Virus record (IMG/VR): IMGVR_UViG_3300020183_000264
Coordinates: 1-33,967 of that record
DNA: 33,967 nucleotides
Strand: one strand, 5' to 3'
Origin: a virus
The stretch's first letter is position 1. Each line of letters starts with the position of its first letter. Both the position numbers and the translations under genes were made by a program. The notes under the pieces are model-generated. The model ran no database searches and was not told the origin of the DNA. It worked only from the letters and a program-made list of their open reading frames with translations. Of this stretch, positions 1-33,967 are shown one piece after another.

Positions 1-416
1 GCAAGGCGATCAAGCTTGGCCTCATCCCAGTGGTGCGCCTCAACGGCACCTCCGATATTCCGTGGGAGCGTGTACCGGTCGAGGGTCAGGCTAATATCAT
101 GTCGTTGTTTCCGTCGGTGCAGTTCTACGACTACACCAAGCGGCACAATCGTCGCGACTTGCCAGCCAATTATCATCTGACCTTCAGCCTCGCCGAGGAT
201 AATGACTCTCGCGCGCGCGTGGCCGCGCGCAACAGTGCCAATATCGCCGTGGTATTCCGCAATGACAAGTTTCCGTCGACCTTCATGGGTATGCCCGTGG
301 TCGACGGTGACGCCGACGATTTGCGGTTCCTTGATGGGCGCGGTGTCGTGGTTGGGCTCAAGGCTAAGGGTCCTGCCAAGAAAGACTTCACTGGCTTTGT
401 GCGGGAGGTGGCGTGA
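1..416 (+). CDS. Conserved phage protein (DUF7227/Gp88-like), 5' truncated
   Basis: The frame is open from base 3 to the stop at 414-416, so the gene begins left of the window. The visible 138 or so residues include VRLNGTSDIPWE, then FPSVQFYDYTKR and NYHLTFSLAEDN, and end in a VVGLKAKG stretch. I recognise this pattern from phage hypothetical proteins often labelled Gp88-like or DUF7227; no catalytic function is established that I can name. The gene is visibly richer in G+C than everything up to about 4.7 kb, with runs such as GCGCGCGCGTGGCCGCGCGC near 210-229, which may mean recent acquisition from a high-GC genome. It overlaps the next ORF by a single base (TGATG), so the two are probably co-translated. 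The family call comes from memory of the pattern only. Confidence 0.6.
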   Translation, partial: KAIKLGLIPVVRLNGTSDIPWERVPVEGQANIMSLFPSVQFYDYTKRHNRRDLPANYHLTFSLAEDNDSRARVAARNSANIAVVFRNDKFPSTFMGMPVVDGDADDLRFLDGRGVVVGLKAKGPAKKDFTGFVREVA

Positions 417-604
417 TGGGCGCATCAAAGGCGGCTTGTTTTACCTTTGAGGCTTATATACCATCACACACGACTGCTGATGGCGTGACCATGATGCACA
501 ATGTGCGCCATCAAATTCAGGGTGAGGGATTAACCCGTATAGCGCTGATTCAGGCCTTTGAGCAGTTTTTGCGTGGCACAGGAATCACCAATGCAGCACC
601 ATGA
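416..604 (+). CDS. Small hypothetical protein, 62 aa
   Basis: The ATG at 416 overlaps the TGA of the preceding gene by one base, the usual phage coupling. A GTG at 413 in the same frame is an alternative start. The product is about 62 residues without membrane segments or cysteine clusters; the second half reads as one amphipathic helix (GLTRIALIQAFEQFLRGTGI). I do not recognise the family. Base composition falls off sharply compared with the gene before it. It is called coding because of its coupled start and its place in a run of same-strand genes; with so short a length, chance cannot be excluded. Confidence 0.5.
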   Translation: MGASKAACFTFEAYIPSHTTADGVTMMHNVRHQIQGEGLTRIALIQAFEQFLRGTGITNAAP

Positions 605-616
605 AAGGGAACAGAT

Positions 617-766
617 ATGCATATGTTGGTATTCAGTTATATTGTTCTAGCCTTAAACCTGATGGCTCTAGCCGTCAATATAGGGGCGGGTAATGTAATC
701 CAATCATTTATTGGTCTATTGGTGACTGCTGTGATTGGCTTTTATATTTGGAAAGAACGTATATGA
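617..766 (+). CDS. Small membrane protein, 49 aa
   Basis: A short ORF from ATG 617 to TGA 764-766, with a purine-rich AAAGGGAACAG stretch 4 bases upstream as ribosome binding site. The product is almost entirely hydrophobic: a first segment at about residues 3-21, a short Gly/Asn turn, a second segment at about 28-43, and a basic C-terminus (WKERI). It looks like a two-pass inner-membrane peptide. Its stop overlaps the next start (ATGA at 763-766). The function is unknown. Small membrane peptides in phages can act in lysis, superinfection exclusion or host takeover, but nothing here selects among those. Confidence 0.5.
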   Translation: MHMLVFSYIVLALNLMALAVNIGAGNVIQSFIGLLVTAVIGFYIWKERI

Positions 767-1065
767 GCCGCCGTATTTTTATTGTGGAAACTATCTCCCG
801 ACATCGCTGCGCGTTTGCTATTGAAGCTGAGACGGCTCAGGAAGCCATTGCATTAATGAAAGCAGACGATTATCAACGTGAATTTGGTCAGACATGGCTA
901 GGTGAAATTGTGCTGGCCGCACATCCTGTGACCGAGGATGATTATATTGCGGCTTTTGACAAGATTACTGACTATCTAAAGGATCAGCCTCGCGAACGAA
1001 AACTGTCATATATTATGCGTGCCAAGGAGAATGCTAATGGACAGCAGCTGCCTTCTTCTGAGTAG
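763..1065 (+). CDS. Hypothetical protein, 100 aa
   Basis: The start is placed at ATG 763, which overlaps the upstream stop as ATGA; a TTG at 748 would extend the frame by five residues but ignores that coupling. The 100-residue product starts with a beta-like stretch (RRIFIVETISRHRCAFAIEA) followed by a helix (ETAQEAIALMKAD), an alternation seen in small phage proteins with a ferredoxin-like or beta-alpha-beta fold. It is charged and soluble, without an export signal. I cannot assign a family. The 3' end overlaps the next small ORF, which starts at 1037 in another frame. Confidence 0.6.
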   Translation: MSRRIFIVETISRHRCAFAIEAETAQEAIALMKADDYQREFGQTWLGEIVLAAHPVTEDDYIAAFDKITDYLKDQPRERKLSYIMRAKENANGQQLPSSE

Positions 1066-1186
1066 CTGCACCTGGTATGAGTATCTTTATGCTTATAGTA
1101 TAAGTGTTGTATTTCTGGGTTGGATAATAGGGTCAGCTATAATATCATTTCTCATTATCATGTCAATTATCGCAAGTAGAAAATGA
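1037..1186 (+). CDS. Small membrane protein, 49 aa
   Basis: This ORF begins inside the 3' end of the preceding gene, with AAGGAG at 1024-1029 seven bases before ATG 1037, a near-ideal ribosome binding site. The product has a short N-terminal Cys/Ser-rich part (SSCLLLSSCTW), a tyrosine-rich stretch, then a strongly hydrophobic segment at about residues 23-45 and a basic end (ASRK). It is probably a single-pass membrane peptide. The clear Shine-Dalgarno and hydrophobic pattern make it more credible than its length suggests. Function unknown; a lysis accessory (spanin- or holin-like) is possible, but nothing specific supports it. Confidence 0.5.
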   Translation: MDSSCLLLSSCTWYEYLYAYSISVVFLGWIIGSAIISFLIIMSIIASRK

Positions 1187-1195
1187 AGATTGAAA

Positions 1196-1339
1196 ATGGA
1201 CATAGAGATCACACCTGAATGGATCAGGTCGCTTATACCCACGACAGTATATGTTCGGGATCGTGAAAATTATCGTATCATAGCTAATGCTATGGAAATA
1301 CTTTTGAATAAAATAAATCAAAAAAATACTATCGACTAA
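1196..1339 (+). CDS. Small hypothetical protein, 47 aa
   Basis: The ORF runs from ATG 1196 to TAA 1337-1339 and gives a 47-residue soluble, helical-looking peptide: MDIEITPEWIRSLIPTTVYV, then a charged segment and an Asn/Lys-rich tail. It is the last gene of the small plus-strand cluster and ends three bases before the convergent holin-like gene on the other strand. No clear terminator separates the two. I do not recognise it. The reading frame fits the cluster, but the ribosome binding site (TGAAG/GAAAA) is weak. Confidence 0.4.
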   Translation: MDIEITPEWIRSLIPTTVYVRDRENYRIIANAMEILLNKINQKNTID

Positions 1340-1342
1340 ATT

Positions 1343-1690
1343 TTATTTCTTAATAGTTTCTTTAATTTCCTTTAAGGCATCAAGTACATCTTTATTTTCG
1401 CGATCAAATCTTTTGAGCATTCTAGCAAACATTGATAAGATAGACCACGAGAAAAAACCAATTATTGCACCGGCTAATAATGCTAAATCCATATCAACCC
1501 GAAGCTCTAATATCTCCAATATCGGTATTGCAAATACAACGGCCGAGCCTGTGGATATACCAGAACGAATACAAGCATCTAGCATATTCATTGGCTTCCA
1601 GAAAGCAAACATTGCTAATCCACCAAGCATACCACCCAGCCCAGATACTATTTTGTGCATGAGAAAAGCCGCAGCACCGGTGGTTGACAT
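1343..1690 (-). CDS. Putative holin (three-pass membrane protein, 115 aa)
   Basis: The product has three hydrophobic segments at about residues 12-30, 43-61 and 68-92, followed by a highly charged C-terminal helix (LKRFDRENKDVLDALKEIKE). Length, three passes and charged cytoplasmic tail are the profile of a class I holin, which opens the inner membrane at lysis. It is the only minus-strand gene in the first 8.6 kb, and its start lies about 31 bases downstream of a perfect T4-type late box (TATAAATA read on the minus strand, 1721-1728), so late expression fits. A GCAGGAACC ribosome binding site precedes the ATG. Sequence alone cannot exclude another small membrane protein. The partner hydrolase would be the SleB-type enzyme at 4983-5570. 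Confidence 0.55.
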   Translation of the reverse strand: MSTTGAAAFLMHKIVSGLGGMLGGLAMFAFWKPMNMLDACIRSGISTGSAVVFAIPILEILELRVDMDLALLAGAIIGFFSWSILSMFARMLKRFDRENKDVLDALKEIKETIKK

Positions 1691-1720
1691 ATTCTTTGGT
1701 TCCTGCTATAATTATTTTGT

Positions 1721-1728
1721 TATTTATA
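1721..1728 (-). promoter_or_regulatory. T4-type late promoter box TATAAATA
   Basis: On the minus strand these bases read TATAAATA, the exact T4 late -10 consensus used by phage sigma gp55 with coactivator gp33. It sits about 31 bases upstream of the holin-like start, with no other gene it could serve. gp33 is encoded in this window; gp55 is not. Confidence 0.6.
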
Positions 1729-1741
1729 GAATGGAAAATAT

Positions 1742-2338
1742 ATGGCAGTAATATCAAAATTGATCGGTATTTGTGGCCCAATAGGATCGGGTAAAGATAC
1801 GATAGCTGGTATACTGCAAGATATTGGTTGGATGCGATATAGCGTGGCCAAACCTCTCAAGGATATGACAGCTATATTATTTGGTTGGTCTAGAGACGTG
1901 GTTGAGGGATCCACAGATGAGTCTCGCGCGTGGCGCGAGCAACCAGATCCTTGGTGGTCAGAACGTCTCGGTCGAACCGTTACCCCACGTTGGGCTCTTC
2001 AGCATATTGGTACCGAGGTTTTGCGGCAAAATTTTCATAATGAGATTTGGGTGGCTTGCATGGAGAGATTTATTATCCAAAATAACTTTCATGTTGTCAT
2101 CAGCGATATTAGGTTTTCAAATGAGATCAAAGCTGTGCGCCGTTTAGGTGGTGAAATATGGCAAGTGCATCGCAATCCTCTTCCGTATTGGTGGGATGAG
2201 GCTAAAGCTAAAGGCAAGGTTGATGGTATACATGAATCCGAGACAGCTTGGATTCCGTATGAACCTGATCGCGTATTCACAAATACAGGTAGCCTACAAG
2301 ATTTAAAGTTAGCCGTGTTGAATGCTGTGCAATCCTGA
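1742..2338 (+). CDS. 1: Deoxynucleoside monophosphate kinase (T4 gp1-like)
   Basis: This enzyme phosphorylates dNMPs to dNDPs for phage DNA synthesis in the cytoplasm. Residues 7-20 form a P-loop after a hydrophobic strand (LIGICGPIGSGKDT), with the GKDT ending typical of the T4 gp1/dephospho-CoA-kinase-like group. Other family signatures are QHIGTEVLR near 87-95 and SDIRFSNE near 121-128, followed by a conserved HESET near 164. The length, 198 residues, is somewhat below T4 gp1 (241). The start is the ATG at 1742 after GAATGGAAAA; it diverges from the holin-like gene. Nucleotide-metabolism genes of this kind are usually early or middle, which matches the absence of a late box on this strand. 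Confidence 0.85.
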   Translation: MAVISKLIGICGPIGSGKDTIAGILQDIGWMRYSVAKPLKDMTAILFGWSRDVVEGSTDESRAWREQPDPWWSERLGRTVTPRWALQHIGTEVLRQNFHNEIWVACMERFIIQNNFHVVISDIRFSNEIKAVRRLGGEIWQVHRNPLPYWWDEAKAKGKVDGIHESETAWIPYEPDRVFTNTGSLQDLKLAVLNAVQS

Positions 2339-2350
2339 TATAATATACCT

Positions 2351-2917
2351 ATGAACAGATTTATCCTTTCACCTCTTCCCAAAATTGCGGCCATGATGCA
2401 TTGTGATAAGCATGTGGTCAAGATGATTCTCGAAGAGGCGCAAATGCTATCGACCGCGCATCGCATGATTGATGGTACAATGTATATTGAGGAACAACAC
2501 ATTCTTGATTCACCGTCGAAGGTTCGCAGGATCAAACGATGGAAGCATCCGGACAAAGATATGGATACGATCCTATATCAAGCCACTCATATCAACCACC
2601 CGTGCGCTAAGTGGTCTCGTATATGTCATGATAATTATATGTGGGGCTATGAGTTACTTAATAATTTGTGTGAAGAATATACCTATCGTTATAGTAAAGT
2701 ACATTCTGTGCAATCTAGTGGTTTAATGAATGCACTATCAAAAGCTCCTCATAATATGCAATGGGGTTCGTCACTCACTGAGTTTCCGCAGGCCATGCCG
2801 AATCATTGCAAACATAGTGATCCAGTCGAAGGTTATCGTCAATATTATATTAAGGAAAAGGTTCGCTTCGCAAAGTGGACTAATCGTGAGCCACCTTACT
2901 GGTGGCCGAATGTCTAA
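2351..2917 (+). CDS. Conserved phage protein with His/Cys-rich N-terminus, 188 aa
   Basis: A 188-residue protein with a recurring pattern I know from many phage genomes: HCDKHVVKMILEEAQMLSTAHR at residues 17-38, then THINHPCAKW near 79-88, EYTYRYSKVH near 109-118 and a C-terminal FPQAMPNHCK. The spaced His, Cys and Asp residues look like a metal or active site, but I know of no proven activity; such proteins are sometimes annotated as pyrimidine-dimer glycosylase-like, which I cannot confirm. A TATAAT sequence lies at 2339-2344, only seven bases before the ATG, so if it is a promoter the mRNA would be leaderless; the paired -35 is poor. It shares the plus-strand block with the dNMP kinase. 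Confidence 0.65.
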   Translation: MNRFILSPLPKIAAMMHCDKHVVKMILEEAQMLSTAHRMIDGTMYIEEQHILDSPSKVRRIKRWKHPDKDMDTILYQATHINHPCAKWSRICHDNYMWGYELLNNLCEEYTYRYSKVHSVQSSGLMNALSKAPHNMQWGSSLTEFPQAMPNHCKHSDPVEGYRQYYIKEKVRFAKWTNREPPYWWPNV

Positions 2918-2940
2918 ATATCACATACAAAGGGGTCCTG

Positions 2941-3174
2941 ATGCCAACGTATAATTTCGAGAATATCGAAACTGGCGAAGTGGTTACCGATATGATGACC
3001 ATAGCTCAGATGGAACAGCATCTAAAGAATAATTCGAATCTCAGATTAATGATAGGATTACCCCAAATCGTATCTGGAGTCGAATCAAAGCGAAATAAGC
3101 CGCCCGAAAGTTTTCGCGATCTTCTTAAAAACATAAAAAAACACAATCGAGGGTCCACCATGAATGTATGGTGA
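2941..3174 (+). CDS. FmdB-like small phage protein, 77 aa
   Basis: The start is taken at ATG 2941 after AAAGGGGTCCTG, giving a product that begins MPTYNFENIETGEVV, the first strand of the FmdB/zinc-ribbon-like family. The family's later pattern, MEQHLKNNSNLRLMIGLPQIV and a C-terminus resembling KHNRGSTMN, is also present. The two CxxC pairs that bind zinc in bacterial FmdB are absent, as in the T4-like phage version I recall. An in-frame start at 2902 would place 13 residues inside the upstream gene and is less likely. The last codons form the left arm and loop of a terminator hairpin. Role unknown. Confidence 0.7.
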   Translation: MPTYNFENIETGEVVTDMMTIAQMEQHLKNNSNLRLMIGLPQIVSGVESKRNKPPESFRDLLKNIKKHNRGSTMNVW

Positions 3175-3183
3175 GCCCTCTTT
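3149..3183 (+). terminator. Probable intrinsic terminator overlapping a gene end
   Basis: GAGGGTCCACCAT at 3149-3161 pairs with ATGGTGAGCCCTC at 3168-3180: eleven pairs interrupted by one two-base internal mismatch, with a six-base loop, followed by TTT and a mixed tract. The stop codon (3172-3174) lies in the right arm. The short T-tract makes it weaker than a textbook terminator, but it sits exactly between two gene blocks. Confidence 0.55.
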
Positions 3184-3217
3184 CGTCATGTCAACCCGAC
3201 GACAGAGGGAGTAACAC

Positions 3218-4003
3218 ATGGGATTTGCCCAGACTGCCAGCTTCGAACATGATTTTCTACCAGATTTCCTGACACGAACACAGAAAAAACGCCTAAAAAA
3301 GCAAGTTCGACAAGAAAAAGCAGCCAGCAGAGTCCATATTTCACAATTTCCACTTGATTTATCGAAGATAAACCCGCTAACATCTGGTCAAGCCCGTACT
3401 TTTTCTGCTTTTGACGACGGAAAGCATCTAATTTTGCATGGTGTGGCTGGTACTGGAAAGACTTTTGTGTCTCTTTACCTTGCTCTGCGGGCTGTTATGG
3501 GTGGTGAAGCACCCAAACCAGTCATTATTATTCGCTCCGTGGTACCTACAAGAGACATTGGGTTTCTTCCAGGCTCACAAAAAGAGAAATCCGCGGTATA
3601 TGAGGAGCCTTATGTGGCCATTTGTAATGAATTATTCAATCGCGGTACAGCTTATGATACACTAAAACGTGATGGAATGATACAATTTGCTACAACATCA
3701 TTTCTTCGTGGTTTGACTTTCCGTGATAATATTGTCATAGTTGATGAATGTCAAAATATGACCTTTCATGAGCTGGATTCTGTCATTACTCGCATGGGTA
3801 CTGGATGCAAGGTCATTTTCTGTGGTGACTTTAGACAGAGTGATCTATGGCGTGATGATGAGCGAAACGGACTACATAAGTTCATGTCCATCATATCACA
3901 TATGCGAAGCTTTACGCGTGTGGAATTTACGAAAGACGACATCGTTAGGTCTGCCCTAGTGAAAGAATATATTGAGGCGAAGCTGGAAGAAGGGATCGTG
4001 TGA
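3218..4003 (+). CDS. phoH: PhoH-like P-loop ATPase
   Basis: A 261-residue member of the PhoH family of superfamily-1-helicase-like ATPases, common in marine and T4-like phages. The Walker A motif is GVAGTGKT at residues 75-82, Walker B is IVIVDECQN at 172-180, and the GDFRQSDL element at 203-210 matches the family's third motif. The N-terminal 40 residues are strongly basic (TRTQKKRLKKQVRQEKAASR) and may bind nucleic acid. The start is ATG 3218 after a good AGAGGGAG site. Its last bases overlap the GTG start of the next gene by four, suggesting translational coupling. The role in phage is unsettled; RNA metabolism and phosphate-linked functions have both been proposed. Confidence 0.88.
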   Translation: MGFAQTASFEHDFLPDFLTRTQKKRLKKQVRQEKAASRVHISQFPLDLSKINPLTSGQARTFSAFDDGKHLILHGVAGTGKTFVSLYLALRAVMGGEAPKPVIIIRSVVPTRDIGFLPGSQKEKSAVYEEPYVAICNELFNRGTAYDTLKRDGMIQFATTSFLRGLTFRDNIVIVDECQNMTFHELDSVITRMGTGCKVIFCGDFRQSDLWRDDERNGLHKFMSIISHMRSFTRVEFTKDDIVRSALVKEYIEAKLEEGIV

Positions 4004-4692
4004 AGTTTATTCATGAGATAGTTGACCTACCCGAGCTTACCGCGGTTCAAACAGACCGCGGTAGGCTATATAATACCCCCTCAGGTGCAGCTTACCCATC
4101 CATAACTACAGTCCTCGGTGCTAGACCTGAGAAAAAGCGAATAATCGCTGAGTGGCGAGCGCGTGTTGGTGAGCAAGAGGCCAATAAAGTATCATCACAA
4201 GCATCCCGACGCGGTACTTTGATTCATAATATGATGGAGAAATATTTCTTAGGCAAAGATCCAATTGTGGGTGAGATGCCTAGCAATGTGACCATATTTA
4301 ATTCTATTCGGGCGGCCGCCGACAAGCACTTGACACACATCTATGCTATGGAAGCGCCGTTATATTCTGATAAAATGCAGATAGCTGGTCGATGCGATCT
4401 TGTTGGAAAATGGGCTGGTATGGATTGTATCATCGATTTCAAGACATCTAAGCGCCTCAAAGAAGAGGCTCATATCGACAACTATCTTTTGCAAGCTACG
4501 GCATACTCTCTCATGTTTGAGGAATTAACCGGACGAATTATACCTGGTATTGTGATATTAATCGGTGTTGATGATGAGGTAAAGCCTCAAATATTTTGTC
4601 GCTATCGCGACAAATATGTGAATAAACTATGTCAGATTATCTTAGAATACTACGCAGATAGCCGTTTACATTATACCCATAACCTTGTATAA
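4000..4692 (+). CDS. PD-(D/E)XK family exonuclease (Cas4/RecB-like)
   Basis: The protein has the ordered motifs of a RecB/Cas4-type nuclease: RRGTLIH at residues 70-76, a Glu near 119 (AMEAPLYS), GRCDLVG at 130-136 with the metal-binding Asp133, IIDFKTSK at 144-151 with Asp146 and Lys148, and QATAYS at 165-170. This is the single-strand exonuclease type, without the iron-sulphur cysteines of Cas4. It starts with GTG at 4000, overlapping the PhoH stop, with GAAGAAGGG just upstream. It could act in recombination, replication or host DNA degradation. Its 3' end contains the promoter of the tmRNA gene that follows. Confidence 0.8.
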   Translation: MKFIHEIVDLPELTAVQTDRGRLYNTPSGAAYPSITTVLGARPEKKRIIAEWRARVGEQEANKVSSQASRRGTLIHNMMEKYFLGKDPIVGEMPSNVTIFNSIRAAADKHLTHIYAMEAPLYSDKMQIAGRCDLVGKWAGMDCIIDFKTSKRLKEEAHIDNYLLQATAYSLMFEELTGRIIPGIVILIGVDDEVKPQIFCRYRDKYVNKLCQIILEYYADSRLHYTHNLV

Positions 4693-4693
4693 G
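4665..4693 (+). promoter_or_regulatory. Sigma70-type promoter for the tmRNA
   Basis: TTTACA at 4665-4670 and TATAAG at 4688-4693 are separated by exactly 17 bases, a near-consensus host sigma70-type promoter. Transcription should start near 4700, just before the tmRNA acceptor piece. The promoter lies within the last codons of the nuclease gene. The gp32 promoter at 7590-7618 has the same spacing and the same TATAAG box. Confidence 0.65.
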
Positions 4694-4703
4694 TATATTA
4701 GCT

Positions 4704-4935
4704 ATCGTTGATGGTGGCATAATAGATGCTACGGACCGCGGGGCGGCACCGCGCAGCTCCACCAATATGGGGCTGAAATAGACTTCGACGTGCATGGTAA
4801 AAGTTATCCGGAGATAGCGGCTGGCGACCTAATTGCCATTGATAAGTGCCAATGACAACGGCTTTGCCGTAGCACTCGCTGCCTAATAGGCAAACGCGGT
4901 TTGGGGAGCACCGGGCAACAGAAGCTCCCCGCCCT
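4704..4935 (+). ncRNA. ssrA: Split, circularly permuted tmRNA (alphaproteobacterial type)
   Basis: tmRNA rescues stalled ribosomes, acting as alanyl-tRNA and then as template for a degradation tag. The acceptor piece comes first: a five-pair T stem (CGCGG 4737-4741 with CCGCG 4749-4753), then CAGCTCC 4754-4760, discriminator A and encoded CCA at 4762-4764. After ATAT (4765-4768), the coding piece begins with GGGGCTG 4769-4775, which pairs with CAGCTCC over seven bases (one G-T). GACTTCGAC follows as the D-arm region. The tag frame is 4848-4889. Downstream, GGGGAGC 4903-4909 pairs with GCTCCCC 4924-4930, and loop GGGC 4913-4916 can pair with GCCC 4931-4934, forming a pseudoknot. This order (3' half before 5' half) defines permuted tmRNAs. 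The outer ends are estimates; the T loop GGCGGCA is not the usual TTCRANY. Confidence 0.9.
4848..4889 (+). other. tmRNA proteolysis-tag reading frame
   Basis: Twelve codons starting with GCC at 4848 encode ANDNGFAVALAA, followed by tandem stops TAA TAG. The ANDN start and ALAA end are the signature of ssrA tags; the AA terminus is what the ClpXP protease recognises. With the charged alanine added first, the full tag would be A-ANDNGFAVALAA. The frame sits where expected, between the first structured region and the downstream pseudoknot. Confidence 0.88.
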
Positions 4936-4982
4936 ACTACATGTCTTATCATGATAGGGTCCACAACAGAAGGGTAATTACA

Positions 4983-5570
4983 TTGTCGGAAAGGATATTT
5001 GGAGTCGCCTTTGGTGTGCTAATAGGTGCTGTATTGACCGCCTTTACGATAGATATAATGAAACATCGGGCGGTGGCTGCCTCTGCGCGTCCAGCTATTA
5101 TTGAGGTTGGAGAACCTCGCATAAACATACCTCAAACTAATTTGCGAGAAGTGGGTCTTAATATAGACCTACCAGAATTTGATAATTTTTATACATTCAG
5201 TCAGACAGATGTACATTGTTTGGCCCACGCTATATACTACGAAGCTCGTGGTGAGAAATTCATAGGTATGTTGGCTGTGGCAAATGTTGTCATGAATCGA
5301 GTGTCTGATCCCAGATATCCTAAAACTGTGTGTGAAGTCACTCGCCAGAGGTCTAGAACCTCTTGTCAATTTGAATATTATTGCAAAGTTGGCGATAGAA
5401 TTCCTCACATTGATGATCCACAATGGCAAATGGCTAATGATATAGCATTTCAAGTCTTGGACAATAATTTACCTGATTTGACAGACGGCGCAATTCGCTT
5501 TCATGCTATTGCAGGTAATTCTATTAGAGGTGCTTTAAGAATAGGATCCCATGTTTTCTATAGGAGATGA
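4983..5570 (+). CDS. SleB-type cell-wall hydrolase with N-terminal membrane anchor (candidate endolysin)
   Basis: Residues from about 70 to the end match the Hydrolase_2/SleB fold: LAHAIYYEARGEKFIGMLAV with the presumed catalytic Glu in YYEARGE, then VVMNRV, CEV, CQFEYYC, and a closing HVFYRR. Before it lies one hydrophobic segment at about residues 5-25 and a linker, so the enzyme is probably exported and membrane-tethered, possibly as a signal-anchor-release endolysin. I choose TTG 4983 because AGAAGG lies eight bases upstream; ATG 4941 in the same frame has no ribosome binding site and lies just after the tmRNA pseudoknot. It is the best candidate for lysis with the holin-like protein at 1343-1690. 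Its stop sits three bases before the kdsA ATG. Confidence 0.75.
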   Translation: MSERIFGVAFGVLIGAVLTAFTIDIMKHRAVAASARPAIIEVGEPRINIPQTNLREVGLNIDLPEFDNFYTFSQTDVHCLAHAIYYEARGEKFIGMLAVANVVMNRVSDPRYPKTVCEVTRQRSRTSCQFEYYCKVGDRIPHIDDPQWQMANDIAFQVLDNNLPDLTDGAIRFHAIAGNSIRGALRIGSHVFYRR

Positions 5571-5573
5571 TTG

Positions 5574-6404
5574 ATGTCATTTTATGATGCGTGTCTTAAT
5601 AATGCTAGGCTTAGTCTAATTGCAGGGCCCTGCGTATTTGAATCTAAACAACACGCTCTTGATATAGCTGGCTCCATAAAAGAAATCTGTGATAAGTTCA
5701 ATATCAATTACATCTATAAAACATCATTTGACAAGGCCAATCGATCCAGTTTTCAATCATATCGTGGTGCTGGTTTTGATGAAGCTTATTATGGTATGTC
5801 GGCTGTGAAAGAAATTCATGGAATTGAAATTTTGACAGATATACATGAAGCTTGGCAATGTGATTCTGTGGCCGCTGATATCATACAGATACCAGCATTT
5901 CTTTGTCGTCAGACAGATTTGCTTCAAGCCGCGGCTGGTACTGGTAAGCCTGTAAATGTGAAGAAGGGTCAATTTCTTTCTCCGCGTGAAATGGTCAATA
6001 TCATAGCAAAGCTTGAATCATTTGGCTGCAATCAGGTCATGATGACGGAGCGTGGCACAACATTTGGTTATAATGATCTTGTGGTTGATATGAGATCACT
6101 CGCAATTATGAAAAATAATACACCAGCAAATTATCCGGTGATCATGGATTGCACTCATGCTGTGCAGTCTCCGGGAGGTCATGGTACGTCATCTGGTGGT
6201 AATCGTGATATGGTTCCTGTCATCGCTCGTGCGGCTGTAGCTGTCGGTGTCGCAGGTGTATTCATGGAGGTTCATCAAGATCCGGATAATGCACCGTGCG
6301 ACGGACCCAACATGCTCAAGTTAGCCAATCTTTCCTCTGTACTTGAGCAGCTACTTGATATAGACTATGTTGTGAAAGGAGTCAAGACTAATGAAAATGG
6401 GTAA
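5574..6404 (+). CDS. kdsA: 3-deoxy-8-phosphooctulonate synthase (KDO-8-P synthase)
   Basis: The enzyme condenses phosphoenolpyruvate with arabinose 5-phosphate to KDO-8-phosphate, the committed step to the KDO sugar of LPS. The 276-residue length is close to bacterial KdsA (about 280). Diagnostic runs are KTSFDKANRSS near 49-59, ILTDIHEAWQ, IIQIPAFLCRQTDLL, KKGQFLSP and MDCTHAVQSPGG. The N-terminal IAGPCVFES carries the Cys of the metal-dependent class; the E. coli enzyme has Asn there. ATG 5574 follows TAGGAG. It overlaps the cupin gene by 14 bases. No other KDO-pathway gene (kdsB, kdsC, kdsD) is in the window, so the product either supplements host LPS or feeds a phage-directed sugar modification. 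Confidence 0.88.
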   Translation: MSFYDACLNNARLSLIAGPCVFESKQHALDIAGSIKEICDKFNINYIYKTSFDKANRSSFQSYRGAGFDEAYYGMSAVKEIHGIEILTDIHEAWQCDSVAADIIQIPAFLCRQTDLLQAAAGTGKPVNVKKGQFLSPREMVNIIAKLESFGCNQVMMTERGTTFGYNDLVVDMRSLAIMKNNTPANYPVIMDCTHAVQSPGGHGTSSGGNRDMVPVIARAAVAVGVAGVFMEVHQDPDNAPCDGPNMLKLANLSSVLEQLLDIDYVVKGVKTNENG

Positions 6405-6771
6405 GATTTGGGGTGATACTGAGGATCTATTCACAAGTCCGAGTGTAGAGGTGCATCGCATCAATACTAAAGCTGGGTTTAGATGTTCGCTGCATAGTCA
6501 TCGCCATCGTTGGAATGGTTTTTATGTTGTTAGTGGTATAATTGAAATTCATGTTGAAAAACAATATGGCTTGACAGATGTGACTGTGCTAAAGGCTGGA
6601 GATTTCACGGCTGTATCACCTAATGAGATACATTGTTTTGTATGCATAGAAGATGCTCAGGCACTTGAGATTTACTGGCCTCAGCATATGGAATCTACAG
6701 ATATCATACGTAAAGATGTTGGTGGATTTGTTGCTGCGCTGGCCACTCAGGAGACAAAAATTGAAAGCTGA
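6391..6771 (+). CDS. Cupin-domain protein
   Basis: A single-cupin protein of 126 residues. The first motif is seen as HSHRHRWNGFYVVSGIIEIH (about residues 35-54), the second as AGDFTAVSPNEIHCF (about 69-83), giving several histidines for one metal ion. The order and the LEIYWPQ ending recall mannose-6-phosphate isomerase type II or WxcM-like sugar-modifying cupins, but a single cupin cannot be assigned a substrate by eye. AAAGGAG precedes ATG 6391, and the gene overlaps kdsA upstream and gene 33 downstream. The coupling with kdsA suggests a joint role in sugar metabolism, which is inference. Confidence 0.75.
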   Translation: MKMGKIWGDTEDLFTSPSVEVHRINTKAGFRCSLHSHRHRWNGFYVVSGIIEIHVEKQYGLTDVTVLKAGDFTAVSPNEIHCFVCIEDAQALEIYWPQHMESTDIIRKDVGGFVAALATQETKIES

Positions 6772-7003
6772 AATATCCAGCGTAATGACACCAGATCGTT
6801 TCGCGAAGATGCTTGATCGAACCGTCAATGAGAAAAACTTGACATATCTTGATGCTATCATATATGTGTGTGAAAGCACCGGATTAGAAGTTGAGCTTGT
6901 GCCACGATTGATGATACCACGAATTAAGAAAATTCTCACCAGTGAAGCTAATAGCTTGAACCTTCTGAAGCGCAAGCCTGATGAACCTCGCTTACCAATC
7001 TGA
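6761..7003 (+). CDS. 33: Late-promoter transcription accessory protein (T4 gp33-like)
   Basis: In T4, gp33 bridges RNA polymerase and the sliding clamp to activate late transcription. The 80-residue product has the family pattern LTYLDAIIYVCESTGLEVE followed by LMIPRIKKIL, EANSLNLLKRK and an acidic/hydrophobic end. The start is placed at TTG 6761, seven bases after AGGAG, inside the cupin 3' end; ATG 6785 is an in-frame alternative. T4 gp33 is longer (112), but related phages have short versions. The gene order cupin-33-59-32 keeps the T4-group linkage of 33, 59 and 32. It agrees with the late boxes found before structural genes in this window. Confidence 0.75.
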   Translation: MKAEISSVMTPDRFAKMLDRTVNEKNLTYLDAIIYVCESTGLEVELVPRLMIPRIKKILTSEANSLNLLKRKPDEPRLPI

Positions 7004-7014
7004 GGATGGAAGGA

Positions 7015-7593
7015 ATGAAAGCATATCAAGAATATGTTGCTCTTCGCTTGCATTTCACGCGGGATGAGTATGATTATTTCAAATATATGGGCAAGGTTAA
7101 GCCTATCAAGGAAACTACATTTGAGGTTCGCAATGATGTCTTTTATTTTCGCAAGCTTGAGCGTCGATACAAAGATGATTTGACAATGTTTTATATTGCA
7201 AATATGTCGCAAGGCGTGAAATGGGTGCGCGACATGATCACAATTGAGGCTGAGAAACGATATGTTGATTGGAAGCGACATATGGAATCTATCACATATC
7301 GATTCAAGCAAGATATGCACAATATTGTCGAATCATGCCCTAATGTATCAAAAGCATGGAATACAAACGGTAATCATCCAGAGGTGCTAAAGCTTCATCT
7401 TGGTGGTAGAATATCAATCGAGAGTTTGATTCTAGCTAATCGGGTGCTTGAATTTCATGATAAATGGGATGCTCGCATATCTGATACAATCATCTGGCCA
7501 GATGTTTCTCGGCTTATGCGTAAATATGGTCCGTTTGTGAAAGCTGATATGGATACCATCAAGAAAACCATGCGTCAGGTGTTTATTCCTTGA
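7015..7593 (+). CDS. 59: DNA helicase loader (T4 gp59-like)
   Basis: gp59 loads the replicative helicase gp41 onto gp32-coated forks. The protein begins MKAYQEYVALRLHFTRDEYDYFKYMGKV, the clear family start, followed by VRNDVFYFRKLERRY. The length is 192 residues against 217 in T4. ATG 7015 is preferred over ATG 7006 because TGAGG lies nine bases ahead of it. Immediately upstream is gp33 and immediately downstream gp32, its physical partner, which supports the assignment. The end of the gene carries the -35 element of the gp32 promoter. Confidence 0.85.
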   Translation: MKAYQEYVALRLHFTRDEYDYFKYMGKVKPIKETTFEVRNDVFYFRKLERRYKDDLTMFYIANMSQGVKWVRDMITIEAEKRYVDWKRHMESITYRFKQDMHNIVESCPNVSKAWNTNGNHPEVLKLHLGGRISIESLILANRVLEFHDKWDARISDTIIWPDVSRLMRKYGPFVKADMDTIKKTMRQVFIP

Positions 7594-7618
7594 CATCGGT
7601 CTTTTATCATGATATAAG
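7590..7618 (+). promoter_or_regulatory. Consensus sigma70-type promoter for gene 32
   Basis: TTGACA at 7590-7595 and TATAAG at 7613-7618 with exactly 17 bases between them. The first transcribed base should be near 7625, about 60 bases before the gp32 ATG. The spacer and the start region contain the inverted repeat at 7601-7640. Confidence 0.75.
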
Positions 7619-7640
7619 TAGTCGTGTGGTCATGATAAAG
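7601..7640 (+). promoter_or_regulatory. Inverted repeat in the gene 32 promoter/leader (possible operator)
   Basis: CTTTTATCATGA at 7601-7612 and TCATGATAAAG at 7630-7640 are inverted copies (11 pairs, one extra T in the left arm), 17 bases apart. The left copy lies in the promoter spacer and the right copy just after the expected start point. This is the geometry of a two-site operator; as RNA only part of it would be transcribed, so a DNA-level role is more likely than a hairpin. Confidence 0.45.
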
Positions 7641-7686
7641 TGCTCATACAAAACACACGCAACATACAATACATACGGAGACATAC

Positions 7687-8607
7687 ATGAGTAACGATTT
7701 CGCTTTATTGAAGCGTTCAACCGGCAGCAACCTGGATCGCCTTTCTAGAGAGCTAGGTAAGCTTGTTAGCAATACCAATCAGCGCGAATCCGATGACCGT
7801 TTTTGGCAACCAGAAGTTGACAAGGCTGGTAATGGTTATGCAGTTATTCGTTTTCTGCCAGCACCAAAGGGTGAAGACCTTCCTTGGATTCGTATCTGGT
7901 CACATGGTTTTCAAGGTCCCGGTGGTTGGTACATTGAAAACTCTCTGACAACTCTTGGGCAGAAAGATCCAGTAGCTGAGCTAAACTCAAAGCTCTGGAA
8001 TAGCGGTACAGATAAGGATAAGGAAATTGCTCGCAAGCAAAAGCGGCGCCTTTCTTATATCGCTAATATCTATATTATCAAGGATCCGGCTCATCCTGAA
8101 AATGAGGGTAAGATTAAGCTATTCAAATTTGGTAAGAAGATTTTCGACAAGATTTATGAGCTGATGACTCCTCAGTTCGAAGATGAGAAGGCCGTCAATC
8201 CGTTTGACTTCTGGGCTGGTGCAAACTTCAAACTAAAGATTCGCAATGTTGAAGGTTATCGCAATTATGACAAATCAGAATTTGACCGCTCAGAGCCCCT
8301 ATCGAATGATGATAGCGAGCTGGAAAGCATCTGGGGTTCACAACATGCGCTACAAGCTTTTGTTGCACCGGATCAATTCAAGTCTTATAGCGAGCTAAAG
8401 GCGCGTCTTGATCGAGTCCTTGGTGATGCTTCGCAATCTCGCAAAAATGATGAAGATGATGCTCGTGAGGAACGTCCAGTGACACGGCAATCTGCTGAGC
8501 CTGCTGCTCGGACAGCTGCTGCTCCATCAGCTTCACGTGGTGCTCGGTCACCCTGGGAAGATGAGGGTGATATTAGTCTCTTTGAGCGGCTTGCTCAGGA
8601 CGACTAA
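7687..8607 (+). CDS. 32: Single-stranded DNA-binding protein (T4 gp32-like)
   Basis: gp32 coats single-stranded DNA in replication, recombination and repair. The 306-residue protein (T4: 301) has the basic N-terminal region (residues 9-30), the core with DKAGNGYAVIRFLPAPKGED, HGFQGPGGWYIENSLTT, and GANFKLKIRNVEGYRNYDKS, a disordered Ala/Arg/Asp linker, and an acidic C-terminus (WEDEGDISLFERLAQDD) for protein contacts. It contains no cysteine at all, so the zinc site of T4 gp32 is missing. ACGGAG lies seven bases before the ATG. It has its own strong promoter, which fits the large amounts of gp32 a phage needs. The stop overlaps the stop of the convergent minus-strand gene by two bases. Confidence 0.9.
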   Translation: MSNDFALLKRSTGSNLDRLSRELGKLVSNTNQRESDDRFWQPEVDKAGNGYAVIRFLPAPKGEDLPWIRIWSHGFQGPGGWYIENSLTTLGQKDPVAELNSKLWNSGTDKDKEIARKQKRRLSYIANIYIIKDPAHPENEGKIKLFKFGKKIFDKIYELMTPQFEDEKAVNPFDFWAGANFKLKIRNVEGYRNYDKSEFDRSEPLSNDDSELESIWGSQHALQAFVAPDQFKSYSELKARLDRVLGDASQSRKNDEDDAREERPVTRQSAEPAARTAAAPSASRGARSPWEDEGDISLFERLAQDD

Positions 8608-10445
8608 AAAGCTGCGGTCATGGCCGCCGCAGCGTAATCGAAGGCATCTCCAAGAGTGTTATCAGAATTTCTAGTCTGAACACCTGTTGGAGTGCTTGCT
8701 GGTGGTGCGGGTTGTGGAGCCTGTTGTGCAGCGCCACGAACTTCTTGTATTATCGGAGGTAGAACCTTGACATTTACCAAATTATCACGACCTAAAGAAA
8801 GTTCTAATCTTCTAGGATCTATACCAGATGCTAGCGCCTCTTGAGTGGCACCTTCTATTCGACTTATATTTTCTCTGAGCTGTTCTGGTGTAGTAGGTTG
8901 AAATGCTTTTTCTTGACGTCTCAGCTGCTCAGCTTGTTCCTCAGTTATACGACCGCTTGCGACGGCTTCCTCGATAGAACGAACTGTTCTTTCTGTACCT
9001 ACGGTACGTTCTCTACTCTCTGTTCTTAGTTGGGCTAGTCTATTTGATAATTCGGTTTGCATATTTGCACCGATTTCAGCACCTTTGGCCATCTGTTCAT
9101 AATAATCTTCAGGTGCTTCATTTTCATCTAGATATGCTTTGAATAATGCTTGAGCGATTTCTGGTCCATACATTGATCCAGCCGCACCACCCGCCACACC
9201 ACCAATAATACTTCCTACTGGACCTAATAAGGTACCTATAGCAGCACCGGCGGCAGCTCCACCAATTCCACCTAATGATTTACCAAGCAGATCAACCATT
9301 TGTTGCTTGAACTCTTCTTCACTAAGTGAGCCCGAGTTTCTTTCTCTTATCAATCTATAAGCATCTATTCCATCTGGTATCACGCTAAGAACTGCACCCA
9401 AGGCACCAGCACGAATCATCCTTCTAGGTAAAGTATTTTTGGTTGCGGTAGGTTCTGGTGCACCTGACACAGGAGGTTTAGGTGTTGGTGCTGGTGTAGG
9501 AGCTCCGCTTGGAGCCTTAACATATTTGCCTGTAGTAGGATCTCTAAATTTTGTGTTACCCGATTTGTCCGTCTCTGCAATAGGTGCAGCACCAGCACCT
9601 GGTACCTTAGGTGCAATAGGTGCAGCACCAGCACCTGGTACCTTAGGTGCAGCACCAGCGCCACCGGCACCGGCACCTGCAGGCTTGCCAGTACCACCAC
9701 CACCACCAGTGGTGCCTCCACCTGAAGGCTTGCCAGCACTACCAGCACCGGGAGGGGATCTATTAGATCCCGGTGGGGTCCTCCCCTGGTTAGGCGCAGA
9801 AGGAGGACGCAACAACTGAAGAGCAGCAGCAACTCCAGCTAATCCAAGAAGTCCGGCCCCCACCGCAGTCAATAATCCAGAATATTCGCTGATTTTTTTG
9901 CGGATTTCATCAATCATCTCGATGAAACCATCAATAGGTTTAGCTATGCGCTGTATATTCTCATCGGACATACCGGATAGCATGGTGATGGCTGCGAGAG
10001 CAGCACCTGATAGCAAGGTACCACCAAGTCCCATGCCAGTCACGGCTCTAGTGCCAGTTGATAAAGTGCTACCTATTTTTCGTAGCAAGTTGCGGCCTTT
10101 CTCAGACCTTTCCTCAGCTACCCTAAACTCCTCATTTCTGATATCCTGTGTATCGCGTCTTTCAGAGGTTAATGATCTTTGTAGCTCTATTATAGCCTCT
10201 CTTGCAAAAGATGCAGTATTACTGATAAACATATAGACGTCCCTCTGGAATGCTTTAAACATGTCCAGTGGAACGTATTCACCTCTAGGTTTATCATCGC
10301 GAGACATAGAACCGCTAGCAGCATTATCAATTCGTTTTGCGCTAACCATCTTATAATTCTGAGCTAGATCATTGTACCTGCTAGTCCTCTCATCATAGAC
10401 TATCGACGTATCGAGCAGCGATGCGGCATTAGCTAAGTTTGCCAT
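8604..10445 (-). CDS. Gly/Ala/Pro-rich tail protein, candidate tape measure
   Basis: A 613-residue protein with four parts: a charged helical N-terminus (to about 130) rich in Arg/Glu; two hydrophobic segments at about 135-155 and 188-212; a long Pro/Gly/Ala linker (about 215-330) with an exact 12-residue repeat; and a glycine-zipper membrane-like segment at about 385-425 (GGIGGAAAGAAIGTLLGPVG), followed by charged helices. Hydrophobic segments inside a long helical protein are usual for tape measures. T4 gp29 (590 residues) would otherwise be missing from this tail cluster, which is why I propose it; no direct motif proves it. The ATG overlaps the stop of the preceding gene (TAATG). It is the last gene before the operon terminator. 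Confidence 0.5.
   Translation of the reverse strand: MANLANAASLLDTSIVYDERTSRYNDLAQNYKMVSAKRIDNAASGSMSRDDKPRGEYVPLDMFKAFQRDVYMFISNTASFAREAIIELQRSLTSERRDTQDIRNEEFRVAEERSEKGRNLLRKIGSTLSTGTRAVTGMGLGGTLLSGAALAAITMLSGMSDENIQRIAKPIDGFIEMIDEIRKKISEYSGLLTAVGAGLLGLAGVAAALQLLRPPSAPNQGRTPPGSNRSPPGAGSAGKPSGGGTTGGGGGTGKPAGAGAGGAGAAPKVPGAGAAPIAPKVPGAGAAPIAETDKSGNTKFRDPTTGKYVKAPSGAPTPAPTPKPPVSGAPEPTATKNTLPRRMIRAGALGAVLSVIPDGIDAYRLIRERNSGSLSEEEFKQQMVDLLGKSLGGIGGAAAGAAIGTLLGPVGSIIGGVAGGAAGSMYGPEIAQALFKAYLDENEAPEDYYEQMAKGAEIGANMQTELSNRLAQLRTESRERTVGTERTVRSIEEAVASGRITEEQAEQLRRQEKAFQPTTPEQLRENISRIEGATQEALASGIDPRRLELSLGRDNLVNVKVLPPIIQEVRGAAQQAPQPAPPASTPTGVQTRNSDNTLGDAFDYAAAAMTAAF
8606..8633 (-). terminator. Intrinsic terminator of the minus-strand structural operon
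   Basis: Read on the minus strand, GCTGCGG (8633-8627) and CCGCAGC (8617-8611) form a seven-pair GC-rich stem with a nine-base loop, followed directly by TTTTT (8610-8606). The hairpin encodes the last residues (AAAAMTAAF) of the 613-residue protein, so coding and terminator share bases. No T-tract follows it on the plus strand. Confidence 0.75.
9578..9649 (-). repeat. Two exact copies of a 36-bp unit in a Pro/Ala/Gly linker
   Basis: The units 9578-9613 and 9614-9649 are identical; each encodes the 12 residues APKVPGAGAAPI (circularly placed). A third, partial copy follows. It lies in the flexible linker of the 613-residue protein, where copy number can vary without harm. Confidence 0.8.
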
Positions 10446-12013
10446 TAAGCCACTCCTGTGGTGTTATAGATGACTATAGGTTGAAAATAAGTGGTGCTAC
10501 CTTCCCCCATTTCACCCGCGGCTGCGATTTGTGTCGCTTCTCTGGGCGAAGTTTGAGCTCCGTCAGATTCCGGTCTACCAGGTATTGCAGCAGATATATC
10601 TGGTGGCGATGCTGATGCGATCTGCGGGGCTCCTGCAGTGGAAATAGGAGCCGGTTGTGCTTGTTCAGGCTGACCAGGCACCGGCTGACCAGGCACCGCG
10701 GCGGAGGGAGGGGAAAGTTGGGCCGTTGACGGTCGCGCAGCAGGCGCGGCCGCGCGGTCGGCGCTGGCCGGCGAGCTCGCCGCCGCAACTCGTGATCCAG
10801 TTTGTGATGCCATACTTTGTGATGCCACACCCAAACTATAATAAGATGCGCCTGTTGTACCATATGCATCTGCGCCACCTCTACCCTGAGCAAGATTTCT
10901 TGCCCCACCAGGACCAAGTAAGTGTGCAGCAGCTAGAAAACCTGCTATTTGCTCATTTGAACTTTCAGTATTAATCACACCTAAACGATTTAAAGTACGA
11001 AAATTCTGATTAGTATATCTAACCATTGTATCTTCTTGTAACTGTGGATTATTTAAGAAAGCTTGCTTTCCACCTTCAATTGTCCAACTTGACGGATCAT
11101 CCAATTGTCTATTAGATGTAACTCCTTGTCTAACAAGACCCATATCTATTAGTGCCATATAACCAAATTGATATTTTCCAAGAAATCCTATAGTATTAAC
11201 TGCTTGATAATTTGAATTACTCTCTCTTTGTCCAATTTGTTGTGCATATGCCGCATAATCTATTGGTAAGCTTGAATTTGAAGGTATAGATGCTCCGCCG
11301 GCCGGTGCCGGCGCTGGGCTGCCAGGCATTCTTTGTGATGACCTCGGTGCTGCTGAAGGTTGGGTCGATGCACCATCTGCTTCACGACTAGGACGGGTCA
11401 GCATGGTGACGGCAGCACCAACAGCTGCACCTATACCTGCGGTAATTCCAGCAAGTAATCTCAATCTAGGATTGCTCATGATCATCGATATGCCTCTGAG
11501 AAGCGCACCTCTGCTCGTAGCTAATGCGAGCGTTGCCTGGGCGGCAAGTCTGCTCATACTCATTAGTGCGGATCCTATTCGACTCATGATTCTCATAATT
11601 TTTTGGCCGGCAATCGCAATTGCAGCTATAGCAGCCGCAATCTGACCCATACCCATTCTAGATTTGGCATCAGGTTCGTTTTCGGTACTCTTCTCAGGAG
11701 CACCTTTGGTATCGGTGGGCTCAGCTAAGATCGCACGTTCTCTAGCATCCTCTGCGGCGCCGCGCCGCATTCTATCAAGGACTATTCTCTGTCGATCATT
11801 TTCATCATTTATTCCTTTAATCGCAGAGACCATGCTAGACATTGTTGCACGTATCTGTTGAATAGGTGGCATCGCATTGGATGCCACCTTCTGCATCGAA
11901 CCTGATTGCATTGCACGAGTCAGCGTCAACAGAGGAAATGTAGATGCCCTGGCTGTCCGATTGTCGGTACCAGGTGACATATACATTTCCATAGCTTTCG
12001 CTAACGATGCCAC
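10445..12013 (-). CDS. Tail-associated lytic transglycosylase-like protein
   Basis: Order of parts in the 522 residues: a Met/Arg-rich helical N-terminus; hydrophobic helices at about 122-140 and 165-208; a Pro/Ala linker; a peptidoglycan-hydrolase domain from about 250 to 400; and a long Ala/Pro/Ser-rich tail. The hydrolase domain shows GQRESNSNYQ with the candidate catalytic Glu264, followed by TIGFLGKYQFGYMAL, the pattern of SLT/lysozyme-type phage tail muramidases. It probably opens peptidoglycan locally during DNA injection. It lies between the baseplate-hub genes and the putative tape measure. The spike protein gp5 in this window lacks the T4 lysozyme domain, so this protein may hold the activity instead. 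Parts of the linker are strikingly GC-rich (10690-10790). Confidence 0.65.
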   Translation of the reverse strand: MASLAKAMEMYMSPGTDNRTARASTFPLLTLTRAMQSGSMQKVASNAMPPIQQIRATMSSMVSAIKGINDENDRQRIVLDRMRRGAAEDARERAILAEPTDTKGAPEKSTENEPDAKSRMGMGQIAAAIAAIAIAGQKIMRIMSRIGSALMSMSRLAAQATLALATSRGALLRGISMIMSNPRLRLLAGITAGIGAAVGAAVTMLTRPSREADGASTQPSAAPRSSQRMPGSPAPAPAGGASIPSNSSLPIDYAAYAQQIGQRESNSNYQAVNTIGFLGKYQFGYMALIDMGLVRQGVTSNRQLDDPSSWTIEGGKQAFLNNPQLQEDTMVRYTNQNFRTLNRLGVINTESSNEQIAGFLAAAHLLGPGGARNLAQGRGGADAYGTTGASYYSLGVASQSMASQTGSRVAAASSPASADRAAAPAARPSTAQLSPPSAAVPGQPVPGQPEQAQPAPISTAGAPQIASASPPDISAAIPGRPESDGAQTSPREATQIAAAGEMGEGSTTYFQPIVIYNTTGVA

Positions 12014-12016
12014 TTA

Positions 12017-12190
12017 TTAACCCTCCCTCTTAGCCTTCTCTGCCTCGATGTAATCGATCAACATCTTGACGTATAGCTCCCTCTCCCAAGGTATCATCGC
12101 TTCTATCTCTGTCAAGCTATATTTGTGATACTGCATTAGCGAAAAGTTTAGAGTATAGTAATTACCTAGAGTATTATGAGAGAGGGCCAT
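12017..12190 (-). CDS. Small hub/chaperone-like ORF, possibly expressed by frameshift from gp26
   Basis: From ATG at 12190 this gives 57 residues, including SLMQYHKYSLTEIEAMIPWE and a Lys/Glu-rich helical end. The pattern resembles the short protein labelled gp51 (baseplate hub assembly) in cyanophages; T4 gp51 itself is much longer (249), so I leave the symbol blank. The ATG overlaps the TGA of gp26. The same frame is open upstream as far as 12250, and a run of eight T lies just ahead of the junction, so it could instead be the C-terminal extension of a gp26 fusion made by -1 frameshifting. The nearest purine-rich site is 17 bases from the ATG, too far for good initiation. Confidence 0.65.
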   Translation of the reverse strand: MALSHNTLGNYYTLNFSLMQYHKYSLTEIEAMIPWERELYVKMLIDYIEAEKAKREG

Positions 12191-12903
12191 CAAAAAAAAT
12201 CGGATAGTCCTCTCAGAGTGATAGTGTCTTCTTGACCACATCCAGAGCACTTATATGTGACTGTATGCTCTACAGTCGGCATAGTCTCGAAGAACTTCAT
12301 GATATTCATGAACTGCTTGTTGCTTAGTGACCCAATAAACCGTCTAGCATCATCAAGGCTATCAGGTTCAAATATGTCATTATCATCATAGACACTCTCA
12401 ATGCAACGAGTCACTAGATCAAGCTCATCCGACCCTTCAGCGATGCTGGCCTTGACATCAGATATTGTTGGATATCTCATTTTTATCATTAGCTTGTTGG
12501 TCAGAGGTATAACCTGCTTGTGTTCATCTTGAAACTTCACCTCTATGTCATCAAGGTTAATCTCGACATTGGTAAGCGCATCGCACGTCTCGCCTTTGTA
12601 ATTGATACCATCAACGTGTCTATATGATAGTGTGACTTTCTCGCTAACAGACTTTGATCTGATCTTGAGAAATAGATACTCAACGTCAAAAGACGGTAGC
12701 TTGTCGATTCTGATATCCTCATTGAGTATACATCCAGATATGACATCAATCATTGCCCGCTGCATGTGTTCAGGATCTTTTGACTCCATCGCAATCAGCA
12801 GAACTTTTTCTTCCTTCACCATGAAAGGTCGAAACTGAATCTCACGTTTAGATGATGGTAATATCGCCGTAAACGTAGGTACAGCTATCTTAGGTAGTGC
12901 CAT
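12190..12903 (-). CDS. 26: Baseplate hub protein (T4 gp26-like)
   Basis: The 237-residue protein opens MALPKIAVPTFTAILPSSKR and continues with RPFMVKEEKVLLIAMESKD, the pattern of the T4-type baseplate hub protein family (T4 gp26, 208 residues). The C-terminus carries a CSGC pair within TVTYKCSGCGQEDTITL, a half zinc ribbon. Its final codons are GAT TTT TTT TGA, providing the slippery run discussed for the next ORF. The start follows a TGGAGATAATACT site on the minus strand. It is preceded by the gp54-like gene after 21 bases, in the same operon. Confidence 0.75.
   Translation of the reverse strand: MALPKIAVPTFTAILPSSKREIQFRPFMVKEEKVLLIAMESKDPEHMQRAMIDVISGCILNEDIRIDKLPSFDVEYLFLKIRSKSVSEKVTLSYRHVDGINYKGETCDALTNVEINLDDIEVKFQDEHKQVIPLTNKLMIKMRYPTISDVKASIAEGSDELDLVTRCIESVYDDNDIFEPDSLDDARRFIGSLSNKQFMNIMKFFETMPTVEHTVTYKCSGCGQEDTITLRGLSDFF
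12192..12214 (-). promoter_or_regulatory. Candidate programmed -1 ribosomal frameshift signal
   Basis: On the minus strand the order is GAGAGGA (12214-12208), eight bases, then TTTTTTTT (12199-12192), then the gp26 stop. In the gp26 frame the run offers the heptamer T TTT TTT, on which both tRNAs can re-pair after slipping back one base; the -1 frame is the frame of the small ORF. An internal Shine-Dalgarno some ten bases upstream is what stimulates dnaX-type frameshifting. Confidence 0.55.
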
Positions 12904-12924
12904 AGTATTATCTCCATAGATATT

Positions 12925-13842
12925 TTATATTCCAAACATTGATCCGCGAGTCGCAGTCAGAGTGTTGCGGAATTGCACTCCAACTTGATTAGTAATACCT
13001 CTCACACCACCGGCAAGACCATTCTGTACGAACAGGGAGATTAGTGGCGAGAACTTGTCAAGCGCATTAACCGCACCACGTAATAGAGATTCCAATCCGT
13101 AAAGGTTCTCAAATGGAAGTGCATCTGGATGTTTTTCTGTCGCAATGAAATATCTCATCTGGACTGTTAGCTTTGCGGCACCATCTGCACCCCAATCAAG
13201 GTCTACATCGCTTATTGTGTGAGGATATGCCTCTTCGAGTTTGACTTTATATTGCGGAAACACAGTGCGATCACCACGTGCATTGAAGATATTCTGGTTG
13301 AGAGGGTTAAATGCATCAATTGCATCATTTATCATTGATTTAATATCACCTCTAATGACAGAGGTCGCAACGTCAAGGGCTGATGGATTCTGATATTTGG
13401 GGGACTCTGCAAATTGCATAATATCAACCGAGCCTATCATCTCGTCATAGAACGTCGAATCAAATCCTCCGGTTTTCAATGGTTTTCCGTCTTTCCTTCG
13501 ATAGCTTGCAAGCCCGCCCGCTGAAATCGACATATCTTGCCATGCCATAAAAATCTCGCGTTCGATCATATTCTCGCTGAGCAAGATCCGCAGATTCATA
13601 GGCTGATATTGAAATGCATATGGAATCTGACGTGTGGGCCCGTGGTACCTCTGATCTATAGTCTCGAGACTACGTGCAGGTAATGATGCTGATTCAATTC
13701 TTAGCGGTAGGAAAGATGTATTGAAGAAACCGCTGATTTTTGATGGTAATGTAATCATGACGGAGAAATAGTTTGGGCGGCCTATGCCACGCTTACCTAT
13801 TTCCGTCGAAAACTCTGATATATTGAACCTACGATTTGCCAT
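12925..13842 (-). CDS. 54: Baseplate tail-tube initiator (T4 gp54-like)
   Basis: gp54 sits on the baseplate and starts tail-tube polymerisation. The protein has 305 residues (T4: 320). The family start is visible as GIGRPNYFSVMITLPS at about 19-34, then the LPARSLETIDQRYHGP loop and a late DVDLDWGADGAAKLTVQMRY, features shared with the tail-tube fold of gp19, gp48 and gp54. Because a gp48-type protein is encoded just across the divergent promoter (14967-16022), this one is taken as gp54. The gene is followed after 21 bases by gp26. T4 has 48 and 54 adjacent on one strand; here they are on opposite strands. Confidence 0.65.
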   Translation of the reverse strand: MANRRFNISEFSTEIGKRGIGRPNYFSVMITLPSKISGFFNTSFLPLRIESASLPARSLETIDQRYHGPTRQIPYAFQYQPMNLRILLSENMIEREIFMAWQDMSISAGGLASYRRKDGKPLKTGGFDSTFYDEMIGSVDIMQFAESPKYQNPSALDVATSVIRGDIKSMINDAIDAFNPLNQNIFNARGDRTVFPQYKVKLEEAYPHTISDVDLDWGADGAAKLTVQMRYFIATEKHPDALPFENLYGLESLLRGAVNALDKFSPLISLFVQNGLAGGVRGITNQVGVQFRNTLTATRGSMFGI

Positions 13843-13845
13843 ATC

Positions 13846-14469
13846 TTATTGGACCTTTGCATAGCTATCGCGATGCACTGCACTGGTGCTAGCTCCTATA
13901 AACCTTTCAAGAGGCATGAACAGCGCTATGTCCCAGGAAGTTGGATCGATGCGAAAATATTTGGTGCGAACATGCGAAAAGAGATATTTCTTTACGCAAG
14001 GTTTGTAAAATCTATATCGACTAATCTTACTAAGCAATTTATATGATATCTGTAGATGAGTGCGTTCATCATAATTGTGATCACTTATCACAGTATAAAG
14101 AGCATCCATCAATCTAGCACGAAGTCGCAAAGGTAGATAGTGCAAATTTAGTCCCATAAACCCCTGTAATGATGATGCTCCAGCAGCTCGACCGCCAAGT
14201 CTTGAAGTATCAAAAGGTATCACGAGTGGATACCTATCATAATAGGGTAATTTCTCTTTAGTCTTTGGATCATATGCAAATAGATACATCTGACCGATCA
14301 TAGGTACAGTGACCATTGCACTGCGATCTTGTGCCATTAGTGCATTTGGACTCATCGCAACCTTGCTTGCTTGAGCCCTAAACCAAGTGCGAGATTGCTG
14401 CGTCTTGTTAGGTAGCAGACCTTGCTTTTCGCCCTGCATCAAGATGCTATCAAAGACATAAGCTACCAT
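13846..14469 (-). CDS. 2: Probable DNA end protector / head-completion protein (gp2-like)
   Basis: A 207-residue basic protein. The recognisable run is MYLFAYDPKTKEKLPYYDRY followed by PLVIPFD, GFMGLNLHYLPLRLRARLMD and, later, KKYLFSHVRTKYFRI. I associate this pattern with the protein labelled gp2 (DNA end protector) in T4-like cyanophages, and its place directly after gp4 fits, because 2 and 4 are neighbours in T4. T4 gp2 is longer (274), so the assignment is tentative. The ATG at 14469 overlaps the gp4 stop by one base. An AATAAATA late-type box lies about 90 bases upstream, inside gp4. Confidence 0.5.
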   Translation of the reverse strand: MVAYVFDSILMQGEKQGLLPNKTQQSRTWFRAQASKVAMSPNALMAQDRSAMVTVPMIGQMYLFAYDPKTKEKLPYYDRYPLVIPFDTSRLGGRAAGASSLQGFMGLNLHYLPLRLRARLMDALYTVISDHNYDERTHLQISYKLLSKISRYRFYKPCVKKYLFSHVRTKYFRIDPTSWDIALFMPLERFIGASTSAVHRDSYAKVQ

Positions 14470-14915
14470 TATTTGAGCCTTAGCTCCTTTTCGGTGATTA
14501 TGACAAAATCCCAGCCACGGTCTTTACAGTATTCCTTGGCAGCAGTCCACTTTGCGCTATTTATTCCATATGTGGCAACCTCGGTAAGATATTTACGGTT
14601 GGGCTTTTTACCTATCTTGTGTGGTGGTGGGGGTATTGTCTGAGCTGCAGGCTTGACCTCGATCATTTTCACGGACACATTGCCCAACCTATCTCTCATT
14701 TTTACGACAAAGTCCGGAAAATATCGATGCAGCCGCCCATCAATGGGAGATCGATATGGAACAATGACCTCCTCTGAACCCCATTCGAGCACATTGGGGT
14801 TTATATCAAACTCGACCATTACTTGCCTCTCCCACAATGACCTGAATACGATGTTTGTCGGATTTCCGCGATATTTCTGTGGATTGATGGGTTGATATTT
14901 GCCTTTATATACCAT
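14469..14915 (-). CDS. 4: Head completion protein, nuclease-like (T4 gp4-like)
   Basis: gp4 finishes the head portal vertex before tail joining. The 148-residue product (T4 gp4: 150) starts MVYKGKYQPINPQKYRGNPT, then SLWERQVMVEFDINPNVLEW, GSEEVIVPYRSPIDGRLHRY, FPDFVV and MIEVKP. The Glu, Asp and EVK residues match the PD-(D/E)XK-like core of this family. I chose the ATG at 14915 because it yields the conserved MVYKGKY start; ATGs at 14930 and 14933 add a few residues that would overlap the divergent late box. It leads the minus-strand structural operon. No clear minus-strand late promoter is seen upstream of it. Confidence 0.85.
   Translation of the reverse strand: MVYKGKYQPINPQKYRGNPTNIVFRSLWERQVMVEFDINPNVLEWGSEEVIVPYRSPIDGRLHRYFPDFVVKMRDRLGNVSVKMIEVKPAAQTIPPPPHKIGKKPNRKYLTEVATYGINSAKWTAAKEYCKDRGWDFVIITEKELRLK
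14558..14565 (-). promoter_or_regulatory. Possible late promoter box AATAAATA within gene 4
   Basis: The minus strand reads AATAAATA, the same variant found before genes 25 and 8. It is about 90 bases upstream of the gp2-like start and inside coding sequence, so it could also be chance. Confidence 0.3.
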
Positions 14916-14930
14916 GGTCTTATCTATCAT

Positions 14931-14938
14931 CATAAATA
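14931..14938 (+). promoter_or_regulatory. Late promoter box CATAAATA
   Basis: CATAAATA (one mismatch to TATAAATA) ends 28 bases upstream of the gp48 ATG, in the divergent gap between gp4 and gp48. It would start the whole plus-strand baseplate operon. Confidence 0.5.
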
Positions 14939-14966
14939 TGCCGGCTTAACGAAAGTCACAGATCAC

Positions 14967-16022
14967 ATGCCTAATACGATATTTTCAGAACCATTGCCCC
15001 CTATCTTCGGTGCTCGGACAGAGCGCAATATACCTACGCGCTTTTCATCGCTATATTTTCCAAGCGATTATCGGAGGATAGACCACTATATCACATTCAC
15101 CGCGCTCAAATTTCAGAGCGTGACCAGAACATCGGCACTCGCATCAGATCAACCTTTAGCAGCTAATAGACGTCAGGTCGCGCAGAGAACACAGGCATCG
15201 ATAACCCTACCAATGCCAAATGAGCTTCAAACATCCTATAACGCAAATTATCCTTCGAAAGAACTTTCCAATGCCGGAGAGGTTCTTGCTGCAGCAGCAT
15301 CTAATGTAGATGTTGATAAAATCCTATCGGCAGCTACAGGAGGCACTGGAACAATCGCTAATATACTGAGAGGTGCTCGAGAGCTTACTCAACAGTTAGG
15401 TGGTGCTGTCAGTGCTGGAGCCCTCGGTACAGCACTTGGAGCAGACGCCGTATCTAGGGCCCCAGATGCGTTTCAAGCTGGGTTAGCAAATGTGGCAGGT
15501 ATTGCACGTAACCCTAACAATGTCTTGCTATTTGGTGGGGTCGATTTTCGATCACATACATTCTCATTTAGCTTGACACCTAGGAATAAACGGGAAGCTG
15601 ATACCATACAGAGGATAATCACGACGTTCAAAAAACACATGCTTCCTAGATATGGTTTGGGGCGGGCGGTATCGCAGCGAGGTGAGCAGATACTTACAGG
15701 TTTGATATCTTCCTCCGAGTTCCTGAGCGGCATTAACATACCAAACTCTCAGAACATCGCCGCCGCCGGCGCGACATCGCGTGCGTTTTTTGAATATCCT
15801 GATGTATTCATGATTCGATTCAGAAATGAAAAAAAGCTGTTTACCATAGGCGAATCGGTGCTAGAATCTTTTTCCGTAAACTATCACCCTCAAAATTATC
15901 CTGCATATGTTAGATCACTATCTTCTCCAGGTGAAGCTAATCCTGCGGCTATCACAATTACTATGTCATTTAAAGAAACGGATATTGTGACGCGCGAACA
16001 AGTCGAGCAGTTTGGTAGGTGA
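14967..16022 (+). CDS. 48: Baseplate tail-tube cap protein (T4 gp48-like)
   Basis: gp48 forms the cap of the baseplate on which gp54 and then the tube assemble. The start is set at ATG 14967, just downstream of the late box; an in-frame ATG at 14892 would overlap gene 4 and add 25 residues that look unlike the family. The 351-residue protein (T4: 364) has an N-terminal FPSDYRRIDHYITFTALKF region and the characteristic NPNNVLLFGGVDFRSHTFSF, followed by PRNKREADTIQRIITTFKKH, typical of gp48. A long Ala/Gly-rich helical stretch lies at about 100-180. The neighbour gp53 starts at 16024, one base after its stop. Confidence 0.8.
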   Translation: MPNTIFSEPLPPIFGARTERNIPTRFSSLYFPSDYRRIDHYITFTALKFQSVTRTSALASDQPLAANRRQVAQRTQASITLPMPNELQTSYNANYPSKELSNAGEVLAAAASNVDVDKILSAATGGTGTIANILRGARELTQQLGGAVSAGALGTALGADAVSRAPDAFQAGLANVAGIARNPNNVLLFGGVDFRSHTFSFSLTPRNKREADTIQRIITTFKKHMLPRYGLGRAVSQRGEQILTGLISSSEFLSGINIPNSQNIAAAGATSRAFFEYPDVFMIRFRNEKKLFTIGESVLESFSVNYHPQNYPAYVRSLSSPGEANPAAITITMSFKETDIVTREQVEQFGR

Positions 16023-16023
16023 T

Positions 16024-16602
16024 ATGTCAAAATATTTCTCAAACTTCCCTACGATAGACTACAAGCTTCCTCCTCTCGGTAGGTCTACCTTTGTTACCGA
16101 CGTGACAAAGCGATTTGTGTTTAGGGATTTCTATCGCAGAAACTTTTTGAGCTTCTATCAATATGATATTGTAGACGGCGAGCGACCAGATAATGTTGCT
16201 TATAATTTCTATGAAGAATCTGAGCTAGATTGGTTGATATTATTACCCAATGAAATTCTAGATCCGTATTTTCAATGGCCAAGATCACAGCTTGAGCTAA
16301 ACTCATTTATAAGGTCAAAGCACGGTAGCATATCGAACGCTCAGTCTGAGATTCATCATTATGAGCAGATAATACAATCACGCAATACATTACAGAATGA
16401 GGACGGTGAGACAATAGTCATACCCGAAAAAACTTTGATAATTGATCAGACCACATATGAGTCTCTTCCGGCAAATGAGAGAAGAACTATATCAAAATAT
16501 GATTATGAGGTCTCAGCCAATGAGAGATATCGGACCATATCTGTCGTAGATGCCATATATGCACCATCGATAGTGGAATTATTTAGGAACTTATACGTAT
16601 AA
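16024..16602 (+). CDS. 53: Baseplate wedge protein (T4 gp53-like)
   Basis: gp53 clamps neighbouring wedges together in the baseplate. The product begins MSKYFSNFPTIDYKLPPL and carries FRRNFLSFYQYDIVDGERP-type and YNFYEESELDWLILLPNEI regions that characterise gp53 and its LysM-like part. Length 192 versus 196 in T4. The ATG at 16024 follows TAGGTG six bases upstream; an earlier GTG/ATG frame start at 16012 would overlap gp48. The stop TAA shares one base with the next ATG. Confidence 0.85.
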   Translation: MSKYFSNFPTIDYKLPPLGRSTFVTDVTKRFVFRDFYRRNFLSFYQYDIVDGERPDNVAYNFYEESELDWLILLPNEILDPYFQWPRSQLELNSFIRSKHGSISNAQSEIHHYEQIIQSRNTLQNEDGETIVIPEKTLIIDQTTYESLPANERRTISKYDYEVSANERYRTISVVDAIYAPSIVELFRNLYV

Positions 16603-17906
16603 TGTCTTTACCAACACCTAAATCAGGTACAGGTCTGATACATGCTTTGGCTGTGAAATCTACGAGCACAGATCAAACTGTCGATATTAAAGGCATCACT
16701 ACAGAAATAAGCTATTATGAGTCAATCGATTTGCCGTCGATGTCCATGACATTAAACTTGGCCGATGGTATTGGTTTTCGCACTTCTCTTCCGCTTATAG
16801 GTGGCGAAATTATATCTTACTCTCTGTCCGATTCTGATAAGAATGCTGTAAAGATTACAGGATCGCAACAGGTATATAAGCTATCAAACAAAATTCGTGT
16901 GGCACATAATCTAGATGGGTATAGCATTTTCTTGTCATCGCAAGAGATGATTAAGGACCAATACACGATCATTTCTAACACGCAAGAATCTATCAATGTC
17001 GACCAAATGGTCAAGAAGATATTTGATGAATATATTACTCCGATATCAAATAAGAAATTGATCACATTGGAATCAACTGATGGTCTATTTGATAGCACAT
17101 TTCCTAGGGTAAGCCCATTCACCGCATTAAATTATCTTGCAGAAGAAGCTAAAGCGGCTGATACTAGAAGCTCATCAAATTATTTCTTTTTTGAAAATTC
17201 AAAGGGTTATCACTTCGCATCATTTCAATATCTGATGCGCCAACCTCCTAAGACAACATTTTATTACCTAGAAAATAGAATACCCGGAGATGAAAAATTT
17301 GAGAGAAACCGAATAGTATCTATGGAAGAGGAAGTCGGATTTGATATATTGAATGGTGTATCTACAGGTCAATTTGGCACTCAAGTTTTATCGATAGATC
17401 CTGTGGCTAAGAGGTTCAGGTCATCTCAGTACCTATACAACAAAGATTTTGCTCAAGTTGACCATACAGACCAGTATCCAAGGCTGGCGCCACAGGTCTC
17501 TAAAACATTAGGTTCATCGATATCTCGCGAAAAGTTTATAATATCAAATTCTCATAGAGGTAATGTCCCGTTCGTGACCGAGAGAGATACTAATTCGCAG
17601 AACACTTTTCGTCGTAGGCAAGACTTTCTCGCATCCGAGACAGCTTCTAGGGCCGACTTGATGTCGAATATCACCAAGCTGCTCGTTGATGGTGTATCCA
17701 ATTTGAATGCTGGCGATACCATCATGGTGATGTTACCTCAGTCAGGTCAAAGCAATTTGACCCGCAGGCAGACAGATGGATTTGCGGGAGGTAAATATTT
17801 GATCACCGCGGTGGCACATAGGTTTGGTCCCCTAGGTATGAGATACGGCACTGCGATAGAGTGTGTGAAAGATTCATATTCTCAGCCAGTCAGTGGGAGA
17901 GCATAA
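16602..17906 (+). CDS. 27: Baseplate central hub protein (T4 gp27-like)
   Basis: gp27 forms the trimeric hub cylinder that holds the gp5 spike. The 434-residue protein starts with MSLPTPKSGTGLIHALAVKS and has the internal SPFTALNYLAEEAKAADTRS with NYFFFENSKGYHFASFQYL, hallmarks of gp27/gpD-type hub proteins, then a C-terminal GDTIMVMLPQSGQ barrel and GGKYLITAVAHRF. It is a little longer than T4 gp27 (391). It is immediately followed by gp5, its partner. In T4, 27 and 5 are in different operons; here they are adjacent, the order seen for simple contractile-tail hubs and VgrG. Confidence 0.85.
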   Translation: MSLPTPKSGTGLIHALAVKSTSTDQTVDIKGITTEISYYESIDLPSMSMTLNLADGIGFRTSLPLIGGEIISYSLSDSDKNAVKITGSQQVYKLSNKIRVAHNLDGYSIFLSSQEMIKDQYTIISNTQESINVDQMVKKIFDEYITPISNKKLITLESTDGLFDSTFPRVSPFTALNYLAEEAKAADTRSSSNYFFFENSKGYHFASFQYLMRQPPKTTFYYLENRIPGDEKFERNRIVSMEEEVGFDILNGVSTGQFGTQVLSIDPVAKRFRSSQYLYNKDFAQVDHTDQYPRLAPQVSKTLGSSISREKFIISNSHRGNVPFVTERDTNSQNTFRRRQDFLASETASRADLMSNITKLLVDGVSNLNAGDTIMVMLPQSGQSNLTRRQTDGFAGGKYLITAVAHRFGPLGMRYGTAIECVKDSYSQPVSGRA

Positions 17907-17909
17907 ACA

Positions 17910-19148
17910 ATGCCGGTACGTGATGATGAGTGGTTAGGCACAAATGGTTTTACATGGTTCATGGGTGTGGTCGAAGATCGAAATGATCCGCTCAGAATAG
18001 GTCGCGTCAAGGTCAGATGCTACGGCTGGCATACGTCTAATAGGGGCGAGCTTCCTACAGATAAATTACCGTGGGCGCAGGTTATGGTACCAGCTAACTC
18101 CGCTGCGAGCAGCGGAGTCGGCACTTCTCCTACAGGTCTAGCCGAAGGTAGCTGGGTAATCGGTTTTTTCATGGATGGTTCAAAAGCCCAACAACCGATG
18201 GTAATGGGTACTTGGTATGGAGTAGCAGGTGATGCTTCCGATACAACTCAAGGTTTCAGTGATCCAAATGGCACATATCCTGTGGCACAAGGTACACCAG
18301 ATACACCAGCTCTCTCGATAGGCGGTACTGCTTACCTAGCACATTCAAGCACAAGAGATCGCATTGATAATAGGGTAGAAAATATTCCGACTGCGACACC
18401 TCCACGTACACCTTCGGTCGCACTAGAGCAAGAGGATTCTGTATACCAGGTGCAGACTTGGTCGCAGCCTCAGCTTCAGGGTCTTACAATACCACCCCTC
18501 TATCCATTCAATCACTCTCGCACGACCGAAGCAGGTCACGTATTCGAGATCGATGATACTGCTGGAGCTAGACGCATACACGAATATCACGCATCGGGAT
18601 CTTACCGCGAGATACGTGATGATGGAACAAGAGATACAAGAATAGTTGGTGATGATTATGAAATCATAGTTCGCGATAAAAATGTTTTGATATCAGGTAG
18701 CTGCAATATCACAATCAAAGGTGATACCAGATTGATGGTAGAAGGTAATATGATTCAAGAGGTATCTGGTGACTATCACCTTTCGATTCGCGGATCGATG
18801 TATACTAAAATTGATGGTAATGAGGCCTCCGAGGTTATCGGTACCTCAACGAAGCAGATCAACGGTAATGAGTCCAAGAGGGTATCTCAGGATAGCACCA
18901 CAACGGTAGGAGGCGATACTGTCGCAGTCTACAACGGCACCCACACGCAGTCCAATCTTGGTAATATGACTCTATCGCTACAAGGTGACCATATCATGGT
19001 TGTGTCAGGTGACATCACCAAGGTCTCGAGCGGTGCGATGAGCATAGGTGCCGGTGACACCATGGATATTGCAGGTAAGACATCAATGACTCTTGGGTCA
19101 CCTGGACCTACGACAGTCAAAGGTTCTAGGATAGACTTGAATCCATGA
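17910..19148 (+). CDS. 5: Central spike protein gp5-like, lacking the lysozyme domain
   Basis: Trimeric needle protein that pierces the host envelope. The N-terminal OB-fold is clear: GFTWFMGVVEDRNDPLRIGR at about 13-32, VKVRCYGWH, then AEGSWVIGFFMDGSKAQQP and MGTWYG at about 78-103. A linker (to about 190) leads to the C-terminal triple beta-helix, whose short repeats read like GDYHLSIRGSMYTKIDGNEA and GGDTVAVYNGTHTQ. T4 gp5 has 575 residues with a lysozyme domain between these parts; here the total is 412 and no lysozyme-like sequence is seen. The 3' end overlaps the PAAR gene by four bases, so tip and needle are probably made together. Confidence 0.85.
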   Translation: MPVRDDEWLGTNGFTWFMGVVEDRNDPLRIGRVKVRCYGWHTSNRGELPTDKLPWAQVMVPANSAASSGVGTSPTGLAEGSWVIGFFMDGSKAQQPMVMGTWYGVAGDASDTTQGFSDPNGTYPVAQGTPDTPALSIGGTAYLAHSSTRDRIDNRVENIPTATPPRTPSVALEQEDSVYQVQTWSQPQLQGLTIPPLYPFNHSRTTEAGHVFEIDDTAGARRIHEYHASGSYREIRDDGTRDTRIVGDDYEIIVRDKNVLISGSCNITIKGDTRLMVEGNMIQEVSGDYHLSIRGSMYTKIDGNEASEVIGTSTKQINGNESKRVSQDSTTTVGGDTVAVYNGTHTQSNLGNMTLSLQGDHIMVVSGDITKVSSGAMSIGAGDTMDIAGKTSMTLGSPGPTTVKGSRIDLNP

Positions 19149-19450
19149 CGGCAACAGCAATACATAGACAAGATGATGCTAGATTATGTGGAGCTACAAC
19201 AATAGTTACCGGACAATCTACAGTATTTGCGAATGGTAAAAAGGTCGCAGTCAACGGCGATGAGAATACCCACGGTAACGGCGATCTTATTGCAGTCTGC
19301 AATGAGGTGTTTATTGAAGGAAAGAAGGTTGTTAACGTAGGTGACTCTGCGATAGCCGATGATCTATGCGGTGTCATCGGAGAGCCTGCAACTCACTGCA
19401 CACCCTCTGCGATAACGGGATCATCAAACGTGTTTGTAGGTAACCCATGA
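19145..19450 (+). CDS. PAAR-repeat spike tip protein
   Basis: PAAR proteins form the sharp zinc-binding cone at the end of VgrG/gp5 needles (T4 gp5.4). The 101 residues are rich in short strands and turns (VFANGKKVAVNGDENTHGNG, VFIEGKKVVNVGDSA), end with a GSSNVFVGNP, and hold scattered Cys and His (Cys15, Cys52, Cys75, His84, Cys85), consistent with one metal site. It starts inside the gp5 gene end and its stop overlaps the next gene (ATGA). Assignment rests on pattern and position after gp5. Confidence 0.8.
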   Translation: MTATAIHRQDDARLCGATTIVTGQSTVFANGKKVAVNGDENTHGNGDLIAVCNEVFIEGKKVVNVGDSAIADDLCGVIGEPATHCTPSAITGSSNVFVGNP

Positions 19451-20262
19451 GCTTTCAGATAACACCGGAGTTTGTTACGGCTGCGACTCGACTGACGGCA
19501 AACTCAATACCTTGCGGTATAGGCGGTGGCCTCAGCGGATTTACAGATGCGATTAATGAGGCGACCGCGATCATCAACCAGGTCATAGAAGATGCGACTG
19601 ATATAATAGCGGCCGTACAGAATCTTCCTGCGACGATCATAGCAGAGGTCGAGGCAATCGCGACCGAAGCAATCAATGGGCTCATAAGCGAGCTGGAGAT
19701 ACCTTCGATCAAGCTACCTGATGAGATACGGGAGCTACTGGATCTCGCGTCTAATCCGGGTGCATTCCTGTTGAAGTACATAGAGATATTGCAGCAGTTT
19801 CCACAGCTAGCACTCGATGATCTTCTAAAAAAGATTCAGTCCCTCACGTCATTCAATATATGCTCAATGGTACCCAACCTTCAGATTATCAACGGTGAAA
19901 TAGTTGAACGTGCTCCAGAGAATCCACCTGCCACATCTAATGCAACCGAGCTACCGGCCCAGGCCGAGATTCCAACACCGGTTTCACCTGAGCCGCCACC
20001 TAACACGTCGCTTGTGGCCCAGAGGGTCATTGTGGAGAACCTTCCACGGGTGGGTGAAAACTCTGAGCTGACTGCGGCGCAGAGACAAGCTCGCATATCC
20101 CAGTATGCTGCTGAGTTAGATGCAAATAACAATCAGCTTGCGGGAATTCTGAGAAGGCTAGAGCAAGCTAGGCCGGGTTCTAGCGAGTTCAATAACTTGC
20201 GCGAAGAAGGTGCTAGATTGAACAGAATAAGCGAAAACCTGAGAGCTAATCGACCCAGATAA
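19447..20262 (+). CDS. Hypothetical protein in the baseplate cluster, 271 aa
   Basis: The 271-residue protein starts at ATG 19447 overlapping the PAAR stop. The N-terminal half is long amphipathic helix (about 30-85 and 90-130, Ile/Ala/Glu-rich), followed by a Pro-rich linker at about 155-185 and a C-terminal Arg/Glu/Asn-rich coiled-coil-like segment ending in RANRPR. I cannot assign it to a named T4 protein. Its place between the spike tip and gp25 makes a tail or hub-assembly role likely; T4 gp28 would be one candidate, without supporting motif. The gene is followed by the 104-base gap that holds the late box for gene 25. Confidence 0.6.
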   Translation: MSFQITPEFVTAATRLTANSIPCGIGGGLSGFTDAINEATAIINQVIEDATDIIAAVQNLPATIIAEVEAIATEAINGLISELEIPSIKLPDEIRELLDLASNPGAFLLKYIEILQQFPQLALDDLLKKIQSLTSFNICSMVPNLQIINGEIVERAPENPPATSNATELPAQAEIPTPVSPEPPPNTSLVAQRVIVENLPRVGENSELTAAQRQARISQYAAELDANNNQLAGILRRLEQARPGSSEFNNLREEGARLNRISENLRANRPR

Positions 20263-20336
20263 AATAGTATCCTGGATTGAGCAATATTCATTATACAGGT
20301 AAATCTGGTATATGTCAAGGGCCTACTTGAGTATCT

Positions 20337-20344
20337 AATAAATA
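20337..20344 (+). promoter_or_regulatory. Late promoter box AATAAATA
   Basis: AATAAATA ends 22 bases upstream of the gene 25 ATG in the only sizeable gap of this part of the operon. It differs from TATAAATA at the first base only, the same variant as before gene 8. Confidence 0.5.
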
Positions 20345-20366
20345 TTGCCACGTATGGAGAAATTGC

Positions 20367-20765
20367 ATGGCCAGCGCGATCAAGACCCCGGTATTCAAGG
20401 ATTTTGACCTGAACATGAAGGTTCATCCCGTGACGGGTAAGCTCGTCACGAAAAAGAATGCTGATGCCGTGAAGCAAGCGATAAAAGCTCTGATTTTGAC
20501 GGACAAGGGTGAGCGACCCTTTCGACCGCTATTTGGTTCTGATATCCGTCAAAGACTATTTGATCTTATGGATCCGACAATAGAGTCAGATATAGAATTT
20601 GATATTCGTTCTGCCATAACAAACTATGAAGAGAGGGCGGAGATCCTGGGTATCGGTGTGGAGGGTGATCCGGATACTAATAATATGCAGGTGAATATAA
20701 TTTTTAGGGTGTCATCATCTAGCGTAACTTCTAGCCTCGTTCTCACTTTGGAGGCCGTACGATAA
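20367..20765 (+). CDS. 25: Baseplate wedge protein (T4 gp25-like)
   Basis: gp25 is the lysozyme-like wedge core component conserved in all contractile tails. The 132-residue length equals T4 gp25. The sequence has the conserved VKQAIKALILTDKGERPFRP with FGSDIRQRLFDLMDP, the EPR-type core motif in which Glu and Arg bracket Pro (GERPF). TATGGAGAAAT precedes the ATG. The stop overlaps the next start by one base. It follows the late box at 20337. Confidence 0.92.
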   Translation: MASAIKTPVFKDFDLNMKVHPVTGKLVTKKNADAVKQAIKALILTDKGERPFRPLFGSDIRQRLFDLMDPTIESDIEFDIRSAITNYEERAEILGIGVEGDPDTNNMQVNIIFRVSSSSVTSSLVLTLEAVR

Positions 20766-22609
20766 TGGCATCAAATAGCGCGATCACCGTAACCGGGCTA
20801 GACTTTGACTCGATTCGACTTAATCTGCGTAACTTTATCGCAGGTCGGTCGGAGTTTTCCGACTTTGATTTTGAAGATTCTGCTATTGGCACATTGCTTG
20901 ATTTGCTCGCATATAACACATATTATATGTCATTCTATGCAAATATGGCGGCCAATGAATCTTTCCTAGATACTGCTCAGATATATGACAATGTGGTATC
21001 GCGTGCCAAGATGCTTGGATATATTCCAACTTCGGTTCGCGGCCCAACAGCAAATTTGTTGATTTCATTTACGACTCCAGCCAATTCAACATTTCGCTCA
21101 ATTAATATCGATAAAGATACCAAATTCCGCGCGTCCGTAAATGGTGTATCTTATTCATTTGTGACACCAAAATCATATGTCATCTATGCGAATACATCTA
21201 ATGGCTTTAAAGGTCATATCAATATCACAGAGGGTATTCCACTTATTCATAGGTACCTCTTTACCGCAGCAAATACGTCTTTTGTATTACCAAATGCAAA
21301 TACCGATACATCGAGTATCTTTGTATCTGTAACCACAGCAGGTAATACTCAGACTTATGTTGAAGCAACAGACCTGCTTACCGTCAATTCAACGTCCAAA
21401 GTATTTTTTGTTGAACCTGATCGAAATAAACTATACAAAGTTTTATTCGGTGATGGTATAATTGGCACAAAGCCATCATTTAATAGCACAGTCACAATTT
21501 CATATCGAGTTAGTAATGGTTCTCGTGCAAATGGTGCGAATAACTTTACCGCCGTGTCAACGGTTGGTGATCAATCTAGCTTCACTCTATCTGTTGTCGA
21601 CCGTGCATCTGGTGGTGCAGAGATTGAGTCAATTGAATCAATTCGATATAATGCACCACGCCTATATGAGACCCAGAATCGCGCGGTCACCTTAGAGGAC
21701 TATCGTCGCCTCATTCTGCGCGATAATCCGGATCTGTCAGCCGTGAGCTTGTGGGGCGGTGAAGATAACGTGCCTCCCATATACGGTAAGGTATACGGTG
21801 CAATCAAGCCTAAGGTAGGCACGTTGATTTCGACCAATCGCAAGCAGTCGATTATCACAAACATCAGGAAATATAGTGTACAGTCGATAGACCTAGAGCT
21901 GGTCGATCCAACGTATCTCTATATCATTCCTATAATCAATGTCAGGTATGATCCGATTGAGACAACATTGGATGCAAGCCAACTTGCCACCGCCGTCGCG
22001 GCGAAGGTAGTCTCATATGAGTCATCCAACTTGAATAGATTTGAGGGTAAGTTTAGATATTCTCGCTTTCTAGACACGGTAGATTCATCTAGCAGGGCGA
22101 TAGTGACCAGTACTGCCAAGATCAGTGCAAGAAAGAGGTTCGTACCATCACTAATATCACGCAATACCTACACATTGACATTTAATCGAAAGATAAATTA
22201 TCCGTCTGCTGGTTACGTCTCTGCGACTTCATCGAGCGCATTTACCCTAGATGGGGCCCGAGCATTTTTTGATGATAATGGTTTTGGTACTTTAAGGATA
22301 TACAAGCTGGTAGATGGCAACAAAGTTTTTCTTAGAACAAATGCTGGTACCATCAATTATGATACCGGAGTTTTATCAATAAATTCATTCTTACCTGATG
22401 ATGTTAGCACAAATGAACTTAGCATCACGGTCGAGCTTGATGAATATAACGTGTCGCCTGTTCGCAATCAGATAGTATTGATAGCAGGTGCGACGGTCAC
22501 GGTCATAAATGACAATACAGGTGCCACCGAAGCAATTCTTGATACCATCAATACCCTAGGCAATACGCTCACCCTATCGAGCACAGCCTTAACAGTGACA
22601 ACTTTCTAA
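20765..22609 (+). CDS. 6: Baseplate wedge protein (T4 gp6-like)
   Basis: gp6 dimers form the inner ring that keeps the baseplate together and triggers contraction. The 614-residue protein (T4: 660) opens with ITVTGLDFDSIRLNLRNF and SEFSDFDFEDSAIGTLLDLL, followed by AYNTYYMSFYANMAANESFL, the strongly conserved N-terminal part. A central GRANGANNFTAVST-like region and a GGAEIESIESIRYNAPRLY motif with DYRRLILRDNP belong to the gpJ-like domain found in baseplate wedge proteins. It is directly coupled to gp25 upstream and to gp7 two bases downstream, as in the T4 group. Confidence 0.9.
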   Translation: MASNSAITVTGLDFDSIRLNLRNFIAGRSEFSDFDFEDSAIGTLLDLLAYNTYYMSFYANMAANESFLDTAQIYDNVVSRAKMLGYIPTSVRGPTANLLISFTTPANSTFRSINIDKDTKFRASVNGVSYSFVTPKSYVIYANTSNGFKGHINITEGIPLIHRYLFTAANTSFVLPNANTDTSSIFVSVTTAGNTQTYVEATDLLTVNSTSKVFFVEPDRNKLYKVLFGDGIIGTKPSFNSTVTISYRVSNGSRANGANNFTAVSTVGDQSSFTLSVVDRASGGAEIESIESIRYNAPRLYETQNRAVTLEDYRRLILRDNPDLSAVSLWGGEDNVPPIYGKVYGAIKPKVGTLISTNRKQSIITNIRKYSVQSIDLELVDPTYLYIIPIINVRYDPIETTLDASQLATAVAAKVVSYESSNLNRFEGKFRYSRFLDTVDSSSRAIVTSTAKISARKRFVPSLISRNTYTLTFNRKINYPSAGYVSATSSSAFTLDGARAFFDDNGFGTLRIYKLVDGNKVFLRTNAGTINYDTGVLSINSFLPDDVSTNELSITVELDEYNVSPVRNQIVLIAGATVTVINDNTGATEAILDTINTLGNTLTLSSTALTVTTF

Positions 22610-22610
22610 G

Positions 22611-25600
22611 ATGACTATAGCTGGCGCGGAGGAGACCTTCAAGAGGATCTCGCCTCAGATCGAAGCGCAATTTCCTGCCTTCTTACGTGAGGAAGGTCCT
22701 AGGTTCGTCGAATTTCTAAAAGCTTATTATGAATTTCTAGAACAAGAGGGTGAGGTGATCAATGCTGGTCGCAGCCTGATTGACTATCAAGACATAGATC
22801 GCACATTAGATACATTCCTCGAGAACTTTCAGCGTGAGTTCATGGTGAACATACCGCAGAATGTGCTGGCTGACAAGAGATTGTTGGTAAAGCATATTCG
22901 CAATGCATACCGCACCAGAGGTTCCGAATACTCCTATAGGTTCCTTTTCCGTGCAATGTTTGATAAAGAAATCGATCTATTTTATCCGGGCGACTTTATT
23001 CTAAGGGCTTCAGACGGTCGATGGGTCAAGGAGACTTTGCTTCGCGTTGGTGATCCTATAATCGGTGATATTAATACCTTAGAAGGCAATACGGTGACCG
23101 GCGAGACTAGCGGTGCAACGGCCAGAGTGCAAAGTGTCACGGCCGTTAATTTGCTAGGTCTAGACGTATATGAGCTGGTTGTTGAAGATGTATCTGGCAC
23201 GTTTATTGACGGAGAAGTTATCGAGGATAGCTCCGGAACATCCGCAACCATTCAATCTCAGACAGGTTCTATCACATCTCTATCTATAGTCAGCGGCGGC
23301 GCATTTCACACATCGGGTGATCGACTCACCATAACCTACGAATCTTCGGTTGCAAATGGTATTGTGACCGCTACAGATGATGTTGGTCCTATATCATTTC
23401 GAATCAAGAGAGCTGGTAGCGGCTACCGTGTTGGTAGCACAATTATCACCGTCACAGGTGGGTCAGGTAGCGGTGGCGCGGCCCAAGTAATATCAATATC
23501 AAATAATATAAACGTTGTTCTTAATACAAACCGCATATCTGCACTGCGTGACGTCGTGCTATCGACAGGTAATACTTTCGTTAGCCTTGGTACCAATTCG
23601 GCTGTCGTTACATCAAATCTGGCTAGCGCGAATATATCTTCCGTTTTATCTTCCGTATTATCATTTGCTAATATCACTGGTGGTAGCATAAACTCAATAG
23701 GTCTAATCAATGTCGGTAGAAACTATACCTTAGCAGGTCTTCCAACAGTTACCGCCATAGACCAGGTTGTTGCAGACTATGAATTACCTGGTCAGGCAGG
23801 TGCTTATCAGGGCGCAGATGCTCTCATTGAGGCAATATCTGCTCCTGGTGCCATCAAATCAATATCTTTGAGAGGAAGCGATAGCGGTTTCGATAGGTTC
23901 GAATATGCGACTGCTCAGAACCTCAGAGGTGTGGCCAATGTGGTCATCGGTACCACAGATGACAATGGTATAACTCGATTCTTGGTGCGAGCGAATACGT
24001 TTAGCGCAATCGTAGACCCTGATGTGACGGCCGTGGTTGATCTTCCAGGTAGATATATTGATACCAAAGGATTTCTAAGCTGGGATAATAAACTACAGGA
24101 TAACTTATTCTATCAAGAATATTCTTATGTCATTAAGGTTTCTCAAATCGTCAACAAGTATCGTGATATAGTAAAAAGGTTTATTCACCCTGCCGGTATG
24201 AAGATGTTTGGCCAGGTTGAGATACCCATCACCGTAGAATATAAGCAGACCCAGCTATCAACTTCGATTGCTGAACGTATGCCTGTCACGATAGATGTAA
24301 GTAAACTGACGAAGGAAGCAAACTCTAGCGTTGGTGCTCTTGAGAGCAACACCACGGGCGTCAGGTTTAGTAGCTCCGGTCGCAAGATGTACACTGTTGG
24401 TATGGCAACTGATCGGATATATCAGTATAATCTGACCAAATCTTTTGACTTGACAACTGCTTCATATTCAGGCAAAAGTTTCTCAATAGGTAATACATCA
24501 TTTCTTGGTGGACGTGAAACCACACCTAGAGATATCGAGGTAAGTGAAAGTGGTGATCGTGTATATGTACTTGGTGACTCATCAAACTCGGTTTTACAAT
24601 ATGATATGTCAACCAATTATGATATCTCTACTGCATATCCAAATCTGGATCGTATACTTGACGAGACAGACGGCTCTCCAATACTTGCTGAAAGTGATGA
24701 TTATCTAGCATTTGAGTTTGTCAAAGGTATAACCAGCTTAGTTGTGTCGGTTGGTAATACAAAGCCTCTCGGTATGACCTTCAGACCTGAGGGTACTTCT
24801 CTATTCATCTCAGGTACCGATGGTTCTAATTCCGTCCCAACAGATACCGGCGAGATTGTTCTAAGAATTGTCAACGGTGGTCATGGTTATACTGTGGCAA
24901 ATACTGTGATCACCTTCACTGGTGGTACAGGTGCTAATGCTGCGGCTATAGTTAGCTCAATATCTAATACGGAAATCTTGACATTTGCCGCCGATACCAT
25001 TTCACCAGTGGCAAATATAATTCTCAATACAGGTCCTACTTTTGTATCAGCAGGAGCCAATACATCTGCCATTAGCGCAAGCTTTGCAGCAGCCAATATC
25101 TCATCAACCTTAGTCTCATCACTATCATTTCCAACGGTTACGGTTGGTACCATATCAGCTGTAACTTTGACTAATGGGGGACAAGGTTATACAACAGGTG
25201 GCCTACCTACGATCACCGCCATAGACCCTTATATAAACTCCCTTGGTTTATCTGCACCTGGTGGTGGTATCAAAGGCGGAAATGCGGTATTGGTGGCAAA
25301 TACTGTACCTCAGAAAAAAGGTGTAGTCTATGAGGCCACACTAACTACTGCATGGGATATTTCGACAGGCACGGTTCAGAGAAACTTCGTCATAGATGAG
25401 GCATCCGAAGCCATACTCATGCAAGATGGTGATCGATTGATGCTAGAGTCATCAAAGGTATTCTATCTCGATAATGATATGATCACACCATCAGGTGTAG
25501 CATTTGGCACTGATGGATTGACAATGTTGATATCCAGCTTAACTACGGGGCGCGTTTATCAATATGATCTAGGAACTGCATGGAATATCGAAACTGCAGT

Positions 25601-25871
25601 CTCAAGATTAGATAGGCTAGCACTCGAAAATGATGTGGATTTCTTAGCTTTTGAAGACTTTGACGTTGGTGTACAGGAAAGTAGTATTAGTCACATTGTG
25701 GCAGATGATCCCTTTCCAGAAGGAATTGCGATTAGCGTCGATCAGACCAGATTGTTCGTTGCAGGGTCTTCGACCGATAAGGTGTATTCATATGTCAGGC
25801 GCTCTAGGGTCTTAACTGAGGCCACTGAGCAGATAATACATGAAGATATTTCGTATGTTGCCTATGAATAA
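22611..25871 (+). CDS. 7: Baseplate wedge protein gp7-like with C-terminal propeller and inserted modules
   Basis: The first 150 residues (PQIEAQFPAFLREEGPRFVE, LKAYYEFLEQEG, then a RTRGSEYSYRFLFRAMF helix) match the gp7 N-terminus of the T4 group. Total length 1086 (T4: 1032), but the rest differs: a Ser/Gly/Ala-type beta module (GNTVTGETSGATARV), a 120-residue beta module at about 268-386, a second related copy at about 752-874, and about five propeller-type repeats from 575 on, such as RKMYTVGMATDRIYQYNL, RVYVLGDSSNSVLQYDMS and LTMLISSLTTGRVYQYDLGT. The second beta module interrupts the third propeller repeat. These parts may decorate the outside of the baseplate. It sits between gp6 and gp8, as in T4. 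Confidence 0.75.
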   Translation: MTIAGAEETFKRISPQIEAQFPAFLREEGPRFVEFLKAYYEFLEQEGEVINAGRSLIDYQDIDRTLDTFLENFQREFMVNIPQNVLADKRLLVKHIRNAYRTRGSEYSYRFLFRAMFDKEIDLFYPGDFILRASDGRWVKETLLRVGDPIIGDINTLEGNTVTGETSGATARVQSVTAVNLLGLDVYELVVEDVSGTFIDGEVIEDSSGTSATIQSQTGSITSLSIVSGGAFHTSGDRLTITYESSVANGIVTATDDVGPISFRIKRAGSGYRVGSTIITVTGGSGSGGAAQVISISNNINVVLNTNRISALRDVVLSTGNTFVSLGTNSAVVTSNLASANISSVLSSVLSFANITGGSINSIGLINVGRNYTLAGLPTVTAIDQVVADYELPGQAGAYQGADALIEAISAPGAIKSISLRGSDSGFDRFEYATAQNLRGVANVVIGTTDDNGITRFLVRANTFSAIVDPDVTAVVDLPGRYIDTKGFLSWDNKLQDNLFYQEYSYVIKVSQIVNKYRDIVKRFIHPAGMKMFGQVEIPITVEYKQTQLSTSIAERMPVTIDVSKLTKEANSSVGALESNTTGVRFSSSGRKMYTVGMATDRIYQYNLTKSFDLTTASYSGKSFSIGNTSFLGGRETTPRDIEVSESGDRVYVLGDSSNSVLQYDMSTNYDISTAYPNLDRILDETDGSPILAESDDYLAFEFVKGITSLVVSVGNTKPLGMTFRPEGTSLFISGTDGSNSVPTDTGEIVLRIVNGGHGYTVANTVITFTGGTGANAAAIVSSISNTEILTFAADTISPVANIILNTGPTFVSAGANTSAISASFAAANISSTLVSSLSFPTVTVGTISAVTLTNGGQGYTTGGLPTITAIDPYINSLGLSAPGGGIKGGNAVLVANTVPQKKGVVYEATLTTAWDISTGTVQRNFVIDEASEAILMQDGDRLMLESSKVFYLDNDMITPSGVAFGTDGLTMLISSLTTGRVYQYDLGTAWNIETAVSRLDRLALENDVDFLAFEDFDVGVQESSISHIVADDPFPEGIAISVDQTRLFVAGSSTDKVYSYVRRSRVLTEATEQIIHEDISYVAYE

Positions 25872-25874
25872 CAG

Positions 25875-25882
25875 AATAAATA
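25875..25882 (+). promoter_or_regulatory. Late promoter box AATAAATA
   Basis: Begins four bases after the gene 7 stop and ends 24 bases before the gene 8 ATG. It is identical to the box before gene 25. Confidence 0.5.
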
Positions 25883-25906
25883 CTTACCACATAGTTGAGG
25901 CTTGAG

Positions 25907-27475
25907 ATGACTGGTACAACTACCAAGATATTTCGCATCAATACTGCGGAACAGTTTAGGGATTCTCTTATAGAGACATCTCCTACTCGCATGTATATGT
26001 TTTTTGGTCGTACTACACCATTTGCAAATGATTCTTCTCCACCAGCTATAGCTAATGATGTGCTCACAACAAGATATGACTGCTATAAAGATATGATGCT
26101 GCTACGTCGCATCTACTCCAGTGATAGCATTCATGTAGTGCCAAGATTCAATTGGACAACTGATACAGTATATACGCAGTATACAGACAATGATGCTACA
26201 CTATTTGGTAAGCAATTCTATGTGATTACATCTGACAATAATGTCTATAAGTGCATAGACAATAATCGTGGCGCACAATCAACCATAGAACCATCGGGTA
26301 CTAGCGTTTCGATCTTTCGTACATCTGACGGATATCGTTGGAAGTTCATGTTTACGGTTTCATCCGCGGATAGCTTGAAGTTTATGACGGATTCCTATAT
26401 TCCTATCCGTGATGTAACCTCAGGTGATGGTAGCGCGCAAGAATCTGTAAGAAACGCAGCAGCAAACGGATCAATAGAGCATATAACCATCACGGCAAAC
26501 GGCACCGGATATCTATCGATATCAAACACATTTGCTCTAGTGACAAACAGCACGGTGCTATCATTTGGTGCAGAAGCATCGCAGGTCGATGATATCTATA
26601 CAGGATCGACAATATATGTTTTATCAGGTAAAGGTGCAGGCCAGATACGCAGAATTACAAAATACGCAGGGGTTGGGCGTATTGCAACGGTAAACGGTGC
26701 ATTTAGTATCTCTCCCAATACAGCTTCGACATATTTGGTTGGACCTAATATCATTATCGGAGGTGATAGTGGTGCCGCCTTTGCACAGCGCGCTATTGCT
26801 TATGTTGCTAATGCTCAAGGTGGACAAGTTCGTAAGATTACGATGATAAACACAGGGCGCCACTATTCTACTGCTAATGTGACAATCTCTGCAAACTCTA
26901 ATTATGGATCAGGTGCGACTGCCAGAGCCATACTTTCGCCTTCGGGTGGTCATGGCTCAAATGGTCGCGAAGAGCTTGGTTCCGACACGATCATGTTTTC
27001 TGTGTCGATCTCTGGTGCCGAGGCTAATACGATAGGAATAGGAAATGATTTCCGCACGATTGGTCTTATCAGAGACCCTCTTCTTCGCTCAGGACCATTT
27101 GCGAATACCGCAACGATAGATCAGTGCTCGCGCATTGTCGTATCAAACGTATTAGGTTCTTACAGAAACGACGAGGTGCTGGTGGGTTCTAGCAGTGGTG
27201 CTAAAGCCCGTGTGGTATCATTTGCAAACACAAATGATGCCGGCACCTCAGGTACATTGCGTGCAATTCGTGTGACCACGAATGGTACAGGTATATCCTT
27301 CACTTCTGGTGAAACTTTGACGGGGCAATCTTCAAGTACTACAGCGACAGTATCATCGTTTACTAAGCCTGCAGTCAGGGAAGGTACTGGGGATGTGCTC
27401 TATATAGAAAACAAGACACCTATCGTCCGAGCGGCTGACCAGATCGAGGACTTTAGGTTTGTGATGGCATTTTAA
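25907..27475 (+). CDS. 8: Baseplate wedge protein (T4 gp8-like), extended
   Basis: gp8 dimers join the wedge arms. The N-terminal 175 residues are typical: TKIFRINTAEQFRDSLIETS, MYMFFGRTTPF, DCYKDMMLLRRIYSSD, VVPRFNWT, and DGYRWKFMFTVS. The protein is 522 residues, against 334 in T4; the additional length is at about 180-500, built of Gly/Ala/Ser-rich beta repeats (NDEVLVGSSSGAKARVVSFA, GETLTGQSSSTTATV) like those in gp7. The family's C-terminal end, IVRAADQIEDFRFVMAF, is kept. I prefer ATG 25907, preceded by TTGAGG, to the TTG at 25895. It has its own late box. Confidence 0.85.
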   Translation: MTGTTTKIFRINTAEQFRDSLIETSPTRMYMFFGRTTPFANDSSPPAIANDVLTTRYDCYKDMMLLRRIYSSDSIHVVPRFNWTTDTVYTQYTDNDATLFGKQFYVITSDNNVYKCIDNNRGAQSTIEPSGTSVSIFRTSDGYRWKFMFTVSSADSLKFMTDSYIPIRDVTSGDGSAQESVRNAAANGSIEHITITANGTGYLSISNTFALVTNSTVLSFGAEASQVDDIYTGSTIYVLSGKGAGQIRRITKYAGVGRIATVNGAFSISPNTASTYLVGPNIIIGGDSGAAFAQRAIAYVANAQGGQVRKITMINTGRHYSTANVTISANSNYGSGATARAILSPSGGHGSNGREELGSDTIMFSVSISGAEANTIGIGNDFRTIGLIRDPLLRSGPFANTATIDQCSRIVVSNVLGSYRNDEVLVGSSSGAKARVVSFANTNDAGTSGTLRAIRVTTNGTGISFTSGETLTGQSSSTTATVSSFTKPAVREGTGDVLYIENKTPIVRAADQIEDFRFVMAF

Positions 27476-27489
27476 TCAGGGAACGATAG

Positions 27490-30400
27490 ATGGCTAATAA
27501 TATCACGACGTATAACGTCTCGCCATACTATGACGATTTTTCGCCAGACAAGAATTATCATCGTGTGTTGTTTCGTCCTGGTTATGCAGTTCAGGCTCGC
27601 GAGCTGACTCAGCTACAGACCATATTACAAGATCAGATCAGCAAGTTTGGACAACACGTCTTTAAGGAGGGGTCTCGCGTATTAGACGGCCAATTATTCG
27701 TTGAGACCAACGTATATGGTCTTCGACTTAACTCGACCTTTGGCGGCAATACTGTTGGATCGACAACTACCGCTAATACTGTGAATGCGACTCTATTCTC
27801 AAATTCTATTGCGACGGGTATCACGTCTAGAGCTAGAATGAGAATAAAGCTTGTTCAAAATTCAAATAGCACCCAAGAGCCGACCATACTGATTGCGTCA
27901 CTGATACGTGGTGGCACAAATGGGTATATAATAGCAAATAACGAAGTTATTCGCTTTAATGATGCAACCACAAATACGGTAATAGGTTACGCTAATAGCG
28001 CAAAAATTGGTGCGGTCACATCAGCAACGGCGATTCACGTCGATAAAGGTGTCTACTTTGTCCGTGGTCATATGGTACAGAATGCGGCTCAGACAATCGC
28101 AGTATCTAACACATCAGGTACACCAAATGCATCGATAGGCTTTAGGTATACCGAGGACATTGTTACATCAGCCGATGACCAGCAGCTTCTAGATCCGGCT
28201 CAAGGTTCATATAACTATTCCGCTCCTGGTGCAGATAGATATCGGATTCGTCTGACTCTCCATAAGATCAATATTGGTAGCAATGGTCTGACATCCAATA
28301 ACTTGCCTACAAACTACTTTGAGCTTGTTAGATTGGTTGAAGGTACTCCTAGAGTGCCAATCAATGAGCCGGCTTATGCTAGCTTGCTTGACACAATGGC
28401 TAAACGTACATATGATGAGTCCGGTGATTATGAGATTCGACCTTTTAGGGCCAAGGCCATCATTAATAGCACAAGTTCTGCTAATCTTTTTCTATCAATA
28501 TTGCCAGGTAAGGCTGTCGTTCGGGGTTATCCTATCGAATATTTGGTACCAAATCAAGTTATTGTAGCTAAAGGTAGAGATACAGAAACACAATCGGGTT
28601 ATGATGTTGGGACATACTATGGTAATTATCTAAAGGTTACCGCTCTTGCAAACGGTTCATTTACAACTGCAAATACCGAGCTGGTCGAGCTACACAATGT
28701 ATCTGGTAGAGGTGCTCTATCTGCCGGCACCAAGATTGGTACTGCATATACATCGGCTTTCAAGTATGATTCTGGATCCGGTAATACGGCTGTACATATT
28801 TTGCATCTTCACAATATACAGATGCTGAGCGGTAATACTACAAACGAAATACGTTCTGTGATATCTGGTACCTCTACAAACGTCAAAGCTTTTGCAAATA
28901 TCGCATCGGTTGGTGTCTATAGCAATGGCTCAACCCAGATTTTTGATCCTAACTATACATCGTATCTCTTTGAGATTCCTCATGATTACGTCAAGTCTGT
29001 CACATCCGCAGAGTATGATATTCGCAGAGTTTTCCAGAATGTTTCATTCTCATCGGGTCAAGCAACTATTCTGACTGACAATGGTAACGAGAGGTTCTTG
29101 GGTGCAACCAGCGGTGCAGTTCCTTCAGGTGTGATTGCAAGCTTTTATACTGTTATAACTAAATCTACAAGCGGAACATTTACCAAAGGTAAGCATATAC
29201 CTCTTGATACTGGAGGTCGATCTGTAACCATCGCATCCGTAGCTTCTGGATCTCCAGGCCAGGCTACGATTAACCTGAATAATGCTACATTCAATGGCAC
29301 CTGTGATATAATCGCAGGTATCAATATTGAGAATAATGTGACTCTGAAACCTGGTATACGGACTAAAACTCGAGTCTTAAACTCATCTAAGGTATTTCGT
29401 AACATAGCGGCCAACACCGTATATTCTCTGCTAAAGTCTGACATAGAACGCATCAACGCGGTATATTGGGCTGGTAGCAATACCCAGATCCCAACGGCCA
29501 CAACCAACAATGTGTCTAATATTCTGACTAGATTCCTTGTTGATGATGGTCAACGTGATAGTCATTATGATCATGGAAACTTGAGGCTGCTGGTAGGATC
29601 GGCCGCACCTAACGGTTACATCAATGTTGTATTCAATCACTATACGCATTCTGGTAAAGGTGCATTTACCGTCAATTCATATCCAGTAGCATATTCAAAT
29701 ATTGGCTCTTATACGACTAGCCAGGGCACGGTCATTCGTCTGACGGATGCCTTTGATTTCCGCGCACGTCGCAAGGATAACTCTTCAAATACAGTCCTGC
29801 TATTTGACACGACCACGCAGCTACCTGACTATACTCAGTCGGTTGATTCTGACTATGAATATTATCTCTCCAGGTCTGATAAGCTGGCGCTGACTAAAAC
29901 CGGCAAGTTTATTGTGATCTCAGGTACTCCTTCTTATGATAATCCAATACCACCAGCTGACATCGATGATGCGATGACTGTAGCCACGTTGAAGATCAGG
30001 CCATTTACATTTGATTCACGTGATGTAAATCTGATATATACCGATAATCGTCGGTTTACCATGCGCGATATAGGTAAGATAGAAAAGCGTGTTGGTCGCA
30101 TTGAATATTATACCGCGCTATCACTTCTCGAAAAAGATGTCAAGGCACTGACCATCAAGGATGCAGCTGGCAATGACATGTTCAAGAATGGTATCTTGGT
30201 CGATAATTTCAGAGGCCATAACGTAGCCGATGTTAATAACCCGGATTATAAAGCATCTATCGACTACGTTGAAAACTATGCGAGACCTCCTTTTATATCT
30301 CGTGCCATCGATTTCACAGTCGGCACACAGACAGGCGTGACTAAAACAAGCGATTTGATTACTCTACCCTATACAGAGCAAGTTGCATTCAAGCAAGATT

Positions 30401-31569
30401 TGGCATCGACGGTTGAGCGCATCAATCCATTCGAGGTCACTTCTTGGGTCGGTAAGCTTACACTATCCCCGGACAATGACTTCTGGTTTGATACAAATGC
30501 TCAACCTATAGTCGCATCTAATGAGGATGGAATAAATGATAACTGGGGGCAGCTGCCGTTCTTTTATCACGGCGTGACTCAATGGAATTTTTGGGATACT
30601 AACTGGTTTTTCGTGGGTTCTGATGATAATACATCCATCAATGCACGCAGAAACGAAAGAGTAAATCAGACCGCTTCACGTGATGTCTCTGGCATAGATT
30701 CGGTCAGAAATACCTTTCAGTCATCCAATCATACTGTGATTTCTGAGGCGACGGTATTTCCTTTCATGCGTAAGAATACGATCAAGTTTGACATAGATGG
30801 TATGAGACCAAATACCGATATATTCTGTTGGTTTGGTGGAAAGTTCTATAATCCTCAGATAAGAGTTGGATCAGAAAGCGCAAATCTAGGTCTAATCAGG
30901 CTTTCCACGGACAAGAACGGTAGAGCTAACGGATATATCGAAATACCAGCTCCAACCTCAAATACATTCTTTAAGTTATCTGCTGGCCCTAAGCTAGTAT
31001 TATTCTCTGACGATCCATATACACCTAGATTTAGCACTACCTGGGCGCAGGCAATTTATACAGCACAAGGTAGATTGCAGCCGGCACCTATTCCAGCACC
31101 CAAACCACCAGAAGTTATTGAAATCATTAGAGTTGATCCGAATGAAGGCGGTGAAGGTAACGGTACCGTAGTTGTAACTCAGACATTTATTGATGCAAAA
31201 GAAACTCTTGCGGATTTTATCACAGCTGTAGAGGCACAGACCGGTGTTTCGATAAATGCATTGGACGCATCGGTATCAAAAGAACAGGCCGCTCAGACTT
31301 ATATTGATTCTCTTAATAACCTATATTCAACCTATCTGGTGAGTGCAACAGATACAATCGATACAGGTAGAGAGAAATCAAAACGAGAGAATAATGCAAC
31401 AACCAACTTAGATTTTAGTGGTAGTATCTATTGGATATCACAGCTTATCGAGACCAACGGTACCTATGGGTTTGAACAAATCGAAAACCACTTATTGAAC
31501 GGTTCAACCGAGCGTAAAGCTTTGGTCGAAAAAGATCCGTCATGGTGGGAGAGAAATATTGCTGGATAA
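27490..31569 (+). CDS. Large virion structural protein (DUF4815-type)
   Basis: A 1359-residue protein whose first 70 residues (YNVSPYYDDFSPDKNYHRVL, RPGYAVQARELTQLQTILQD, KFGQHVFKEGSRV) are the well-conserved start of the DUF4815 family of large tail or baseplate-periphery proteins in T4-like phages. The remainder is mainly beta with a helical section at about 850-890 (GKIEKRVGRIEYYTALSLLE) and a region near 980-1080 rich in Asp, Trp and Phe. The Pro-rich PAPIPAPKPPEVIEI stretch at about 1200 marks a flexible hinge. ACGATAG precedes ATG 27490. It may stand where T4 has gp9/gp10-type proteins; a firm T4 equivalent cannot be given. Confidence 0.8.
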   Translation: MANNITTYNVSPYYDDFSPDKNYHRVLFRPGYAVQARELTQLQTILQDQISKFGQHVFKEGSRVLDGQLFVETNVYGLRLNSTFGGNTVGSTTTANTVNATLFSNSIATGITSRARMRIKLVQNSNSTQEPTILIASLIRGGTNGYIIANNEVIRFNDATTNTVIGYANSAKIGAVTSATAIHVDKGVYFVRGHMVQNAAQTIAVSNTSGTPNASIGFRYTEDIVTSADDQQLLDPAQGSYNYSAPGADRYRIRLTLHKINIGSNGLTSNNLPTNYFELVRLVEGTPRVPINEPAYASLLDTMAKRTYDESGDYEIRPFRAKAIINSTSSANLFLSILPGKAVVRGYPIEYLVPNQVIVAKGRDTETQSGYDVGTYYGNYLKVTALANGSFTTANTELVELHNVSGRGALSAGTKIGTAYTSAFKYDSGSGNTAVHILHLHNIQMLSGNTTNEIRSVISGTSTNVKAFANIASVGVYSNGSTQIFDPNYTSYLFEIPHDYVKSVTSAEYDIRRVFQNVSFSSGQATILTDNGNERFLGATSGAVPSGVIASFYTVITKSTSGTFTKGKHIPLDTGGRSVTIASVASGSPGQATINLNNATFNGTCDIIAGINIENNVTLKPGIRTKTRVLNSSKVFRNIAANTVYSLLKSDIERINAVYWAGSNTQIPTATTNNVSNILTRFLVDDGQRDSHYDHGNLRLLVGSAAPNGYINVVFNHYTHSGKGAFTVNSYPVAYSNIGSYTTSQGTVIRLTDAFDFRARRKDNSSNTVLLFDTTTQLPDYTQSVDSDYEYYLSRSDKLALTKTGKFIVISGTPSYDNPIPPADIDDAMTVATLKIRPFTFDSRDVNLIYTDNRRFTMRDIGKIEKRVGRIEYYTALSLLEKDVKALTIKDAAGNDMFKNGILVDNFRGHNVADVNNPDYKASIDYVENYARPPFISRAIDFTVGTQTGVTKTSDLITLPYTEQVAFKQDLASTVERINPFEVTSWVGKLTLSPDNDFWFDTNAQPIVASNEDGINDNWGQLPFFYHGVTQWNFWDTNWFFVGSDDNTSINARRNERVNQTASRDVSGIDSVRNTFQSSNHTVISEATVFPFMRKNTIKFDIDGMRPNTDIFCWFGGKFYNPQIRVGSESANLGLIRLSTDKNGRANGYIEIPAPTSNTFFKLSAGPKLVLFSDDPYTPRFSTTWAQAIYTAQGRLQPAPIPAPKPPEVIEIIRVDPNEGGEGNGTVVVTQTFIDAKETLADFITAVEAQTGVSINALDASVSKEQAAQTYIDSLNNLYSTYLVSATDTIDTGREKSKRENNATTNLDFSGSIYWISQLIETNGTYGFEQIENHLLNGSTERKALVEKDPSWWERNIAG

Positions 31570-31572
31570 ATA
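31565..31572 (+). promoter_or_regulatory. Late promoter box GATAAATA
   Basis: GATAAATA, ending 36 bases before the next ATG, overlaps the last codons and stop of the DUF4815-type gene. The 12-base palindrome at 31574-31585 follows at once, at the expected start point. Confidence 0.45.
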
Positions 31573-31573
31573 T

Positions 31574-31585
31574 TGTCGGCCGACA
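31574..31585. promoter_or_regulatory. Perfect 12-bp palindrome at a late promoter start site
   Basis: TGTCGGCCGACA is its own reverse complement and lies immediately after the GATAAATA box, where transcription should begin. It could be an operator or cause the RNA to start in a hairpin; its role is unknown. Confidence 0.35.
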
Positions 31586-31608
31586 GTGGCACGGAGGGTA
31601 TGATATAG

Positions 31609-32856
31609 ATGGTCAAAGAATATAGGGAGGGACCTAATCCTCTCGCGCAGACCTTCTCCGTGCCACAAAGCGAGTATCCACAGGGAATGTTTGCGTCATC
31701 ATGCGATATATATTTTTATTCAAAAGATGCATTTGTCCCTGTTACTCTTGATATACGTCAAGTGGTGGGTGGTATTCTGTCCAAGAATATAGTACCGCTA
31801 TCAAGGGTTGTCCTGGTTCCAGATCGTGTTCAAACATCTGTATTAGGTACGACTACGACCAAGTTTACTTTTGATAGCCCAGTATATTTACCACCAGGTG
31901 ACTATGCAATCACGCTGTTTGCGAATAGCGACAAATATCGCGTGTTTATTGGTGAAGTAGGTGGGTTTGATGTTTCTTCGGCGGCTGAGATCACCAAGCA
32001 ACCATTTGGTGGTGTGCTTATCAAATCTCAGAATACGGGCATGCCCTCGACCGAGATATTCAAAGACTTGAAGTTTACTCTAAACCGCTGCAAGTTTACT
32101 GTTGGTTCAGGCACGGTTGATTTCACGAGCAATACACAGTCAACATTGGTAAACTTTACAGGATATCGTGCCGTCACCAGCGCAGTTCTACCTGATGATT
32201 CAACTACGATAACGTATCAGCTAAAAACTAGGTCTGCATCATCGAATACGGTTGGGACTTTTGCGGATGCTCTAGTTGATCAAAATCAAGTATTTGATAC
32301 TGTTAGACAGATCAATGCCAGTGTCGCCGGTGATATGACTATGCGCGCTACACTGGCCACCACGGATGAGAGGGTGTCACCAATCCTTGATTCTAGTAGA
32401 TTTGGTATTACGACATTCTATAATTCGATCAATAATACGACTTCTGGTGAAACTACTGGACGTGGTGGAAGTGCATTGGCAAGATATATAACCCGTCGAG
32501 TTAATCTGGCTGAAGGATTTGAAGCAGATTCCTTGAAGGTATATCTATCAGTAAATAAGCCTGCTGGGACCGACATCAAAGTTTACTATAAGGTATTGGC
32601 CGCAGGTGACTCGCAGCAGTTTGATGATCGGCCCTATGTTGAAATAGCTAGGGTAAATCCTGATCTATCTTTCACAACTACAGCTGCATATGATTTTATT
32701 GAGGATGAATATTCCGCTGAGAATATAACATATACAGGTGCTAATGGTGGTCTGTTTAAGACATTCAAGACCTTTGCTATCAAGGTCGTGTTATTATCAA
32801 CTAATAGAGCTATAGTATCTCGCATCAAAGACCTTCGTGTGGTGGCACTATCATAG
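31609..32856 (+). CDS. Virion structural protein with PLAQTF motif
   Basis: The 415-residue protein opens with a Gly/Pro-rich stretch containing NPLAQTFSVPQSEYPQGMFA, then SCDIYFYSKDAFVPVTLDIR, VPLSRVVLVPDRV and YLPPGDYAITLFANSDKYRV, the pattern I know from the C-terminal part of very long DUF4815-type tail proteins in T4-like phages. Here that part appears as a separate gene with its own late box. The remainder is beta-rich. The ATG at 31609 is preceded by GGAGGGTATGATATAG. Probably located at the baseplate periphery or the fibre attachment; this is inference from its neighbours. Confidence 0.7.
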   Translation: MVKEYREGPNPLAQTFSVPQSEYPQGMFASSCDIYFYSKDAFVPVTLDIRQVVGGILSKNIVPLSRVVLVPDRVQTSVLGTTTTKFTFDSPVYLPPGDYAITLFANSDKYRVFIGEVGGFDVSSAAEITKQPFGGVLIKSQNTGMPSTEIFKDLKFTLNRCKFTVGSGTVDFTSNTQSTLVNFTGYRAVTSAVLPDDSTTITYQLKTRSASSNTVGTFADALVDQNQVFDTVRQINASVAGDMTMRATLATTDERVSPILDSSRFGITTFYNSINNTTSGETTGRGGSALARYITRRVNLAEGFEADSLKVYLSVNKPAGTDIKVYYKVLAAGDSQQFDDRPYVEIARVNPDLSFTTTAAYDFIEDEYSAENITYTGANGGLFKTFKTFAIKVVLLSTNRAIVSRIKDLRVVALS

Positions 32857-32857
32857 C

Positions 32858-33073
32858 ATGTATGCGAAAGTTCGTGAGCATAAAGATATAGTGAGAGACC
32901 AACATTCTAAAGCATTATTGACTATTGATCAACAAGCTTTAGAATCACATAGAAGGGCTCGTAGAGATAGACAAAGGTTGGATGATGTTGAGCGCAAAGT
33001 TGATGAGATTGGTAAAGATATATCTGCGATCAAGTCTATGCTCATGGCCATTATACCTAGCGATAAAAATTAA
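32858..33073 (+). CDS. Small coiled-coil protein, 71 aa
   Basis: The start is placed at ATG 32858, one base after the preceding stop; a TTG/GTG-type start at 32837 would overlap that gene. The product is 71 residues, almost fully helical and charged: MYAKVREHKDIVRDQHSKAL, then HRRARRDRQRLDDVERKVDE with heptad-like hydrophobics, ending in IKSMLMAIIPSDKN. The pattern resembles a short conserved protein in the same place in T4-like cyanophages. It may be a fibre-attachment or assembly helper. No enzyme motif. Confidence 0.7.
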   Translation: MYAKVREHKDIVRDQHSKALLTIDQQALESHRRARRDRQRLDDVERKVDEIGKDISAIKSMLMAIIPSDKN

Positions 33074-33091
33074 TAGGTAGACATGGTCTGG

Positions 33092-33099
33092 TATAAATA
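33092..33099 (+). promoter_or_regulatory. Late promoter box TATAAATA
   Basis: A perfect TATAAATA, ending 31 bases before the tail-fibre ATG, in the gap between the coiled-coil gene and the fibre gene. It is the best match of all boxes on the plus strand. Confidence 0.65.
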
Positions 33100-33130
33100 T
33101 GATCGGGTCCAAGTTCTAAAGGGATAATAG

Positions 33131-33967
33131 ATGGCTAAGATCGCAAACGTCGAGCTTTCGAATACGTTTGATACCTGGCGGTTACGCTCGAACCAGTCAT
33201 TCAATCGTCTAAGCCAGTTCGCGGTCGACGAGTCGAAGCTATATGCCAATACAATCACGGCAAATGTTAGATTTGTATCGCTTGGCGCTACAAAGCTTGG
33301 ATCATCTGCTGCGACAACAACTATCGTCAACGGTATTCTATCTGCAAACGGCCGTGCCACTATTGGAACAAATCTTTCCGTATCAGGAAATGCATCTGTC
33401 ACAGGTATCCTTGCAGCATCGTCCCGTGCCACTATTGGAACAAATCTTTCCGTATCAGGAAATGCATCTGTCACAGGTATCCTTGCAGCATCGTCCCGTG
33501 CGACAGTTGGTACCAATCTGTCTGTCACAGGTAATACCTCGACCAATAAGCTAACCGCCACCTCATCGCTTACATCATCGGGTAATACGACTTTGGGTGA
33601 TGCAGGTAAGACCACAACGGTCACAGGTTTGATTTCGCATACAGGTCGCCAAACAATTAGCACTAACCTGGATGTCACAGGTAACACCTCAACCAATAAG
33701 CTAACTGTCACCTCATCGCTTATATCATCAGGTAATACAACTCTGGGTGATGCAGCAGCCGATGTCATTACAATCGGTGCGAATACAGTCACACTAAACA
33801 CAAATCTGAATATAGATGCTGGCACGTTATTCATCAATCCGACTGCGAACCGAGTTGGTATTGGTAAGACTACCCCAGCTACAGCGCTCGATGTCAATGG
33901 TACAGTCACAGCGACTACTGCGATCTTAACTGATATTGTGGAGCCTGTTACCATTAGCGCAACTGCC
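33131..33967 (+). CDS. Tail fibre-like protein, 3' truncated by the window end
   Basis: The frame is open for 279 codons from ATG 33131 to the last base with no stop, so the gene continues outside. It starts MAKIANVELSNTFDTWRLRS, an N-terminus common to tail-fibre and curlin-like proteins of marine T4-like phages, and goes on as short beta repeats: ATIGTNLSVSGNASVTGIL, SSGNTTLGDAG, TNLDVTGNTSTNKL. Such Ser/Thr/Gly/Asn-rich repeats form trimeric beta-fibres. Near the end VGIGKTTPATALDVNGT is an endosialidase/fibre-type motif seen before distal domains. GGGATAATAG is the likely ribosome binding site. Two of the repeats are identical at the DNA level. Confidence 0.8.
   Translation, partial: MAKIANVELSNTFDTWRLRSNQSFNRLSQFAVDESKLYANTITANVRFVSLGATKLGSSAATTTIVNGILSANGRATIGTNLSVSGNASVTGILAASSRATIGTNLSVSGNASVTGILAASSRATVGTNLSVTGNTSTNKLTATSSLTSSGNTTLGDAGKTTTVTGLISHTGRQTISTNLDVTGNTSTNKLTVTSSLISSGNTTLGDAAADVITIGANTVTLNTNLNIDAGTLFINPTANRVGIGKTTPATALDVNGTVTATTAILTDIVEPVTISATA
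33352..33495 (+). repeat. Exact tandem duplication of 72 bp in the tail fibre gene
   Basis: Bases 33352-33423 and 33424-33495 are identical, including silent positions, and keep the frame (24 residues each). A third, diverged copy starts at 33496. Complete identity implies a very recent duplication or ongoing gene conversion, in a fibre where length and copy number can change. Confidence 0.9.

Follow-up and report, generated by a model that had tools for sequence, protein, structure and literature searches.

The window, a 33,967-base IMG/VR fragment of a T4-like phage, a virus of water bacteria, very probably carries a phage-encoded, selected gene for a circularly permuted tmRNA in which the junction between the two pieces is an exchangeable slot, empty in this copy. 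Phage tmRNAs are known and their role in infection is not; the present family lends itself to testing, since its candidate promoter is precise, its locus is constant, and some members are in culture (Melnitz on OM43; HTVC008M and Mosig on SAR11). The slot is also a place for phage genes that annotation skips, such as an open reading frame (ORF) in Melnitz, and it bears on why tmRNA genes stay split, because a split gene gives a removable segment that is cut out by tRNA-processing enzymes.

The tmRNA gene and its phage setting

A first-pass annotation had proposed a split, circularly permuted tmRNA at positions 4704–4935, to be checked against the Rfam model alpha_tmRNA (RF01849). That search returned a significant match at 4661–4933 (122.6 bits against a gathering cut-off of 50, E 3.3e-33) spanning the full model (positions 1–355), the model tmRNA_permuted (RF04321) matched as well (102.2 bits, cut-off 47, E 4.7e-19), and ARAGORN independently detected a permuted tmRNA with the tag ANDNGFAVALAA and two stops, all of which bear the proposal out. 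The order described there, with the acceptor piece 5' of the coding piece and four bases (ATAT, 4765–4768) between them, is exact in the sequence: the T arm and CCA (4762–4764) come first, then ATAT, then G1 at 4769.

The acceptor piece (4704–4764, plus strand, as are all features of the locus given here; 5' end approximate) follows from the RF01849 and RF04321 alignments and comprises a strand ATGC (4726–4729) that pairs in trans with the coding piece, a T arm (4737–4753) whose stem is paired in 13/13 relatives, and the acceptor 3' strand CAGCTCC (4754–4760), followed by A4761 and CCA. The coding piece (4769–4935; 3' end approximate), placed by ARAGORN, Rfam, and the alignment of relatives, opens with the acceptor 5' strand GGGGCTG (4769–4775), a D-loop-like GAAATAGACTTCGACG, and the trans strand GCAT (4791–4794), and continues through the pseudoknot region, where the hairpin GGCGA/TTGCC (4823–4837) belongs to the first pseudoknot, to the ARAGORN-defined tag reading frame (4848–4889), in which ANDNGFAVALAA, a tag shared by relatives and closing with a degradation signal of the ALAA type, is directly followed by TAA TAG. 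A 3' hairpin, GGGGAGC/GCTCCCC, with an alpha-type ACCGGGCAACAGAA element (4903–4930) was placed by the RF01849 alignment. The acceptor stem has seven pairs, with A73 at A4761; the pairing of GGGGCTG with CAGCTCC apart from one G-T had been recognized earlier and is present, but the G-T is no flaw, as it forms the third pair, G3·U70, the conserved alanine (AlaRS) identity pair (PMC3985003). A prophage-displaced tmRNA fragment (a partial 3' end at an attachment site) was considered and rejected on the full-length match (1–355) and the T4-like gene cluster. The 4-nt spacer was likewise dropped as remarkable in itself, spacers of 2–12 nt being common in phage tmRNAs and occurring in bacteria.

Gene content agrees with Rfam and ARAGORN in supporting an alphaproteobacterial-type two-piece tmRNA borne by a T4-like genome, as first proposed. 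Upstream lie a PhoH-like gene (3218–4003; PHROG 170, E 1e-81) and a PD-(D/E)XK exonuclease gene (4000–4692; PHROG 298, E 5e-58); downstream follow genes for a cell-wall hydrolase, a DAHP-synthetase-family aldolase, a cupin, a gp33-like late-transcription coactivator (6653–7003; PF16805, E 2e-15), gp59, and gp32. The aldolase (DAHP-synthetase-I family, PF00793, E 7e-68) and the cupin, at 5571–6771 between the tmRNA and gp33, are probably auxiliary metabolic genes.

When annotated phages were searched with the window's DNA for near and for distant similarity, a single weak match to gp32 emerged and the tmRNA had no match, and the comparison was therefore made through IMG/VR; a genome-collection scan for the window's exact junction gave no match. 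The window's gp6 is closest to those of Melnitz, HTVC008M, and Mosig (about 36% identity), and the exonuclease–tmRNA–gp33 locus is common to all four phages; beyond the exonuclease, PhoH precedes it in the window, Melnitz, and HTVC008M but was not seen in the stretch of Mosig that was read. In HTVC008M the permuted tmRNA (NC_020484.1, 145161–145370; RF04321) has no annotation in the record. The two-piece tmRNA of Melnitz has been described in a study that counts 53 two-piece tmRNAs in isolated phages (PMC9004378), and such genes are already known in marine T4-like phages; the permuted tmRNA that the first-pass annotation placed in a T4-like phage is thus present but not new, since Melnitz (PMC9004378), HTVC008M, and Mosig already have one. 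Melnitz and Mosig resemble the window in being T4-like, Kyanoviridae-type phages with an alpha-type permuted tmRNA, the exonuclease upstream, and gp33 downstream (PMC9004378), whereas the intervening sequence (IVS) between the pieces measures 142 nt and contains an unannotated ORF in Melnitz and measures 4 nt in the window. A glutamine (glnA) riboswitch is common beside the tmRNA at Melnitz-type loci without defining them (PMC9004378); an Rfam scan of the window found tmRNA families only and no such riboswitch. The RNA shares with the Caulobacter-type alphaproteobacterial tmRNA (RF01849) its permuted order, GGC-type T loop, ACC.GGCAACAGAA element, ALAA-ended tag, and G3·U70; unlike the latter, it is phage-borne and has a putative phage-specific promoter, and its 122.6 bits compare with 143–321 for the main chromosomal alphaproteobacterial copies sampled (RF01849). 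In itself, the element at 4704–4935 is an unexceptional addition to the two-piece tmRNAs of phages.

Constraint on the RNA was read from an alignment of thirteen window-clade tmRNA sequences with the IVS removed. The acceptor stem is paired in 91/91 cells, with G·U at pair 3 in 13/13; the GGCGA/TTGCC hairpin (65/65 cells paired) shows compensatory changes at 4/5 pairs, the 3' hairpin (91/91 paired) has one compensatory pair, and the trans helix between the two pieces has one compensatory change. Conservation in the clade extends to the tag frame, the resume region, and the stops, all of which are intact. On this comparative evidence and the full-length model match, the window's tmRNA gene is complete and under selection.

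Upstream of phage tmRNAs lies a promoter-like element, TTGACA-N17-TATAARTA, which in the window (4665–4695) takes the sigma-70-like form TTTACA (4665–4670), a 17-nt spacer, and TATAAGTA (4688–4695). TATAARTA accompanies 93/172 viral tmRNAs vs 1/139 bacterial ones, nearly always 66–83 nt and mostly 74–80 nt 5' of the CCA end, and a −35 element matching at least 5/6 positions occurs at 10/10 window-clade loci and 83% of the other motif-bearing phage loci, vs 3–4% in shuffled sequence. We infer that the upstream element is a dedicated, phage-specific promoter. The window's −10 element, TATAAGTA, is also similar to the T4 late motif TATAAATA.

The intervening sequence as an exchangeable slot

Nothing of the spacer is conserved across the nine viral contigs closest to the window. 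An acceptor-only pattern, blind to the IVS, retrieved 78 viral contigs, and within the window clade IVS lengths of 4 nt (the window and L273), 5 nt (L009, L109), and 7 nt (L221, L250, L263) were found alongside others of 45–46, 69, 76, 107, and 118 nt; the window's ATAT is the minimal, empty form, with no gene or long insert between the pieces. The bacterial control used RF01849 matches in one alphaproteobacterial class sample (115 genomes) and one family sample (61 genomes), IVSs being extracted by a single rule and L286, L291, L293, L560, and L561 being left out as second or phage-like copies. The median IVS is 78 nt in viruses (133 distinct sequences from the acceptor-only scans) vs 27 nt in bacteria (139 distinct; Mann-Whitney p 2e-17, which is indicative only because the rows are not phylogenetically independent), and 63/133 viral IVSs reach at least 80 nt, compared with five of the 139 bacterial ones.

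The ends of the insert are themselves structured, as the first ten bases of the IVS and the matching last bases form a 10-bp closing stem in which 88% of cells are paired across 120 viral IVSs, vs at most 59% when the register is slid by 1–3 bases and 54% in the bacterial set; in the same 120 sequences the stem covaries, with several pair types at most positions. An identical 78-nt IVS is found in L212 and L268, although the likeness of their coding pieces is 57%. Other tmRNAs are almost the same (99%) but differ in the IVS, the size of which varies freely; together, these pairs indicate that the IVS moves, or is exchanged, separately from the tmRNA body. Cores of 58–130 nt have no excess RNA structure relative to shuffled sequences (mean z −0.39), and in 17 loci with long IVSs Rfam revealed no riboswitch or ribozyme there and nothing significant except tmRNA. 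Selected genes flanking the cargo-bearing loci include those for a T4-type helicase, gp32, PhoH, and ribonucleotide reductase, and some without a family match. At the level of sequence, these comparisons show the IVS of these phages to be a hypervariable, exchangeable slot for tRNAs and micro-genes, of which we found no description in the open-licence literature. The cargo claim rests on relatives of the window, and the cargo analysis was largely exploratory, having been prompted by the first of these relatives.

Two kinds of nested tRNA were found. In two window-clade contigs (L129/L131, also represented by L277/L260), a 118-nt IVS contains a tRNA-Met(CAT) that starts one base after CCA; its D arm is odd, which leaves its function uncertain, and it is known from these two contigs only. 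The second is a tRNA-Phe in L305. These loci alone passed the default ARAGORN threshold; a lowered threshold, at which most IVSs appear tRNA-like, was distrusted, as it also hits IVSs with clear ORFs. The 107-nt IVS of L230 ends in GGTAGCG...CTCTACCGCCA-ATAT directly before the coding piece, and this end looks like a decayed tRNA, although ARAGORN detects no tRNA there. A tRNA gene nested in an IVS has a precedent in the nominal archaeon GCA-2688965, whose permuted tmRNA contains a tRNA-Ala and was called unique (PMC11915505); unlike that single sequence, the phage slot also holds protein-coding cargo and is exchangeable.

Protein-coding cargo was found in long inserts. Across the 31 viral IVSs of at least 130 nt, the longest ATG-initiated ORF covers a mean of 79% vs 35% in dinucleotide shuffles (p<0.05 for 24/31 and p<0.01 for 17/31), and none of seven bacterial IVSs of at least 60 nt shows such an excess. 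Many of these ORFs are preceded by a Shine-Dalgarno-like motif. For five ORF families, considering IVS-internal codons only, dN/dS was 0.02–0.32 where estimable, synonymous sites being saturated in some pairs. In every pair, change is greatest at the third codon position. Viral IVSs of at least 130 nt thus appear mostly to hold micro-genes under purifying selection. Searches of IMG/VR with two ORF families, made like the Pfam match below as later checks after the ORFs had been picked, retrieved 52 and 13 loci, and a strict criterion placed 56/65 of them within the IVS of a tmRNA; for the Melnitz family this holds at 13/13 loci. In Melnitz itself, the ORF MFKWLSKTRLVVITRDYFRERNRKADAKIPKYLSGTRSVYD... 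(predicted peptide MFKWLSKTRLVV...) lies in the 142-nt IVS under the tmRNA feature without a CDS, and in tblastn searches of isolated phages with the IVS ORF families only four Melnitz strains match.

The other family, a 45-residue, tryptophan-rich IVS micro-gene, also has a few copies outside any tmRNA (L596, L600, L611, L621), which makes that family a gene in its own right; the freestanding copy in L611 keeps the IVS leader TAAACACATGAGGATATA without a tmRNA acceptor. In L319, the IVS (after position 8724) encodes a 63-residue ORF matching Pfam DUF6356 (PF19883, E 4e-11), a family of unknown function, and the other IVS ORFs tested gave no significant family match. Searches of the open-licence literature turned up no earlier account of tmRNA intervening sequences that encode proteins. 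Group I intron tmRNA genes carry homing endonucleases and so also place a protein gene inside a tmRNA gene (PMC11915505), but there the protein gene is lodged in a self-splicing intron within the T loop, whereas the phage cargo occupies the junction of a permuted two-piece gene; the phage loci scanned gave no match to an intron family, and no significant homing endonuclease match was obtained among the IVS ORFs tested.

Predicted function and competing readings

In the Caulobacter-type pathway, RNase P cuts the precursor before G1, trimming proceeds to CCA, and the two RNAs, which remain joined by base pairing, are charged with alanine and function together with SmpB (PMC3985003). By analogy, the dedicated promoter would drive a single precursor, from which RNase P would cleave before G4769 while exonucleases would trim ATAT back to the CCA ending at 4764, leaving two RNAs joined by the acceptor stem and the trans helix. 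Host AlaRS would charge this tmRNA via G3·U70, and host SmpB would deliver it to stalled ribosomes, which would add ANDNGFAVALAA and then be released. Neither the window nor the complete phages Melnitz, HTVC008M, and Mosig gave a match to the SmpB family, so that this protein would have to come from the host. The phage-controlled rescue of ribosomes that the first-pass annotation had envisaged is plausible. In relatives, the precursor may double as the carrier of a second gene, with nested tRNAs, non-coding inserts, or Shine-Dalgarno-led micro-genes enclosed within the covarying closing stem.

Other readings of the same locus differ in what they ask of the gene. Host ssrA is a common integration site and its fragments occur in prophages (PMC9004378), which would suit a functionless relic, such as a piece of host tmRNA that the phage acquired through imprecise excision; against the completeness of the gene over the full model, its putative dedicated promoter, the compensatory changes, and the retention of the locus in three cultured relatives, we consider this extremely unlikely. 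The missing SmpB in the window and its three relatives would also fit a phage tmRNA whose main effect is to block host trans-translation, or to divert it as a decoy, rather than to rescue ribosomes. Such a role has been proposed for a tag-less form of the phage DS6A tmRNA, which inhibits the endogenous tmRNA when expressed in E. coli (PMC11915505), yet a decoy has no need of the tag frame, resume region, and stops that the clade keeps intact and conserved, and this role is very unlikely. The long IVSs could also be no more than intergenic insertions tolerated at a permissive site, with small ORFs arising by chance or as dying passengers: the absence of excess structure in cores of 58–130 nt and the free variation in IVS size among near-identical tmRNAs are what such insertions would give, but the low dN/dS, ORF coverage far above that of shuffles, the recurrence of two families at 52 and 13 loci, the Pfam match, freestanding copies of one family, and the maintained closing stem make it quite unlikely.

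Within the preferred reading of a selected tmRNA gene with an exchangeable slot, cargo and rescue might be linked further. Many nested ORFs run 13–42 nt into the 5' end of the tmRNA, so that the RNase P cut would remove their stop codon; in aquatic T4-like phages, the permuted precursor could then be dual-purpose, with cargo translation and tmRNA maturation as alternatives and the RNase P-cut, non-stop mRNA being rescued by the new tmRNA itself. If true, this would amount to a built-in coupling of cargo expression and ribosome rescue. We regard the dual-purpose scheme as rather unlikely and the coupling as a guess, while the slot and its coding cargo are supported by the comparisons above; some ORFs stop inside the IVS, and the coupling would therefore not be universal.

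The origin of the RNA was first put down to capture from an alphaproteobacterial host, and the RNA type fits, but the trees are compatible with a separate capture as well as with a single phage origin (p-AU 0.92 and 0.78 for a single phage clade). In free trees the window clade (support 100/99) groups with bacterial rather than marine-phage tmRNAs, the latter forming a group of their own (100/99), as would follow if a copy captured separately and later from a freshwater alphaproteobacterium had taken the place of the ancestral phage copy at the same locus. Trees constrained to a single phage clade nevertheless score higher, by 38.6 and 12.4 lnL, and are not rejected at those p-AU values, and Melnitz, HTVC008M, and Mosig share the synteny of the locus; a separate capture is accordingly possible, if not quite an even prospect. 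Some bacterial genomes contain related copies: L291/L561 (Salipiger mucosus) and L560 are second alpha tmRNA copies (74 and 73 bits) beside a normal one and probably derive from prophages or other mobile DNA. The Rhodobacteraceae MAG Water_Bin34 has two contigs (L286 and L293) with different phage-like permuted tmRNAs, one with an IVS micro-gene, which suggests that phage contigs were binned into a bacterial genome. Two further phage tmRNAs, L231 and L282, carry an unusually long tag, ANDNFKPELSFDFDGVLEAA.
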